DNA from: Bacteroidota bacterium
GTDB lineage: Bacteria > Bacteroidota > Bacteroidia > Flavobacteriales_D > Crocinitomicaceae
NCBI GenBank assembly: GCA_024280295.1
Contig: JAJRQK010000014.1
Span: 1-64,000, forward strand
Reading direction: 5' to 3'
DNA length: 64,000 nucleotides
Position 1 is the first letter of the stretch. Each line of letters opens with the position of its first letter. A program made the position numbers and the translations under genes. Shown here in pieces: positions 1-64,000 of the stretch. The notes below the pieces were generated by a model. It saw nothing but the letters and a program-made list of their open reading frames with translations. It was not told the DNA's origin and did not search any database.

Positions 1-1491
1 CCCACCTCTACCTAAGTGAGTCGCCACATTTCTAAATCCGACGTACGATTTCGCAGTATCTTGATATTCATAGGTACGCGTCGCATTTCGAAGGTAATAT
101 CCAATATCTTTCCATGAACCTCCACGAATGACCTTGCGCTTAATTGATGGTGGATCCCAATCCATTGAATTGTATCTATAATCTGTATTCAAATCGTGAG
201 AGAACTCATACATGGACTCATCGTAAGCAGTTTCACACCACTCAGCAACGTTTCCTGCCATACAATATAACCCCCATCCATTCGGATTGTACGAGAATAC
301 TTTTACAGTATGAAAACCTCCATCCTCAAAGTAACGACCTCGCATCGGTTTAAAGTTTCCAAGAAAACATCCGGATTCATTTCTAATGTAAGGTCCACCC
401 CATGGGTATTGTGATAAGTTCAAATCTCCACGTGATGCTCTTTCCCATTCAGCCTCAGTTGGCAAGCGGAAATCATTCACAAATAAATCTCCCATAGAAC
501 TCAACCAGCTATTCAATAATTGCGTTCTCCAAACGGAGAAGGCTTTAGCTTGAACCCAAGTCACACCAACAACAGGGTAATTATCGTATGCTGGATGCCA
601 AAAATACATGTTCGTCATTGGGTCATGGAATGAATAAGTAAAATCACGTACCCAGCATAATGTATCTGGATAAACATTGATAATCTCATCAATAATAAAT
701 CGTTGACGATTTGCATGTCCACGAATCCCATTAGACCCACCAATCTTGTTAATTCCATTACTCATATCAAGATCTTGCCCTTGTGGCTCCTCTGTAAATG
801 GATGTGGCGGAGTTACTAATTCTCTATGCTCTTGGACAAGTTTATTCCCTTGACTGTCGTAGGCATTTGGAGTGATATTAATTCTACCACGACGCGCAGC
901 TTCCACAAAATCTATCCAGTAATACCTAAACATCAATTTACGAGTATCAATAACTCGACGTTTGTAATAACGCTGGGGCTCTGGATAATACATATCAGCC
1001 AACAGAGGTACAATATCTGGATCATTGTAATAGAATCGACGATCCCAGTTCAAATTGAAAACTTCACGGTTCAACTCACGATCAGATTCATCGTATTCAA
1101 CATACTCCAATGCACCTTCATCAAAATAAAGATCTTGATAATTGATGTAATCACTTGCATCCTCATCTTCCTCATGACCATAAAAGATTTTATCACGAGC
1201 GATCGAATCTCTTACCCAATCAACAAATTGACGGTACTCATTATTTGAGATTTCAGTTTGGTCCATATAAAACGCTTGAACTGAAACTGTTTTGGGTCTC
1301 GTTTGATGTAAGAATGGAATATCCCCATCATTTTCTCCCATCTGATAGGCACCAGAGGGGATATACACCATCCCCAACGGGATTTGCGGATGATAAACTG
1401 GCCTATTCATAGTACCAGTCAAATGGCCTGTTCTTGTTGAACAAGATGCAAGCACCACACTCACTAAAGTAAATAACAAAAGTTTTTTCAT
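1..1491 (-). CDS. gldK: GldK, T9SS outer-membrane lipoprotein (3' end outside window)
   Basis: GldK is an outer-membrane lipoprotein which, in the known family, forms a periplasmic ring with GldN as part of the type IX secretion and gliding machinery. Reading from the ATG at 1491 gives 497 codons without a stop, so the gene runs off the left edge. The start MKKLLLF...VLASCS is a lipoprotein signal with the lipobox Cys near residue 17. The body has the formylglycine-generating-enzyme (SUMF1) fold signatures: GMVYIPSGAYQMGENDGD near residue 40, MDQTEISNNEYRQFV near 75, RLPTEAEWERASRG, MAGNVAEWCE and VIRGGSW towards the end. It lies 115 nt downstream of porP/sprF on the same strand, the usual porP-gldK order; gldL, gldM and gldN would be expected to the left. 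GldJ is the alternative SUMF1-type lipoprotein, but the porP neighbour favours GldK. Confidence 0.9.
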   Translation of the reverse strand, partial: MKKLLLFTLVSVVLASCSTRTGHLTGTMNRPVYHPQIPLGMVYIPSGAYQMGENDGDIPFLHQTRPKTVSVQAFYMDQTEISNNEYRQFVDWVRDSIARDKIFYGHEEDEDASDYINYQDLYFDEGALEYVEYDESDRELNREVFNLNWDRRFYYNDPDIVPLLADMYYPEPQRYYKRRVIDTRKLMFRYYWIDFVEAARRGRINITPNAYDSQGNKLVQEHRELVTPPHPFTEEPQGQDLDMSNGINKIGGSNGIRGHANRQRFIIDEIINVYPDTLCWVRDFTYSFHDPMTNMYFWHPAYDNYPVVGVTWVQAKAFSVWRTQLLNSWLSSMGDLFVNDFRLPTEAEWERASRGDLNLSQYPWGGPYIRNESGCFLGNFKPMRGRYFEDGGFHTVKVFSYNPNGWGLYCMAGNVAEWCETAYDESMYEFSHDLNTDYRYNSMDWDPPSIKRKVIRGGSWKDIGYYLRNATRTYEYQDTAKSYVGFRNVATHLGRGG

Positions 1492-1606
1492 TCTACCTCT
1501 TTTTAATCTTCCGGATATCTCTATTAACAACTTACAGGATCAAACTATTCTTGAATATAACGGAATCTATACTGAAATGGTTACAATTATTTAAAATAAA
1601 TCAATT

Positions 1607-2575
1607 TTACAACCATCTTGGATGTTTCGCCTTCTGAATTGGAACAGGCGGTAAATAATAACAATATTTCAATAGAATTTCGTGTGAACCTCTAGAAATA
1701 CTTGATAATTTATTAATTGAAATGTCATAAGAATATCCAACTATAAAATGATCTAGTGGAGTACTCTCATTATTCATAATCTTAAATGGTTGCGCGCCTA
1801 TCATAATAGCAACTGCATCAGAAGTTCTATAGGTCAGGCCTCCATAAGCCATGTTATTCCAAATTGCTCTAACATTGATATCGGAAGAGACTTTAACTAA
1901 ATCTGTTCTTACAAGAACATTTGCGTCGATATCAATTGGACCCCCAGAGATTCCAACAAACTTCTTTCCTCCCATTAAATAATAATGACGAGCAGTATTA
2001 TATGTAATTGCGGAAATCGCAGACGGTGATAATACAGACTCAGATAGGTGAGTGGATGAAATCCCAACATAATAATTCTGAAGTCCTTTCAGATATATAC
2101 CGAAGTTCAAATCCAAATTTGTTGCCCCAAACGCAACAGGTAAAGATGGATCAACAGCATTTGTTGGCGGAACCCAATCTGGATTCATCCCAACGTTAGT
2201 TATCCCTACACCAGCACCAATACCTATCACACCTACTCCTTGAATATGGGCAGGGTACGAATAATTCAGTAACACATTATTCTGACGGGTAAACCCAATT
2301 GCGTCGTGAAAAAATGAAATCCCGACACCACCAGGAAAGAATCGTTGCAAATTTGCTTCTACATTTAAAACAGCCGAATTTGGCGCTCCATTTACCTTAT
2401 CCCATTGATTTCGGTAAATTGTAGTTGCACAAATCCCCTCATTGATTCCTGTCGAACCTGGATTTAGACTCATCTTGTCATACATCCAATGTGTGACTAA
2501 TTTATCTTGCTGCGCAAACGATGAAACGCCCGTAAACAATGCGAAAGCTGAAAAAACTAAAAGTTTTCTTTTCAT
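1607..2575 (-). CDS. PorP/SprF family type IX secretion membrane protein
   Basis: PorP/SprF proteins are outer-membrane beta-barrels used by the type IX secretion system for export or for anchoring cargo to the moving apparatus. The 322-residue product starts with a signal peptide (MKRKLLVFSAFALFTGVSSFA, cut before QQ) and has the family's opening pattern: HWMYDKMSLNPGSTG followed by a YRNQWDKV motif near residue 55. Alternating glycine/aromatic strands continue to the end, as expected for a barrel. Length fits the family (about 300-340). It sits directly upstream of gldK on the same strand. Several PorP paralogues exist per genome in this phylum; the gldK-linked position suggests the copy tied to the secretion core, but which cargo it serves cannot be read from the sequence. 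Confidence 0.9.
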   Translation of the reverse strand: MKRKLLVFSAFALFTGVSSFAQQDKLVTHWMYDKMSLNPGSTGINEGICATTIYRNQWDKVNGAPNSAVLNVEANLQRFFPGGVGISFFHDAIGFTRQNNVLLNYSYPAHIQGVGVIGIGAGVGITNVGMNPDWVPPTNAVDPSLPVAFGATNLDLNFGIYLKGLQNYYVGISSTHLSESVLSPSAISAITYNTARHYYLMGGKKFVGISGGPIDIDANVLVRTDLVKVSSDINVRAIWNNMAYGGLTYRTSDAVAIMIGAQPFKIMNNESTPLDHFIVGYSYDISINKLSSISRGSHEILLKYCYYLPPVPIQKAKHPRWL

Positions 2576-2747
2576 AAAATAACTAGTTTTCCTTATTAGA
2601 AGTACTTAAACTCACACGAGACACAAGCACACTCTATGGGCGTCTAAGTTACGATTTTTTCTTGAAATCTATTATTTTTTTAACAGATGTTGAAAAAATA
2701 TAATCTCAAACTGCTAAATACATGTTTTGAGGATCAAAACACCTTAA

Positions 2748-3899
2748 CTAAGATAGTTTTTGGAGCGTTTTCCACCAAAGATTTGGAATTTGATTCTCCA
2801 TCGCACCTTCATAATCATCTTTGGTGCATGGAACGAGCTGATGTCGCTCATACTTACCTTCACTTCCAGCTGGGTAGTTCACCTCAAGCCACCACCTATT
2901 GGATTTGTCACTTTTAAAGAATGTGAGGTCATCAGAAAAATCCTCCATGTGCACATGAAATCTGGTGTAATTTTTCATCCCTCCAATTGGAAAGTCTCCA
3001 TAACGATTTGACACACCATCAATGAAATACCAAATCACTTGAGCCAATAAATTAGAGGCTACAGAATTTTGATTTGGGTGAAGATTAAAGATGCCAAAGC
3101 AACTCATCTTGTCGCTAATACCACTATACTTTACAATTTGGCAAATTTGGTCAGCATAAAATCCATTCGGATTTGTATAACAAGAAGAATCAGTATCACT
3201 GCATCTTATACTGTTAAAATCAAGTGAAACAAGGTCAGAATTTCTCAAATGTGGCTCTGCTATTTTGAAATCATTGTTAAATTCACCTAAACGGCAAGTA
3301 TCGAAATACAACTTTTCAAACAGGTCGATTTCACGTTTTGAAACAAGAGGTCGTTGAAGTCCAATATTTACAAAATTGAAGAGAAAACAAGGGCGTTGCA
3401 TCAATAAATGACTGACATATCCATCTGAAGTTGCTAGTTCATTTGGCTCTCCGATATCTAAAGAGTGATCAACAGAACATATATTAATTAATCGTTCTAA
3501 CTTCTCGAATCCCTTGTAACAAGCAAGCGTGAGATCTTGGCTCCCTCCTAAAATGATTGGGATAATATCCTTCTTCACCAGTTCAGCGACAACCTGCGCA
3601 ACAGCAAAAAAAGTATCCTCGACTGTTTCACCTGGAAGAATATTTCCTAGATCATAAATAACGGTATTCCAAGCGTCTCCAGAACTGAGAGAGTAAAAAG
3701 AAGTCCTAAAGCTTTCGTTTTGTTTTGTATACTTGTCATCTGAATTGCGGTATTCAGGAACGTAGATTAGTGCGACCCCCTTGTCCGATAAATCAGGGAA
3801 CTCACTATCATCATATATAACCATTGAATCACCAAGACAACCTTCGTTACGAGGATGATTCTGTGAAATCGGTGAAAAATAAATCGATAAATCTTTCAT
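2748..3899 (-). CDS. Arginase/formiminoglutamase-family protein with degenerate metal site
   Basis: The 383-residue protein has the arginase/agmatinase fold order. A GG-containing loop (ILGGSQDLT, near residue 118) stands where the family has GGDHS; SVDHSLDIG (near 142) stands where the family has DAHxD; and SLDFNSIR (near 225) stands where it has SxDxDxxDP. Three of the six Mn ligands are therefore replaced: His to Gln, His to Ser and Asp to Asn. In the known family two Mn ions activate water to hydrolyse guanidino or formimino substrates; this copy probably cannot bind the normal pair. It lies between topA and porP-gldK on one strand. From memory, arginase-family genes commonly sit beside gldK in Bacteroidota, often labelled formimidoylglutamase. 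No hut genes are seen here, so a role linked to secretion or gliding is possible but unproven. Confidence 0.75.
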   Translation of the reverse strand: MKDLSIYFSPISQNHPRNEGCLGDSMVIYDDSEFPDLSDKGVALIYVPEYRNSDDKYTKQNESFRTSFYSLSSGDAWNTVIYDLGNILPGETVEDTFFAVAQVVAELVKKDIIPIILGGSQDLTLACYKGFEKLERLINICSVDHSLDIGEPNELATSDGYVSHLLMQRPCFLFNFVNIGLQRPLVSKREIDLFEKLYFDTCRLGEFNNDFKIAEPHLRNSDLVSLDFNSIRCSDTDSSCYTNPNGFYADQICQIVKYSGISDKMSCFGIFNLHPNQNSVASNLLAQVIWYFIDGVSNRYGDFPIGGMKNYTRFHVHMEDFSDDLTFFKSDKSNRWWLEVNYPAGSEGKYERHQLVPCTKDDYEGAMENQIPNLWWKTLQKLS

Positions 3900-3969
3900 A
3901 AATCAACGTGGGAAATATAACAATGTGTAAATGTAATAATTAGTCAATTGAATCATCTACACATTAAAT

Positions 3970-6483
3970 TTATTTCTTCTTAGCCTTCGGTTTAGCTTTC
4001 GACTTTGATTTTGCCTTTTTCTTCTTCGGCGCTTTAGCTTCAATGATTGCTTCAACTTCTTCTAATGTTAACGCTTCAGCATTTGTAGTTTTAGGAAGCT
4101 CAATTTTAACTTTCCCCTTAATAATATTGAACCGTCCCCAACGTGCTTTCTGAACAGAAATACCTTCTTCTTCCCAAACGTGAATGTATTTATCTATTTC
4201 TTTTTGCTTCTTAATTTCAATTAGATCTTCAATATCCGCATCAGTCAAATTATCAAAATCGTATTTTTTATTTACGTTGATAAACAAATCATTCCACTTG
4301 ATGAATGGTCCAAATCGACCTGTCCCTTTTTGAACTGGAAGTCCATCATAATGTGCTATTGGAGCATCCGCCTCACGTTTCAGCTCAATAAGTTCTATTG
4401 CTCTAGCTAAGTCAACGCTACCAATTTCCTCTCCTTTAGGGATTGACACAAATGCATCTTTAAAACGCACATAAGGACCAAATCGACCTTCAGCAACAAC
4501 AACATCATCTGATTCATATTGCCCAACTGTTTTCGGGAATTTGAATAACTCAAGAGCTTCCTCCAGTGTAATCGAGTTGATTGATTGTTCTTTTCGAAGT
4601 GAAGCAAAGATTGCTTTCTCACCATCGACTTGTTCATCCCCGATCTGAACCATTGGCCCAAACTTTCCAATTCGAGCAATAATTCTTCTTCCGCTTTCTG
4701 GATGCATTCCAAGCTCTCTCTCTCCAGTTACACGCTCTGAATTCTCTAGGGTATCTTCCACATTTAAATGGAATGGTGTGTAGAAATCGTGCAACATTTC
4801 CGTCCACCCGACTAATCCTTTTGCAATTTCATCGAATTCTTGCTCTACTTTTGCGGTGAAGCTGTATTCCATTATTTTCCCAAAATGCTCGACTAAGAAA
4901 TCGGTAACTAAGATTCCTATATCGGTTGGGAACAATTTATTCTTCTCACGACCTGTAATTTCCGAAAGTTGAATCTTCTCAATTTCACCACCTTTCAATC
5001 TCCATTGATCGTAGACTCTTTCTTTACCATCTCGTTCTGGTTTTTCAACATATCCACGTTTCTGAATTGTAGAAATCGTAGGTGCATAAGTTGATGGCCG
5101 ACCAATTCCAAGCCCTTCCATTTTCTTCACCAAAGATGCTTCCACATATCTTGATGGTGCGCGTGAAAATCGTTGAGTAACTTTAATCTCATCAGTATTC
5201 ACGACTTCTCCTTCTGAAACTGATGGCAACAATCCAGAAGTATACTCATCTTCTTCAGCATCGTCATCAAGTGTTGTCTCTAAGTATACTTTTAAGAAAC
5301 CTTCAAATTTAATCACCTCCCCTTTTGCTATAAATGTATCAGCAACACCATCAGCATTTAATTTTATTGTTGTTCTTTCCAGTTTAGCATCTGACATTTG
5401 AGATGAAATTGCTCTTTTCCAGATTAAATCATATAATCGTTCTTGTTCACGCTCGCCTGTAATTGAATGTGAAGAAAAATTTGATGGGCGAATTGCCTCG
5501 TGTGCCTCTTGAGCACTACTCGACTTATTTGTATATTTTTGTGGATTAGAAAATTCAGATCCATACGCTTTTTCAATTTCTTTTTGCGCTGCCTCAATTG
5601 CGGTATCCGACAAATTCACAGAGTCCGTTCTCATATAGGTGATATGTCCAGCTTCATATAAACGCTGTGCAACTTGCATTGTTCTTGAAACGTTAAATCC
5701 AAGCTTCAAACTAGCTTCTTGCTGCAATGTGGAAGTTGTAAACGGTGCAGTTGGCTTTTTGATTGCCGGTTTCATGGTTACATTTGAAACAGCGAATGGA
5801 GCAGTTCTACAAGATTCCAACAATGTGTTTACCTCCTGCTCAGAGTTCAAATTTCGAGAAACCTCAGCTCTAATTCCGCCTTTCGCTGTCTTAAATTGAG
5901 CTACAACCTTATAATATGTCATTGTTTCATGCGCTTCAATCTCTCGTTCTTTTTCAACGATTAGTCGTACCGCGACAGATTGAACTCTGCCAGCTGACAA
6001 ACTTGGACGAACTTTTCTCCAAAGTACTGGCGACAATTCAAAACCAACAAGTCGATCTAAAATCCGCCTTGCCTGTTGAGCATCAACTAATTCTTTATTG
6101 ATTTCACGTGGTGATTCAATTGCCTTTGTGATGGCTGACTTTGTAATTTCGTTGAAAGTAATTCGACGAGTTTCCTTTTTATCTAAACCAAGTGTTTCAT
6201 ATAAGTGCCAAGATATTGCTTCTCCTTCACGATCCTCGTCCGTTGCGAGCCATACAACATCAACTCCCTTGACTAACTTTCTAAGTTCGGCAACCAAGGC
6301 CTTTTTATCGGGAGAGATTTCATAAACAGGTGCAAAATCATTGTCCACATCTATGGCTACTCCTTTCTTCGCAAGATCTCTTACGTGTCCAAAACTTGAT
6401 TTCACAACGAAATCTTTTCCTAAGTATCCTTCAATCGTTTTCGCTTTCGCGGGTGACTCGACAATTACTAAATTCTTGGCCAT
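3970..6483 (-). CDS. topA: DNA topoisomerase I
   Basis: Type IA topoisomerase that relaxes negative supercoils through a 5'-phosphotyrosine intermediate. The start is placed at ATG 6483 (MAKNLVIVESPAKAKTIEGY), because the extra 19 residues of the longest open frame are not family-like; this gives 837 aa. Domains in order: Toprim (residues 1-120, with the acidic TDEDREGE at 81-88), the catalytic type IA core (active-site Tyr283 in YMRTDS), then C-terminal repeats containing the motif FGPxxxxxD several times. There are no Cys4 zinc fingers, the usual form in Bacteroidota. The tail is a lysine/alanine-rich stretch, probably a DNA contact. It is divergent from miaB and first in a minus-strand series leading to gldK. 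Confidence 0.97.
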   Translation of the reverse strand: MAKNLVIVESPAKAKTIEGYLGKDFVVKSSFGHVRDLAKKGVAIDVDNDFAPVYEISPDKKALVAELRKLVKGVDVVWLATDEDREGEAISWHLYETLGLDKKETRRITFNEITKSAITKAIESPREINKELVDAQQARRILDRLVGFELSPVLWRKVRPSLSAGRVQSVAVRLIVEKEREIEAHETMTYYKVVAQFKTAKGGIRAEVSRNLNSEQEVNTLLESCRTAPFAVSNVTMKPAIKKPTAPFTTSTLQQEASLKLGFNVSRTMQVAQRLYEAGHITYMRTDSVNLSDTAIEAAQKEIEKAYGSEFSNPQKYTNKSSSAQEAHEAIRPSNFSSHSITGEREQERLYDLIWKRAISSQMSDAKLERTTIKLNADGVADTFIAKGEVIKFEGFLKVYLETTLDDDAEEDEYTSGLLPSVSEGEVVNTDEIKVTQRFSRAPSRYVEASLVKKMEGLGIGRPSTYAPTISTIQKRGYVEKPERDGKERVYDQWRLKGGEIEKIQLSEITGREKNKLFPTDIGILVTDFLVEHFGKIMEYSFTAKVEQEFDEIAKGLVGWTEMLHDFYTPFHLNVEDTLENSERVTGERELGMHPESGRRIIARIGKFGPMVQIGDEQVDGEKAIFASLRKEQSINSITLEEALELFKFPKTVGQYESDDVVVAEGRFGPYVRFKDAFVSIPKGEEIGSVDLARAIELIELKREADAPIAHYDGLPVQKGTGRFGPFIKWNDLFINVNKKYDFDNLTDADIEDLIEIKKQKEIDKYIHVWEEEGISVQKARWGRFNIIKGKVKIELPKTTNAEALTLEEVEAIIEAKAPKKKKAKSKSKAKPKAKKK

Positions 6484-6623
6484 AGTACTTCTATATTTCA
6501 AGGTGTTATACTTTTTCAGGATCAATTTCCCTCTTAGCATTCGCCTGCAAAATAAGAGGAATTAAATTTCAAAAGCAATTAAAAGCGAAAACAAAATGGA
6601 ATTAAAGGTTTTGATTTGTCATT

Positions 6624-6642
6624 CTTTAACCTTAGGTTAAAG
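6624..6642. promoter_or_regulatory. Perfect palindrome, candidate operator
   Basis: CTTTAACC-TTA-GGTTAAAG is a perfect 8+8 inverted repeat in the topA/miaB divergent gap. Its symmetry and short spacer look like a dimeric regulator site rather than a terminator, as it has no T tract and does not follow a gene end. The regulator is unknown; a chance AT-rich palindrome is possible. Confidence 0.35.
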
Positions 6643-6815
6643 GGAATCTGCATCAAAATTTAAGTTCAACTCTATAAGGTTCGCATGTTTGCTTTACGAG
6701 AGTATTCAAGAAAAGTTATCCTTCTAAATTTTAGCTTCAATTGTCGAATTAAAAAACCTGTCCCATCAAATTTATCCTGATCCTCGTTAATATTACATAA
6801 TATATATCCTGCCAT

Positions 6816-6847
6816 TTTGACACCCTTTGCTTTTTTGACTAATTTCG
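6816..6847 (+). promoter_or_regulatory. miaB: Candidate Bacteroidota-type promoter for the miaB operon
   Basis: TTTG at 6816-6819 is followed after 20 nt by TAATTTCG at 6840-6847, one mismatch from the Bacteroidota -7 consensus TAnnTTTG and with accepted spacing (17-23 nt). Transcription would begin about 6854, close to the ATG at 6869. That gives a very short leader, or supports the second in-frame ATG at 6926 as the true start. Confidence 0.45.
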
Positions 6848-6868
6848 TAGTCCGAATTTTTAATACAG

Positions 6869-8323
6869 ATGAATAAAGAGAAGAACGAGCAGGAGGCCGA
6901 TGAGAATCGACAAGGTGAAGCAACAATGGTAAAACCTGGATCGAAACTAAATGGTAAAAAACTATTTATTGAAAGCTACGGATGCGCCATGAATTTCGCT
7001 GACAGCGAGGTAGTTGCATCAATTCTAGCAAAAAAAGGGTACACAACCACAAGCGATGAAAAAGAGGCGAATGTAATTCTAATCAATACATGTTCAATTC
7101 GGGAAAACGCAGAAACGCGTGTCCGAAGAAGATTAACCAACTTTAAAAATAGAAAAAAACACGAACCAACTCTTATAGTAGGTGTTCTAGGATGTATGGC
7201 AGAACGATTAAAAAAGCGACTATTAGAGGAGGAAAAACTCGTTGACTTAGTTGCTGGACCTGATGCGTATCGTGATTTACCAAGTTTACTTGAAGAAGTT
7301 GGAACCGGTCAAAAGGCTGTTAATGTGTTGCTTTCACGCGAGGAAACCTACGCAGATATCTCACCAATAAAATTAGATAAAAGTGGCGTAACAAGCTTTG
7401 TGTCGATAACGCGTGGTTGTGATAATATGTGCTCATTTTGCGTAGTACCATTTACAAGAGGACGCGAGCGATCAAGAGATCCACAAACAATTCTCAATGA
7501 ATGCAGAGATTTACTTGAACGGGGATACCGTGAAGTCACATTGTTAGGACAGAACGTTGACTCATATCGTTGGAATTTGACATCTAAAGGAGAAATCAAA
7601 GACACAAATAAGCCAACTACTAACTTTGCTGAATTGATGGAAATGGTAGCTCAACTATCACCAGACCTACGAATTCGCTTCTCGACTTCCCACCCAAAAG
7701 ATATGTCCGATGAAGTATTGAATATCATCGCAAAATATGAAAATGTTTGCAACTACATCCACTTACCAATCCAATCTGGAAATACAGAAGTGCTAGCTCG
7801 AATGAACCGCGGCTATTCAAGAGAATGGTATTTAGAACGAATAGAAGCTATTCACAGAATTATCCCAGATTGCGCAATTTCAACAGATATAATTACTGGA
7901 TTTTGTGACGAAACTGATGATGAGCATGCAGACACAATCTCTATTATGAAAGAAGTGAAATGGGATTTCTCATACATGTATAAGTATTCAGAACGACCGA
8001 AAACTTTGGCCGAGCGTCGCTTTGAAGATAATGTACCAGAGAATGTGAAAGCCGCACGATTGACTGAAATCATTGATCTACAGCAATTTCATTCGCTAGA
8101 GGCAAACAAAAAACATGTCGGGAAGACCTTCAAAGTACTTGTCGAAGGACCTTCAAAGCGAAAGCCCGATGAATTTATGTCTGGTCGAACAGGTCATAAC
8201 ACTAAAGCAGTATTCCCAATTGGAGATTTTGGAAAATGTGATTATGTGATGGTTAAAATAAACGACTGTACAGCCGCAACATTACTAGGTGAAGTCATCG
8301 AAATACTTCCACCTACAAACTAA
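6869..8323 (+). CDS. miaB: tRNA-2-methylthio-N6-dimethylallyladenosine synthase
   Basis: MiaB is a radical-SAM methylthiotransferase that adds the 2-methylthio group to i6A37 in tRNAs reading UNN codons. In the 484-residue frame the N-terminal UPF0004 domain carries the three auxiliary-cluster cysteines (C39 in YGCAMN, C75 in NTCSIRE, C109 in GCMAERL). The radical-SAM CxxxCxxC is at C184, C188 and C191 ([10 protein letters not shown]). A C-terminal TRAM domain follows. The first 20 residues are polar and not conserved in the family, so translation may begin at ATG 6926 ([10 protein letters not shown]). It is the first gene of a plus-strand operon: the stop is 7 nt before the next ATG. Confidence 0.96.
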
Positions 8324-8330
8324 TAATTTC

Positions 8331-9566
8331 ATGGATGTTCAACAGATAAAACAACGATTCGGAATTATCGGAAACACGGCATCACTGCATCGGGCTCTAG
8401 AGATTGCAATGCAAGTAGCTCCAACCGACATCTCGGTATTGGTAACAGGCGAAAGTGGTACTGGAAAAGAGATAATCCCTCAAGTGATCCATCAACTAAG
8501 TTCACGAAAGCATGCTGAATACATTGCCGTAAACTGTGGTGCTATTCCAGAAGGAACAATTGATTCTGAACTTTTCGGACACGAAAAAGGATCATTTACA
8601 GGAGCTAGTGGAAGTCGAAAAGGCTATTTTGAAGTTGCTGATGGAGGGACAATATTCCTTGATGAAGTTGCAGAATTACCTATGCAAACTCAAGTTCGAT
8701 TACTTCGAGTACTTGAAACAGGAGAGTTCATTCGCGTTGGAGCTTCAAAACCAATAAAAACCGATGTTCGGGTTGTTGCTGCAACCAACGAAAACATGCA
8801 ACAAGCAATTTATTCGGGTAAGTTTAGAGAAGATTTGTTTTATCGATTAAATACAGTTCCAATATCGCTTCCTCCACTTCGTAAACGAAATGAGGATATT
8901 CATTTACTATTCCGTAAATTCTCAAGTGATTTTGGCGACAAATACAGAATGCCATCAATCAAATTGACGCCTGAAGCTGTTGAAATGGTTACACACTATG
9001 GTTGGCCAGGAAATATTCGTCAGTTGAAAAATATTGTTGAACAAATTTCCGTTATTGAAACATCACGCGAAATTGACGCAGTAACATTGGCGCCTTATTT
9101 GCCCCCAATTGGAGATAGAACACCCGCGTTAATTAAAAAAGACTCGAAGGAAAGTATTGATGAACGTGAACTTATGTATAAATTTCTATTCGACATGAAA
9201 CGTGACTTAACAGAACTAAAAAAACTAGTGATCGATATCGCTTCAAAGGATGGTAATATCTCGTTGAGTAGTGATCAAACAAGTCTAGTGAATCGTTTTT
9301 ATGATGATGTGAACTCGGATGCTTCTATTAGTCACATACTTCCACCTGCTAAAGAAGAAACATACGGCTATCAAAAACCAAACGAGCAAAATTTCGAGGA
9401 ACATGAAGAGGTTGAAGAGTCTCTCTCGTTAGAAGATCGAGAAAAAGAATTGATTGAAAAAGCACTTTTAAAGCATAAAGGAAAGAGAAAATACGCAGCA
9501 GCTGAACTGGGAATAAGTGAACGAACGCTGTACAGAAAGATTAAAGAATATAATTTAACAGACTAG
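8331..9566 (+). CDS. Sigma-54-interaction-domain transcriptional activator
   Basis: AAA+ bacterial enhancer-binding-type regulator of 411 aa; ATG 8331 is chosen because it starts just ahead of the conserved AAA+ domain. Visible motifs are Walker A GESGTGKE (residues 40-47), GSFTGA (87-92, the family's sigma-54 contact loop GAFTGA with Ala to Ser), Walker B GGTIFLDE (105-112), and a Fis-type helix-turn-helix at the end (AAAELGISERTLYRKI). There is no N-terminal receiver, PAS or GAF domain, so activity is not under obvious signal input; a roughly 100-residue acidic linker lies between AAA+ and HTH. It sits between miaB and lptE with a 1-nt stop/start overlap to lptE, an arrangement I recall as conserved in Bacteroidota. 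Targets cannot be read from the sequence. Confidence 0.93.
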   Translation: MDVQQIKQRFGIIGNTASLHRALEIAMQVAPTDISVLVTGESGTGKEIIPQVIHQLSSRKHAEYIAVNCGAIPEGTIDSELFGHEKGSFTGASGSRKGYFEVADGGTIFLDEVAELPMQTQVRLLRVLETGEFIRVGASKPIKTDVRVVAATNENMQQAIYSGKFREDLFYRLNTVPISLPPLRKRNEDIHLLFRKFSSDFGDKYRMPSIKLTPEAVEMVTHYGWPGNIRQLKNIVEQISVIETSREIDAVTLAPYLPPIGDRTPALIKKDSKESIDERELMYKFLFDMKRDLTELKKLVIDIASKDGNISLSSDQTSLVNRFYDDVNSDASISHILPPAKEETYGYQKPNEQNFEEHEEVEESLSLEDREKELIEKALLKHKGKRKYAAAELGISERTLYRKIKEYNLTD

Positions 9567-10072
9567 TGCGATTCGGATTACTTATCATATCAGTATTTAT
9601 ACTCACATCGTGTTGGCCGACTCGTATTGGGTTTAAAGATCAAAATTTCCCGGAAGAATGGAAGGTGTTTCATTTAAAAACACTGAACAATCGTTCACCA
9701 AACACTCCATTGAGCTATTCAGCAATCTTGTCCGAAGTAATCAAGGATGGAATTCAAAACAGTACTAGTCTAGCGTTAGGTACATCTCCAGACGAGGCAC
9801 AATTACAAATAGAAGGAACAATTGATAGTTATACGATCACTCCTTTGGCTATTCTTGAAGGTGATCAAGCTTCTCAAAACAGGTTAAGCGTCTCGGTAAC
9901 TTTTAAGATATACATTAGCGAACCTGAAGAAGACGAAATGACATTGAGAAGCACACGGTTTATCGATTATGATGCAGGGGTTGATCTCGGAGTCGTAGAG
10001 TCAACATTATTAGATGCTGTTAACGAACAAATAGTTCAAGATGTAATAAATCAATTATTTTCCAACTGGTAG
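9566..10072 (+). CDS. lptE: LptE-family LPS-assembly lipoprotein
   Basis: LptE plugs the LptD barrel that inserts lipopolysaccharide into the outer membrane. The 168-aa product begins at GTG 9566, sharing the G with the preceding TAG stop, and starts with a lipoprotein signal (LLIISVFILTSCW; lipidated Cys16). Its FKDQNFPEEWKVFHLKTLNN start and the SVTFKIY strand in the second half fit the Bacteroidota LptE group. Length is normal. The TAGTG overlaps on both sides show it is translationally coupled to the activator gene before it and the TPR gene after it. Assignment rests on short motifs plus gene order. Confidence 0.8.
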   Translation: MRFGLLIISVFILTSCWPTRIGFKDQNFPEEWKVFHLKTLNNRSPNTPLSYSAILSEVIKDGIQNSTSLALGTSPDEAQLQIEGTIDSYTITPLAILEGDQASQNRLSVSVTFKIYISEPEEDEMTLRSTRFIDYDAGVDLGVVESTLLDAVNEQIVQDVINQLFSNW

Positions 10073-11139
10073 TGCTGAGTATTCAAGACATAGCAGCAAG
10101 AATTTCAGAGCCAAATCAATCATTGGTTGATAATCAAGTCGATTTTAAGTCTCTTGCGGAGAAATATCCATATACACAGATCTTTTCTATTCTCTACTTG
10201 AAATCTTTGAAACAAAGTGGTGACATCCATTTTGAAGACGAATTACTAAAACATTCATATCGTATTTCAGACAGGGTTCAATTATACAAACTAATTGAAT
10301 CCCAAACTTCCACTAATATTGAGCTTAAACCCAAGGAAGTAGAGAGACTTAAGCTTATCAAGGAAGAAACGATTGAACTTGAGACTGTACCCGTTAATAA
10401 ATCAGAGACCGTAGCTGAAATAACTGACACCAAAATCACTGAAGAAATAGCTCCAATTGTTGAAGCAAAACTGGAATCGACAAAAGAGGAAATCACCAAG
10501 GCAGATGAAAATATTGAGGAAGTTGTGAGTCCAATTACTACATCAAAAAAATTGGGTAAAGGTGATCAAAGAGATGTTGACTCAACAGAATATTCCATTA
10601 TCGACGAGGAAAAGAAATCCAAAAAAATAATTGAAGATCAAGAAGACGGACTTGAAACCAGTATTCTTCATCATGCCTATGCCGCAAACTACAACCTGAA
10701 AGAATTAAGTTCGGAGGAAGAATCTCAAACCGCTTCTCACAAAAAAGAAAAATTAGAGAGAAATACACCCGACTCAAAACCAATAGAACTCAATTTTACG
10801 TCTTGGTTGCATGCAAACGTTAATTACGTAGAAACTGAGGAGGCACAAATAAATACACCACTCGTAAATAATTTTTCTGATTTTGATCCATCAAACAATC
10901 TATTCGGAGAGGACGAAAAACCAAGACAAGAATTTTTCTCCGCACCTAGAAAAGCAAAGAAAAGCTTGCAAGAAGATGGACTCCCTATAAGTGAAACTCT
11001 AGCCAAAATATATGCGAGTCAAGGAAATTATCCGAAGGCAATTAGAGCTTATCAAGATTTGTGCTTGTTAAATCCAGAAAAAAAGAGTTCCTTTGCAAGC
11101 CTAATTAAAGAATTAGAAGAAAAATTAAATATAGAATAG
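10072..11139 (+). CDS. Acidic linker protein with C-terminal TPR-like motif
   Basis: The 355-aa product starts at GTG 10072, overlapping the lptE stop by one base. The N-terminal 90 residues are helical (AEKYPYTQIFSILYLKSLKQ). Residues 95-290 are a low-complexity, strongly charged Glu/Lys/Thr-rich linker. The last 50 residues form a tetratricopeptide-like pair (ETLAKIYASQGNYPKAIRAY). No signal peptide or membrane segment is visible, so it is probably cytoplasmic. I recognise it only as a conserved Bacteroidota protein found between lptE and secG; its job is unknown, though the neighbours suggest envelope or Sec-related work. Confidence 0.8.
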   Translation: MLSIQDIAARISEPNQSLVDNQVDFKSLAEKYPYTQIFSILYLKSLKQSGDIHFEDELLKHSYRISDRVQLYKLIESQTSTNIELKPKEVERLKLIKEETIELETVPVNKSETVAEITDTKITEEIAPIVEAKLESTKEEITKADENIEEVVSPITTSKKLGKGDQRDVDSTEYSIIDEEKKSKKIIEDQEDGLETSILHHAYAANYNLKELSSEEESQTASHKKEKLERNTPDSKPIELNFTSWLHANVNYVETEEAQINTPLVNNFSDFDPSNNLFGEDEKPRQEFFSAPRKAKKSLQEDGLPISETLAKIYASQGNYPKAIRAYQDLCLLNPEKKSSFASLIKELEEKLNIE

Positions 11140-11454
11140 ATGGATACGTTATTTTCAGTCATCATTGTTATCGCTAGTGCATTGTTAGTTTTTGTTGTCT
11201 TTGTACAGAACCCAAAAGGAGGCGGTTTGAGCTCAGATTTTGGTGCAGCCCAACAATTGGGAGGTGTTCAAAAAACAAATGAGTTTATCGATAAGACTAC
11301 TTGGGGCTTGGCAATTGTGGTTGCAGTTTTGAGTATTGTTTTGACAATTCGCTCTACAACATCGTCATTCGATATTCCAGCTGAAGAACCAACAACGGAT
11401 CAGCCAAGTGATTCAAGTACTCCGAATGCACAATCGGCTCCTACGGAACCTTAA
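11140..11454 (+). CDS. secG: Preprotein translocase subunit SecG
   Basis: SecG assists the SecYE channel during protein export. The 104-aa product has the two expected membrane helices (residues 3-20 and about 53-70) around the family loop FVQNPKGGGLSSDFG, plus a Pro/Ser/Thr-rich cytoplasmic tail after residue 80 typical of Bacteroidota SecG. The ATG directly follows the previous stop with no gap, so it is the last gene of the miaB-to-secG operon. A 14-bp inverted repeat 24 nt past the stop may end the transcript. Confidence 0.95.
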   Translation: MDTLFSVIIVIASALLVFVVFVQNPKGGGLSSDFGAAQQLGGVQKTNEFIDKTTWGLAIVVAVLSIVLTIRSTTSSFDIPAEEPTTDQPSDSSTPNAQSAPTEP

Positions 11455-11478
11455 AGGGAAACAATAATAGACTTATTT

Positions 11479-11510
11479 AAAATGTCAGTATGTCAGCATA
11501 CTGACATTTT
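11479..11510. terminator. 14-bp perfect inverted repeat between secG and groES
   Basis: AAAATGTCAGTATG, loop TCAG, then the exact complement, followed by two more T residues. The position fits a terminator for the secG operon. The half-site TGTCAG occurs twice on the left arm side and CTGACA on the right, and TGTCTGAC recurs at 11533-11540 near a TACTTTG box, so an operator for the chaperonin genes is a real alternative. The stem is rather AT-rich for a strong terminator. Confidence 0.55.
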
Positions 11511-11527
11511 TTATGCCCTTTTTATGC

Positions 11528-11534
11528 TACTTTG
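11528..11534 (+). promoter_or_regulatory. groES: Possible -7 box for groESL
   Basis: TACTTTG resembles the Bacteroidota -7 element (TAnnTTTG with one base missing) and lies 72 nt before the groES ATG, just right of the palindrome. No convincing -33 TTTG is visible at the correct distance, so support is weak. Confidence 0.3.
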
Positions 11535-11606
11535 TCTGACTTATTAAGATGGCACATTTTATGACGTCCTCCAGTTGAAATTAAGAACCAAAAATTAAAT
11601 AGATTT

Positions 11607-11882
11607 ATGTCAACTCAATTCAAACCCTTAGCAGATCGGGTACTCATCGAACCAGCACCAATTGAAACAAAAACGGCGAGTGGAATCATCATTCCAGATT
11701 CAGCAAAAGAAAAACCATTACAAGGTAAAGTAATTGCAGCAGGAAATGGAAAAGTAGACGAACCAATGACTGTTAAAGTCGGAGATGAAGTCTTATTTGG
11801 TCAGTACTCTGGAACCGAAATCACTTTAGATGGAAATACTTTCTTGATTATGCGAGAATCTGATGTTTACGGAATTCTCTAA
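11607..11882 (+). CDS. groES: Co-chaperonin GroES
   Basis: The 10-kDa lid of the GroEL folding chamber. The product is 91 aa with the family start FKPLADRVLIEP, a mobile loop region (ETKTASGIIIPDSAKEKP, residues 21-38) and the roof and core strands GDEVLFGQYSGTEI. Normal length. It is followed by groEL after 31 nt. No CIRCE (HrcA) element is recognisable upstream; the only dyad is the 11479-11510 palindrome. Confidence 0.97.
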   Translation: MSTQFKPLADRVLIEPAPIETKTASGIIIPDSAKEKPLQGKVIAAGNGKVDEPMTVKVGDEVLFGQYSGTEITLDGNTFLIMRESDVYGIL

Positions 11883-11907
11883 TTTACACAAAAAAACATT
11901 AAACTAG

Positions 11908-13557
<1,650 letters not shown>

Positions 13558-13644
13558 CCGAGAGATAACTTGATACTCAAACATCAACTTAATTTGCAGA
13601 ATCGCTTAATGAAGCAATGAGTCAAGAGGGTATCAAAAGAGTAT

Positions 13645-13673
13645 AAAGGGCTGGCTACAGCTAGTCCTTTTTC
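13645..13673 (+). terminator. groEL: Rho-independent terminator after groEL
   Basis: AAAGGGCTGGCT pairs with AGCTAGTCCTTT, with two G-U pairs, and is followed by a run of Ts and TTCC. It lies about 90 nt after the groEL stop. Confidence 0.75.
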
Positions 13674-13719
13674 CGTTTCTGCCTTCCCGACTAGTTCGGA
13701 TAAGTAGAACGACTATATA

Positions 13720-13757
13720 AAAGCCCTTAACGTTGAGCAATCAATTTTAAGGGCTTT
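13720..13757. terminator. Second hairpin (11-bp stem) after groEL
   Basis: AAAGCCCTTAA and TTAAGGGCTTT are perfect complements around a 16-nt loop, followed by GTTTTAAT. It could back up the first terminator, or serve the ion-channel gene from the other strand. Confidence 0.6.
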
Positions 13758-13954
13758 GTTTTAATCAAACTTAGATCTTTTGGGCGCTTATGCCTGCTTT
13801 TAATCCAATAGTACTCCTGCTAGTAATTAATTCTAACCTTTCTAGGAGCTTCTTTGTCGCTCTATAAACGCAACAATTCATACACAAGCAGTTCGCACTG
13901 ATTTCCATGCAATCAGGAGCACAACGTTTTGAAAGCAACACGAATAGTAATCGA

Positions 13955-14752
13955 TCAGCCGTTCAACATCTCATTACCACACTGATTACAATAAATCGAT
14001 CCAAATGGGTTGCCATGTCCACAATTCGAACACAGATTATCCTTCTCACCTTTTGACTTAAATCGAGACATTTCAACAGTAATCAATCCTGTTGGGACCG
14101 CAATAATCACATAACCCGTAATCATCATTAATGAGGCTAATATTTTCCCCAAATCAGTTGCCGGTACAATGTCTCCGTAGCCAACAGTAGTAGTTGTTAC
14201 TATCGCCCAATAGATACTCGCGGGGATACTATCGAAACCATTTTGCTTATCTTCAATTACGTACATGATTGTCCCTGTTAAGATCATCATCATCAACACA
14301 AAGAAAAAGAACACCATTATCTTATAATACGACGCTTTCAAGGAGTGAAACAACGCTTGTGATTCTGAAGTAAATCGATTCAATTTCAAGATTCTAAATA
14401 TCCGTAACAATCGTAGCGCTCTAATTGCTCTGAAGGAATCATAACCAGACAAAAATGGAGCTAAGAACGTTGGAAGTATTGAGAGAAGATCAATAACTCC
14501 CCATACACTAAAAATATACTTAAGTGGTTTTGGGGCGACTGCCACCCTAAGAATATACTCAATAGAGAAAATGATAGTGAAAATCCATTCAGCGTAGTAA
14601 TAAATATGAGCATTCTTCTCTCCCCACTCAGGAACACTTTCAATCATAACCATGAGTACAGAAATCACGATCATTACAAGTAATACCAAATCGAAATTCC
14701 TTCCAGATTTCGTGGTCGTCCCAAATATTACTTCGTGGATTTTTTTCCGCAT
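13955..14752 (-). CDS. Voltage-gated-type potassium channel with C-terminal zinc ribbon
   Basis: A six-transmembrane cation channel of the Kv/KvAP kind, 265 aa. The S4-like helix carries regularly spaced arginines (RAIRALRLLRIFRIL, residues 108-122). The pore loop has the K+ selectivity filter TTTTVGYGD (186-194), followed by the S6 helix (202-225). After S6 there is no RCK domain; instead the protein ends with a rubredoxin-like zinc ribbon, CSNC...CNQC (Cys 241, 244, 255, 258), facing the cytoplasm. In the cell it would move K+ across the inner membrane in response to voltage. Neighbours give no functional link. Function as a K+ channel is well supported; the ribbon's role is unknown. Confidence 0.92.
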   Translation of the reverse strand: MRKKIHEVIFGTTTKSGRNFDLVLLVMIVISVLMVMIESVPEWGEKNAHIYYYAEWIFTIIFSIEYILRVAVAPKPLKYIFSVWGVIDLLSILPTFLAPFLSGYDSFRAIRALRLLRIFRILKLNRFTSESQALFHSLKASYYKIMVFFFFVLMMMILTGTIMYVIEDKQNGFDSIPASIYWAIVTTTTVGYGDIVPATDLGKILASLMMITGYVIIAVPTGLITVEMSRFKSKGEKDNLCSNCGHGNPFGSIYCNQCGNEMLNG

Positions 14753-14805
14753 GTTTGTGCTTACGTGAATATCTAAAAAACAGTTTCATCTTACCCAACA
14801 AAAAA

Positions 14806-14834
14806 AGGTCATACTGAATAAAACAGTATGACCT
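14806..14834 (-). terminator. Terminator of the T9SS-cargo fragment
   Basis: A perfect 11-bp stem (AGGTCATACTG / CAGTATGACCT) with a 7-nt loop, followed on the minus strand by seven T residues. It lies 22 nt past the stop at 14857. Confidence 0.8.
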
Positions 14835-14856
14835 CTTCAAATTATTTAGTTAATCG

Positions 14857-15366
14857 TTATCGTTGAATAACAATCTCTTTTGTTGTAATCCCTTCATTCG
14901 TGAATATACGAACGCTATATCTTCCTTGAGCTAATGACGTTCCATCAACTTGTCCTGATGAAAGCTCAACGGGTAGACTAATGATTCTACCTAACACATC
15001 AATCACCTCAATAGAAATTAAAGTACCATCATAAAGAACAGTGAAGTTTCCAGAAGTTGTTGGGTTAGGATAGATAACGACATTCACATTTAAGATTTCA
15101 ATCACATCGACAGTTGAGATCGTGAAGCAAGCTGAAGTATCATAACATCCATTCTCAAATACAATCACAGCAAAGTCACTGTTATATGTTGGATTAAATG
15201 TTTGTGAAGTTGCTCCTACAACATCACTAAATCCAGTAGTACAATCTACCCATTGGTAAGTTGCTGGAGAAGGAGCATCAGCTGTTAATGTATTTCCTGT
15301 TTGTGTTACTCCTACATCAACTGTAAGAATTGTAATGTTGATTGTTATAATGCGATCACAGAGTAA
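14857..15366 (-). pseudogene. 3' remnant of a T9SS-sorted surface protein
   Basis: The frame stays open from just after the stop TGA at 15369-15367 down to 14857 (169 codons) but has no ATG at its head; the only plausible start is a GTG at 15168. Translation gives part of a repeat ending in the CDRIITINITI pattern seen between Ig-like repeats, one repeat (about residues 20-80: ADAPSPATYQWVD...NGCYDTSACF), then a type A T9SS sorting domain (VVIYPNPTTSGNFTV...GRYSVRIFTNEGITTKEIVIQR). No signal peptide or N-terminal domain is present, so the cargo could not enter the Sec pathway. It still has an intact terminator. Most likely the tail of a larger adhesin whose 5' part has been lost. Confidence 0.75.
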
Positions 15367-15410
15367 TCAAGTTCGTTACTTTTTATCTGTTTTTTCATTA
15401 ATTTAGAGAG

Positions 15411-15539
15411 ATGCCAATTATCTATCCATTATCGTCTTTTGATGCAGCTGCAGAGCTCCCAACCTACATTGCAGTTATGTTAACTTTTGGACCTATAGTT
15501 AGTTGGTATGTCCCTATTATTTTATTTCACAAGACATAA
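15411..15539 (+). CDS. Small membrane ORF overlapping the DnaJ gene (possible frameshifted N-terminus)
   Basis: ATG 15411 opens a 42-codon frame with one hydrophobic segment (PTYIAVMLTFGPIVSWYVPIIL) and overlaps the start of the TerB/DnaJ gene by 32 nt in another frame. DjlA-type proteins carry an N-terminal membrane anchor before TerB, which this frame would supply if the two were joined. A sequencing error, a real frameshift or a separate micropeptide all fit; a random frame is also possible. Confidence 0.35.
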   Translation: MPIIYPLSSFDAAAELPTYIAVMLTFGPIVSWYVPIILFHKT

Positions 15540-16230
15540 AAGATCATGGCAACGAGGAATTTTTCCTAGAAAATTAAAATTTAGCGATGACAACATTCTT
15601 GAAGCTTATTTAGCACTTGGAGCTAGATTAATACACTTTGATCAATCGAGGACCTTGATTAGGGTGACTTATATCAACGATTATTTCAATCGCTATTTTC
15701 GCTTGGCGAATTACAATTTTTCTGATTCACTGGTATTTTCAATGCGGAATCCAATTAAGACAGGAACTGTTTGCGACTGGTTTAATGATCATCTCGAAAA
15801 CGATGAAGAACGTGCTCAAGTTGTTTACTTCATCACTGGACTTGCACTCATCAGAGGGACTTTAAGTTCGAAAGAACACACATTGTTAAAGCAAATTAAT
15901 ACCGGATTAAATTTAGCCTCTGAAATTCTTCAACGCATTATAGCTATTCACATTTCATTTAAAGCAAACCAAGCGAAAGATGAATCGAGACAACGAGCAA
16001 AAGAATCAACTCGGAAGGAATCAATTGCAGATCGATTGATTTATTGTAGGATACTTGGGGTGGAGGAAGCAGATGACAATGCTACAATTAAAAAAGCATA
16101 TAGGAAATTAGCAAAGAAGCTTCATCCAGATGTATTCGTAAATGCTTCGGAAACTCAGCTCAAAATAGCAGAAGAAAAATTCAAGGAGGTTCAAAGGGCT
16201 TATGAGTATTTAGTAAAGAAGAAAGACTAG
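15508..16230 (+). CDS. TerB-like plus DnaJ-domain protein (DjlA-like)
   Basis: A 240-aa co-chaperone-like protein. The N-terminal 25 residues are basic and hydrophobic (MSLLFYFTRHKRSW). Residues 28-150 form a TerB-type helical domain (DDNILEAYLALGARLIHFDQ...YFITGLALIRGTLSSKE). Residues 175-240 are a J domain with its HPD motif (KKLHPDVFVNA), which stimulates Hsp70 ATPase. The TerB+J order is that of DjlA, which acts with DnaK at the inner membrane; here the usual membrane anchor is absent from this frame but is offered by the overlapping small ORF at 15411. Convergent with ahcY. Confidence 0.85.
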   Translation: MSLLFYFTRHKRSWQRGIFPRKLKFSDDNILEAYLALGARLIHFDQSRTLIRVTYINDYFNRYFRLANYNFSDSLVFSMRNPIKTGTVCDWFNDHLENDEERAQVVYFITGLALIRGTLSSKEHTLLKQINTGLNLASEILQRIIAIHISFKANQAKDESRQRAKESTRKESIADRLIYCRILGVEEADDNATIKKAYRKLAKKLHPDVFVNASETQLKIAEEKFKEVQRAYEYLVKKKD

Positions 16231-16275
16231 AAGACGCTCAGATTGCCAGATATTAAGACATAAGACTGAAGGACT
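16228..16275 (+). repeat. Purine-rich AAGACT-type degenerate repeat, copy 1
   Basis: The tract repeats variants of AAGAC/TAAGACT about every 7-10 nt. It contains AGATATTAAGAC at 16248-16259, an exact 12-base match to 58794-58805. Related tracts lie at 17930-17956, 18011-18050 and 58770-58815, all between genes. Confidence 0.5.
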
Positions 16276-16363
16276 GGGTTTGAGAGATGCGCTAGATGAT
16301 TAAGAGGGAACGAATTGTATTTGTTAGTGGTTAGAAGCGAAGTTTGTATTTGAAAGCGATCAA

Positions 16364-16478
16364 CGTTAGGGGTAGAAACGACATCCTTTTATCCTTGCAG
16401 ACTTCGAGAGGATCATTCTGCAAGGAAAAAGATACAGCGGATAACCTGACCCGGTTTTTCATCGGGAAACGCCCAAAA
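16364..16478 (+). repeat. Flavo-1-like structured intergenic element, copy A
   Basis: Shares ordered blocks with the element at 59948-60039: CGTTA, CGACATCCTTTT, AAAAAGATACAG, a TTTTTCA loop and ACGCCCAAAA. Between the second and third blocks is a perfect 10-bp stem (TCCTTGCAGA / TCTGCAAGGA); near the end CCCG pairs with CGGG around TTTTTCAT. Conserved blocks with variable stems indicate a folded RNA. The layout resembles the repeated Flavo-1 RNA motif described for flavobacteria, but I could not check a model. It lies between two convergent genes. Confidence 0.6.
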
Positions 16479-16481
16479 GAA

Positions 16482-16511
16482 AAAGGGCATCCTATAAATA
16501 GAATACCCTTT
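16482..16511 (-). terminator. ahcY: Terminator of ahcY
   Basis: On the minus strand AAAGGGTATTCTA pairs with TAGGATGCCCTTT (13 bp with G-U pairs, TTTA loop), followed by a T-rich tail. It starts 20 nt after the ahcY stop. Confidence 0.8.
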
Positions 16512-16530
16512 CTAATATTTGTTAGAAATT

Positions 16531-17841
16531 CTAGTATCTGTAATGCTCTGGCTTGTATGGTCCTTTCACATCAACTCCAATGTATGAAGCTTGATCTGGG
16601 CGAAGTTCTGTTAACTCTGCTCCTACTTTCGCAAGGTGCAAATAAGCAACTTTTTCATCCAAATGCTTAGGAAGCATATAAACGTCATTTTCATAAGCAT
16701 CTGTGTTGTTCCACAATTCCAATTGCGCTAATGTCTGATTCGTAAATGAATTTGACATTACAAATGAAGGGTGACCAGTTGCACAACCAAGGTTTACCAA
16801 ACGTCCTTCTGCAAGAAGAATGATGTCTTTTCCGTTGATTGTATACATATCAACTTGTGGCTTGATTTCGTTTTTCGTAGAACCGTATTTGTCATTCAAC
16901 CATGCCATATCGATTTCATTATCGAAGTGACCGATATTACAAACGATTGTCTTATCTCTCATTGCTTCGAAATGATGTCCTTGAACAATGTCTTTGTTAC
17001 CGGTTGTTGTTACCACGATATCTACCGCTCCAACAACTGATTCCAATTTACGAACTTCAAATCCGTCCATTGCCGCTTGTAACGCACAAATAGGATCGAT
17101 TTCTGTAACAATCACACGAGCACCTGCACCTTGCAATGAAGCAGCAGATCCTTTTCCAACATCACCATATCCACAAACAACGGCAACTTTACCAGCCATC
17201 ATTGTATCTGTTGCACGACGAATCGCATCAACTAATGATTCTTTACATCCGTATTTGTTATCAAATTTTGACTTAGTTACCGAATCATTTACATTGATTG
17301 CTGGCATTACTAATGTTCCATTCTTCAAACGCTCATACAAACGGTGAACCCCTGTTGTTGTTTCTTCAGAAAGTCCTTTAATTCCAGCACATAATTCTGG
17401 GTAACGATCGAAGACCATGTTCGTTAAATCTCCACCATCATCCAAGATTAAGTTCAATGGTTTACCATCTTTAAATCCGTGAATCGTTTGCTCGATACAC
17501 CAATCAAAATCTTCTTCACTCAGACCTTTCCAAGCATAAACAGGAACCCCTGTTGCCGCAATTGCCGCAGCTGCATGATCTTGTGTTGAGAAGATATTAC
17601 AAGAAGACCAAGTTACGTCAGCTCCAAGATCTACTAATGTTTCAATCAATACAGCAGTTTGGATTGTCATGTGAAGACATCCAGCGATTCTTGCACCTGC
17701 AAGTGGTTTTTTTCCTTTGTATTCTTCACGAAGAGACATCAATCCAGGCATTTCTGCTTCGGCGATATTGATCTCTTTTCTTCCCCAATCTGCAAGTGAA
17801 ATATCTTTCACTTTGTATTGCAATTTTTCAGTTGTACTCAT
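16531..17841 (-). CDS. ahcY: Adenosylhomocysteinase (SAH hydrolase)
   Basis: Hydrolyses S-adenosylhomocysteine to adenosine and homocysteine, clearing the by-product of SAM methylation, using tightly bound NAD. The 436-aa protein has the family's [20 protein letters not shown] start, the substrate region [16 protein letters not shown] (near residue 80), the NAD-binding [20 protein letters not shown] (near 222) and the C-terminal [21 protein letters not shown] ending required for the active site. Length normal. Single-gene unit with its own terminator; no SAH riboswitch is recognisable in the short leader. Confidence 0.98.
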
Positions 17842-18152
17842 ATTGTTAATTGTGTAATTTCTTAATTAGCAGTGCAAAATTACGGAGTTTCTTGAAGAAT
17901 AACTAATGTGTGGAAGAGAGACTGGCAGATAAGAAGACTTTAAGACGGAAAGACTAGATGGATATTGGATTGTTGGATTTAAGATTATTGGAAAAACAGA
18001 TTAGGTTTGATAGGAAAGACATGAAGATTTCAAGACAAAAGGCTAGATAAATCTAAATCCCCTCTTCGAAAAAGCAGGATACCTCTTGGTGGGTATTGTG
18101 AGATAAGCAGGTTAGAGTGAAGTTTGTGGTGTAATTTAAAAACTAAGTAATC
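17842..18152. other. Divergent gap ahcY / 18153
   Basis: This 311-bp gap has no gene that I can support. It carries two short tracts of the purine-rich AAGACT-type repeat (17930-17956 and 18011-18050). No clear promoter box for either gene could be picked out. Confidence 0.5.
17930..18050 (+). repeat. Purine-rich AAGACT-type degenerate repeats, copies 2 and 3
   Basis: Two tracts (17930-17956 and 18011-18050) built from variants such as AAGACTTTAAGAC, GAAAGACTAGA and GAAAGACATGAAGA. GACTTTAAGA is also found exactly in the 58770-58815 tract. Purine-rich on the plus strand, with no pairing partner nearby. Confidence 0.45.
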
Positions 18153-19604
18153 ATGAAAATTTCAATTGGTATTCTAATTCTAGCATTATTTGCTTTTTCA
18201 AGTTGGTCACAGGACGCACAAGATGTTTTAAAGGGGGAGCGAAGTGCAAGTGGTGACTTGTATTTCGCTAAAGACCTACATCATAAAATCCACAAACGGT
18301 CTAAGAGTTTCGTGTCTTTACCTGATAGCACAGTAATTCTAGTGCCAAGAGTATATACTGTTCACTTGCAAGCCTACAACCCTCTTCATTACACTCATAA
18401 TGTAGGAGTTCAGTTGCATTTAGACCCAATACAGACGTCAATACTATCCTCTCTTGAAATTCTAAAAACAAATTATTCAGACGAAAACTGGTGGGGTCTA
18501 GATGAATGGTATTTTGAAGATTGGGATGATAGTTCGAGCCAAGAGGATATCAAGACTAAAACTATTGATCAAGATACAATAAATCAAGATTTACTGGACC
18601 TTGTTGATGAAATTGAACAAATAGGACAAAATGTTAACAAAGACAGTTCCTCTAATTGCCTAAACTTAACGGCACGATTAATAAACTTGAATTTCTTAGA
18701 TGAAACTCGGACGACATCTGACTTAGATGAGATTAGAACAGAATTATCCATGATCAAAGCATGGTACACAAAATTAAGTGATGATTTAAGCTCATTCACA
18801 ATAGTATATCGAAGAAAAAAAGCAGAGATCAAAAAAGAGGCAAAAATTGATTTTATGAGTAGAGATTGGCTAACACTAAATTATCTCTCCGAAATATCTA
18901 AGAAAATTAGCATTTCAAAAAAGGAACAAGAGAAGCGAATTAGTAATTTGGATAAACTACTTAAATCAATCAAAACCGTAATGAACTCTTGGGAAAGTTC
19001 AATAGTTGAAGGGAGGTGGTTTGTTGTTATCGATCGTAAAACAATAAATAAAGGAGACCTTCACCTTCTTAAGGTCTCAATTAAACACCATCAGATGTCA
19101 ATTGATGGAGAAAAAATTACTAAAGACGAAGCGAGTGAAAAACATAAATTCTTTAGAATTCGGAAATTCAATAGAATCGTAACAGAATTATCTGCGGGAA
19201 CTATTTATACATTTCAGGATTACACACGTTTTACAACTGCAAAAAATATACTTAATGAGGAGTTTGTTGCACTAGCTAATCCCAACAAACTAGAACGAGT
19301 CGATATAACAACAATGGTGAATTTTAACATCTATCTCCCAAATTCATCCATACTTCCATTTATCCAACTAGGTGTTGGTCTAAATAAGGCCGTACCACTT
19401 GGATTACTTGGTGGCGGTTTGCGTTTCGACCTTGGAAAGAAAAAAATATTTGCAATTTCAGGAGGGCTATCCATTACAGGGATAAAAGAACTACAAGATT
19501 TAAACGTTGGTGATGTCGTGAAAGATAACTTAGAGGTAGAGAATGACTTAGAATATGAGGTCTCTCCAATAAAACCGTACTTTGGATTTCAATACAATTT
19601 TTAA
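18153..19604 (+). CDS. Secreted protein of unknown function with coiled-coil middle and barrel-like end
   Basis: Not recognised. The 483-aa product has a signal peptide (MKISIGILILALFAFSSWSQ). Residues 110-135 are strongly acidic and aromatic (DENWWGLDEWYFEDWDDS). Residues 140-290 are helical and charged, probably a coiled coil with one Cys (SSNCLN). The last 120 residues alternate hydrophobic/polar with Gly-rich strands (FIQLGVGLNKAVPLGLLGGGLRFDLG) ending in GFQYNF: a terminal aromatic, as in outer-membrane barrels. So it is probably an envelope protein, perhaps outer-membrane associated. It has no T9SS tail. It lies 60 nt ahead of another unknown gene on the same strand; whether they share a transcript is unclear. 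Confidence 0.75.
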   Translation: MKISIGILILALFAFSSWSQDAQDVLKGERSASGDLYFAKDLHHKIHKRSKSFVSLPDSTVILVPRVYTVHLQAYNPLHYTHNVGVQLHLDPIQTSILSSLEILKTNYSDENWWGLDEWYFEDWDDSSSQEDIKTKTIDQDTINQDLLDLVDEIEQIGQNVNKDSSSNCLNLTARLINLNFLDETRTTSDLDEIRTELSMIKAWYTKLSDDLSSFTIVYRRKKAEIKKEAKIDFMSRDWLTLNYLSEISKKISISKKEQEKRISNLDKLLKSIKTVMNSWESSIVEGRWFVVIDRKTINKGDLHLLKVSIKHHQMSIDGEKITKDEASEKHKFFRIRKFNRIVTELSAGTIYTFQDYTRFTTAKNILNEEFVALANPNKLERVDITTMVNFNIYLPNSSILPFIQLGVGLNKAVPLGLLGGGLRFDLGKKKIFAISGGLSITGIKELQDLNVGDVVKDNLEVENDLEYEVSPIKPYFGFQYNF

Positions 19605-19664
19605 ACTACTTTAACGGGGATGCTGAAAACCGATTAGAGTAGGCAATATTTAATAAAAACTACT

Positions 19665-20126
19665 ATGAGTAATAAAACAAATTACCTTGAAACTGATTGT
19701 TCTAACAAATTAATGATAAAAAAAACAGACGGAGAAGCTATTCTAGAATCAGAAGCTCTTGTCTCTGTTACTGATTTCATTGATCAAAGATTAGGAAATG
19801 ACCCTGTTATGGGTTATCATATGGGACTTGATACCTTTGAGAAAATGTATACGGAGATCAAAGAGTATAATGATGAACCGGCTAACATTAAAAAAATAAT
19901 CGGCGTGCGGTTTTACCATGCTCTATCCGATAGAACTTTTTCTGACCTTTCTATAGTTAATGAAAAAGATTTAGTTGCTGTTCCTACTCTTGATGATGGC
20001 AAAGATATTTACTACGTATATCCTGAAGTAGGTTTTTTACCAGCCGTAAATATTTATTCCAAATTTCGGCCTTGTCCTAAATTATGTGGAAGAGAATCGT
20101 ACCTTCCGCTTAAACCTAAAGATTAA
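19665..20126 (+). CDS. Small unknown protein with C-terminal CPxxxCG motif
   Basis: Not recognised as a named family. The 153-aa product has no signal peptide or membrane helix, so it is probably cytoplasmic. It has a helical first half (ALVSVTDFIDQRLGNDPVMGYHMGLDTFEKMYTEI), a central strand pattern IKKIIGVRFYHALSDRTFSDLSIV resembling the IxGIRxYxG core of small Bacteroidota proteins that I recall seeing near signalling genes, and a Cys pair near the end (PCPKLCG). It is followed by a terminator-like hairpin and then a multi-pass membrane gene and a two-component pair on the same strand, suggesting a shared module. Function unknown. Confidence 0.7.
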   Translation: MSNKTNYLETDCSNKLMIKKTDGEAILESEALVSVTDFIDQRLGNDPVMGYHMGLDTFEKMYTEIKEYNDEPANIKKIIGVRFYHALSDRTFSDLSIVNEKDLVAVPTLDDGKDIYYVYPEVGFLPAVNIYSKFRPCPKLCGRESYLPLKPKD

Positions 20127-20139
20127 GTTGCACTTCAAG

Positions 20140-20172
20140 AAAGCATTTCTCAGCATTGAGGAATGCTTTTTA
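20140..20172 (+). terminator. Terminator-like hairpin between the small protein and the 7TM gene
   Basis: AAAGCATTTCTCA pairs with TGAGGAATGCTTT (13 bp, one G-U, GCAT loop), followed by TTT. It ends 10 nt before the next ATG, so it could terminate or attenuate entry into the kinase operon. Confidence 0.7.
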
Positions 20173-20182
20173 GCCAATTAAA

Positions 20183-20863
20183 ATGACGCTCAAAGAAATC
20201 ACCATACTCATCGCTGATTACTCCGATTACCTAGTCGTTCTCGTAGCAGCCCTGTCGATCATACGATTTCGGAAAAGTTCATTTTTTAAAGTTCTTACAA
20301 CTTATTGTTTGTCATTAGCTTCATTATACACTATTGCAACAATTCTAGCTCGTCAAGGCGTTAACAATTGGCTTGTATATCATCTCATTGGAGTAGTTGA
20401 GATCGTTTTTGCGTTCATTCTATACAAACAGCTCGGGTTAAAAAAGATCTGGACACTCATTTTTGTTACTGTGCTCATTTTGTACTTTGCCGATTCGATT
20501 TATGTGGCGATCTCAGATTACAACGAGTTAGCATTAAATCCAAAGGCAGAAGTTTATTTCGTAAATCATCTTGGCCTTTCTGGAGGACTCCTCTTCATCC
20601 TTATCCTTGGAATTAATTTTCTGTGGACGCTTTATAAAAAGGAAGAGGTCCAAGAAATAGGGAAGTATTCTATCTTCTATATCACCTCTGGAATAACTCT
20701 TTATGCTGGTGGCGCATTTTTTGTCCATCTTTACAGCTCAATCATTATTGATCCTGAAATGAGCGATGATATCTTCTTTTACTCCTGGATCATGGTTGCA
20801 GGATTGACTTACTTTAAATTCATCTTAATCACAATTGGCCTCTGGTACGCAAAAGATGAATAG
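20183..20863 (+). CDS. Multi-pass membrane protein coupled to the histidine kinase
   Basis: A 226-aa integral membrane protein with about seven hydrophobic helices (about residues 12-28, 36-54, 65-82, 87-108, 128-148, 162-182 and 200-220). The opening IADYSDYLVVLVAALS is a pattern I recall from Bacteroidota membrane proteins placed ahead of LuxR-type two-component systems. There are no catalytic motifs. Its last codons overlap the kinase start by 8 nt, so the two are translated together; a sensing partner or signal-input subunit for the kinase, which has only one membrane helix and almost no periplasmic part, is the natural inference. Confidence 0.8.
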   Translation: MTLKEITILIADYSDYLVVLVAALSIIRFRKSSFFKVLTTYCLSLASLYTIATILARQGVNNWLVYHLIGVVEIVFAFILYKQLGLKKIWTLIFVTVLILYFADSIYVAISDYNELALNPKAEVYFVNHLGLSGGLLFILILGINFLWTLYKKEEVQEIGKYSIFYITSGITLYAGGAFFVHLYSSIIIDPEMSDDIFFYSWIMVAGLTYFKFILITIGLWYAKDE

Positions 20864-21632
20864 TGACTTTACGATCATATTACTTGGAACATTCGCAATG
20901 ACCTTCATGATCACTGTTATGTTCGCCTTCGCCTACCTCTACCAAAAAAAAATCAATCGTAAACGAATCGAACTTACACAAATTGAAGAACTCCTTCGCT
21001 CTGAAGAACTAAAGTCTGCCTATGCCTTACTTGAAGGACAAGACAAAGAACGGCAGCGTGTGGCAAATGATTTACATGATAGAATGGGTGGACAGCTATC
21101 CACATTAAAAATATTTTTGGATCTACTAGAGGGAACTAACCTAGACACCAAACAAAAAGAATTAATCACCAAACTTCAATCTTCAGCTCAAACATCAATC
21201 GAAGAAGTGCGCTCAATTGCGCATGACATGAGCAATTCGACCCTCAATTATTTCGGCTTACAGAAAGCAATCGAACATTTATGTGAAGTGATCTCTGAAT
21301 CGAAGAAAATCAATGTAACTCAGCATATCGAGATCAATGTTGAACTCTCAACGGAACTTATGCGTGATCTATATCAGATTATTCAGGAATTGATCACAAA
21401 TACACTTCGGCATGCACAGGCGAGCAAAATCCACTTGGAATTAAATGCCTTGAGGGATGGAATAAATCTTATCTATGAAGATAATGGCACTGGGTTCGAT
21501 TCCAGCGCACCATACAAAGGGATTGGCGTACGAAGCCTGAACATGAGAACAGAGCGATACAACGGAACAGTGATTATCGACAGTAAATTGGGAAAAGGAA
21601 CGACATTCATCATTGAAATACCTTCGGTATGA
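20856..21632 (+). CDS. Sensor histidine kinase (HisKA_3, LuxR-system type)
   Basis: A 258-aa kinase; ATG 20856 is chosen over an upstream TTG because it starts the protein just before the membrane helix (IILLGTFAMTFMITVMFAFAYLY). Next come a short coiled coil (residues 33-60), the phosphoacceptor region KERQRVANDLHDRMGGQL with His74, and an HATPase_c domain (N-box ELITNTLRHAQASKI, G-box DNGTGFD). There is almost no periplasmic sensor, so the input may come from the preceding membrane protein. The stop overlaps the regulator's start in ATGA, giving a tight kinase/regulator pair. Confidence 0.95.
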   Translation: MNSDFTIILLGTFAMTFMITVMFAFAYLYQKKINRKRIELTQIEELLRSEELKSAYALLEGQDKERQRVANDLHDRMGGQLSTLKIFLDLLEGTNLDTKQKELITKLQSSAQTSIEEVRSIAHDMSNSTLNYFGLQKAIEHLCEVISESKKINVTQHIEINVELSTELMRDLYQIIQELITNTLRHAQASKIHLELNALRDGINLIYEDNGTGFDSSAPYKGIGVRSLNMRTERYNGTVIIDSKLGKGTTFIIEIPSV

Positions 21633-22249
21633 GTAAATCATTAAAAATATTAATTGCAGACGATCACGCAATCGTTGCTACCGGCGTGAAAGCTATCTTG
21701 GATACAACTGAGCATAACGTTTTAGATGTAGTGAGCAACGGGCAAGAAGTTCTCGACGTGATCGAATTCACGGCAGTCGACCTCATTCTAATGGATATAA
21801 ATATGCCAATAATGAATGGCATTGAATGCACAAGAAAAGTCAAGAAAATTAATCCTGAGATTAAAGTCATCATTCTCACGATGTACAATCAGAAGCAGTT
21901 CATTCGAGAATTACTCGAAGTTGGCGCTGACGGCTGTGTACTAAAGAGTAATACTGGTAAAGAACTCATAACAGCAATCGATCGAGTTAGTTCAGGGAAA
22001 ACTTATTTTGATCATATAAATGAATTTATTGACCCCGTTCGAGAGCTAAAGGAGTACAAGTTGAGCGAACGAGAAATAGAAGTAATCCTCCAAATCTCCG
22101 AAGGATATACGAGTAGAGAAATTGCTGACAGATTATTTATCTCCGAACACACTGTAAAGACCCACAGAAAAAACATTTTTAGGAAATTAGAACTAAAAGG
22201 AACATCTCAACTCATTCAATTTGCGATGAATAACGGATTAATAGGATGA
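21629..22249 (+). CDS. NarL/LuxR-family response regulator
   Basis: A 206-aa DNA-binding regulator: receiver domain (residues 5-120) with acidic pocket DD11-12, phosphorylatable Asp56 in LILMDINMP and a Lys near 106, then a LuxR-type helix-turn-helix (SEREIEVILQISEGYTSREI...HTVKTHRKNIFRKL). It begins inside the kinase stop (ATGA), so the two are co-translated and presumably cognate. Its targets are unknown. It ends in front of a REP-like palindrome shared with the convergent M23 peptidase gene. Confidence 0.96.
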   Translation: MSKSLKILIADDHAIVATGVKAILDTTEHNVLDVVSNGQEVLDVIEFTAVDLILMDINMPIMNGIECTRKVKKINPEIKVIILTMYNQKQFIRELLEVGADGCVLKSNTGKELITAIDRVSSGKTYFDHINEFIDPVRELKEYKLSEREIEVILQISEGYTSREIADRLFISEHTVKTHRKNIFRKLELKGTSQLIQFAMNNGLIG

Positions 22250-22269
22250 ATGTCGATATCCTAAAGCAG

Positions 22270-22340
22270 GAATGAAAAACCATTTATTCTCGATACTTTT
22301 TTCTACAAAAAACACTCGAAATGACATTGCTTTTTCATTC
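22270..22340. repeat. REP-like palindrome / bidirectional terminator
   Basis: GAATGAAAAA...TTTTTCATTC forms the outer stem; inside, TTCTCGATACTTTTTT pairs imperfectly with AAAAAACACTCGAAATGAC around CTAC. The TTCTCGA...TCGAAATGAC arrangement matches a repetitive extragenic palindrome I recall from many flavobacterial genomes. It separates the convergent regulator and M23 genes and should stop transcription in both directions. Confidence 0.65.
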
Positions 22341-22349
22341 TGAGATGAA

Positions 22350-24041
22350 TTACTTAAACGTAATCACTCGTTCCCACTCCTTCACATTCCCCAACTTATC
22401 TTCCACACGAAGCAGTACAGTCTTTTTACCTACAACGTCTGCTGGACGGTTAAACGTCACATAATTCCCCTTGTATTCGTACTCCAATAAATACCATTTT
22501 CCATCGATAAACAAGTCATAATCACCTATCCCTATATGTGCATCAGAAATTTTCCACGTCATTTTCTTAGATGATGTGTACGCCGTTGTACTCTTAAAAT
22601 TAAGCGTCGAAATAGAAGGTGCAGTGACATCACGCTTAATCTTGTATGTCCCAAAATAACTTGATTCTGCAAAGTAATAACCATTCTCGTATGTGGCAAC
22701 AAGTCTTCGGGTTCTTCCTTTTTCTGTTATAAATTCGATGTAATATTTACCGTCGTCTTCTGCCTCTGACTTTATTTTAACTCGAAACGCACTATGGACT
22801 GGAACTGCGGCTTCTCCGATCTGGTAACCTATTTTCGATTCGTACAATTTCATTGGTTCATAGGTTGTAGCAATGTCAAATTCAACACTTCGTTCTTCAT
22901 TTTCAAGCAACAACGGATATCCTGGTTGCAAATAAGTTAGATCGACGCCAAGGTCATCATTCGGATTTATAGAACCAGCTGTAACTGATAATTCGAACTC
23001 AAGGACAGATTTATTTCCTTTCGGATCAAATGCAATGTATTTCACTTTAAACTTGTCTCCTGGCTTCGCCTTTATTATTCCATTCTTCCCATATTTATAG
23101 ATTGGAAGGTCGTTTTCTTTAGTTTTGAAACACTTATGGTATTTTTTTCTCCGAATAGAATACTCTACATAATCCTTATGTGAATTGACATATCGTGTAC
23201 TCTCGTATGGAATACGATCTGTTTGTTGACCAAAAAGAGTATCTCCATTAACAATCAAAATACTCCCATAAAGTCCACATTGATTTCCTGCCCCATCCAA
23301 TCGATCGATCGCATCCACGGCAATACCAATTCCCCCTGTTGCTGTACAAAAGTTTGCTGGAATTGTTACTTTATCTGCTCCAATATAATAACCATAAGTT
23401 CCTTTTTTTACGGTTCGCACAACAGACTTTCCTGGATGCTGATATCCGTCTTTTGTTAACCCATAGATCTTCAACCCTCTGATTTCAGGCTTCTTAGAAT
23501 CTGCAATATCAAATCCAAATACTAATGGATTCAATGCCACTTCCGTTTTTGTATCACGAATCTCAAAATGAACATGAGGTGCTGTAGAACCACCAGTGTT
23601 TCCTGAGAGCGCGAAAACTTGACCTCTCTTAAGTCTTATTTCGTTTCGTTTTGGAAATATTTCGACTGCATAATTCTGTTCTTTCTCTTGAGTTACTCGA
23701 ACAATGGAATCAACCAATCCTTTAAACTCACTGCAATGTGCATAAACGCTCGTAACGCCATTCGGATGATCAATATAAACCACTTTCCCGTATCCGTAAG
23801 GAGAAACCTTAATTCGAGAGACAAAACCCTCCTCGATTGAATACAAATTATAGCCAATTCGATTATTTGTCTTAAAATCAATCCCCATGTGGAAATGATT
23901 TGGACGTAACTCTCCGAAATTGGATGATAGAATTAATGGTATACCTAGAGGAGCATGATAGCCACCTTTTGGGATGTTTTGACCTAAGCTTATCGAAGTC
24001 GACAAACATAAAACTGTACAAGCAAATAAAGACTTAATCAT
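22350..24041 (-). CDS. Secreted M23 (LytM-type) metallopeptidase with Ig-like C-terminal region
   Basis: Zinc endopeptidase of the M23 family, which cuts peptide cross-links in cell-wall peptidoglycan. The 563-aa protein has a signal peptide (residues 1-20, ending SISLG) and the catalytic domain at 30-170: first zinc ligands in HFHMGIDF (His51, Asp55), GYGKVVYIDHPNG, AHCSEF, then APHVHFEIRD with the HxH ligand and base. All expected zinc residues are intact. Residues 180-560 form several beta-rich, probably Ig-like modules (KMTWKISDAHIGIGDYDLFIDG) with no T9SS tail, so it probably acts in the periplasm. It could be an activator-type or true endopeptidase. Divergent from the coiled-coil/zapA genes. 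Confidence 0.92.
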   Translation of the reverse strand: MIKSLFACTVLCLSTSISLGQNIPKGGYHAPLGIPLILSSNFGELRPNHFHMGIDFKTNNRIGYNLYSIEEGFVSRIKVSPYGYGKVVYIDHPNGVTSVYAHCSEFKGLVDSIVRVTQEKEQNYAVEIFPKRNEIRLKRGQVFALSGNTGGSTAPHVHFEIRDTKTEVALNPLVFGFDIADSKKPEIRGLKIYGLTKDGYQHPGKSVVRTVKKGTYGYYIGADKVTIPANFCTATGGIGIAVDAIDRLDGAGNQCGLYGSILIVNGDTLFGQQTDRIPYESTRYVNSHKDYVEYSIRRKKYHKCFKTKENDLPIYKYGKNGIIKAKPGDKFKVKYIAFDPKGNKSVLEFELSVTAGSINPNDDLGVDLTYLQPGYPLLLENEERSVEFDIATTYEPMKLYESKIGYQIGEAAVPVHSAFRVKIKSEAEDDGKYYIEFITEKGRTRRLVATYENGYYFAESSYFGTYKIKRDVTAPSISTLNFKSTTAYTSSKKMTWKISDAHIGIGDYDLFIDGKWYLLEYEYKGNYVTFNRPADVVGKKTVLLRVEDKLGNVKEWERVITFK

Positions 24042-24142
24042 TTATCAAAAATAGGTGTTTGATAAAAATAAGAGCAACAATCGGACAAAAAATCTTGGCA
24101 GTGTCTATATCTCTACTATTTTTGTATAAAAGTCGTAATTTT

Positions 24143-24451
24143 ATGTCTGATCGTATAAGTCAACTTATTGACCAAGTTCGAGAGAAGTCAATTCTCCATC
24201 GAGATCAATTAGTAACTGAGCGTTCGAAAAATGAAACTCTTCAAACTGAAGTAAACGCTCTAAAAACTTCGTTAAGTGATTCCACTTCGAAAATAGATGC
24301 GTTGAAGGTTGAAGTTGAAACATTGAAGAAAGTACAAATTACGTCGAAGGAACAAAACGCTGTTGCTGTAAATGAAACGAGTGTTTCGGATGAGCAAATA
24401 GATGATTTGGTGAAGGAAATAGAATACTGCATTGGGCAGTTAAAGAGATAA
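24143..24451 (+). CDS. Coiled-coil protein preceding ZapA
   Basis: ATG 24143 (MSDRISQLIDQVREKS) is chosen; the longer frame upstream adds non-family sequence. The 102-aa product is nearly all one coiled coil (residues 1-70) with heptads such as ETLQTEVNALKTSLSDSTSKIDALKVEVETL, and an acidic tail. It ends 5 nt before zapA. Placement suggests a ZapB-like partner of the Z-ring factor ZapA, but coiled coils give little sequence proof. Confidence 0.7.
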   Translation: MSDRISQLIDQVREKSILHRDQLVTERSKNETLQTEVNALKTSLSDSTSKIDALKVEVETLKKVQITSKEQNAVAVNETSVSDEQIDDLVKEIEYCIGQLKR

Positions 24452-24456
24452 TAAAC

Positions 24457-24738
24457 ATGGCGAAGCAGTCATTGAAAGTTGTAGTTGCAGGAAGAACATA
24501 CCCTCTATCGGTTAGTGATGAGGAGGCGAAAAAAGTTGAGAACGCAGCAAAAGACATCAATAAGGCAATTAAGATGCTTCAAGATAGTTACGCCGTGAAA
24601 GACATGCAAGATTTATTAGCTATGACAGCATTGCAATTAGCAGTGAAAGATGGCAAAGGTGTTGCAATTGCTCCAACAGAAGATCTAGGCAAGATCGAAA
24701 ATGAGCTAAATGATCTTCTAAAAGAGTTGGATAAATAA
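24457..24738 (+). CDS. zapA: Cell division protein ZapA
   Basis: ZapA cross-links FtsZ protofilaments at the division site. The 93-aa product has the small beta-strand head (SLKVVVAGRTYPLSVSDEEAKKVENAAKDIN) and a C-terminal helix (DMQDLLAMTALQLAV) in which the family's dimerisation coiled coil begins. Length normal. Co-directional with the coiled-coil gene before it and rny after it (82-nt gap). Confidence 0.9.
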   Translation: MAKQSLKVVVAGRTYPLSVSDEEAKKVENAAKDINKAIKMLQDSYAVKDMQDLLAMTALQLAVKDGKGVAIAPTEDLGKIENELNDLLKELDK

Positions 24739-24820
24739 TCCAACTTCTCTCTATTCCCCTTCTCGAATTTATAGTCTCAGTGTTAATGAAGTTGATAATA
24801 TTTTAAACTATTAGTGAACT

Positions 24821-26353
24821 ATGGAAAGTATTGTATATGGAATTATTGGTGCCGTAGCGGGAATTATTATCGCATTTTTGGTACAGGCAGTAATTCTTAA
24901 AAAGCGGAAAGAGCAGATCGTTTCAGATGCGGAGAAAGAAGGTGAAGTCCTCAAGCAAAAGAAAATGCTTCAAGCTAAGGAGAAGTTCCTGTCTTTGAAG
25001 GAGGATCATGAAAAAAAGATTAAAGATCGTGAACGGAAACTACAATCATCTGAAGATCGTTCTCGTGGAAAAGAGAAAAGTCTCTCGCAAAAGATCGAAG
25101 AGGTAAACAGAAAAGACAAACAACTCGAAAATAGCCGATTATCTCAAGAAGCTAAAGTTAAAGCACTTGATGCCAAGCACATTGAAATTGATAAAATGCA
25201 TCAAAAGAACGTTGCTGAATTATCTAAGATCAGTGGAATGTCAGCCGAAGATGCAAAAGCAGGTTTAGTTGAATCATTGAAAGATGAAGCACGAACAAAT
25301 GCAATGGCACACATTAATGAAATCATTGAAGAATCAAAATTGAATGCCAATCGTGAAGCTAGAAAAATTGTAATTCAAACAATTCAGCGAGTAGCTACGG
25401 AACAAGCAGTTGAGAATTCAGTTTCCATCTTTAATATTGATTCTGATGAAGTGAAAGGTCGAATTATTGGTCGTGAAGGTCGAAACATTCGTGCTTTAGA
25501 AGCTGCAACTGGAGTTGAAATTGTTGTTGATGACACACCTGAGGCAATTATCTTATCCTGCTTTGATCCGATAAGAAGAGAAATCGCGCGATTGGCTTTA
25601 CATCAACTCGTTTCTGATGGTCGAATTCACCCTGCAAGAATTGAGGAGGTTGTAAAGAAAACACGCAAGCAACTCGAAGAAGAAATTGCCGAAACTGGAA
25701 AACGTACCTGTATCGATCTTGGAATCCACGGATTACATGCAGAATTAACTCGTATGGTTGGTCGAATGAAATACAGATCATCTTATGGACAAAACCTACT
25801 CCAACACTCACGCGAAGTTGCAAACATGTGCGCGCTAATGGCGACCGAACTTGGATTGAATGTTAAACTTGCAAAACGTGCAGGATTGCTTCACGATATC
25901 GGGAAGGTTCCAGATGAGCAACCAGAATTACCACACGCTGTTCTCGGGATGAAATTGGCTGAGAAGTATGGTGAAAAACCTGATGTATGTAACGCAATTG
26001 GAGCTCACCATGATGAAGTTGAAATGACAACACTCATCTCCCCTATTGTACAAGTTTGTGATGCCATGTCAGGAGCTCGGCCAGGAGCAAGAAGAGAAAT
26101 CGTAGAGTCCTACATCAAGAGAATCAAAGATCTGGAAGGACTTGCTCTTTCTTATGATGGAGTGAGTACCGCTTATGCGATTCAAGCGGGTAGAGAATTA
26201 AGAGTACTTGTCGAGAGTGATAAAGTAACAGATGCGGAAGCAGATGAGCTGTCATTTAAAATTTCACAACGTATTCAAACTGAAATGACCTATCCAGGTC
26301 AGGTGAAAGTGACCTTGATTCGTGAGAAACGTGCTGTGAATTACGCGAAATAA
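24821..26353 (+). CDS. rny: Ribonuclease Y
   Basis: A membrane-anchored endoribonuclease that starts mRNA decay. The 510-aa protein has an N-terminal membrane helix ([22 protein letters not shown]), a long charged coiled coil (30-190), a KH domain ([22 protein letters not shown]) and an HD domain ([13 protein letters not shown], with the HD pair). Length matches the family. The polysaccharide locus begins 1 nt after its stop, so those genes may be transcribed as its extension. Confidence 0.97.
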
Positions 26354-26354
26354 T

Positions 26355-27350
26355 ATGAGTTTAGCTAAAGCATTAAAGCTCTTAGAATCGAAGCACGTCC
26401 TAGTAACTGGAGGAGCTGGATTTATTGGTTCTAACATCGTTGGTAAATTACTGAGTAATGATGTCAAGGTTACTGTCTTAGACAACTTATCAACAGGAAA
26501 GAGATCGAATCTCAAGGAATTTGAAGGCAATGATTTATTTCGTTTCATTGAAGGGGATATTACAGACTTCAGCACTTGCATGAACTCTATGAAAGGCGTA
26601 GATGTAATTACACATCAAGCAGCTCTAGGGTCAGTACCAAGATCAATTGAATTCCCACACAACACACATAATGTTAATGCCACTGGTTATTTGAACATGT
26701 TACATGCAGCAAAAGAATCAGGCATCAAGCGTATGGTTTACGCAAGTTCATCTTCAGTTTATGGTGATAGCAAAATCTCCCCCAAGAAAATTGGTGTAGA
26801 AGGAGAATTACTTTCTCCTTATGCTGTGACAAAGCGATTGAATGAAGAATATGCGATGGTTTACAATAAACTGCACGACATGCAAACAATTGGGCTACGT
26901 TATTTTAATGTATTTGGCCCAAAGCAAGATCCAAATGGAGTTTATGCAGCTGCAATTCCAAAGTTTATTGATAAGATGATCACTGGAGACCAATTAACAA
27001 TCAATGGTGATGGTGGACAAACAAGAGATTTCACTTATGTAAAGAATGCTGTTAAAGCAAATATTCTTGCACTAGCAACAACAAACGAAAGTGCATACGG
27101 GCATGCCTTTAATATTGCTTGTGGGACTTATTTCTCATTGAATGATGTTGTCGCTGCTATTAAAGAAGTGCTTATCGATTTAGGGAAATACAATGAGGAT
27201 TGCACCATTGTCAATGGACCTGATCGTCCAGGTGACATTCGCGATTCATTAGCAGATATTACTAACACAACAGAGCAATTAGGGTATGATGACCTCAATT
27301 ATTTTGAAGAAGGCATCAGCGAGTACTTGAAGTTGCTTTGCGCTGAATGA
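26355..27350 (+). CDS. NAD-dependent epimerase (UDP-GlcNAc C4-epimerase type)
   Basis: Extended short-chain dehydrogenase that interconverts UDP-sugars, most like the WbpP/TviC group of UDP-N-acetylglucosamine 4-epimerases. Rossmann motif VLVTGGAGFIGSNI (residues 15-28), Asp of VLDNLSTGKRSN, Ser/Tyr/Lys triad in YASSSSVYGD and SPYAVTKRLNEEY, and the sugar-binding region FNVFGPKQDPNGVYAAAIPKF. 331 aa. ATG lies 1 nt after rny. It would feed the O-antigen-type pathway with a GalNAc-type precursor. Exact substrate uncertain. Confidence 0.92.
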   Translation: MSLAKALKLLESKHVLVTGGAGFIGSNIVGKLLSNDVKVTVLDNLSTGKRSNLKEFEGNDLFRFIEGDITDFSTCMNSMKGVDVITHQAALGSVPRSIEFPHNTHNVNATGYLNMLHAAKESGIKRMVYASSSSVYGDSKISPKKIGVEGELLSPYAVTKRLNEEYAMVYNKLHDMQTIGLRYFNVFGPKQDPNGVYAAAIPKFIDKMITGDQLTINGDGGQTRDFTYVKNAVKANILALATTNESAYGHAFNIACGTYFSLNDVVAAIKEVLIDLGKYNEDCTIVNGPDRPGDIRDSLADITNTTEQLGYDDLNYFEEGISEYLKLLCAE

Positions 27351-28627
27351 TTAAGAAGCTCAATTTAAAATCAGAATTCCTTAAGTACGTCATTGTACTA
27401 ATGTCAGGCACATTGGCTGCTCAGGTAATTAATTTAGGTCTCTCAATTCCTCTTTTCAGATACTTCTACACCCCTGAACAAGCTGCTGAGTGGGGGCTTT
27501 TCCTTCGAATCGTAGGTGTTGGCGGAGCTATTGCAACAGCAAGATACGAATTCGCGATGCCTATTGCTAAAATCGATGTACACTCATTTCGACTTTATCG
27601 CTTGGCAATAAGAATTGCCTTGAATGTTCTTCTTTTCACTTCTGTTCTAACACTCATACCGATTGCTCTAGTTAATGACTTGAGCGATATTATCTATTAT
27701 GCACTTATACCGATAGGATTATTTCTAACAGCGTATTATAGCATCGGAACCAATTGGGCTATTAGAAAAAAAACTTTTCGGAGTATTAGTCTTGCTAAAG
27801 TTGTAAATACATCCGTTGGTGGTGGGTTTAAAATACTCTTTGGATGGATGGGATCTGGTTACATTGGTCTCATTGCTGGGACTGTAATTGGTTTGGCAGC
27901 TTCTAATTTATGGTTCTTTGCAGATTATATAAAATCAAAGAGGTTATATCAGTTCAAGACAAAATCTTTGAGAAATAAGGCGATTGCCAAAGAGTATAGT
28001 GATTTTCCAAAAGTTAACCTTCCGCATACCTTAATGGATCTTAGTAGAGAGCTTATAGTGGCTGTTCTCTTTGTCTTGATTTTTAGCAAACTAGATTTTG
28101 GATTCTATGATCAATCACTAAGAATGTTGCGACTACCTCTCATGCTAGCAGGATTAGCACTAGGGCAAGTTTTCTTTCAACGCAGTGCTGAAAAATACAA
28201 CAACAGAGAGAATATCATGCCGATTATGCTCAAATCACTAAAGTATCTTGCACTAATATCTGTCGTTCCTTTTACGTTGATTTTCTTCTTTGGAAGTGAT
28301 TTATTCGCCTATGTCTTTGGAGAAAGATGGCGTGGTGCAGGAGAATATTCAGAAATAATGGCACCATGGTTTATGTTGAATTTTGTAGCTTCACCTGTGT
28401 CATTTCTTCCACTAGTTCTAAAAAAACAGCGTCAATTCTTCTTAATGGCAGCAGTTGGCTCTTTAATTATGCTTCTTGCAATCGTAATTCCTTCCTTTAT
28501 TTTTGAAACAGATATTAAGACTATGCTCTGGGTTCTTAGTCTTTCGCAAGTTGCTTATTTCATTTTCTTTATCTTTAAAATTCTAAATTATGTCAAAAAG
28601 AGTAATAAAGAACGTGGAATTCAATAG
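27347..28627 (+). CDS. Polysaccharide flippase (Wzx type)
   Basis: A MATE/MOP-superfamily flippase that moves undecaprenyl-linked repeat units across the inner membrane. 426 aa, hydrophobic throughout with about 12 helices, starting FLKYVIVLMSGTLAAQVINLGLSIPL, a usual Wzx opening, and containing the mid-protein KVNLPHTLMDLSRELIVAVLFV. It begins in an ATGA overlap with the epimerase stop, so it is co-translated. Membership is clear; sugar specificity is not readable. Confidence 0.9.
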   Translation: MIKKLNLKSEFLKYVIVLMSGTLAAQVINLGLSIPLFRYFYTPEQAAEWGLFLRIVGVGGAIATARYEFAMPIAKIDVHSFRLYRLAIRIALNVLLFTSVLTLIPIALVNDLSDIIYYALIPIGLFLTAYYSIGTNWAIRKKTFRSISLAKVVNTSVGGGFKILFGWMGSGYIGLIAGTVIGLAASNLWFFADYIKSKRLYQFKTKSLRNKAIAKEYSDFPKVNLPHTLMDLSRELIVAVLFVLIFSKLDFGFYDQSLRMLRLPLMLAGLALGQVFFQRSAEKYNNRENIMPIMLKSLKYLALISVVPFTLIFFFGSDLFAYVFGERWRGAGEYSEIMAPWFMLNFVASPVSFLPLVLKKQRQFFLMAAVGSLIMLLAIVIPSFIFETDIKTMLWVLSLSQVAYFIFFIFKILNYVKKSNKERGIQ

Positions 28628-28633
28628 TCGATT

Positions 28634-29170
28634 ATGAGCAACGTCAACAAAATTAAACAGAGACTAGCAGCAATGAGATTTAAGCGTAAGGGTGTTCAGT
28701 TTGGAGCAGGCTCAAGGTTTGATCGAAGTGTTGATGTTCACAATCCACAAAATGCTAAAATCGGAACAGGCAGTATCCTCTATAAAAATATTAGCCTTTA
28801 CATCGGATCAGATGGTTCATTTAAAATGGGCAACCACTCTCACGTTGCTCCATTTGGCTATTTCCTAATCGACAAGAATAAAGTAGAGATTGGAGACCAT
28901 GTCGCAATTGGCCCTTTCTGTACATTTATTTGTCATTCAAACCACTTTGAAGGTGAAAACAAACTATTTTCAAAGAACTATCTTGATGAAAATATCATTC
29001 TAGGTAACAACGTATTTATAGGTGCTCAATGTACCATTTTGCCAGGGACAATCATTGAAGATAACGTAGTTATAGCTTCAAACTCTGTTGTGAAAGGTAA
29101 GCTTGAAAGCAATTCTGTATATGGTGGGTCTCCAGCTAAAAAAATTAAATCACTCGATAATGGCGAATAA
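28634..29170 (+). CDS. Left-handed beta-helix acyltransferase
   Basis: A hexapeptide-repeat acyltransferase, 178 aa, probably an acetyltransferase on a sugar. Imperfect hexapeptides run from residue 25 to 165 (IGTGSILYKNISLYIG, MGNHSHVAPFGYFLI, IGDHVAIGPFCTFICHSNHFEGE with the catalytic-type His, ILGNNVFIGAQCTILPGTIIEDNVVIASNSVV). It ends in GGSPAKKIKS, typical of the WbbJ/maltose O-acetyltransferase class. The next gene starts within its last 11 nt. Confidence 0.9.
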   Translation: MSNVNKIKQRLAAMRFKRKGVQFGAGSRFDRSVDVHNPQNAKIGTGSILYKNISLYIGSDGSFKMGNHSHVAPFGYFLIDKNKVEIGDHVAIGPFCTFICHSNHFEGENKLFSKNYLDENIILGNNVFIGAQCTILPGTIIEDNVVIASNSVVKGKLESNSVYGGSPAKKIKSLDNGE

Positions 29171-30410
29171 ACAACGCTTCCCATTTACGAGTAATGCATT
29201 GTCCAAAGGTGCATTTATTAAAGGTTTTTTGAGCGCCCTTCTTTTTCAATCCAAGAAAAGTCACAAGAAAACGCAGAAACTTTTAGCGAATTATTTTAAA
29301 GTTGATCAAGAACAATTATTTCTATTTGGCGCAGGAAGGATGTCTGTCTTCACCCTCATTAAATCATTGAATTTAACCAAGGATGATCATGTAATTGTTG
29401 CCGGATATACTTGTGTTGTCCTCACGAACGCGGTTAAGTTTACGGGGTGTCAAGTTCGATATGTTGACATTAGTTCATCTACATTAAACCTTGATACAAA
29501 AGCATTAATTCTTCAAATTTCGGATGAAACAAAACTGCTAATTGTTCCTCACAATTTTGGGATTCCATACAAAGACATTCAATTAATTAAAAATCAATTC
29601 CCCCAATTAATTATTCTTGAAGATGTCGCTCACAGTTTTGGATCAACTGTTAACAATAAACTCTGTGGAACTATTGGTGATGCTGGCTTTTTCAGCCTAG
29701 AGTATTCAAAACCTCTAACTGCAGGACTTGGAGGAATAATGATCATAAACAATAAATCACTTCTACCTGCTTTTGTGAAAGAGTTCGATCAATTGGACTT
29801 TATGTCAAAATCAATGGTTCGGAAGTTAATTGCGACATTGGGTACTTACAACATCAATTATTCGAAAAGAACCACATTTTACTACCGAGGTGGATTGAAA
29901 TTCTTACGTTTATTTAAGCTTCAATATAAGACGTCATCAAAGGAGGTAGATGGTGAGCAGCCAGATAACTACCCAGTGAAAATGAGTAAGAAGTTGACGT
30001 GCTTTCTGTTGCCGCAATTGGTAAATATTGATCAAATTAATCGTGCTAAACGCAGCATTTCAGATAACTACTTTTCAGCTTTCAAACAGTTTTCAGATAT
30101 TGAAATAATTGATGGACTAAACCAAGTTCTCGTACGTTACCCTTTGTTATTTAAAAAGCATATTAAACTTGAAACTATCGCAGCTATCAAGAAAGAAGGA
30201 ATAACTCTGGGGCTTAATTTTGGAGTTTGGTTCAACGACGTTGTTCATCCATCAGGGTCATACAGATATTGTTACAAAGATGGAGATTGCCCAACTGGTG
30301 AATATGTAGCTGCTCGAATTTTAAATATTCCTGTAAATGCTAATTATCCGAATATGTCAAAAGAAATAAAAGACATTGTTGCACTTTTCAAAAAACACGG
30401 TATAAACTAA
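29160..30410 (+). CDS. DegT/DnrJ/EryC1-family aminotransferase (first copy)
   Basis: PLP-dependent sugar aminotransferase-like protein of 416 aa; ATG 29160 is chosen and overlaps the acyltransferase end by 11 nt. Motifs: cofactor-phosphate loop LFGAGRMSVFTLIKSL, VIVAGYTCVVLTNAV, PHNFGIPY, LEDVAHSFGS, and the Schiff-base lysine in LEYSKPLTAGLGG. It is divergent from the second copy at 37485 and longer at the C-terminus, with Cys-rich GSYRYCYKDGDCPTGEYVA. It would make an amino sugar, or act on a non-sugar keto group; which is unclear. Confidence 0.85.
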   Translation: MANKQRFPFTSNALSKGAFIKGFLSALLFQSKKSHKKTQKLLANYFKVDQEQLFLFGAGRMSVFTLIKSLNLTKDDHVIVAGYTCVVLTNAVKFTGCQVRYVDISSSTLNLDTKALILQISDETKLLIVPHNFGIPYKDIQLIKNQFPQLIILEDVAHSFGSTVNNKLCGTIGDAGFFSLEYSKPLTAGLGGIMIINNKSLLPAFVKEFDQLDFMSKSMVRKLIATLGTYNINYSKRTTFYYRGGLKFLRLFKLQYKTSSKEVDGEQPDNYPVKMSKKLTCFLLPQLVNIDQINRAKRSISDNYFSAFKQFSDIEIIDGLNQVLVRYPLLFKKHIKLETIAAIKKEGITLGLNFGVWFNDVVHPSGSYRYCYKDGDCPTGEYVAARILNIPVNANYPNMSKEIKDIVALFKKHGIN

Positions 30411-30415
30411 ATCGT

Positions 30416-31330
30416 ATGAAAGTGATCATCGTAGGATTACCATTATTTGCAAAGCAGCTTCAAGAAGGTCTATCAGAGTACGATCTGAAAAATAAGTACA
30501 CCTTTCTTAATACTTATTACAACAGACTCGATAAAATTAAAGCCACTTTTCAAATTCCACGCGCAGATTGCATTTTTTCAATCAATGGAACCGTTATTTC
30601 CAGTGGTGTATTCGATTTAGCTTTTAAAAAGAACGTGCCAGTGATAATGAATTGGGTAGGCACAGATGTCCTTAAAGCCATCAAAGCATTCAAAAGTGGT
30701 GTTCAAAAGCAACACTATATTGATAAAGCAATTCACTTTTGCGAAGTAGATTGGATTCAAGAAGAACTCAAGGAAATTGGAATTAACGCTCAGGTGGTAA
30801 ACTTCGCTGCCTTTGACCAATCATTTGAATTAAAGGAAGCAAATTCGGACAAATTACATATCCTCTCCTACATTCCTGAGAAACGATCAGATTTTTATGG
30901 AATAAAAACAATCATCAATCTTGCAAACAAATTTCCAGAGGTCGAATTTACACTTGCAGGAACAGAGGGTGAAGATTACCTACCTCTTCCGAAGAACCTT
31001 AATGCACTTGGTTGGGTAAACGATATGAATTCTCTTTACAATGATGTGCATGCCTGCATTCGATATACTGACCATGATGGACTTTCAAGTTTTATTCTGG
31101 AATCAATGGCAAGAGGAAAACAAATACTCTACCGAAATCCATTTAAGTATTGTGCTCACTGTCCAACTGAAGATGCGTTGGAAATAGAAATTAATTCTTT
31201 GCTAAATCAATTCAAGCAGGGGAAATCATTAATTAATAATGAAGCAGCTGCATTTATCAAGGATGAATTTAGCGAAGGTGTTATCTTTGGAGGATTAATT
31301 GATAAAATCACTAGAATTGTCGAAAAATAA
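30416..31330 (+). CDS. Glycosyltransferase-like protein (GT-B fold)
   Basis: A 304-aa protein with a short GT-B layout: N-terminal Rossmann half (MKVIIVGLPLFAKQLQEGL), donor half from about residue 145 (HILSYIPEKRSDFYGIKTIINLANKFP, ALGWVNDMNSLYNDVHACIRYTDHDGLSSFILESMARGKQ). The DGLSSFILES stretch replaces the ExxxxxxxE motif of GT4 enzymes. It lies 5 nt after the aminotransferase. Its sugar and acceptor cannot be predicted. Confidence 0.75.
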   Translation: MKVIIVGLPLFAKQLQEGLSEYDLKNKYTFLNTYYNRLDKIKATFQIPRADCIFSINGTVISSGVFDLAFKKNVPVIMNWVGTDVLKAIKAFKSGVQKQHYIDKAIHFCEVDWIQEELKEIGINAQVVNFAAFDQSFELKEANSDKLHILSYIPEKRSDFYGIKTIINLANKFPEVEFTLAGTEGEDYLPLPKNLNALGWVNDMNSLYNDVHACIRYTDHDGLSSFILESMARGKQILYRNPFKYCAHCPTEDALEIEINSLLNQFKQGKSLINNEAAAFIKDEFSEGVIFGGLIDKITRIVEK

Positions 31331-32414
31331 TAAACTGAATATCCTTATTGTTGCATACGTATTTCCACCGAACAAACGTGTGGGTGCTATGCGAGCAGGA
31401 TATTGGTATCGAAACCTTAGCAAGGTAATGGATTGTGAGGTAAGTGTAATCACTGGTCAAGAAGATTCAATAGAAGACCGAATTCATGTAGTTCCTAAAA
31501 GTGGAACTTCATGGATGACAAAATTTATCGCTGATGATGGTGTGATTTGGAAGTCAAACATTAAAGAGTACATGATTAAAACTGAATTATTGTCTCCTGA
31601 TTTAGTAATCATTACAGGTGGTCCATTTATGCATTTTAGCTTAACTCGATGGTTTAAAAAAAACTATGACTGTAAAGTGATTTTAGACTACCGTGACCCA
31701 TTTGCAACAAATCCAGGATTCAATAGTGGTCAATTAAAGACGAAGATAAAGCGGTTTTTCGAAAGAAAATTCAATCGAGCAGCAGATGCTTTAGTCACTG
31801 TGAACACTTATTGTGGTGAAATTATAGAAGAATTTCATTCAAAGCCAAATTCGATAATTCAAAATGGATTTGATGAATCAACAAATTGTCAACCATCACA
31901 GGTCAATCTACAAGAATCACTTACATTTTCATACGCTGGGAAATTCTACTTCGATCCAGAACACCTTCAAGTTGCTCTAAAAAATTGCGAAGTTGAACTA
32001 GTCTATGTTGGACCTGATGAAGACAAATTAGATAGCTCGAATGAATTTATTAAATCATGCGGATTTGTTGATTATTCCAAAGCTATTGATGTGATTGGGA
32101 AATCTGATGTTGGTGTTATTCAAACATACGGGCATGAGTTTCAATCAACGACTAAAATTTTTGACTATGTTCGTTGTGAGCGTGCTATTTTGATTGTTTC
32201 AGCTGATAAAATTGAAGAAGGATCAATCCATGACGAATTAAAGAATTATCCTAACGTTTTTTGGGCTAAGAACGACGTAGAGTCAATATCAAAAGCAATT
32301 AACAAGTTGAAAAATTCTAGCTACACTCCTCCTCTAAAAGGATTCTCAGAAAAATATTCACGAGGACATCAACTACAAAAATTAGTCAACCTAATAAAGT
32401 CCATGGAGATATGA
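31317..32414 (+). CDS. Glycosyltransferase family 4-like protein, non-ATG start
   Basis: A 365-aa GT-B glycosyltransferase. The conserved opening NILIVAYVFPPNKRVGAMR lies before the first in-frame ATG, so translation must begin at a TTG (31317 preferred, 31299 possible), overlapping the previous gene. Motifs: KVILDYRDPFATNPG, FSYAGKFYFDPE, and the donor-site region IQTYGHEFQSTTKIFDYVRC. It ends in the next gene's ATGA overlap. Sugar unknown. Confidence 0.85.
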   Translation: MSKNNKLNILIVAYVFPPNKRVGAMRAGYWYRNLSKVMDCEVSVITGQEDSIEDRIHVVPKSGTSWMTKFIADDGVIWKSNIKEYMIKTELLSPDLVIITGGPFMHFSLTRWFKKNYDCKVILDYRDPFATNPGFNSGQLKTKIKRFFERKFNRAADALVTVNTYCGEIIEEFHSKPNSIIQNGFDESTNCQPSQVNLQESLTFSYAGKFYFDPEHLQVALKNCEVELVYVGPDEDKLDSSNEFIKSCGFVDYSKAIDVIGKSDVGVIQTYGHEFQSTTKIFDYVRCERAILIVSADKIEEGSIHDELKNYPNVFWAKNDVESISKAINKLKNSSYTPPLKGFSEKYSRGHQLQKLVNLIKSMEI

Positions 32415-33613
32415 AATCAATAGTAAAAATTACTGAAGCATTATCCCTTTTATTTATTGTAAACACAGTATTCGCCGCACTATTTTGGCCAGGGCATATC
32501 CCATACATTGCTGATGATATTCTACTCCCTTTTGCTCTAATTCACCTTGGAATTACATTCTTTCAAGAGAGAAAATGGCGTTGGATTATTTTGTTATTCT
32601 GTTCAATTGCGGCTTGGGGTCTCATAAGCGATCTTATTGCGAACAACACCTTTAGAACAGTGCACATTGGGGTAATTGTAAGATGGGTTAAATGGCCAGT
32701 AATTATCGTTACCATTGCAAATCTCTCTCACATTAAAATTCGGAAGAAACAATTAATTAGTTTCATAATTATCCTGTTTCTTGCTCTTTCATTTATTAAT
32801 CTAATCCTACTTATAAATCCATTTCAATTGGGGGAAATACTACACATGATCTATTCCCCTAAAACAGAAGTTCTACTCGGAAACTACCATGAGTTTGGCG
32901 CATTTAGACTATCAGGAACAATGCTTAACCCAAATAATAATGCAGTTATATTTGGTCTGATGCTGATATTCTTTTTGAGTTTGAATCAAAAGAAATTCTG
33001 GAAATACTGCCTACTCGCATTCTTTTTTATCTTCTTAACCCAATCGAGAACTGTACTTATTATTGTAATTGCACTTGTTGCTTTATCAATTCTAGTTAAT
33101 AACACGCGAAAAAATAACATGATTCTCATTCCATCTGGAATAATCGGCCTTCTTGGGATGCTTTTCATTTTTAGGTCAACAAATCTTATGTCGATTCTTT
33201 CAGGGGATGCCTTCATCTCAAATTCATGGATAAATCGGATGGCACACTACAGTATCTTTTTTGATTCATCTAGCTCAGACAAAATCTTAGGGCATGGCGT
33301 TATTCTTGATCCAATTGCATCTGCAGGAATGCACTTTGATTCTGAATATTTGAGCATTCTTTACCAATTTGGAATTGTCGGTCTTGTTATATTAGCATTG
33401 TTGATAGTTTACATCCCATTTTTAATTAAAAAAATAACTGGGAGCTCATTTTTTGGTTGGTTGGTTGTTTTGTTTGTAGCAGGAATCGCCGTGACGAACT
33501 TCGTTTTTCTAAATGTAGAGGTAATCACTTTACTTTCACTCCTTCTAGGTACTTGGCTTTTTCTTAATCGAACGAACAAACTCTATAACAATCCCAAGAA
33601 AGAAGCCAAGTAG
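32411..33613 (+). CDS. O-antigen polymerase/ligase-type membrane protein (first copy)
   Basis: A 400-aa protein with about 10-12 membrane helices and a large loop before the last three helices, as in Wzy polymerases and O-antigen ligases. Loop features include LSGTMLNPNNNAVIFGLML and the family-type GHGVILDPIASAGMHFDSEYLSILYQFGIVGLVIL. Starts in ATGA with the preceding glycosyltransferase. Its 3' end overlaps a convergent membrane gene by 69 nt. Polymerase versus ligase cannot be told from sequence. Confidence 0.85.
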   Translation: MKSIVKITEALSLLFIVNTVFAALFWPGHIPYIADDILLPFALIHLGITFFQERKWRWIILLFCSIAAWGLISDLIANNTFRTVHIGVIVRWVKWPVIIVTIANLSHIKIRKKQLISFIIILFLALSFINLILLINPFQLGEILHMIYSPKTEVLLGNYHEFGAFRLSGTMLNPNNNAVIFGLMLIFFLSLNQKKFWKYCLLAFFFIFLTQSRTVLIIVIALVALSILVNNTRKNNMILIPSGIIGLLGMLFIFRSTNLMSILSGDAFISNSWINRMAHYSIFFDSSSSDKILGHGVILDPIASAGMHFDSEYLSILYQFGIVGLVILALLIVYIPFLIKKITGSSFFGWLVVLFVAGIAVTNFVFLNVEVITLLSLLLGTWLFLNRTNKLYNNPKKEAK

Positions 33614-34015
33614 CATTAGGTCCAAAATGATCCTCTTCTTCCTTTGATTCTCCATGAAAATTGTATCAGAAATGCTCAATTTCCCAGCCCCTAAAGCTCG
33701 AACAGCAAACTTAGTAACATCTTGTTTTGATTGACTTGGATCAGAATAAACCTTTAACTCTTGCCTTCTATACCCCTCAACTTCATAGTTGTTTGTATAT
33801 GAACCCATATAATTTCGAAACAAAGTTCCTTCGAAGACGAACAAAGTGTCGGTTTTCGTAACAGCCTCCATATCACCAATATCTACAGAATTAAATCGAT
33901 ATACAACATACCAAATTGAAATTTCTGATCGATTCAAATAAATCACTAAACCTATGATTCCACCAAGAATCACAAAGGTTAATGTTAAGAGATTTTTCCC
34001 GAATGCCTTTTTCAT
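33545..34015 (-). CDS. Small two-helix membrane protein on the opposite strand of the sugar locus
   Basis: Not recognised. ATG 34015 (MKKAFGKNLLTLTFVILGGIIGLVIYL) gives 156 aa with two membrane helices (about 8-27 and 132-150) and an approximately 100-residue loop between them, probably periplasmic (SVDIGDMEAVTKTDTLFVFEGTLFRNYMG). This helix-loop-helix layout with few charged ends recalls Wzz-type chain-length regulators and Wzc N-termini, but the length is short and no motif proves it. It overlaps the upstream polymerase-type gene tail-to-tail by 69 nt and interrupts the plus-strand operon. Confidence 0.6.
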   Translation of the reverse strand: MKKAFGKNLLTLTFVILGGIIGLVIYLNRSEISIWYVVYRFNSVDIGDMEAVTKTDTLFVFEGTLFRNYMGSYTNNYEVEGYRRQELKVYSDPSQSKQDVTKFAVRALGAGKLSISDTIFMENQRKKRIILDLMLLGFFLGIVIEFVRSIKKKPST

Positions 34016-34121
34016 TTGGACAAGAGTAACTCTTTCTAAGCGCAATTGAAAATTTAAGACCTGCTATTTTTGAGTCATTGAAGATTCTACTCAATATAGT
34101 TATCGTAAATTTGCTCCATCA

Positions 34122-35222
34122 ATGGAAAAAGGAAAACGCATAATGTTTCTTGCCGACATTAATTCAGTTCACACTGAAAGGTGGGTTAAAAGTCTGACTA
34201 AAAAAGGTTTTGAGATTCACCTGTTCTCCCTTTCCTCAAAATCTACCAATTGGCAAGATGATTGTTCTGATTTTCACTACACTTGTTTTGGGATAGATCA
34301 TTCAACGGTACGAACTGAAAAAAAATATGGGAAGTTAAGCTATTTTAAAGCGAGAAAAGATGCTAAAAATATGTTTCTCAAAGTAAATCCCGATGTGATT
34401 CATGCTCACTATGCATCATCATACGGAATGCTAGCAAAACACATTGGGTTTAAGAAAACGATTCTCTCTTTATGGGGGTCTGACGTTTACGAATTCCCAA
34501 ATCGCAGTATCATTCACCGCTTACTTTTTAAGCGAGTTGTCCGTTTTCCTGCAATTGTATGCTCCACTTCAAAAGACATGGCAAGGGAAGCAAATAAATG
34601 GGTTAATAGAGAATTTAGAATTACACCCTTTGGTGTTAACACAAATAGATTCACTATTGCAGAGTCTCACTCATCAGAAATAGTAACACTTGGTACGATT
34701 AAGTCATTAGAAAACGTTTATGGGATTGACCGATTAATCTCCCTCTACTCCGATTTCAGAAAACACTATTCGAAAGAATCACACTTAAAGATTTACGGTT
34801 CTGGAAGTCAAAAGGACACATTGAAACAGCAAGTTTTGGATTTGGGACTTTCCGATCACGTGAAGTTTGAAGGGTATGTAACTGATGATGCCCTTGTTAA
34901 TGCATTTCAATCACTTGATGTTTTTATTGCACTTTCAAGAAGGGAAAGTTTCGGTGTCGCAGTACTAGAAGCACAAGCCTGTGGTTTACCTGTTCTTGTC
35001 ACAAATGTTGGAGGATTACCCGAAGTTGTTTCGAGTGAAACAGGAGTAATTGTAGATGACACTGATCCTAGTAAATGGACAAAACATCTGTTAGGTCTAG
35101 TTGACAATAATAACAAAAATGAATCCCAACAGGCGTCACGGGAATTCGTTCAAGAGAACTTTTCCAATGAAGTTTGCGTAGAAAAGATCATTCAAGTTTA
35201 TCAAGATGTTCAAGGAATATAA
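34122..35222 (+). CDS. Glycosyltransferase family 4
   Basis: A 366-aa retaining GT4 enzyme that adds a sugar to a growing lipid-linked repeat unit. N-terminal acceptor domain (IMFLADINSVHTERWVKSL), HAHYASSYGMLA, and donor motifs IYGSGSQKD, FEGYVTDDALVNAFQSLDVFIALSRRESFGVAVLEAQACGLPVLVTNVGGLPE, where E-x7-E (ESFGVAVLE) is intact. It starts a second plus-strand segment after the inverted gene. The next gene overlaps its end by 17 nt. Confidence 0.95.
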   Translation: MEKGKRIMFLADINSVHTERWVKSLTKKGFEIHLFSLSSKSTNWQDDCSDFHYTCFGIDHSTVRTEKKYGKLSYFKARKDAKNMFLKVNPDVIHAHYASSYGMLAKHIGFKKTILSLWGSDVYEFPNRSIIHRLLFKRVVRFPAIVCSTSKDMAREANKWVNREFRITPFGVNTNRFTIAESHSSEIVTLGTIKSLENVYGIDRLISLYSDFRKHYSKESHLKIYGSGSQKDTLKQQVLDLGLSDHVKFEGYVTDDALVNAFQSLDVFIALSRRESFGVAVLEAQACGLPVLVTNVGGLPEVVSSETGVIVDDTDPSKWTKHLLGLVDNNNKNESQQASREFVQENFSNEVCVEKIIQVYQDVQGI

Positions 35223-36438
35223 TCTTCCAGAAAAGGGCTTATTTGTCTCAGCATTATTAATGATGTTGACATTGATTATTCGCGATCAATTAATTCCACC
35301 TTTTATTTTGCTGTTTTTTGCTGCATCAATTCCATTTTGGAAAGGTCCAAAACGATTTAAAGAAAAGAAAATACTTTATCCATTAATCGGTCTGTTTATT
35401 TTGTACGGCCTGTCAATTCTTTTTGTATCACGATCAGTTTTTGCAATTCCTTTCCTCACAACGAAGCTATCCTTCTTGCTATTCCCATTAGTTGGAATTC
35501 TAATGACCAATGGTTATTCAATTGCTCTAAAAGGTTTGAAGTGGGGGTTAATTGCTGGCAGTGCATTCTCAATGGTATTTGCACTTGTAAGAGCAATCAT
35601 AATTGAGAAAGGAATTTCAGGCAACGCTTTTCATGCAAATGTCTATGGCTTGAATATGCATCCTTCTTATCTCGCCCTTATCTTTTTGATCTCGTGTGCC
35701 TTACTATGGAGTGAAAAATCAACTTTGAAATCAATACTTATTGCAAAGTGGACATACCTAGTAGTAATGATTATTTCCCTCTTCTATTTGAGATCACTCG
35801 GAGCATTTGTTTGTGTTGCTGCAATTTTTGTTGCATTTCCAATTTGGAAATCTCTTCAATCTAAAAATTGGATGTGGCTCTTAACATTCCCCGTTTTCGC
35901 GCTGATATTTTTTGTTGGATTAAAGTCATCAGCGCGAATCTCAAATGATGTAAATGCAAGTATTGAAAAAGTATCTGAGTGGTCATCTTCTCCTAACGAA
36001 TACGTTAAAAACAACGTCAACATTGTAGAATCCAACACCGTGCGCCTTGTTGTTTGGACAATTTCAGCAAAAATGATCATCGATAATCCATTCGGAGTTG
36101 GATTAGGAAGTGAAATTGATTTATTGACACGAGAATATGACAAAAATGGGTACTCTTCCTATCTCGAAAGACGACTTAACCCGCATAATCAATTTTTACA
36201 AACCGGAATTTCCATTGGGTGGGTTGGAATGATATTATTGTTCATCCTATTTATCAGTATGCTCCTTAAAACATTTCGCATTAAAAGTCTTGCGCTATTT
36301 ATTGCCGTCTTGTGCATCTTCGTATCATGCCTCTTCGAATCTATGTTAGAGCGACAAGTAGGAGTAATTATTCTTAGTGTAACGATGTTGTTGTTGTTGT
36401 TTACGAGTCTTGAAAATCAGAAAAATACTGAGACATGA
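35206..36438 (+). CDS. O-antigen ligase/polymerase-type membrane protein (second copy)
   Basis: A 410-aa multi-pass protein with the Wzy_C/O-antigen ligase pattern: about 10 helices, a periplasmic loop before the last ones (DKNGYSSYLERRLNPHNQFLQTGISIGWVGMILL), with the H of the NPHNQFL motif that marks WaaL-type ligases. It overlaps the upstream GT4 and is joined to the GT2 gene by ATGA. Together with the 32411 protein, one may polymerise and one ligate. Confidence 0.88.
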   Translation: MFKEYNLPEKGLFVSALLMMLTLIIRDQLIPPFILLFFAASIPFWKGPKRFKEKKILYPLIGLFILYGLSILFVSRSVFAIPFLTTKLSFLLFPLVGILMTNGYSIALKGLKWGLIAGSAFSMVFALVRAIIIEKGISGNAFHANVYGLNMHPSYLALIFLISCALLWSEKSTLKSILIAKWTYLVVMIISLFYLRSLGAFVCVAAIFVAFPIWKSLQSKNWMWLLTFPVFALIFFVGLKSSARISNDVNASIEKVSEWSSSPNEYVKNNVNIVESNTVRLVVWTISAKMIIDNPFGVGLGSEIDLLTREYDKNGYSSYLERRLNPHNQFLQTGISIGWVGMILLFILFISMLLKTFRIKSLALFIAVLCIFVSCLFESMLERQVGVIILSVTMLLLLFTSLENQKNTET

Positions 36439-37451
36439 GACTTACCGTAGTAATTCCATGTCGAAATGAGGTTGGCTATATCAAAGAATGTATCAATGCA
36501 ATTTATGCGTGTGATCTCCCAATTGATACAAACTTAAATGTAATGATCGTCGATGGAATGAGTAACGATGGAACCCGTGAATTGATCAAGGAAATCATGG
36601 CTAATTTCGAAGGGCTTCACCTCGTTAATAATCAAAAGCAATTAACACCCTTTGCCTTCAATCTAGGTATCTACACAGGTGGCGAAGCTGATTTCGTTCA
36701 AATAGTAGGTGCTCGACATATTTTAAGTCCGAACTACCTGTTAAACGCGATTAAGCATTTGAATGAGAATCCGAATACATGGTGTGTTGGTGGTAGAATA
36801 ATAAATGAATACTTAGACGACACCAGTGAAGTTATTGCAAAAGCGATGCAGACTTCTTTCGGAATGGGAATGGGGAACTTTAGAACCTTATCAAAATCAG
36901 GTTTTACTGATACAGTAACAAGTCCAATGTACCGCTATGATGTTTTCAATCAAGTAGGTTTTTTTGATGAAGAATTGATCCGCAATCAAGATGATGAGTT
37001 TAATTTTCGAATCACCAATCAAGGGAAGCTGATTTATTATGATCACGACATTTCTCTGAAATATTATGTTCGGGGATCATTCACTGGACTTTGGCGCCAA
37101 TTTTTCCAGTATGGTTATTGGAAAGTGTATGTCAACAAAAAACACCGTACGGTTACGACATCGCGACAGCTTATACCACCATTATTTGTACTCTATTTAC
37201 TCACCCTACCAATTACATTACTCTTTGGATGGATAATTACCTTAATTGCGTGTGTTCCACTCGTTCTATACACAACTCTACTTGTGTATTTTTCTGTCAA
37301 ATCAGCAAGTTCGCTTCTAGAAGTATTTAAACTTATGAAAGCGTATCTTTTTGTTCATTTCAGCTATGGTCTTGGTTATATTAAGGGAATGATTGAGTTC
37401 GTGATGCTTGGAAAAAAACCATCCGATAAACAAAAACGATTATCACGCTAA
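36435..37451 (+). CDS. Glycosyltransferase family 2 with C-terminal membrane helices
   Basis: A 338-aa inverting GT-A enzyme. N-terminal VVIPCRNEVGYIKECINAIYA, the nucleotide site VDGMSNDGT, a QIVGARHILSP stretch where the DxD-type motif lies, and the catalytic region RNQDDEFNFRITNQG; after about residue 240 two to three helices (PPLFVLYLLTLPITLLFGWIITLIACVPLVL) anchor it. The layout is like the ExoA succinoglycan enzyme. Joined by ATGA to the preceding ligase-type gene. Confidence 0.92.
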   Translation: MRLTVVIPCRNEVGYIKECINAIYACDLPIDTNLNVMIVDGMSNDGTRELIKEIMANFEGLHLVNNQKQLTPFAFNLGIYTGGEADFVQIVGARHILSPNYLLNAIKHLNENPNTWCVGGRIINEYLDDTSEVIAKAMQTSFGMGMGNFRTLSKSGFTDTVTSPMYRYDVFNQVGFFDEELIRNQDDEFNFRITNQGKLIYYDHDISLKYYVRGSFTGLWRQFFQYGYWKVYVNKKHRTVTTSRQLIPPLFVLYLLTLPITLLFGWIITLIACVPLVLYTTLLVYFSVKSASSLLEVFKLMKAYLFVHFSYGLGYIKGMIEFVMLGKKPSDKQKRLSR

Positions 37452-37484
37452 TATCCTTAATTTCGCATAACTAAGACGTAGCTA

Positions 37485-38699
37485 ATGATGATTCCTTTTT
37501 CCCCCCCAAGAATTGATGATAAAATCATTGCTGAAGTTACTGCAGCCTTGAAATCCGGATGGATAACAACAGGTCCACGTACCAAGCAATTTGAGAAAAA
37601 CATTACAGAATACTGCGGATGTAAAACAACCGTTGCTGTGAATTCGTGGACAATGGGAATGCAGGTTTTCTTGAATTACTGGGGAATCAAGGCTGGCGAC
37701 GAAGTAATTATTCCAGCCTACACTTATTGTGCAAGCGCAAATGTAATTGTTCATGCTGGCGCAACACCTGTGATGGTTGATCTGAATGAGAGCGATTTCA
37801 ACTTAAATGTTGAAAAAGTTAGAGCTGCAATTACCCCAAAAACGAAAGCAATTATGGCAGTGGATATTTCAGGATTCCCTGCCGACTATGATTTGTTAAT
37901 GAATTTGGTAAATGAACACGAAATCAAATCCCAATTCAGTGCAAATAATGATTCCCAAGAGAAACTAGGTCGAATTATTGTGATTAGTGACTCAGCACAC
38001 AGTTTTGGCGCTATAATGAATGGCAAACGCTCAGGATCTCTGACGGATGTGTCATCTTTCTCATTTCATGCAGTTAAAAATTTGACAACTGCGGAAGGCG
38101 GAGCACTTTGTTTCAATCTTCCTGACAATTTTAATCACGATGAGATTTACACCGAATTTTGCATTAAAATATTGCATGGACAAAACAAAGACGCACTAGC
38201 AAAAACGAAAAAAGGTAATTGGAAATATGATGTAGAGGAACCAGGTTTTAAATGCAACATGACAGATCTTCAAGCTGCAATTGGACTTGTAGAACTGGAG
38301 CGATATCAAGAGAGTTTGAATCGTAGAAAAGTGATTTTTCATCGCTATGCGAGTGCTTTTTCAAACTATAATTGGTCAATTGAACCAGCCTTTGAAACTG
38401 ACACTAAAACATCAAGTTATCACCTATACTTACTAAGAATTAATGGAGCAACAGAATCTCAACGAGACGAAATCATTCAAGAAATATTCGAGTACGATGT
38501 TTCGGTGAATGTGCATTTCCAGCCATTACCTCTTCTCACTGCATACAAGAAGCGAGGATACAAAATGGAGGACTACCCAGAGGCCTATTCAAAATTCGCT
38601 AATGAAATCAGTCTACCTGTCTATTATGATTTATCCAACGAGAATGCCGACCGTGTAATCGCAGCAGTAGTTGCCTCAGTGAAAAAAGTGCTTTCGTGA
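37485..38699 (+). CDS. DegT/DnrJ/EryC1-family sugar aminotransferase (second copy)
   Basis: PLP-dependent enzyme that aminates a UDP-linked keto sugar. 404 aa with the standard family signatures: FSPPRIDDKIIAEVTAALKSGWITTGP start, VNSWTMGMQVFL, GDEVIIPAYTYCASANVI, SDSAHSFGA, the Schiff-base lysine in SFHAVKNLTTAEGG, and the C-terminal VNVHFQPLPLL. Placed immediately before an initiating sugar-phosphate transferase, a PglE-PglC-like pairing, so it probably builds the first sugar of the repeat unit. Confidence 0.93.
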   Translation: MMIPFSPPRIDDKIIAEVTAALKSGWITTGPRTKQFEKNITEYCGCKTTVAVNSWTMGMQVFLNYWGIKAGDEVIIPAYTYCASANVIVHAGATPVMVDLNESDFNLNVEKVRAAITPKTKAIMAVDISGFPADYDLLMNLVNEHEIKSQFSANNDSQEKLGRIIVISDSAHSFGAIMNGKRSGSLTDVSSFSFHAVKNLTTAEGGALCFNLPDNFNHDEIYTEFCIKILHGQNKDALAKTKKGNWKYDVEEPGFKCNMTDLQAAIGLVELERYQESLNRRKVIFHRYASAFSNYNWSIEPAFETDTKTSSYHLYLLRINGATESQRDEIIQEIFEYDVSVNVHFQPLPLLTAYKKRGYKMEDYPEAYSKFANEISLPVYYDLSNENADRVIAAVVASVKKVLS

Positions 38700-39283
38700 A
38701 ATGTGCTTTTGATATAGTTGTTTCTAGCATCATCTTGCTATTCTTTCTTCCATTTGGAATAATTATATCGCTCATCATTCTCTTTACTAGTCGCGGCGGA
38801 GTATTTTACATCCAAGAACGTATTGGAAAGCTTGGAGTTCCATTTGGTGTTATTAAGTTTCGGACAATGAAACAAAATGCCGATAAAGCAGGAAAAATTA
38901 CGGTTGGAATGCGAGATCCTAGAATCACACGTATTGGATACTTCTTACGAAAGTTCAAATTAGATGAATTTCCGCAATTTATTAATGTCCTTGGTGGAAC
39001 AATGAGTATCGTAGGTCCACGCCCCGAAGTTCAAGAGTACGTCAGTTTATACACCGAGAAACAGATGGAAACATTAACCATCAAGCCAGGAATTACAGAC
39101 TATGCATCGCTTGAATATTTCAATGAGAATGAGATTTTAGGCAAATCAGAAGCCCCACAGAAGACCTACATTGAAGTAGTTATGCCCGCTAAACTAAAAC
39201 TCAATCGTAAGTATTTGGAAAACCCAAGTGTTAAACATGATATCAAGATTATTTGGCGGACATTTTTGAGGATGATCAAATAG
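38696..39283 (+). CDS. Initiating sugar-phosphate transferase (undecaprenyl-phosphate type)
   Basis: Transfers a sugar phosphate onto undecaprenyl phosphate, the first step of glycan assembly. The 195-aa monotopic enzyme (PglC/WcaJ-C-terminal type) has an N-terminal hydrophobic segment (FDIVVSSIILLFFLPFGIIISLIILF), then VIKFRTM, KFKLDEFPQFINVLGGTMSIVGPRPE with the catalytic Asp-Glu pair, and IKPGITDYASL. GTG start at 38696 overlaps the aminotransferase stop. Last gene of the plus-strand sugar locus. Confidence 0.94.
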   Translation: MKCAFDIVVSSIILLFFLPFGIIISLIILFTSRGGVFYIQERIGKLGVPFGVIKFRTMKQNADKAGKITVGMRDPRITRIGYFLRKFKLDEFPQFINVLGGTMSIVGPRPEVQEYVSLYTEKQMETLTIKPGITDYASLEYFNENEILGKSEAPQKTYIEVVMPAKLKLNRKYLENPSVKHDIKIIWRTFLRMIK

Positions 39284-39315
39284 ACTTACGACATCTAATA
39301 GTAAGATTCATTACC

Positions 39316-39966
39316 CTAAAGATTATTCTGCCTCGTCAAATTAACTTTCAATGGCAAAGCCTTGACAAACCAATAAGAGAGCATAAAGCAAATCAAACCT
39401 AACCCTGCACCAGCAACAACATCTTCCAAAAAGTGTTGGGAAAGATACATTCGCGAATAACCAATCAAAGCTGCAGTTAGTACACACACAATTTGAATCC
39501 AGTTTTTTGGATATAGAAAGGCAACAAGAGCGAAAAATGAAAATGCAGCAGTCGTATGACCAGATGGAAACGAATTCGCTAAATTGATAAACGCATCAGG
39601 AACTAAATACAATTTATCACGACCAATAAAAGCAATTGGACGAGCAGCATCAGCATAAACAACTTGTTTAAAAAAAGCAACAAGAGCTCCAACAATTATC
39701 AAATTAACAGATGACATAATCACAATTGAATACTTATACTTCTTCCAAAAAAGAATTGACAGAAGTAGGATGCCAGCAATAACGAAAAGACCGTCTCCAC
39801 AGTGAGTAATCCAATAAAACATTTCATCTTGAAATGGAGTATGTGTAGAATTAACAACTAAGTGCCCACCTATTTTAGTAGATAACAGCAAAATAACACC
39901 GCCAATGAGCATCAACAACAGTGTGAGAATGAAAAATATTGGAATACGTTTTAGTACTGATTTCAA
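39316..39966 (-). CDS. PAP2-family lipid phosphatase
   Basis: Membrane phosphatase of 216 aa with about six helices. The three PAP2 signatures are complete: K100-x8-RP (KQVVYADAARP), PSGH (residues 134-137) and SR-x5-H-x3-D (S171, R172, H178, D182). These hydrolyse lipid phosphates such as undecaprenyl pyrophosphate or lipid A phosphates. Next to the glycan locus, recycling the undecaprenyl carrier is attractive, but phosphatidylglycerophosphate is also possible. Convergent with the sugar transferase. Confidence 0.93.
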   Translation of the reverse strand: MKSVLKRIPIFFILTLLLMLIGGVILLLSTKIGGHLVVNSTHTPFQDEMFYWITHCGDGLFVIAGILLLSILFWKKYKYSIVIMSSVNLIIVGALVAFFKQVVYADAARPIAFIGRDKLYLVPDAFINLANSFPSGHTTAAFSFFALVAFLYPKNWIQIVCVLTAALIGYSRMYLSQHFLEDVVAGAGLGLICFMLSYWFVKALPLKVNLTRQNNL

Positions 39967-39979
39967 TTTTGATTATTCG

Positions 39980-40711
39980 TTAATGAATTAAAAATGCCAA
40001 TACACCGCCTCCAACAATGGTTAAAAGTTTGATGAAATTGAACTTATGATTCTCGCTAGTTTCGAAGATGATCGTTGTCGAAATATGCAAAAACATACCA
40101 ACAACAACCGATAAGATAATATCAAAATCAAACTGGAAAGCATTTGCGCTAGTCAACCCAATCAATATCCCAACTGGTGTCGTAATTGCAAAAACACCTA
40201 ACAATAACCAAACCTTTCGCTTCTCAATTTTTGAGGCAATTAATACTGTTGCTAGTGCAATTGCAACAGGTATGCGATGAAATAATATTCCGAGTAACAT
40301 TCCATGGTCAGCACCGTGATCATGACTAATAGCAATTGTTGCACCACCGAATTGTGTCCCAAGTGGAATTCCTTCTAACAATGCATGTGCGCTTAACGCA
40401 ATAACAAGAGCAACTGGAATTTTTGCTCCTTTCGTTGCGTGTGTGTGTCCATGTTCAATTCCACCAGAGAAGAATTCAAGGAACAGTTGAACTAAAAACC
40501 CGATTAAGATGTAAAATCCTACATGAACTTTACTATTCTCATAGAGTTCAGGGATAAAATGAATAAATGCTAACGACAGCAAAAAACCACCACTAAATGC
40601 AAGCAATAATTTGATTAATTGATCATTCTTAGACTTCTCAACGAATAAAACCAACAAGCCTCCAAGCGGAACTGCAACAATGAGTGCGATGATTGTAAGT
40701 GTTAATCCCAT
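39980..40711 (-). CDS. ZIP-family divalent metal transporter
   Basis: Inner-membrane metal (Zn/Fe-type) uptake or exchange protein, 243 aa, eight helices. Helix IV motif HALLEGIPLGTQFG and helix V motif GILFHRIPVAIAL carry the family's metal-binding His and Glu residues. The loop between helices III and IV is His-rich (EHGHTHATKG) as usual. Its 3' end lies 13 nt upstream of the PAP2 start and its 5' end 2 nt after the methyltransferase stop, so the three minus-strand genes are probably one unit. Confidence 0.92.
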   Translation of the reverse strand: MGLTLTIIALIVAVPLGGLLVLFVEKSKNDQLIKLLLAFSGGFLLSLAFIHFIPELYENSKVHVGFYILIGFLVQLFLEFFSGGIEHGHTHATKGAKIPVALVIALSAHALLEGIPLGTQFGGATIAISHDHGADHGMLLGILFHRIPVAIALATVLIASKIEKRKVWLLLGVFAITTPVGILIGLTSANAFQFDFDIILSVVVGMFLHISTTIIFETSENHKFNFIKLLTIVGGGVLAFLIH

Positions 40712-40713
40712 GT

Positions 40714-41466
40714 TTATTTCTTCGCGACAATGATCAATCGGTCTGATTTCTCTTCATCAAATTCATTTAAATCGAAGTCGCCAAAAGTACGAAGAATTTG
40801 GAAATCTTCAGCTTTTAACATAGAAGTGAAATCATCTAATTTTAAAGCTTGAACTCGCTCTGTATGTTTATGACTTTTACCATCAGCATCGAAAGATATG
40901 TGCTTAAAGATGTGCGACCCGTCAAATTCTCGTGTAATATTAAACGTAATACCATCAAGCACTTTTGATTCCTCAGCAACTAAGTTAGTTAACACACGGT
41001 TAGCATTCATAAAGTCAATAACCAAAATTCCTTTGGGAATAAGCATTTTAGACATTGCCGAGACAACAGATGCATTATCATCTAACGAATCAAAATATCC
41101 GAAACTGGTAAACAAATTAAAAACAGCATCAAATTTCTCGTCACGGATCACTTGACGCATATCGTGAACCGCAAATTCCAATCCATTACGAGCGCAAATA
41201 GATGCACATGAAATACTATGTTGTGATAGATCAACCCCAAGCACATCAAAGCCAAGTTCATTCAATGTAATTGCATGACGGCCTTTCCCACAAGCCAAAT
41301 CGAGAATCCTTGCTCCTTCTTTTAAGGGCAGCTCACCAACCAAACGAGTAATAAATTGCTTGGCTTCAGCATCATTTCGGTTTTGATACAACGTATGATA
41401 GTAAGTGGTATCAAACCATTCCTCGAACCATTCCTTCTTCTCATCAATCATGCGATAAAGATACAT
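40714..41466 (-). CDS. Class I SAM-dependent methyltransferase
   Basis: A 250-aa small-molecule methyltransferase with the SAM-binding motif ILDLACGKGRHAITL (near residue 55), acidic loop VLGVDLSQHS, and post-motif FDAVFNLFTSFGYFD. Methylation target unknown. Start at 41466 (MYLYRMIDEKKEW) or five codons later at 41451. First gene of the minus-strand group with the ZIP transporter and PAP2 phosphatase. Confidence 0.9.
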   Translation of the reverse strand: MYLYRMIDEKKEWFEEWFDTTYYHTLYQNRNDAEAKQFITRLVGELPLKEGARILDLACGKGRHAITLNELGFDVLGVDLSQHSISCASICARNGLEFAVHDMRQVIRDEKFDAVFNLFTSFGYFDSLDDNASVVSAMSKMLIPKGILVIDFMNANRVLTNLVAEESKVLDGITFNITREFDGSHIFKHISFDADGKSHKHTERVQALKLDDFTSMLKAEDFQILRTFGDFDLNEFDEEKSDRLIIVAKK

Positions 41467-41531
41467 ATCTTTTGTGCTTCCATTGGTTTGATTCTTTAGA
41501 GGATTGATTATATTTGGGTACTTATCTATCT

Positions 41532-42083
41532 ATGGCACTCTCAGATGTTTATGATTTTTATCGCCGAATGGAAGACGAAAATGTGATTTTGTCTTTCAAA
41601 GGAGAGTTTACATCCGAGCTTTTGACTTCGATTCTTCATATTATGGAAACCAAAATGGTTACAATGGGTATCTCACCTAAAATGAAGAAACGAGTATTTA
41701 ATGTGCTAGTAGAATGTTTTCAGAATTTATACCACCACATTGAAGCAACCGGAGATAGTCCAAAGCAGATTGCTCTTCAGAAATCGGCTTTGATTATGGT
41801 GATACATGAAAACGAAAAGATTATAGTTCGAACCGGAAATTACATTCCAAGTAATGGAATTGAGAAACTGAAAGAGCGATTATCATTTGTGAATGGGCTT
41901 ACAGAAGAAAAATTAAGAGAACTTTATCAGAATCGATTATTGAAAAATAAACTCTCCTCAAAAGGTACAGCTGGATTAGGATTAATAGATATAGCACGCA
42001 AATCGAAGAATAAACTGGGCTTCGAGTTCATTGAAATCAATGAGAATACCAGTTTTTTCTGTCTAGATGTGGTTATTGAATAA
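41532..42083 (+). CDS. SiaB-family protein kinase
   Basis: SiaB is a GHKL-type serine/threonine kinase that phosphorylates SiaC in a partner-switch system known from Pseudomonas. The product from ATG 41532 is 183 aa. It has the N-box RVFNVLVECFQNLYHH (Glu and Asn around residues 64-68), a middle of helices, and the G-box-type SSKGTAGLGLIDIARKS. The next gene is the substrate SiaC, 8 nt away, which supports the assignment strongly. SiaA (PP2C phosphatase) and SiaD (diguanylate cyclase) are not adjacent. Confidence 0.87.
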   Translation: MALSDVYDFYRRMEDENVILSFKGEFTSELLTSILHIMETKMVTMGISPKMKKRVFNVLVECFQNLYHHIEATGDSPKQIALQKSALIMVIHENEKIIVRTGNYIPSNGIEKLKERLSFVNGLTEEKLRELYQNRLLKNKLSSKGTAGLGLIDIARKSKNKLGFEFIEINENTSFFCLDVVIE

Positions 42084-42091
42084 CAAATAGA

Positions 42092-42481
42092 ATGAATATG
42101 GAAATATTACTACTTGAAGGATCAGCAAAAACACCAGAAATCAACTTTAATCAAGATACAGGTGTTCTTGAATTACGAGGAAGATCTATCCCTGAAAACT
42201 CAATCGAATTTTTTAAACCACTTAACGATTGGGTGGATATTTATGGTTCTTCCCCTAAAGAAACAACTCAAATTGAGGTACGATTAGAATATTTTAATAC
42301 TTCATCTTCAAAGTGCATCCTTGATCTTTTCAAAAGATTAGAACAGTTGGATGGGAACTCTACTGAAGTGAAAGTGAATTGGTATTTCGAGAAAGACGAT
42401 GAAGACATGGAGGAAGCTGGAGTTGATTACGAAGCAATTGTAGACCTTCCATTTAAAATCATTGAGGTAGAAGAAATTTAA
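42092..42481 (+). CDS. SiaC-family (DUF1987) regulatory phosphoprotein
   Basis: SiaC is phosphorylated by SiaB and, in Pseudomonas, its unphosphorylated form activates the diguanylate cyclase SiaD. The 129-aa product carries the family core KTPEINFNQDTGVLELRGRSIPENSIEFF and the phospho-site region LEYFNTSSSK, where Thr70 corresponds to the target Thr of the family. A tryptophan-rich strand follows (VKVNWYFEKDD). Paired with siaB-type gene; no cyclase lies beside it, so the output partner is unknown here. Confidence 0.9.
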   Translation: MNMEILLLEGSAKTPEINFNQDTGVLELRGRSIPENSIEFFKPLNDWVDIYGSSPKETTQIEVRLEYFNTSSSKCILDLFKRLEQLDGNSTEVKVNWYFEKDDEDMEEAGVDYEAIVDLPFKIIEVEEI

Positions 42482-42484
42482 TCA

Positions 42485-43090
42485 ATGCTGAAGGTTGGTA
42501 TTACAGGTGGTATTGGCTCTGGAAAGAGTTTAGTCTGTAAAATTATAGAATCGATAGGCTATCCTGTCTTTTATTCGGATGATTCAGCGAAATTAATAAT
42601 CGCAGATGACCCCAATGTTCGAGTTGCCTTAATTTCTCGCTATGGTAACGAAATTTATTCTGAAAATGAGTTAAACCGTGTCTTACTATCTTCGAAAATA
42701 TTTGAGAACGAATGTGAACGCTCATTTGTAAATGAACTTATTCACCCAAAAGTTCGAGAAGCATTCAATAATTTCGCTAATTTCCACACAAAATCAATTG
42801 TTTTTAATGAAGCTGCCATCCTCTTTGAAACAGGTTCATATAAACATTTTGACCGCACAATTCTAATTACTGCACCTCAAGATATACGCATAGCTCGTGT
42901 TATAAAACGGGATAATTGCACAAAAAAATCAGTGCTAAAACGAATGAATAGTCAGTGGACTGATGAAAAGAAACAAGTACTTGCTCATAGCATAATTATC
43001 AATGATGGAACACAAGCACTCTTGATTCAAATTGAGCAATTAATAGCAGATTTAGAAAAAATAAATCAAGACTCATCAACCTCCTCATAA
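42485..43090 (+). CDS. coaE: Dephospho-CoA kinase
   Basis: Catalyses the last step of coenzyme A synthesis, phosphorylation of the ribose 3'-OH. The 201-aa protein has the P-loop GITGGIGSGKS (residues 5-15), DDSAKLI, IHPKVR and the lid region RVIKRDNCTKKSVLKRM. It begins 3 nt after the siaC-type stop, and its last 25 nt overlap the convergent membrane gene. Confidence 0.95.
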   Translation: MLKVGITGGIGSGKSLVCKIIESIGYPVFYSDDSAKLIIADDPNVRVALISRYGNEIYSENELNRVLLSSKIFENECERSFVNELIHPKVREAFNNFANFHTKSIVFNEAAILFETGSYKHFDRTILITAPQDIRIARVIKRDNCTKKSVLKRMNSQWTDEKKQVLAHSIIINDGTQALLIQIEQLIADLEKINQDSSTSS

Positions 43091-43746
43091 TCAACAAACT
43101 CATTATCATTATTTTGTTGATCTTCCTTACCAAATGGATTTTGGACTTGTCTACCACCTTGAATTTTACCTCCACTCAAAAGGAAAGTGATTCCATTCAT
43201 CATCTTGACAATCAAGTTCAGTAAGAAGAAGAAACCTATGACTTTAAAGATAAATCCAAAGAATGGTGTATCCTCTATGTTAAGAATACTATCGTGAAAC
43301 CATCTTGATATTGGATTTGTTGCGAATTCAGGAAAGAACCAAAACAGCACAAAAAACGCCAGAGAAGCCACGATTAATATGACTTCTAATTTTAGGTTAA
43401 ATGCTGCATTCGGCATTTGAGGAAGACCGCGCCCTCCCATCATAGTAAACAGTACCGATTTATTCTGTGACTTCTTGAACTTCCCGATAAAATAAGTTAA
43501 TAGAATAATTCCAGCGATGATAACTTGATTTACAACCACAAGATTTACACTCGTATCATCAAAGCAGAAGAGAAAAGTAACATCAACAAGGAAGAAATAT
43601 TTTACTATTTTTAGAAGATATGTCTCAGGCATTGATCTTGGTCGAGTACCTGTTAGCATTCTGATTCCTAAATCGAAAATTCCCCACAGGAATCCGTATA
43701 TCGCGAACACTACACCTAGTCTAAAGACAAAATCAAAAATTTCCAC
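43066..43746 (-). CDS. Conserved multi-pass membrane protein of unknown function
   Basis: A 226-aa inner-membrane protein with about five helices (residues 9-30, 44-62, 70-86, 122-140, 160-185), a short cytoplasmic loop (LTGTRPRSMPETYLLKIVKYFF) and a hydrophilic Gln/Asn/Glu-rich tail (QNPFGKEDQQNNDN). I recognise only that similar proteins occur in Bacteroidota. It ends inside coaE, tail to tail. No catalytic residues stand out. Confidence 0.75.
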   Translation of the reverse strand: MEIFDFVFRLGVVFAIYGFLWGIFDLGIRMLTGTRPRSMPETYLLKIVKYFFLVDVTFLFCFDDTSVNLVVVNQVIIAGIILLTYFIGKFKKSQNKSVLFTMMGGRGLPQMPNAAFNLKLEVILIVASLAFFVLFWFFPEFATNPISRWFHDSILNIEDTPFFGFIFKVIGFFFLLNLIVKMMNGITFLLSGGKIQGGRQVQNPFGKEDQQNNDNEFVDYEEVDES

Positions 43747-43810
43747 GGCACAAAGGTAAACAATTTCACAGCTTAGGTCTCAAGTCTTACGAGAACTCAA
43801 GTTGAATTGG

Positions 43811-43819
43811 TATCTTTAG
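43811..43819 (+). promoter_or_regulatory. Possible -7 box for the S46 peptidase gene
   Basis: TATCTTTAG matches TAnnTTTG at all but the G position and lies 22 nt before the ATG; the leader would be very short. No clear upstream TTTG was found. Confidence 0.25.
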
Positions 43820-43840
43820 CGAGCTAATAAAAAATAAACA

Positions 43841-46021
43841 ATGAAAAGATTAAGCTTAGTAGTCATAATAGTGATTTCAACATTCTTCAATGCAACTGCG
43901 GAAGAAGGAATGCTCATTCCATCACTCATTAAAGCATTTGAAAACGATATGCAAGCAATGGGAATGAAACTCTCTGCCGAAGATATTTACAGCGTAAATA
44001 GTTCGAGTATTAAGGATGCTGTTCTTCATTTTGGTGGAGGATGTACCGCAGAATTAGTTTCATCTCAAGGATTATTATTAACAAATCACCATTGCGGATT
44101 TTCACAAGTTCAGTCTCATTCATCACTGGAAAATGATTACATCAAATATGGTTTCTGGGCAAAATCAATGAATCAAGAATTAACAAATCCAGGATTAACC
44201 GCTGCACGAATCGTCCGAATTGAGGACATGACTAAACTTGTTTTTAACGGTACAGAAGGATTATCCGGCGAAAAATATTACAGCAGAATTGAGAGCAATA
44301 TTAAAACACTCGCACGAGATGCAACAACTGGAAATCATTACGAAGCAGAAATCAAGGCATTTAATTATGGAAATGATTACTACATGATCGTGAAAGAAGT
44401 TTTCAAAGACATCAGACTCGTTGGTGCACCACCAAGTAGCATTGGTAAATTCGGCGGCGATACAGATAATTGGGTTTGGCCACGTCACACTGGAGATTTT
44501 TCCGTTTTCAGAATTTACGCTGATGCAAATAACAACCCCGCTGAATATAACAAGGACAACAAACCATACACCCCACTTCATTACCTTCCTGTTTCAATGA
44601 ACGACCGTGTTCCTGGAGAGTTTACGATGGTTTACGGGTTCCCAGGATCTACTGAGCAACATTTATCATCCGATCATCTTCAATATATCATGGATACAGA
44701 ACGACCTGCTAGAATTGCAATGCGTGAACAGTCTTTAGGTATTATAGACGCTGGAATGCGCTCTTCTGACTTAATTAGAATCAAATACGCCTCGAAACAG
44801 GCTAGAATCGCGAATGGTTGGAAGAAATGGATTGGACAGATTGGAGGATTACAAACTGTGAATGCAATACAAATCAAACTGGATCGAGAGAAAAAATACA
44901 ACGACATGGCTGCTACAAAAACGGAATGGCAGACGAAATACGGAGGAATTGTCTCTACAATGAATGAGCTAGTCGCTGAATACAAAGAAAGTGATTTCGC
45001 GTATGCGATGGCGGTAGAGTACATGTATGTTGGGCCCGAAGTTTTCAAACGAACGCGTGGAATGGATAAATTCGTTGGTGAATTCGAAGCAATTCCACCA
45101 AACGAAATGGAAGAGGAGATCGAGAAACTGCGTGCTTCAGCGAAAGGTTTCTTTAAAAACTATGATGTTGGAATCGACCGAAGTGTTTTCCTCAAAGTAA
45201 CGGAAGAATATATCGCACGAATGCAGAATATTGGAGTCATTGATCTTCTAAACGAATCTCCTGAAGCACTCACGAAGCGAATATTTGGAAACTCAATTCT
45301 AATCGATGAAACACGTTTCGAGAGCTTTTTGCAAAATTTGTCAGATTCGACATTGAATGACTTTAGAGAAAATGATCCAGCCTACGTTTTATGGACTGCA
45401 CTTAGCGAAAACTTCGGTCAAGAAGTGATTCCCTTGGTTCGTAATTTCAAAGGACAAATGAATGGACTTCTCGCTGTTTACGTGGAAGGAAAACTAGAAA
45501 TGTTTCCAGATGCCAAACACTGGCCAGATGCAAATTCAACAATGCGCATTAGTTATGGGAAATTGGAAGGGTCCGCTCCACATGACGGAATGGCGTACAC
45601 AGAGCATACCACACTTGAAGGAATTTTAACGAAAAACAACTCTGGGAATGCCGATTTTGAGTTACTACCAGAGTTTAGAACACTTGCAGAATCGAAAGAT
45701 TACGGGAATTACAGTCAAGATGGTGAACTTTGGATTTGCTTTACAAGTTCTAATCATACAACTGGTGGGAATTCAGGATCTCCAGTTATTGATGCGGAAG
45801 GAAATCTTATGGGATTGAATTTTGATCGATCATGGGAAAGTACAATGAGTGACTTCATGTTTGATGCTGATCGTTGTAGAAATATTACAGTTGATATTCG
45901 TTATGTTCTCTGGATCATGGACAAATATGCAGGAGCAACAAATCTAGTTGATGAAATGACACTTGTTAAAAGTAAAAAGAAGAGAAAGAAAAAATGCAAG
46001 CAGAAAAAGTCTAAGAAATAG
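43841..46021 (+). CDS. S46-family dipeptidyl-peptidase, DPP11-like
   Basis: Periplasmic serine dipeptidyl-peptidase that removes dipeptides from peptide N-termini to feed peptide uptake. 726 aa with a signal peptide (1-20), the catalytic His in TNHHCGF (residue 84), an Asp in DTDNWVWPRHTGDF, and the nucleophile Ser645 in TTGGNSGSP. Arg663 in LNFDRSWE lies 18 residues after the Ser, the same spacing as Ser655/Arg673 of P. gingivalis DPP11; DPP7 has Gly there. Asp/Glu at P1 is therefore predicted. The C-terminal tail is unusually Lys-rich (KSKKKRKKKCKQKK) and not T9SS-type. Confidence 0.93.
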   Translation: MKRLSLVVIIVISTFFNATAEEGMLIPSLIKAFENDMQAMGMKLSAEDIYSVNSSSIKDAVLHFGGGCTAELVSSQGLLLTNHHCGFSQVQSHSSLENDYIKYGFWAKSMNQELTNPGLTAARIVRIEDMTKLVFNGTEGLSGEKYYSRIESNIKTLARDATTGNHYEAEIKAFNYGNDYYMIVKEVFKDIRLVGAPPSSIGKFGGDTDNWVWPRHTGDFSVFRIYADANNNPAEYNKDNKPYTPLHYLPVSMNDRVPGEFTMVYGFPGSTEQHLSSDHLQYIMDTERPARIAMREQSLGIIDAGMRSSDLIRIKYASKQARIANGWKKWIGQIGGLQTVNAIQIKLDREKKYNDMAATKTEWQTKYGGIVSTMNELVAEYKESDFAYAMAVEYMYVGPEVFKRTRGMDKFVGEFEAIPPNEMEEEIEKLRASAKGFFKNYDVGIDRSVFLKVTEEYIARMQNIGVIDLLNESPEALTKRIFGNSILIDETRFESFLQNLSDSTLNDFRENDPAYVLWTALSENFGQEVIPLVRNFKGQMNGLLAVYVEGKLEMFPDAKHWPDANSTMRISYGKLEGSAPHDGMAYTEHTTLEGILTKNNSGNADFELLPEFRTLAESKDYGNYSQDGELWICFTSSNHTTGGNSGSPVIDAEGNLMGLNFDRSWESTMSDFMFDADRCRNITVDIRYVLWIMDKYAGATNLVDEMTLVKSKKKRKKKCKQKKSKK

Positions 46022-46068
46022 ATTTACTTTAGGCATGAAGATTGCGTTAATTGAAACAAAAACATCCT

Positions 46069-46524
46069 ATGTTTAAACTCATTACATTTTTTACTGTTAG
46101 CCTATTTTTATCAGTTCAAGTTCTGGCTCAAGAAGAGGCAATTGAGAACAAAAGCTTCTTAATCATTCATTCTACAAAAAACTATAACAAAGCGCTAAAA
46201 AAGGCCCAACTAGCATGTAATAAATTGGGCTACACATTAGATTTACGAAGTCTATATAGAAACAAAGACGGTTATCTTACAACTAGTGAAATATGCGGGT
46301 GTGGAGAACAGCATGGATATATACCCCGTGGCCGATATGATGATGGGAACTACGTTAGCATTGAGTACTCATCAGACTACACAACCTTCAGAACTGGTTT
46401 TTATATTGTTATCGTTTCAAGTGGAAATAGAGAAGGCGTAACAAAGGAATTAGCAAAAACAAGAGAGTATTTTAAAGACGCATATATCAAAGATGCTCCT
46501 ATTTACATGGGGTGTATGCACTAA
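46069..46524 (+). CDS. Secreted small protein of unknown function
   Basis: Not recognised. ATG 46069 gives 151 aa with a signal peptide (FKLITFFTVSLFLSVQVLA, then QEE). The mature part reads as an alpha/beta fold: SFLIIHSTKNYNKALKKAQLACNKLGYTLDLRSLYRNKDG, repeated in its second half by YIVIVSSGNREGVTKELAKTREYFKDAYIKDAP. This beta-alpha-beta pattern with KALKKAQ resembles SPOR-type repeats. Cys residues ICGCGE and a final MGCMH could form disulfides. Its position 47 nt after the peptidase does not explain its role. Confidence 0.75.
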   Translation: MFKLITFFTVSLFLSVQVLAQEEAIENKSFLIIHSTKNYNKALKKAQLACNKLGYTLDLRSLYRNKDGYLTTSEICGCGEQHGYIPRGRYDDGNYVSIEYSSDYTTFRTGFYIVIVSSGNREGVTKELAKTREYFKDAYIKDAPIYMGCMH

Positions 46525-46592
46525 ACAGTGAGATTCCCTAGAAGAACATAAAGTATACCATGAAAACCCTAAACAGGAATCAACTTGGCTAG

Positions 46593-47996
46593 CTAAATAT
46601 GCAAAGGTCGATTATCAGTTGCAGCCAAAGCAGCTTCTTTCACACCTTCCGAATAAGTTGGGTGAGGATGACAAATTCGTGCAATATCTTCTGCGGATGC
46701 TCTATACTCCATCGCCACAACAGCTTCCATAATTAAATCAGCAGCGCGAGGAGCAATCATGTGAACTCCTAAAACTTCATCTGTATGAGCATCAGCGATA
46801 ATCTTGATAGTACCAAGAATATCCATGCTTGCGCGAGCACGCCCTAGAGCCTTTATGGGGAACTGTCCAATTTTAATTTCTTTTCCAGCTTCGATAAGTT
46901 CATCTTCTGTCTTTCCAACTGAAGCAACTTCTGGCCAAGTATAGACAACTCCAGGGATAAGATTATAATTAATATGGGGTTTCTGTCCGGCTAATAGTTC
47001 TGCAACATAAACACCCTCATCTTCAGCTTTATGTGCCAACATAGCCCCTCTCACAACATCACCAATTGCATAGACATTAGGAACGGAAGTTTGAAGATGA
47101 TCATTCACATCAATTTGACCGCTACTATTTACAGAAATACCGACCTTATCTAATCCGAGGCCATCTGTGAAAGGTTTTCTTCCAACAGCAACTAAGCAAT
47201 AATCCGCTTCCATGATTACTTCTTCTCCTTTTTTATTCAACGCAGTCAATTTGACACCTGTTCCTGTACTATCAACATTTTTCACCTGGTGTTGAAGATG
47301 AAACTTGAATCCTTCCTTCTTTAGCACTTTGGTTAATTCTTTAGACATTGTTTTGTCCATTGTTGGAATGATTGTCTTTGCAAATTCAACAACCTCAACC
47401 TTTGTTCCTAGGCGACTAAAAACTGACCCAAGCTCTAGTCCTATTACACCACCACCAATTACAAGGAGTTTTTTAGGTATTTCTTCAAGATTTAATGCTT
47501 CTGTTGAAGTAATAATTCGTTTTTTATCCGGTTCCATTCCAGGGAAGTAATTCGGTTTTGAACCCGTTGCAATGAGTACATTTTTTGAAGATAAGATCAT
47601 TTCTTTTCCATCTGAAGCAATCACTTTAACTGTATTCTTATCCACAAATGATCCTTCACCATGAAAAACCTCGATGTCATTTTTATCCATCAAGAATTTC
47701 ACTCCATTACATGTTTGCGCAACGACATCATTCTTACGCTGAATCATTTGTTTTAAGTTTGCTTTAACATCTTTAACATCAATTCCATGTTCTGCAAAAT
47801 TGTGCGTCGCATTATGAAAGTGTTCAGTAGAGTCCAAAAGAGCTTTTGACGGAATACACCCAACATTGAGACAAGTTCCTCCTAGTGTATCGTACTTCTC
47901 TATTATTGCTGTTTTCATGCCGAGTTGTGCACAACGTATTGCTGCAACGTATCCACCTGGTCCTGAACCAATAATTGTCATATCGAAAGTACTCAT
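46593..47996 (-). CDS. lpd: Dihydrolipoyl dehydrogenase (E3)
   Basis: FAD-dependent E3 of pyruvate, 2-oxoglutarate and glycine-cleavage complexes; reoxidises dihydrolipoamide with NAD. 467 aa with FAD motif IGSGPGGYVAAIRCAQLG, redox pair GGTCLNVGCIPSK, NAD motif VIGGGVIGLELGSVF, second FAD site VYAIGDVVRGAMLAHKAEDEG, and active His-Glu pair in HPHPTYSEG. lipA, which makes the lipoyl group, is 3.5 kb away on the same strand but in a separate unit. Confidence 0.97.
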   Translation of the reverse strand: MSTFDMTIIGSGPGGYVAAIRCAQLGMKTAIIEKYDTLGGTCLNVGCIPSKALLDSTEHFHNATHNFAEHGIDVKDVKANLKQMIQRKNDVVAQTCNGVKFLMDKNDIEVFHGEGSFVDKNTVKVIASDGKEMILSSKNVLIATGSKPNYFPGMEPDKKRIITSTEALNLEEIPKKLLVIGGGVIGLELGSVFSRLGTKVEVVEFAKTIIPTMDKTMSKELTKVLKKEGFKFHLQHQVKNVDSTGTGVKLTALNKKGEEVIMEADYCLVAVGRKPFTDGLGLDKVGISVNSSGQIDVNDHLQTSVPNVYAIGDVVRGAMLAHKAEDEGVYVAELLAGQKPHINYNLIPGVVYTWPEVASVGKTEDELIEAGKEIKIGQFPIKALGRARASMDILGTIKIIADAHTDEVLGVHMIAPRAADLIMEAVVAMEYRASAEDIARICHPHPTYSEGVKEAALAATDNRPLHI

Positions 47997-48125
47997 CTAT
48001 TATCTATTTTGTAATGTATAATCGAGATTAGTACGGCATTACACTTGCTCTAATCTCACGCATACAAATGTATAACTTCTCTTGAAATAAGCGCAGAGAA
48101 AATCATACGAGATTTGGACACAAAA

Positions 48126-48151
48126 AAGCCTTGAGCGTAAACTCAAGGCTT
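48126..48151 (-). terminator. Terminator of the beta-propeller T9SS cargo gene
   Basis: A perfect 10-bp stem (AAGCCTTGAG / CTCAAGGCTT, 6-nt loop) followed on the minus strand by a T run. It starts 20 nt past the stop at 48172. Confidence 0.85.
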
Positions 48152-48171
48152 AAAATATTATGGGATGTCAA

Positions 48172-51100
48172 TTACATCTTAATAAACTTAGTTGTAGCTT
48201 TATGTTGTCCGGAATTAAACTTAACAATGTAAGTTCCTCTTGATAAATCTTCAACACCCAACTCAATCACATTAGATCCTTTAGTCATATTTTTTCTATT
48301 GACTGTTTTCATCAATCTACCTGCTAGATTATATACTCGAATTGTAACATTCGCTGTGGCATCAAGATTAAAAGAAAGCGAGCTAGTAGAAGCCGTTGGA
48401 TTCGGGAATGAAAGTAAATTCAACTTGAATTCATCACCAATAATTGAACTAAATGGATTGGTATCATCCACTCCTAAATATGAAGATGAACTCCAAATAC
48501 CACGTCCAAATGTTCCGATATAAATTTCACCTGGTCTAAAGTTTCCTTCATTCCAAGTTCTCCATGACTGACGAACTTCATAGACTGGTGTTCCACTGAA
48601 TCCAGTTGAAGCATCTGTCCATGTTGCACCACCATCTTCTGTAACAAAAACACCATGAGATGTTCCTACAACAATAATATTAGGATCATTTCTATCGATA
48701 ATTGCATCATAAGATGCAGGGTTTGGAGAACCAATAGATCCGATTGTAGTAAAAGTTGGAGTAGCACTTGTGGCATTTGATGAACGGCGATTGTTTCCGA
48801 ATCCACCTAAGACAAGAATATCATCTGGATCACTTGGATTTACACAAATTCCTTGCGCAGAAACTCCAGAAGAAAAAGATGATATTGTCGTGCCTGTTGG
48901 AACTCCAGTTTTATAGAATGCTTTAGTCTCAAAATCTGGATCCGAGGTATAGAGACTGCCTAGTCCATCTACTCTTCTAATTGTTCCACTTCCTGTTGCA
49001 ATGTACAAATTATTCAAATCTTTAGAAAATTCAACATCAACATTACCGAACAAGCCTCCTCCGATTCCTTGCGCTACTACTCCCCACTGAGGGTCTGGTG
49101 TTGCAAATCTTAAAGCTGAACGGGTACCCCACAATTCTCCTCCGTTCGCATTTACGTACATTAAATACCATGACTGAAACGGATCTTGAACCATCGTTGG
49201 ATTCCAAGATATTCCAAAGGATATCGAATCAATTCCCAAATCCCAAACTTGTCCACTTGTTACGTGTTGTGCATAATAATGAGTATATGTTCCTACACTT
49301 TGTACTACAACTGTATCTGGACCTGTACCAGGAAATGTTACAATCAATGAATCGCCAACCAATGGAGGGAACAATCCAGAGCCAGATGTTCCGTGATGAA
49401 CATAAGGGTATAGATCTAAGAAGACGTTTTGACCAGTTATGGCATTTACCACTGATGTTTCTGTAACAGAAAGTCCAGGTGAATAATGTACAGTGTCATC
49501 ATAATATAGTGCCGTTGGTGTTACATAAGCAATAGTGTCGCCGGTAGAAGTACTAGGCACCAAAATAGTTGAGTTAGCAGCATAATTTTGATTCGGTACT
49601 AATAATACAGAATCTTGTGAGTTTAAATCATAGTACTCAGCTAAGAATATTTTTGTGTGAAAAGGATGCTCATTTGCAGAAGTTCCAAATGGACTAGTCG
49701 CAGAAAAAGTAGTTGAATCTGGCACAAAAAGTCCGAGACTTTGTCCTCCATCAGCAGACCGAAGAACCTGACCAAACTGAACGCTTGTGAAAAGTACGTC
49801 GCTATTAAAGAAAGAAATTTCACATTGGAATCCATCCCCTCCCGATACTTCTCTAAATTCTAACCAAGAAGTTAGCGAATGATCATTTCTAACGGTTCCA
49901 TTATCTTGAGCGCCACCCATAACACTACCATGCTTATCAAATGCGATACCATAAAACTGAGTAACGTTGTAACCTCTGTTGGCAGGATACCAAGAATCAT
50001 CAGGATCATTAGTAACTCCAACACCACCATCATTCCCAAGGTACAATCTATTACCTGACCATTTCATCTCGTGCTGATCAGCATGTGCATACTTTGCAGA
50101 AGTTGGAGCTAGAAACCATTGCGTTAAAGTATAAAACCCACCAAAAACAGGATTAGAAGTTGCTTGATCCCATTTCCAGACATCAATTCCACCAATTAAA
50201 ATTCTTTCAGGACTAGAAGGTCTAACTGACACCACAGAATTGTATGTACCCTGACCTCTATATACATCAAAAATACTAGGTGATCCTGAAGCTCCTACAA
50301 ATTGCGACCAAGTATTACCACTATCGTGAGACACATGCATACCCAACAAGTTACTATTCGTTCGAACAGCATAAATAGAGTAGTTCCCTGAAGAATTCAT
50401 CGTATGAGATATAGCGTACTCTATTCTCGGAGCACTTCCAGGTACTTTATTGTTGGATACAGTTCCTGAAAGGTCATTAAATGTAACTCCAGAATCATTT
50501 GACACATACGTTCTATTTGCTCCTATACCGACAACAAAAACTGACCCATCAGCTGAACATTTAAGAGCGGTACATGCTCCAGACCCAGTTGTAACTGAAG
50601 TAAGTGAAGCAGCACCAAAGTCCCATTTCCGAAGACCCGTTGAACTTGTTAGCCATAAGGTAGTACCATTCTCAGGAGCGACTATTTCAGTAACAGTATT
50701 AAGAGTAGAAGTACCTGGAACATTGGTCCAAGTTATACCTTGATCTTGTGTATACCATACACCGTCACCATTCCATCCTTCTTGATTTGACCCTGTAGCA
50801 ACAAATAATGTTCCGTCAGAAAATTGACACATTGAAGAAATAAATGGTGAACTCAGTACATCATAAGATGTTACTTGTTGCCAAGTATTAGCAGCATCCA
50901 TTGATTTGAATAAGCCGCCAGAAACACCTCCAGCCCAGATCACATTACTATTTAACTTATCAACTTGAATGGCACGTGTACGTCCACCAATATTATCAGG
51001 ACCTTGTTCAATAAAGGAAACGGCTCTACTTTTTGGCATTTCTCTCATCGCTTGATCAATCTGACGCAATAACTTCTCATCAATTCTTTGACCTGTTGAA

Positions 51101-51282
51101 TGATCAATATAACGAGCCTCAAGCCATAATTGAGCATCAGTAGCTGACTTAGGAGTCAATGCTGATAATATTTTTTGTGTGTACGCTCCTTCAGAATCAG
51201 CTGACCCCCAAGGAGAAACGATAAATACGGCCGCAGTAGCGATTAGACCAACAGCACCTAGTATTAAATTGTTACGCTTCAT
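48172..51282 (-). CDS. Large secreted beta-propeller (BNR/sortilin-like) T9SS cargo protein
   Basis: A 1036-aa exported protein. The N-terminal segment is a signal anchor/peptide (LILGAVGLIATAAVFIVSP). From residue 90 to about 940 it has many BNR-type repeats with Asp-box forms (SMDAANTWQQV, TQDQGITWTNVPG, SHDSGNTWSQF, TEDGGATWTDAS), as in VPS10/sortilin-like propellers. The last 80 residues are a type A T9SS sorting domain (SFPNPTASTSSLSFNLD...GRLMKTVNRKNMTKG...GTYIVKF, ending KFIKM). So it is exported by Sec and then by the T9SS encoded partly at the left end of this window, and sits on or leaves the cell surface. Enzyme activity, if any, cannot be named. Confidence 0.92.
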   Translation of the reverse strand: MKRNNLILGAVGLIATAAVFIVSPWGSADSEGAYTQKILSALTPKSATDAQLWLEARYIDHSTGQRIDEKLLRQIDQAMREMPKSRAVSFIEQGPDNIGGRTRAIQVDKLNSNVIWAGGVSGGLFKSMDAANTWQQVTSYDVLSSPFISSMCQFSDGTLFVATGSNQEGWNGDGVWYTQDQGITWTNVPGTSTLNTVTEIVAPENGTTLWLTSSTGLRKWDFGAASLTSVTTGSGACTALKCSADGSVFVVGIGANRTYVSNDSGVTFNDLSGTVSNNKVPGSAPRIEYAISHTMNSSGNYSIYAVRTNSNLLGMHVSHDSGNTWSQFVGASGSPSIFDVYRGQGTYNSVVSVRPSSPERILIGGIDVWKWDQATSNPVFGGFYTLTQWFLAPTSAKYAHADQHEMKWSGNRLYLGNDGGVGVTNDPDDSWYPANRGYNVTQFYGIAFDKHGSVMGGAQDNGTVRNDHSLTSWLEFREVSGGDGFQCEISFFNSDVLFTSVQFGQVLRSADGGQSLGLFVPDSTTFSATSPFGTSANEHPFHTKIFLAEYYDLNSQDSVLLVPNQNYAANSTILVPSTSTGDTIAYVTPTALYYDDTVHYSPGLSVTETSVVNAITGQNVFLDLYPYVHHGTSGSGLFPPLVGDSLIVTFPGTGPDTVVVQSVGTYTHYYAQHVTSGQVWDLGIDSISFGISWNPTMVQDPFQSWYLMYVNANGGELWGTRSALRFATPDPQWGVVAQGIGGGLFGNVDVEFSKDLNNLYIATGSGTIRRVDGLGSLYTSDPDFETKAFYKTGVPTGTTISSFSSGVSAQGICVNPSDPDDILVLGGFGNNRRSSNATSATPTFTTIGSIGSPNPASYDAIIDRNDPNIIVVGTSHGVFVTEDGGATWTDASTGFSGTPVYEVRQSWRTWNEGNFRPGEIYIGTFGRGIWSSSSYLGVDDTNPFSSIIGDEFKLNLLSFPNPTASTSSLSFNLDATANVTIRVYNLAGRLMKTVNRKNMTKGSNVIELGVEDLSRGTYIVKFNSGQHKATTKFIKM

Positions 51283-51465
51283 AGTATTATAATTATCAAG
51301 TAGTTTAATAGTTTCTCGCGACCGCCAAATTACAAATAAATATTGAAATACTAATATATGTTAATGCACTAATTTTCCGGCTATCTATCTGTAAAAATAA
51401 AGCATTCAAAAGGATTGACATTCAGATTTAGGTGAATTTCATACTAGAATATACACGTCTATAAT

Positions 51466-52338
51466 TTAAAATAGATGCTTCTCAGCATGATAAGACGATC
51501 TAACCAGCGGTCCACTCTCCACATATCGAAACCCCATATTAAGTCCTACTTGTTTATAAACGGCAAATTGTTCGGGGGTTACAAACTCATGAATTGGTAG
51601 ATGCTTTGCAGTAGGTTGAAGATATTGCCCTAACGTTAATACATCAACACTGACACTCCTTAAATCCTCCATAGATTCGATCACTTCCTCTGGAGTTTCT
51701 CCTAACCCAAGCATTAATCCCGACTTTGTGTTCATCCCACCTTTCTTCAACCTAAATAAAACTTCTAAGCTTCGATCGTATTTTGCTTGAATTCTGACTT
51801 CTTTGGTTAATCTACGGATCGTTTCAAGATTGTGACTCACAATTTCTGGGGCAACATCAATAATAACTTGTAAATTCTCCCATTTACCAGCGAAGTCAGG
51901 AATGAGGGTTTCCATTGTTGTACTTGGAGACTGTTTGCGAATTGCACGAATTGTTTGCGCCCAAATTTCAGAACCTCCATCTTTTAGATCATCACGATCT
52001 ACAGAAGTAATTACCGCATGCTTCACCCCCATAGTTTTCACACTATGTGCTACTCGTCCAGGTTCAAATTCATCAACCTCATCAGGTCGTCCCGTTTTAA
52101 CAGCACAAAATCCACAAGATCGTGTACAGATATTTCCAAGAATCATAAATGTTGCGGTTCCCTCTCCCCAACATTCTCCCATATTAGGACAATTACCACT
52201 TTCACAGATTGTATGAAGCTTATGCTCATCCACTAATCCGCGTACTCGTTTGTAATTTTCTCCAGTAGGTAATTTAACACGAAGCCATTTTGGTTTCTTG
52301 ATTCTTACCTTGTTTTCTCCATCTAAGAGTTCACTCAT
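51466..52338 (-). CDS. lipA: Lipoyl synthase
   Basis: Radical-SAM enzyme that inserts two sulfurs into protein-bound octanoate to form lipoate. ATG 52338 ([19 protein letters not shown]) gives 290 aa; a start six codons earlier (52356) is possible. Auxiliary cluster Cys at [13 protein letters not shown] (45, 50, 56), radical-SAM CxxxCxxC at TRSCGFC (71, 75, 78), and a C-terminal RSSYHAE whose Ser ligates the auxiliary cluster. Divergent from the OsmC-type gene. Confidence 0.97.
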
Positions 52339-52433
52339 CTTAAAATAGTTAATCAAATCAACAGACTAACGGCAAATAAAACGCTAATTTTACCGCTGAA
52401 TATAAGAGCAAAGATACTCAAAATACAAATGAA

Positions 52434-52838
52434 ATGGCAACAGTAATAGTTGAATATTTAGGAGGACTGAGAACAAAGTGCACTCATGTGAAATCGGGTG
52501 TTGAACTAATTACTGATGCGCCTGCGGATAATAATGGGAAAGGAGAATCATTTTCCCCAACAGACTTGCTTGCAGCATCTTACGCTGCATGCATATTGAC
52601 AATTGTCGGAATTTACTGTGATCAACACGAAATTTCATTTAAAGATGCTCGTGCAGAAATCATTAAGAATATGGAATCCATGCCAAGAAGAATCAGCTCG
52701 CTTGAAATATCAATTGACTTCAGTGGAAATAACTGGAAAGAAAGGATACAAAAACGAATCATTTCTACTGCTGAATCTTGCCCTGTGGCAAAATCGGTGC
52801 ATGAAGGAATGGAAATAAAAACGACTTATACATTTTAG
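52434..52838 (+). CDS. OsmC-family peroxide-reducing protein
   Basis: A thiol-dependent peroxidase-like protein (OsmC/YhfA fold) of 134 aa. The two conserved Cys are present: Cys53 in SYAACILTIVG and Cys116 in ESCPVAKSV, giving organic hydroperoxide reduction with lipoylated partners in the known family; lipA next door is a suggestive but unproven link. It lies 3 nt before rlmB. Confidence 0.9.
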   Translation: MATVIVEYLGGLRTKCTHVKSGVELITDAPADNNGKGESFSPTDLLAASYAACILTIVGIYCDQHEISFKDARAEIIKNMESMPRRISSLEISIDFSGNNWKERIQKRIISTAESCPVAKSVHEGMEIKTTYTF

Positions 52839-52841
52839 ATT

Positions 52842-53645
52842 ATGGGAAGATATAATAGAGAAGGTTTTGGTGAACGAGAGAAAGTTGGAGATAAAGAGAA
52901 CCGAAGAAACGAGGGCACTTACATATTTGGTGTTCGAGCGGTAATTGAAGCAATTAAGGCGGAACGTGAGATTAACAAAATTTTCATCCAAAAAGGAATG
53001 AACAAGGAGTTGTTCATGGAATTGAAATCAGCTATCGCCGGAGCAAATCATCAACTTCAATTTGTACCACCTGAAAAGCTTGATGGGATTACAGATCAAA
53101 ATCATCAAGGCGTCATTGCATTTGTATCTCCAATCACTTATTACAAAGTTGAAGATGTTGTCGAAAAACTCATCGAGGAAGGTAAAAAACCTTTCATTCT
53201 TGCTTTAGACAGAATTACTGATGTTCGCAATTTCGGTGCCATAGCAAGAACTGCTGAATGTGAAGGTGTTGATGCCATTTTGATTCCTTCGAAAGGTTCA
53301 GTTCAAGTAACTCCAGACGCTGTTAAAACATCTGCGGGAGCATTAAACAGAATAAAAATCTGTCGTACAGATGATTTGAAAGATTCGCTTTACTATATCC
53401 AACAATGCGGACTGAGAATAATTGGATGCACAGAAAAATCCAATACTATGTTACATAAAACAAACTTGAGAGGAGCAGTTGCAGTAATAATGGGTTCTGA
53501 AGAAAATGGAATCACATCGGATTTATTGAACTTAGCAGATGTCAATTGTACAATTCCAATGAAAGGAGAAATAGCGTCATTGAATGTTGGTGTTGCAACT
53601 GGCATGGTTTTGTATGAGAAAATGCGACAAGAACTTAATACATAA
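52842..53645 (+). CDS. rlmB: 23S rRNA (guanosine-2'-O-)-methyltransferase RlmB-type
   Basis: SPOUT (TrmH-family) 2'-O-methyltransferase, 267 aa. A charged N-terminal tail precedes the substrate-binding domain (YIFGVRAVIEAIKAEREINKIFIQKG); the knotted SAM fold shows DRITDVRNFGAIARTAE, VIMGSEENGI and SLNVGVATGMVLYE. Gm2251 of 23S rRNA is the target in the family; other TrmH members cannot be excluded. Confidence 0.9.
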   Translation: MGRYNREGFGEREKVGDKENRRNEGTYIFGVRAVIEAIKAEREINKIFIQKGMNKELFMELKSAIAGANHQLQFVPPEKLDGITDQNHQGVIAFVSPITYYKVEDVVEKLIEEGKKPFILALDRITDVRNFGAIARTAECEGVDAILIPSKGSVQVTPDAVKTSAGALNRIKICRTDDLKDSLYYIQQCGLRIIGCTEKSNTMLHKTNLRGAVAVIMGSEENGITSDLLNLADVNCTIPMKGEIASLNVGVATGMVLYEKMRQELNT

Positions 53646-53652
53646 CAGCACT

Positions 53653-54123
53653 ATGAAGTATTCAATAATAATCCTTTTAGTACTTTTTGCTTCTAAAAAT
53701 AGTTATGCGCAATTACCCTCTAAATCCAAGAAATTAGTTGGAACTTGGGCATATAAAGAAGGCTCTGGGTTTGAAACTTGGGAATTGAACAATGAAGAAC
53801 TTGTAGGTAGTGCTTATCGAATAAATAACAAAACTAAAGATACTTCTAAGGTTGAGGAAATGCATGTTAGAAGACCAAACAAAAAGTTACTTTATATTAC
53901 GGAGACTTATAATATTATGAGTGATTCACTGATAACTCGCAAACAAAACTTCGTTGCCGATGGGCGGAAAATGAAATTTTTCAATCTTGAGAATCAAACT
54001 CCTCATAGCATTGAGTACAAATTTGGTTTTTTCTCTAAGAATAAATTGAAAGTGAAAATTCATTACGGTCCTTATGACAAACCTATTACCTTGATTCTTT
54101 TTCGGCATCCTCCCTTTTTCTAA
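53653..54123 (+). CDS. Secreted DUF6265-like (lipocalin-like) protein
   Basis: ATG 53653 gives 156 aa with a signal peptide (MKYSIIILLVLFASKNSYA). The mature part starts with KKLVGTWAYKEGSGFETWELNNEELVGSAYRIN, the W-x-E-W-x-G pattern of small DUF6265 beta-barrel proteins, followed by further alternating strands. No known enzymatic role. It begins 7 nt after rlmB and ends 2 nt from the convergent HAD gene. Confidence 0.7.
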   Translation: MKYSIIILLVLFASKNSYAQLPSKSKKLVGTWAYKEGSGFETWELNNEELVGSAYRINNKTKDTSKVEEMHVRRPNKKLLYITETYNIMSDSLITRKQNFVADGRKMKFFNLENQTPHSIEYKFGFFSKNKLKVKIHYGPYDKPITLILFRHPPFF

Positions 54124-54125
54124 GG

Positions 54126-54821
54126 TTACATCCACGATAGCATTTCAGGGATTTGGTCTAACTTGTGTATGTGCCATTTATGAGCGCCCTCTCGGTGGAT
54201 TTTTTCTGGGTCGAATAAAATTGCTTTCATCCCTGCGTTTTCAGCACCTTTGATATCAGCTTCGTAACTATCTCCTATCATCACGCTTTTTGGAATTGTT
54301 GCATTTGCCATGTCTAAAGCAGTATCGAAAACAATTCGAGCGGGCTTACTCTGCCCAACCTCTTCTGAGCATAAAATAACATCGAAGAAGGGCAAGAGGC
54401 CACTCTTCTCCAGTTTGATGAATTGAACTTCTTTGAATCCATTGGTGATAATATGGAGTTCAAAGTCATTATCCTTCAACTTTTGCAAGGTCTCAATCGT
54501 GTTTGGAAAGAGTTGTGTCTGATAAGGCGAGAGATTCACATAACCATCCGACATTTTTACTGTCAACTCATCACTTTCCACTTCAAAATGAGCAAGAGTA
54601 TCCTTAAATCGTTTAGTCCTCAATATGTCTTTTGTGATCCTTCCTTTCGAATACTGATACCACAAATCGGCATTTATTTTCTTGTACTTCGTATGAAATG
54701 AACGAAAAGATCTCAAGTAATTGTGAAGATCTAATTCATTGAATAGAATTTCAAGAGCAGTTTCAGAATTCTTTTCAAAATCCCAAAGAGTACGATCTAA
54801 ATCAAAAAATAAATGCTTCAT
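54126..54821 (-). CDS. HAD-family pyrimidine nucleotidase (YjjG type)
   Basis: A 231-aa phosphatase; ATG 54821 (MKHLFFDLDRTLWDFEKNS) is chosen because this is the conserved HAD opening, with the nucleophile in FDLDRTLWDFE. Motif II is HIITNGFKEVQ, motif III Lys in SEEVGQSKP, motif IV VMIGDSYEADIKGAENAG. The YjjG group dephosphorylates nucleotides, including damaged pyrimidines. Start overlaps the previous gene by ATGA. upp (pyrimidine salvage) lies two genes upstream. Confidence 0.9.
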   Translation of the reverse strand: MKHLFFDLDRTLWDFEKNSETALEILFNELDLHNYLRSFRSFHTKYKKINADLWYQYSKGRITKDILRTKRFKDTLAHFEVESDELTVKMSDGYVNLSPYQTQLFPNTIETLQKLKDNDFELHIITNGFKEVQFIKLEKSGLLPFFDVILCSEEVGQSKPARIVFDTALDMANATIPKSVMIGDSYEADIKGAENAGMKAILFDPEKIHREGAHKWHIHKLDQIPEMLSWM

Positions 54822-55282
54822 GAGAACAAAAGAAATGCGATTCCGGTTGTAAGGATTCCATTTATGAACATCCCTGCGACTATCAGCGGATACGTTCGTC
54901 GATCGTGACCATAGAACTTGGCTGTAATTATAGTCCCTATTGGTACAGAAAGTAAAAATGGGATCCAAAATGAGATTCCAACAATTCCTAGTCTTGATTT
55001 CATTCTGATAATGAAGCGGTTTGTCTTAGTGAATTTCTTCTTCAATTTAAACGGTGTTCCATCTTTATGAGATTTGGCTTTCTTAGCTTCATACTTTGCT
55101 TCAGCGCGATTAATGAAATAGCTTCCAGAATAGAAAAATATTGCTGATCCAAATATCCCTCCTGCTACACAAGAAAAATAAGTTTCAAAAAATGTTAATC
55201 CAGCCGCAGGTCCACCCAAAGGGGTAAACATGAACTTAATCGTCGATAGGAGAAAAAATCCAGAGAGTAGTGCCCAGTTCAT
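54818..55282 (-). CDS. Small multi-pass membrane protein
   Basis: Not recognised. 154 aa with four hydrophobic segments (5-20, 35-55, 97-115, 132-152) and a basic cytoplasmic loop (RAEAKYEAKKAKSHKDGTPFKLKKKFTKTNRF). It overlaps the HAD gene by 4 nt and lies 3 nt from upp, so the three genes are one transcript. No motif suggests a reaction. Confidence 0.7.
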   Translation of the reverse strand: MNWALLSGFFLLSTIKFMFTPLGGPAAGLTFFETYFSCVAGGIFGSAIFFYSGSYFINRAEAKYEAKKAKSHKDGTPFKLKKKFTKTNRFIIRMKSRLGIVGISFWIPFLLSVPIGTIITAKFYGHDRRTYPLIVAGMFINGILTTGIAFLLFS

Positions 55283-55285
55283 GCG

Positions 55286-55933
55286 TTAACACTTTACACC
55301 ATAAGCAAGATCACCTGCATCTCCTAGACCTGGCACAATATAAGATTGAGCTGTAAGCTCAGTATCAATCGCGCCGATAAAATATTCAGTTGTAGGAGGT
55401 AAATGCATCTTACAATAGTCCAACGCATCAGGAGTTGCAATTGCTGCTACCACATAAGTTTTAATTGGGATTCCCTGTTGCAAGATTGCTTTATATACTG
55501 TGACCATAGATCCACCTGTAGCCAACATTGGGTCGCTAATTATTAGAATTTTATTATCAATTCGAGGTGCTGCAATGTACTCAACGTAGATTTCGAAATC
55601 TTCAGCAGTGGTGTGCTTTCTGTACGCCGAAACAAATGCACTTTCAGCTCGATCAAAATAATTCAACAAGCCTTGATGCATTCCTAGTCCTGCTCGCAAT
55701 ATAGTTGCCAAAACAGGTTGAGATTCTAATACAGGAATATTTGTCTGTCCTAGTGGAGTTGTTACTTCTCGATCCACATAAGGCAACTCTTTTGATAACT
55801 CGTATCCAATTACTTCGGCTATGCGTTCAAGATTTCTACGGAAACGCATTGGGTCGTCTTGAATTTCAACATCTCTGATCTCAGCCAAAAAAGTAGATAA
55901 GATTGAGTTGGTCTTGGAAAAATTATGAATCAT
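55286..55933 (-). CDS. upp: Uracil phosphoribosyltransferase
   Basis: Salvages uracil to UMP using PRPP. 215 aa with the PRPP-binding motif LISDPMLATGGSM and the uracil-specific end YIVPGLGDAGDLAYG. Length normal. First gene of the minus-strand upp / membrane / nucleotidase unit, a set that could balance pyrimidine nucleotide levels. Confidence 0.96.
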   Translation of the reverse strand: MIHNFSKTNSILSTFLAEIRDVEIQDDPMRFRRNLERIAEVIGYELSKELPYVDREVTTPLGQTNIPVLESQPVLATILRAGLGMHQGLLNYFDRAESAFVSAYRKHTTAEDFEIYVEYIAAPRIDNKILIISDPMLATGGSMVTVYKAILQQGIPIKTYVVAAIATPDALDYCKMHLPPTTEYFIGAIDTELTAQSYIVPGLGDAGDLAYGVKC

Positions 55934-56121
55934 TGCCGTTCTTTTGGGTAAAGTTAGTTGAATTTTGGGAGATTTCTTTACGTTGATTTGTGTTTTTTTA
56001 TCGACAATACTCGTAAGACCTTCTGTACTTTTTCGTTTAAAATAATGAAAGAAGAAGATTCAAGAATATATCTGCTCAATTTTATATTCGTAGGATTCAG
56101 TAAATCGTTACTTTTGCTTGG

Positions 56122-57909
56122 ATGGCAAAAAAGAATAAGTTAAATATGATAGTTTTCAAACGGCTCTTGTCGTATTGGAAAAACTATCGACGGCTCTTCA
56201 TTATTGCTGTTGCTTGCACCTTGATTTTAGCAATTTTAGGTCCAATAAGACCAATGCTAATAGGGTATATGGTTAACAAATACATCACCCCAGAAAGTGG
56301 TGTAAATGAAAGTATGCTATTGACTTGGAGTTTAATCATTGCAGGGTTACTTGTAATGGAGTCTCTTTTTCAATTTATTGCAGCCTATTTTTCGAACCTA
56401 TTCGCCCAATCAATCATTCGGGATATTCGCAAACAACTCATGCGAAAGATCCTCACATTTAAAATGCATTATTTTGATCGAACGCCAATTGGAGCTCTTG
56501 TAACAAGAGTAGTTCCTGATTTAGAAGCAATTACTGAAGTGTTTTCTGCTGGATTCATGGCAATCATGGGAGATCTACTTGCATTGTTCGTTATCATTGG
56601 TGTAATGTTTTTCATAAATTGGGAATTGAGTTTAATGATTTTGATTCCTATTCCTATTTTGATCGTAGCTACGCGCATTTTCGCACGAGTAATTCGGAAA
56701 ACATTACAACAAGAGTCCAAAGCAGTTACCAAGCTCAACACTTTTGTACAAGAACGCTTGTCTGGTATGTCCCTTGTTCAATTATTTAATCGTCAAAAAA
56801 AAGAATATACCAAATTCGAGAGTATCAATAGGGAACATCGCCAAGCACATGTAAATGCAATCTGGGCTTACTCAATATTCTTCCCAATTGTTGAAATTTT
56901 AAGTTCGCTTTCAATCGCACTAATGCTAGTATGGGTATCAATGTCAGCTATTGGTATTACCGGAGTGGAAATTAAAGAAAATTTTGGCGAAGTTGTATCT
57001 TTTACACTTTGGGTTTACATGCTTTATCGACCAGTACGACAAATGGCTGACAAATTCAACATTTTACAACGTGGAACAGTGCGCGCTGAACGAGTCTTTG
57101 AAATTCTCGATCTTGAAGAAAATATTCAAAATGAAGGGTCAATTACTGATTGTGACTTTAGTCAAAAAATCACCTTCAATAATGTTTATTTCGCTTATAA
57201 AAAAAACGACTGGGTTTTAAAGGAAATCAACCTTGAAATTGAACCTGGATCAACCGTGGCGTTTGTTGGAGCTACTGGTGCGGGGAAAAGTTCACTAGTT
57301 GGACTTCTTGGAAGATTCTACGAGTACCAAAGAGGTGAGATTAAAATAGGTTCTTCTCCACTTCGAGATATTGAACTTGATTTTTTACGAAAAAATATCG
57401 CGATCGTACTTCAAGATGTCTTTCTTTTTTCCGATAGCATACATAACAACATTACTCTTGGCAACATGTCAATTTCAAGAGAACAGGTTGAAAAAGCAGC
57501 AAAAGCAGTTGGGGCTCACGATTTTATTAGTAAACTACCTAATAGCTACGATTATCAAGTAGGTGAGCGAGGTGGAGTATTGTCCGTTGGACAGCGACAA
57601 TTATTGGCTTTTATTCGTGCGTATGTTTACAATCCTCGCATTCTAATTTTAGATGAAGCAACTTCAAGCGTTGATAATGAGTCTGAAGAAGCAATTCAAA
57701 AAGCTACGGAAAAACTGACTAAAGGGAGAACGGCAATTGTGATTGCTCATCGACTTTCGACGATACAATCTGCTGACAAAATTGTTGTCCTCGATAAAGG
57801 AGAGATAAAAGAACAAGGAACACAATCTGAATTAATAAAATTGAATGGCTACTACAAAACATTGCACGATATGCAGTTTTCGGAGGAAATAGTCGATACA
57901 AAAATATAA
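56122..57909 (+). CDS. ABC-type exporter (MsbA-like, fused membrane and ATPase domains)
   Basis: A 595-aa half-transporter: six helices in residues 20-310, then an ATPase domain with Walker A GATGAGKSS (about 387), Q-loop VLQDVFLF, signature LSVGQ, Walker B RILILDEATSS and the switch His in VIAHRLSTIQ. It would dimerise to flip lipids or export drugs. 5 nt before the solute-binding-like gene. Confidence 0.94.
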   Translation: MAKKNKLNMIVFKRLLSYWKNYRRLFIIAVACTLILAILGPIRPMLIGYMVNKYITPESGVNESMLLTWSLIIAGLLVMESLFQFIAAYFSNLFAQSIIRDIRKQLMRKILTFKMHYFDRTPIGALVTRVVPDLEAITEVFSAGFMAIMGDLLALFVIIGVMFFINWELSLMILIPIPILIVATRIFARVIRKTLQQESKAVTKLNTFVQERLSGMSLVQLFNRQKKEYTKFESINREHRQAHVNAIWAYSIFFPIVEILSSLSIALMLVWVSMSAIGITGVEIKENFGEVVSFTLWVYMLYRPVRQMADKFNILQRGTVRAERVFEILDLEENIQNEGSITDCDFSQKITFNNVYFAYKKNDWVLKEINLEIEPGSTVAFVGATGAGKSSLVGLLGRFYEYQRGEIKIGSSPLRDIELDFLRKNIAIVLQDVFLFSDSIHNNITLGNMSISREQVEKAAKAVGAHDFISKLPNSYDYQVGERGGVLSVGQRQLLAFIRAYVYNPRILILDEATSSVDNESEEAIQKATEKLTKGRTAIVIAHRLSTIQSADKIVVLDKGEIKEQGTQSELIKLNGYYKTLHDMQFSEEIVDTKI

Positions 57910-57914
57910 GAACT

Positions 57915-58769
57915 ATGCTAGGATTTAAAATTGGTGGCGTGCCTGAGCATTTCAATCTACCATGGCGCATGGGAATTGAAGAAGGGAAGTTCCAAGAAAA
58001 GGGAATTCAACTTCACTGGAGTGATATGGGAGGTGGAACAGGACAAATGATCCGTGGACTTGAGAATAAAACACTCGATGTTGCCATTGTTCTTACCGAA
58101 GGAATTACTCTCGCAATTTTACAAGGATTGGATGCTAAGTTGATTCGTATTTATGTCACCACACCTCTTCATTGGGGAGTACATGTGCCGTATAAATCTG
58201 ACATCAACTCCATTCGTGATTTGGAAAATCAAACGTTCGCAATTTCAAGAGAAGGTTCCGGCTCGCACTTGATGAGCTATGTTTTGGCAAGCCAAGAAGG
58301 ATGGGACACAACAAAATTGAAATTCAATATTATTGGAGACATTTATGGCGGTTTATGGGCACTCGAAAATAATGAAGCTCAAGGTTTCTTGTGGGAAAAA
58401 TCAACGACGCATCCATACACTGAACAAGAAAAATGTCGCTATGTTGGTGAAGTTGTTACTCCATGGCCCTGTTTTGTTATTGCAGTTCGAACAGAAGTTT
58501 ATGAAAAGCATAAAGATAAATTGGATGAAATGTGTGACATTGTTGCACAGAGAGCACTCGATTTAAAACACAATGAAAATGCAAGCGAGTTAATTAGCTG
58601 GAGATATAATCTTAGGCATCGACATGTAATTAATTGGTTAAGTGAAACTGAATGGAACTATGAAGGAATCAAATATCCATTGGCGTTCGATAAAACGGTA
58701 TCGTATTTATTGAAGTTGGGATTATTGAAAGAGGATGAGGCAGATGATTGGCGAGAGAAGCTTTTTTAG
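57915..58769 (+). CDS. Solute-binding-like (NMT1/SsuA fold) protein lacking a signal peptide
   Basis: A 284-aa protein resembling ABC transporter periplasmic binding proteins: KIGGVPEHFNLPWRMGIEEGKFQEKGIQLHWSDMGGGTGQMIRGLENKTLDVAIVLTEG is the usual first lobe. It has no signal peptide or lipobox, so it should stay in the cytoplasm, and no matching permease lies nearby (the adjacent ABC protein is an exporter). A cytoplasmic ligand sensor or enzyme of the same fold is possible. Function unknown. Confidence 0.85.
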   Translation: MLGFKIGGVPEHFNLPWRMGIEEGKFQEKGIQLHWSDMGGGTGQMIRGLENKTLDVAIVLTEGITLAILQGLDAKLIRIYVTTPLHWGVHVPYKSDINSIRDLENQTFAISREGSGSHLMSYVLASQEGWDTTKLKFNIIGDIYGGLWALENNEAQGFLWEKSTTHPYTEQEKCRYVGEVVTPWPCFVIAVRTEVYEKHKDKLDEMCDIVAQRALDLKHNENASELISWRYNLRHRHVINWLSETEWNYEGIKYPLAFDKTVSYLLKLGLLKEDEADDWREKLF

Positions 58770-58815
58770 AGAAAGATCGACTTTAAGATTAGAAGATATT
58801 AAGACTGAAAGATAA
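58770..58815 (+). repeat. Purine-rich AAGACT-type degenerate repeat, copy 4
   Basis: Between the solute-binding-like gene and hemH. It contains GACTTTAAGA (shared with 17930-17956) and AGATATTAAGAC at 58794-58805 (exact match to 16248-16259). Confidence 0.5.
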
Positions 58816-58900
58816 ATCGAGTTTTTTCAGATGATGATGGAATGTGGAGGAGAGAGTTCAGCATAACTGCAAAAAAGACACGAGGGCATAAAAAAGAAGA

Positions 58901-59941
58901 ATGAAGCAGAATAAAATGAACATGCGAACGGGTGTATTGATTGTGCAGCTTGGGACTCCTGATAGTCCGAAAACAAATGATGTACGCAGGTATTTGACAG
59001 AATTTCTAAATGACCCAAGAGTGATTGATTTACCTTGGTTAGGACGGAAATTGCTTGTAAATGGTGTCATTGTTCCTTTTCGATCACCGAAATCTGCTAA
59101 AATATATCGAGAATTATGGGATTTAGGAGGTGGAACATCACCTTTGATTTCACATACGGAAAATGTTGTTTTAAAACTCAAGAAACGATTCAATGATGAA
59201 GACATAGATGTACATCTAGCAATGCGTTATCAAAACCCATCGATGTATGATGTACTTGAACAAATGCGAATGCAAAGTTACGATCATATCATTATTGTTC
59301 CGATGTATCCACAATACGCAAGTGCTTCATCAGGGTCCACTGCAGAATTAGCCATGAAAATCATGCAAAAATGGTGGGCAGTTCCAAACTTAAGTATTGT
59401 AGGTCAATTTTGGAATCGAAATGGTTTTATTGACTCAATAATAGAGCGAGCAAAAGAATTTGACCTTGCCAATTACGACCATATTTTATTTTCTTATCAT
59501 GGATTGCCAATTCGGCATGTGGATAAGGCGCACCCTGAAGGTAAACTTTGTTCTGACGGTTCATGTGAAATAGAAATCAATGAAGATAGCACAATGTGCT
59601 ACAAGGCTGCGTGCTATGGAACAACAAGGTTATTAGTCAAAAAACTAGACTTGAAAGAGGGCGATTATACTGTTTGCTTTCAATCACGCTTAAATAAAAA
59701 GTGGTTAACACCTTTCGCCGACGAAGTAGTTCAAGAACTTGGAGTTAAAGGTTCAAAACGACTCTTAGTCTTCAGTCCTGCATTTGTTGCTGACTGCCTT
59801 GAAACACTTGTGGAAATAGGCGGAGAATATCAAGAATTATTCGAAGAAAAAGGCGGAAATCATGTCCAATTAGTGCCAAGTTCAAATGATCATTCACGCT
59901 TTATTGATTGTCTGGAAGAAATCATTCGTGAAAAACTATAA
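58901..59941 (+). CDS. hemH: Ferrochelatase
   Basis: Inserts Fe2+ into protoporphyrin IX in the last step of protohaem synthesis. 346 aa with the family's VLIVQLGTPDSP start, PMYPQYASASSGS and the metal-site His in LFSYHGLPIRH. A Cys-containing insertion follows the active site (GKLCSDGSCEIE, MCYKAACYG), as in longer bacterial ferrochelatases; then CFQSRL, and VFSPAFVADCLETLVEIG. Single-gene unit ending in a Flavo-1-like element. Confidence 0.96.
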   Translation: MKQNKMNMRTGVLIVQLGTPDSPKTNDVRRYLTEFLNDPRVIDLPWLGRKLLVNGVIVPFRSPKSAKIYRELWDLGGGTSPLISHTENVVLKLKKRFNDEDIDVHLAMRYQNPSMYDVLEQMRMQSYDHIIIVPMYPQYASASSGSTAELAMKIMQKWWAVPNLSIVGQFWNRNGFIDSIIERAKEFDLANYDHILFSYHGLPIRHVDKAHPEGKLCSDGSCEIEINEDSTMCYKAACYGTTRLLVKKLDLKEGDYTVCFQSRLNKKWLTPFADEVVQELGVKGSKRLLVFSPAFVADCLETLVEIGGEYQELFEEKGGNHVQLVPSSNDHSRFIDCLEEIIREKL

Positions 59942-59947
59942 TCTTCG

Positions 59948-60039
59948 CGTTAATGATGGTAGCGACATCCTTTTTTTGCAAAAAAGATACAGTGGACAGC
60001 ATGCAGGATCACTTTTTCAGTGGAACTGAACGCCCAAAA
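59948..60039 (+). repeat. Flavo-1-like structured intergenic element, copy B
   Basis: Shares CGTTA, CGACATCCTTTT (59963-59974), AAAAAGATACAG (59981-59992), TTTTTCA and ACGCCCAAAA with copy A at 16364-16478; the variable arms differ, as in a structured RNA. Both copies lie just after a plus gene that converges with a minus gene. Confidence 0.6.
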
Positions 60040-60067
60040 CATTGATAAATTACAGAAATCTAATCGA

Positions 60068-60493
60068 TTACAGTTTATCAAGAATCACTACATCCACTGA
60101 CGAGCCACCCCTCAATTCAATGATCATACGATCCTTTGTACATTCAGTGAAAGTCCAATCGGCATTGAGGTGATAAAACGGAAAAAATGGAGTGATTGTC
60201 ATACTGAGAAAGGTAGGATTCTTCTCAACCCCTGCTTCCCAGCGACCAAAAACGGTTGAATCCCCACTAATTTCGATCGACCCAGTTTCGTTAAATTTGA
60301 ACTGATAATCGCTGTATTCACTAGTAATGTCAACATTATCAATAAATGCTGACGAAATAGTCCAAGTTCCCGGTGTCAATAAACGCTCAACCTTCCTAGG
60401 ACTAGAATATTTAGAACAACTCAAAAAAGAGGTTATGACAAAAATCATCATCAGTGCTCCAAAGACGTAATCACGCTTAGTAGATTCCCCCAT
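60068..60493 (-). CDS. Lipocalin-like outer-membrane/periplasmic lipoprotein
   Basis: A 141-aa protein with a lipobox in the signal (VITSFLSC; lipidated Cys near residue 26). The remainder is beta-rich with Trp-led strands (TPGTWTISSAFIDNV, VFGRWEAGVEKNPTFLSM), like small lipocalin-domain lipoproteins of this phylum. Function unknown. Lies 18 nt from the DUF3467 gene on the same strand. Confidence 0.75.
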   Translation of the reverse strand: MGESTKRDYVFGALMMIFVITSFLSCSKYSSPRKVERLLTPGTWTISSAFIDNVDITSEYSDYQFKFNETGSIEISGDSTVFGRWEAGVEKNPTFLSMTITPFFPFYHLNADWTFTECTKDRMIIELRGGSSVDVVILDKL

Positions 60494-60511
60494 ACTTTTC
60501 TAACGCAAAAA

Positions 60512-60832
60512 TTACGCTTGTGTTGTGGGTGTACCGAAGTTCATTGGTGGCATCGGAGGAATGTTTCCGTCATCAATTGTACCATGGATCTGTTCAAATT
60601 TCTGAACATTTTCAACAAGTGCTTTCATTAAACGCTTCGTATTTTGAGGTGTCATTATTACTCTTGATCGAACTTTTCCTTTAGGCATTCCAGGCATCAT
60701 TTGAATAAAATCAGTTACAAATTCCGTTGGAGAATGTGTGATAATTGCGAGGTTGGAATAAATTCCTGTCGCAATATCTTCGGGTAGTTCTATGTTAACT
60801 TGTTGTTCGTTTTTCGTGTTGTTCTTGTCCAT
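60512..60832 (-). CDS. DUF3467-family protein
   Basis: A 106-aa soluble protein; ATG 60832 (MDKNNTKNEQQVNIELPEDIA) is chosen over a TTG three codons earlier. The core YSNLAIITHSPTEFVTDFIQMMPGMPKGKVRSRVIMTPQNTKRLMKAL is the DUF3467 signature. Ends in a Pro/Met tail. From memory this family usually follows rpoC in Bacteroidota; here cysN-cysD-cysC stand between the two. Confidence 0.88.
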   Translation of the reverse strand: MDKNNTKNEQQVNIELPEDIATGIYSNLAIITHSPTEFVTDFIQMMPGMPKGKVRSRVIMTPQNTKRLMKALVENVQKFEQIHGTIDDGNIPPMPPMNFGTPTTQA

Positions 60833-61058
60833 GGTATTCAATGTTACTTTCTCAATTGTAAATATAGTAAATCGTTCTAAAAAAATGTTTGATTTTTGAT
60901 TCTCTATGATTTTGGCTTGAACTTCATAACTCGATTTCTATACAAATCCCGACCTACTTCGATGACCATTTCACTAATGTCAAGGTTCATATTTCAATAA
61001 TATAACATGTGATTTACAGCGTGATTTCTTTGGAAGTCGCGCTTATTTTGTCGAGAAA

Positions 61059-62291
61059 CTAAAGGATCATTCCGGCAGCAACGGTTGCATTTGTCCTTTT
61101 ATCGATTAGAATAAAACTTCCTGTCGCTTGATTATCAGAATAGGCATCGAAGGCAATTTCCTTAACCAAACTGATCTCAACCTTACAAATATCATTCATA
61201 CTCAGTGGCTTTTTGTCCACATAGGACTTAAATGAGTTGACATCAATTTTATGATGAATTTGCTGAATGGAAGCACTTTCGTTAGTTGTACCCAGTTGCA
61301 AATCATACGTCGTTTCAATACTTGAATCAACATCACTCAACCAGCAAAGCATTGCATCAAATTTATCGCTCAAGCGCAATAATTTTGATGAATGAGTCAA
61401 AATATCGCCTCTCTGCACGTCCATTTCACGGCTCAAACCTATAGAGATCGACATTCGTCCAGAAGCACTAAGAATCTCTATTCCATCAATGTTGATTGAC
61501 TCAATGATTCCAGTTGATCCTGATGGTGATGCTGTAATTTCATCTCCAACAAAAAGTAAACCACCCTCCACTCGACCAGCGACAACCTTTCTATCTCCAG
61601 CATCAAGTAATAACTGAATTGGAAACCGTGCAGGAACATTGCACAATTTTGAATCTAGTGGTAAGGTTTCCAATAAACTTATAAGCGTGCTCCCAGAATA
61701 CCAGTTCATTTGATCAGACCCATTCACCACATTATCACCCTTTAGTGCGGAGATTGGAATAAACTGAAGATTAGGAAGTTGCAACTGTGAAGTTAGCTTA
61801 TAAAAATCAGTTAGTATTGATTTATATACACCCTCATTCCAATCCACAAGATCCATCTTATTAACACAAACAACTACGTTCGACAAGTTTAGCAGTGATG
61901 CAATAAATGTATGCCTCTTAGTTTGTTCAGTGATTCCCTGTTTCGCATCCACAATTATCAAGATCGTATCTGTTGTTGAAGCTGCTGTAACCATATTTCG
62001 TGTGAACTCAATATGACCTGGAGCATCAGCAATAATAAATTTCCGATGCGGAGTGGCAAAATAACGATATGCGACATCTATAGTGATTCCCGCTTCAACT
62101 TCATCACGTAGCCCATCCGTAAAGAGGGCCAAGTTTAAATCCCCTCCAGCAGTTCTTCGGCTGATTTCCTCCACAGATTTGAGTTGATCCTCGAAAATTG
62201 ATTTACTATCATAGAGCAACCGACCGATGAGAGTACTCTTTCCATTATCCACACTACCTGCAGTAGTAAACCTGAGTAATTGACTTTCCAT
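61059..62291 (-). CDS. cysN: Sulfate adenylyltransferase, large GTPase subunit
   Basis: GTP-dependent subunit of ATP sulfurylase; with CysD it makes adenylyl sulfate (APS) from sulfate and ATP. 410 aa: G1 GSVDNGKST (residues 12-20), G3 DAPGHIEF, G4 NKMD, then the elongation-factor-like beta-barrels. No APS kinase is fused to it; CysC is separate. 1 nt from cysD. Confidence 0.96.
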   Translation of the reverse strand: MESQLLRFTTAGSVDNGKSTLIGRLLYDSKSIFEDQLKSVEEISRRTAGGDLNLALFTDGLRDEVEAGITIDVAYRYFATPHRKFIIADAPGHIEFTRNMVTAASTTDTILIIVDAKQGITEQTKRHTFIASLLNLSNVVVCVNKMDLVDWNEGVYKSILTDFYKLTSQLQLPNLQFIPISALKGDNVVNGSDQMNWYSGSTLISLLETLPLDSKLCNVPARFPIQLLLDAGDRKVVAGRVEGGLLFVGDEITASPSGSTGIIESINIDGIEILSASGRMSISIGLSREMDVQRGDILTHSSKLLRLSDKFDAMLCWLSDVDSSIETTYDLQLGTTNESASIQQIHHKIDVNSFKSYVDKKPLSMNDICKVEISLVKEIAFDAYSDNQATGSFILIDKRTNATVAAGMIL

Positions 62292-62292
62292 G

Positions 62293-63198
62293 CTAAAAAT
62301 ATCCTAGTCGTTTTCGATCCTCCATTGCGGTTTCAGATCGTTTATCATCAATCCTATTTCCTCTTTCAGTTTGACGCATAGCAGCAACTTCTTGCACAAT
62401 TTCCTCAACAGTATCAGCATTTGATTCAATCCCTCCAGTGATAGTAATATCGCCTAATGTCCGGAATCGAATTTTTTTTCGCTCGATCTTTTCATCTGCT
62501 CCAAGTTTAATAAAATCTGAAAAAGGTATCCATGAATTATTTCGTTTTACAACCTCTCTTTCATGTGCGAAATAAAGAGATGGTAGCTGAATTTTCTCTC
62601 TTTCAATGTATTGCCAAATATCTAATTCAGTCCAATTACTAATTGGAAATACCCTAAAATGTTCTCCTTGATGGTAAGCCCCATTAAATAGATTCCATAA
62701 TTCTGGTCGTTGATTCTTAGGATCCCACTCTCCATTTCTATTTCTATGAGAGAAAAATCGTTCTTTGGCACGTGATTTCTCTTCATCACGTCTTGCCCCT
62801 CCAATCGCACAGTCAATATCACGATCTTTGATAGCATCCAAAAGTGTTCGGATTTGCAATGAATTTCGGGTTGCATTCTCTCCTTGCTCCTCCTTTACAC
62901 GACCCAAATCAATAGTATTCTGAACCTTTGCAACAATAAGGTCGACTTCCAATTCATCGACTAAACTATCTCGACGACAAATTGCTTCAGGGAAATTATG
63001 TCCCGTATCAACATGAAGTAGTGTAAACGGAATCTTTTGCGGGTAAAAAGCTTTTTTTGCAAGATGAATCAGCGTAATCGAGTCTTTTCCTCCCGAAAAC
63101 ATGATAGTGGGATTCTTGAATTTTGCAGATACCTCCCTTAGAATATATATAGCTTCAGATTCTAGTTCATCTATAAAAGTCAAAGAAGAATCACTCAT
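62293..63198 (-). CDS. cysD: Sulfate adenylyltransferase, small subunit
   Basis: ATP-pyrophosphatase subunit forming APS. 301 aa with PP-loop MFSGGKDS (near residue 33), LLHVDTGHNFPE, IGGARRDEEKSRAKERFFS and the tail GNRIDDKRSETAMEDRKRLGYF typical of CysD. Between cysC (4-nt gap) and cysN (1-nt gap). Confidence 0.97.
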   Translation of the reverse strand: MSDSSLTFIDELESEAIYILREVSAKFKNPTIMFSGGKDSITLIHLAKKAFYPQKIPFTLLHVDTGHNFPEAICRRDSLVDELEVDLIVAKVQNTIDLGRVKEEQGENATRNSLQIRTLLDAIKDRDIDCAIGGARRDEEKSRAKERFFSHRNRNGEWDPKNQRPELWNLFNGAYHQGEHFRVFPISNWTELDIWQYIEREKIQLPSLYFAHEREVVKRNNSWIPFSDFIKLGADEKIERKKIRFRTLGDITITGGIESNADTVEEIVQEVAAMRQTERGNRIDDKRSETAMEDRKRLGYF

Positions 63199-63202
63199 TC
63201 TA

Positions 63203-63796
63203 TTATGAATTTAACATTAATTGAACAGCACTCACGATTTTAAGAGCAGCATCACTTGCTGAAATCTTGTCTGTTTGGACTTCAATATCTGGTTTTTCTG
63301 GAGCTTCATAAGGAGATGATATCCCTGTGAATTCTGTAATCGTACCTTCCCTCACCTTCTTGTAAAGCCCTTTCGGATCTCTTTGCTCACACACCTCAAG
63401 TGGCGCATTGATGAATACTTCAATAAATTTATCTTTGCCAACAACTGCTGCTGCAATATCTCGATCTACTTGAAATGGTGAAATAAATGACGATATCACA
63501 ACAACACCAGCATCAACAAAAAGCGCTGACACTTCCCCAATTCTACGAATATTTTCAGTTCGATCTTCATTGGAGAAACCTAAATCACTATTCAATCCTT
63601 TACGAATATTATCTCCATCTAGAATGTAAGTGTGAATTCTTTGTTTCATTAATTCTTGCTCGACTAGATCTGCAATTGTCGACTTACCAGAGCCAGATAA
63701 ACCAGTAAACCATAATACAAATGAATTATGGTTGTTATGGCGTGTACGATCACTGCGTGAGATCATAAATGATGGCGACTGGTTATTTTTGGTCAT
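63203..63796 (-). CDS. cysC: Adenylyl-sulfate kinase
   Basis: Phosphorylates APS to PAPS. ATG 63796 (MTKNNQSPSF) gives 197 aa; a start five codons earlier is possible. P-loop WFTGLSGSGKST, APS-site DGDNIRKGLNSDLGFSNEDR, and FINAPLEVCEQRDPKGLYKK. First of cysC-cysD-cysN; no cysH (PAPS reductase) or sulfite reductase is seen, so the PAPS could serve sulfation as well as assimilation. Confidence 0.96.
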   Translation of the reverse strand: MTKNNQSPSFMISRSDRTRHNNHNSFVLWFTGLSGSGKSTIADLVEQELMKQRIHTYILDGDNIRKGLNSDLGFSNEDRTENIRRIGEVSALFVDAGVVVISSFISPFQVDRDIAAAVVGKDKFIEVFINAPLEVCEQRDPKGLYKKVREGTITEFTGISSPYEAPEKPDIEVQTDKISASDAALKIVSAVQLMLNS

Positions 63797-63868
63797 GTTA
63801 GTAAACTCCAATTAATGGTACTAAAGATAATAGAATCGCATGAAATTATGAAAACTGAGATAATAAAA

Positions 63869-63894
63869 AAGGTCGCCACAAATGTGACGACCTT
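63869..63894 (-). terminator. Terminator of the rpoC-like gene
   Basis: AAGGTCGCCACA pairs with TGTGACGACCTT (one mismatch, 2-nt tight loop that would open to about 6), followed on the minus strand by six T residues. Confidence 0.75.
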
Positions 63895-63914
63895 AAATCT
63901 ATTATCAAAACTGA

Positions 63915-64000
63915 TTACTCAGCTAATGCTTCAAGTTCAGCTAGTTTTTCTTTCGAACCAACTAACATTTTTTGAAATTTACGAACTCCTGTTCCAGCAG
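63915..64000 (-). CDS. rpoC: C-terminal end of an RpoC-like protein (5' part outside window)
   Basis: Reading the minus strand from 64000 gives 28 codons ending at TAA 63917-63915: AGTGVRKFQKMLVGSKEKL followed by AELEALAE. The IPAGTG-x-R-x(7)-VGSKE form is how Bacteroidota RNA polymerase beta-prime subunits end. Only 28 residues are visible, so the identification rests on that pattern and on the nearby DUF3467 gene, which normally follows rpoC. Confidence 0.65.
   Translation of the reverse strand, partial: AGTGVRKFQKMLVGSKEKLAELEALAE

Follow-up and report, generated by a model that had tools for sequence, protein, structure and literature searches.

The arginase-fold protein encoded at positions 2748..3899 (minus strand) of the window, the 64,000-nucleotide stretch of a Bacteroidota (Crocinitomicaceae) genome analyzed here, no longer carries the MnB half of the binuclear manganese centre of its superfamily and retains most of the MnA-side aspartates, as judged from alignment with its homologues. 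The protein, called PARG in this report, is best explained as a member of a class-wide (Bacteroidia-type) orthologous family descended from a formimidoylglutamase-like ureohydrolase, and it is very probably not a formimidoylglutamase. The favoured reading, to which a probability of roughly 45% is assigned, is that PARG would act as a cytoplasmic, non-ureohydrolytic, binding-type accessory of the GldKLMN type IX secretion system (T9SS) and gliding machine. The observations that bear on this role are the sequence, the pattern of ligand loss, its conservation, gene order and co-occurrence counts, to which a predicted fold is added.

The 383-residue ORF, which begins with ATG, lies between topA and two genes of the T9SS. 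The topA gene for DNA topoisomerase I (3970..6540, minus strand), assigned from its ORF, NCBIfam and other loci, is a recurrent upstream neighbour. Downstream are a porP/sprF-family membrane protein gene (1607..2575, minus strand), identified with Pfam and NCBIfam profiles, and a gldK-type gene with an FGE-sulfatase domain (1..1530, minus strand), truncated by the window edge and named from its domain and place rather than from a GldK model score. The first-pass annotation had described a gene of full length beside porP and gldK, a description that holds both for the ORF and for its predicted fold. A separate contig of the same genome (C53) opens with gldL, gldM and two gldN-like genes; the gldN-like pair stands in tandem downstream of gldM (L145, 2922-5157), an arrangement that presumably resembles gldN/gldO of Flavobacterium. 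On the plus strand, positions 6869-13557 of the window carry a row of what we take to be miaB, a sigma-54-type activator, an LptE-like small lipoprotein gene, a TPR-like gene, secG and groEL. A Bacteroidetes-type promoter pattern matches the window four times against 4.4 expected, with none of the matches before PARG or porP. For the porP ORF, Pfam also reports a weak BLF1 match (E 2.3e-4, under the family cut-off), probably by chance. The nearest named relatives of PARG, at 60-61% identity, come from MAGs titled Flavobacteriales, Crocinitomicaceae, Fluviicola and the like.

Profile scores place PARG within the ureohydrolase superfamily and outside the hutG family. The match to the Pfam Arginase model (PF00491) reaches 31.9 bits, over a gathering cut-off of 22; the sole NCBIfam match, to hutG (TIGR01227), scores 38 bits and falls below the curated cut-off of 229.15. 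A second, canonical ureohydrolase is encoded elsewhere in the window's genome (L001, 171 bits). The metal-ligand assignments used here are taken from the peptide arginase OspR, in which, according to the available text of PMC10028609, the first-motif His and the final Asp of DxHxD coordinate MnA, the DxHxD His and the final Asp of SxDxD coordinate MnB, and the metals are bridged by two Asp residues. All three altered motifs that had been claimed for PARG are read in its translation. In GGSQD (residues 118-122; 3534..3548, minus strand), Gln121 replaces the MnA ligand His, as homologue alignment confirms; in DHSLD (residues 144-148; 3456..3470, minus strand), Ser146 replaces the MnB ligand His, and D144 and D148 are kept; in SLDFN (residues 225-229; 3213..3227, minus strand), Asn229 replaces the MnB ligand Asp, and D227 is kept. 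Three of the six ligands are thus changed (H>Q, H>S and D>N), as had been proposed, and three are present.

The same loss runs through the family. The census covers 102 distinct in-class homologues, an unbalanced set drawn to about one third from the window's own family. Three ligands are retained in 65 of these sequences, four in 13 and at most two in 24; none keeps five or all six, so the suggestion that ligand loss is common to the homologues stands, and the change lies beyond chance. The ligands exclusive to MnB are nearly always gone (H146 kept in 2/102, D229 in 3/102), and the aspartates mostly remain (D144 in 85, D148 in 87 and D227 in 88), which indicates that the MnB half has been dismantled in nearly all of these proteins. 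At the first position, His is kept in 13/102 sequences and Gln is found in 65/102. Of the 16 canonical relatives (L001 plus 15 sequences found outside the class), 14 carry six ligands and two carry five.

These data bear directly on whether PARG is still an enzyme. Genes of this type are, we assume, usually annotated as formimidoylglutamase. The idea that PARG is a working formimidoylglutamase draws on hutG as the only NCBIfam match and on a formiminoglutamase as the closest fold, and it is highly implausible given a hutG score of 38 bits where 229 would be needed and MnB ligands missing in 99 and 100 of the 102 homologues. Hydrolysis of guanidino or formimino groups requires the binuclear centre, and ureohydrolysis is therefore unlikely for a protein that has lost the MnB half. 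The first-pass annotation went further, to a fold kept without its metal site. The kept fold is supported by a full-length prediction, and the MnB-specific ligands are indeed gone; the total loss of the site is not sustained, because the MnA-half residues, three Asp together with Gln or His, are mostly retained and might accommodate a single metal. PARG might then be a mononuclear metal enzyme, whose MnA half (D144, D148, D227 and Q/H121) binds one metal for a new hydrolysis or some other reaction. This alternative is considered unlikely: the retention of each aspartate in 85-88 of 102 sequences speaks for it, but at most two ligands are left in 24 of them and the first position is usually occupied by Gln, a weak metal ligand. 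A change at the first ligand does have a parallel in an otherwise canonical relative (L132), which has Asn instead of His there. Residue N114 of the Trypanosoma cruzi formiminoglutamase is, we presume, the same first-motif ligand position. That enzyme has been made as an N114H variant, according to the title of its PDB entry, which is again in keeping with a mononuclear enzyme.

The structural model of PARG, built from 60 sequences, has a mean pLDDT of 92.5 and a pTM of 0.92. Its predicted fold is that of a ureohydrolase, with Z of 25.4-33.3 among the 50 matches listed; residues 18-300 superpose on T. cruzi formiminoglutamase (4mxr) with Z 33.3 over 274 residues at an rmsd of 2.2. The best PDB sequence kin by profile is 3m1r (E 8e-21). 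PARG is thus predicted to share the ureohydrolase fold, in residues 18-300, with HutG/TcFIGase (3m1r, 4mxr and 1xfk), but differs from these enzymes in lacking the MnB ligands, in scoring far under the hutG cut-off and in carrying an extra C-terminal domain past the aligned part.

Other ureohydrolase-like proteins also depart from the binuclear metal centre. Chains of metformin hydrolase rank high in the fold searches with PARG, and the MetCb/MfmB subunit of that enzyme (8x3g, 8ryi and 8snf) is likewise a ureohydrolase pseudoenzyme in which coordinating residues are lost (PMC11271267, in the text available). A T. brucei arginase-like protein also combines an arginase fold with evolution without a binuclear Mn cluster, a likeness drawn from a title cited in the same paper (PMC11271267), and differs from PARG in being eukaryotic. 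Metal-free MetCb is the pseudoenzyme partner of MetCa, and this precedent, as given in the accessible text of PMC11271267, raises the possibility that PARG is a non-catalytic subunit of a heteromeric ureohydrolase. Potential partners are common: the window's genome has the canonical L001, and 88 of 100 genomes of its order match PF00491 at no worse than 1e-40. In the remaining 12, no PF00491 match is better than 1.5e-23 and PARG is nonetheless present in all 12, which makes a MetCb-like partnership unlikely as a general role; one of the 12 (G089) has no PF00491 match at all. Moreover, the PARG profile finds one arginase-type ORF per linked locus, with no second one, unlike MetCb, whose active subunit is encoded beside it (PMC11271267, same portion). 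Taken as an account of PARG, such a heteromeric arrangement is very improbable.

The C-terminal domain (residues 300-383; 2751..3002, minus strand), which contains F327, RWW at 335-337, PC at 357-358 and DY at 362-363, falls outside the part of PARG that aligns with ureohydrolases. Six of its residues (F327, W336, W337, C358, D362 and Y363) are 93-100% conserved in the PARG family and 0% in the canonical set. When modelled alone, residues 300-383 reach a pLDDT of 82.5. Searches of this model against PDB folds gave no significant match (best Foldseek E 0.82, best VIA-align Z 4.4), and assignment to a known fold was dropped, the rows for the PARP2 WGR domain being far from significant. Nothing under E 0.13 was found among PDB sequences; the Pfam scan of the window's domain gave no match, and other family members gave only scattered ones at E of at least 0.015. 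The absence of a PDB or Pfam match does not prove a new fold. A profile of the domain finds matches in 62 of 296 phylum genomes, one in each, and every one of these genomes belongs to the window's class; the search was limited to 18 candidates per genome and did not pick up the divergent PARG of G218, G512 and G574. Open frames with a domain match span 377-471 aa, or 288-355 aa in three divergent genomes of family f74.

PARG is widespread within the class. In the window's order, 189 of 199 genomes have a match at E of at most 1e-3, those of G114, G126 and G166 being weak (2e-12 to 1e-4); in the class, 230 of 247 sampled genomes have one. In a sample of the phylum, 87 genomes match; 39 of them lie outside the window's class, where the best match is at 7e-18, and all stronger matches fall within the class. 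The 15 of these 39 that were read all carry five or six ligands. In an 88-row tree, built by a quick method and containing several long branches, a branch with an SH-aLRT of 99 divides the 72 rows of the family from the 16 canonical ones; the input was thinned from 118 rows by dropping 30, as 39 rows outside the family table were reduced to nine, one of which (L050) was mislabelled as linked. In family f63, divergent PARG of G258 and G294 was found by profile and missed by single-sequence search, so that some calls of PARG absence elsewhere may be misses.

Selection has maintained the protein where it was tested. For Flavobacterium-type loci, dN/dS is 0.022-0.047 (13 pairs with finite dS among the closest 14 of 66, many with high dS), which points to strong purifying selection. 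Three further residues (R203, E215 and R219) are 94-99% conserved in the PARG family and 0% in the canonical set. The replacement of old conserved residues by new ones speaks for a function that has changed yet remains under selection.

The gene neighbourhood connects PARG to the T9SS in many genomes, the usual order being topA-PARG-porP-gldKLMN, with porP left out of Flavobacterium loci. Among the matches listed, 81 of 140 genomes of the class sample have gldL 2.1-5.3 kb downstream of PARG and on its strand, and the two genes are linked in 64 of 109 genomes of a second sample, the order containing G229; these counts cover genomes in which both genes were placed and score contig breaks as unlinked. 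The placement in a T9SS locus claimed for the window is therefore a recurrent one, clustered with gldKLMN, yet it is not universal, as gldL does not adjoin PARG in the other 59/140 and 45/109 among the matches listed. Linkage changes on the tree number four to five by a rough count. Of 57 class loci long enough to test (5 of 62 were too short), from a set chosen towards divergent matches, 16 have both topA and gldKL, two topA only, one gldKL only and 38 neither. The 52 testable named loci (28 of 80 being too short) divide into 29 with both, nine with topA only, eight with gldKL only and six with neither. Eleven loci in all keep topA linked to PARG and gldKL not. Conversely, in 20 gldL regions from genomes in which PARG is unlinked or missing, no PARG was found beside gldKLMN.

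Some rearranged loci retain neighbours of T9SS type. Four f74 loci, L092 among them, have a gldK-like gene 2.2-5.2 kb from PARG on the opposite strand, with porP in three of the four. In three unlinked loci, two from f55 and one from f74, PARG is directly followed by a gene for a protein of about 1,250 aa with PKD and CHU_C (type IX signal) domains (L098, 8336-12130; L086, 3995-7687; L126, 8675-12442). An NAD-dependent epimerase-like gene stands near or next to unlinked PARG on the opposite strand in L074, L079, L085, L095 and L122; these calls were made by sequence, the L122 copy alone being scanned with Pfam. Where PARG is missing ahead of porP-gldKLMN or gldKLMN, a gene of about 260-280 aa that we take to be HemD-like precedes the cluster in L230, L237 and L239; L240 and L241 have a HemD-like candidate ahead of the cluster by size only. 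For Porphyromonas gingivalis, the accessible text of PMC6994654 lists PGN_1678 (PG0286) as a hypothetical protein, numbered before porP and up 3.44-fold along with porPKLMN in a delta-rel mutant; PG0286 is listed once in a protein table in the available part of PMC12119571. Identification of this gene as PARG was dropped: G278, a one-contig genome of 2.3 Mb that may be a Porphyromonas, carries its PARG homologue elsewhere (L098), and its ORFs preceding porP (L228) gave no PARG match at E 1e-3.

Co-occurrence with GldL follows a similar, incomplete pattern. In the order of G229 (158 genomes), a strong PARG match, meaning one that reaches the C-terminal domain, is present in 109 of 146 GldL-positive genomes and in none of 12 GldL-negative genomes spanning nine families (Fisher p 2.8e-7, kinship ignored). 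The class sample has PARG in 225 of 235 GldL-positive and 5 of 12 GldL-negative genomes, counts that ignore phylogeny and lifestyle. Of those five (G256, G302, G368, G374 and G399), four are less than 90% complete and G256 is 95% complete; complete genomes with PARG yet without GldL are uncommon in these samples. In the other direction, 37 of the 146 GldL-positive genomes in the order of G229 have no strong PARG match, and in six GldL-positive genomes at least 99% complete (G215, G303, G364, G392, G418 and G434) no PARG was found even by profile. The T9SS is therefore not generally dependent on PARG.

The strongest rival to a T9SS role is that topA-PARG-porP-gldKLMN is an ancestral gene order in which PARG, a housekeeping or metabolic pseudoenzyme unrelated to secretion, simply travels along. 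This explanation would account for the many lineages in which PARG is unlinked, the 11 loci that keep topA and not gldKL, the T9SS-positive genomes without PARG, the 5 of 12 GldL-negative genomes of the class sample that have it, and the epimerase-like gene beside or near PARG in five unlinked loci. It fits poorly with the 0 of 12 strong matches in GldL-negative genomes of the order of G229 and with the T9SS-type neighbours that recur in some rearranged contexts, and is judged somewhat unlikely, though a serious contender.

A working T9SS accessory would have arisen from a formimidoylglutamase-like ancestor that lost the MnB half, retained the fold and most MnA-side Asp residues, and gained the RWW/PC-DY domain. 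The first 60 residues of PARG have a top 19-residue hydropathy of 0.17 and no apparent signal peptide, so that the protein is probably cytoplasmic; together with the unlikelihood of hydrolysis, this favours a binding role in GldKLMN assembly or control. PARG would stay in the cytoplasm and work by binding, without ureohydrolysis, its remodelled pocket and new C-terminal domain holding a partner or small ligand. It would serve GldKLMN most plausibly at the cytoplasmic domain of GldL, a domain described for PorL/GldL in the available text of PMC7463736, or in assembly or control of the machine, both partner and ligand being guesses. A structural or regulatory function, as proposed in the first-pass annotation, would likewise be conjectural. 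The many T9SS-positive genomes without PARG, the frequent absence of linkage and the still possible mononuclear metal weaken the case for this role. A bolder and doubtful version holds that PARG is an unrecognised, near-class-wide cytoplasmic component of the T9SS and gliding machinery. On this view its half-dismantled metal pocket and class-specific RWW domain might detect a metabolite with a guanidino or formimino group and gate, or assemble, the rotary motor formed by GldLM, so coupling nitrogen state to secretion and gliding.

The regulators PorX, PorY and SigP are not known to share the arginase fold of PARG. They are named as regulators among T9SS components in a 2020 review, whose component list, in the portion available, includes no arginase-fold protein (PMC7463736), and a term search of the accessible text of two T9SS papers (PMC8986121 and PMC8754138) found the word "arginase" absent. 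Pseudo-arginases as such are already known (PMC11271267, in the same excerpt). A class-wide pseudo-arginase with its own domain, beside the T9SS, was not found among the open-licence PMC papers listed; none of these was seen to join an arginase-fold protein to the T9SS or to name PARG, and an earlier mention elsewhere is possible.

PARG is widespread in a major bacterial class, often lies close upstream of the T9SS core genes, and has probably been misannotated as an enzyme of nitrogen metabolism. Ligand loss in every relative examined, together with strong conservation, indicates that it is probably not an arginase-type enzyme and may be an overlooked T9SS helper. Were that role true, PARG would be a missing cytoplasmic factor of the rotary secretion motor; were it false, PARG would still be a conserved pseudoenzyme of wide distribution that has its own domain.
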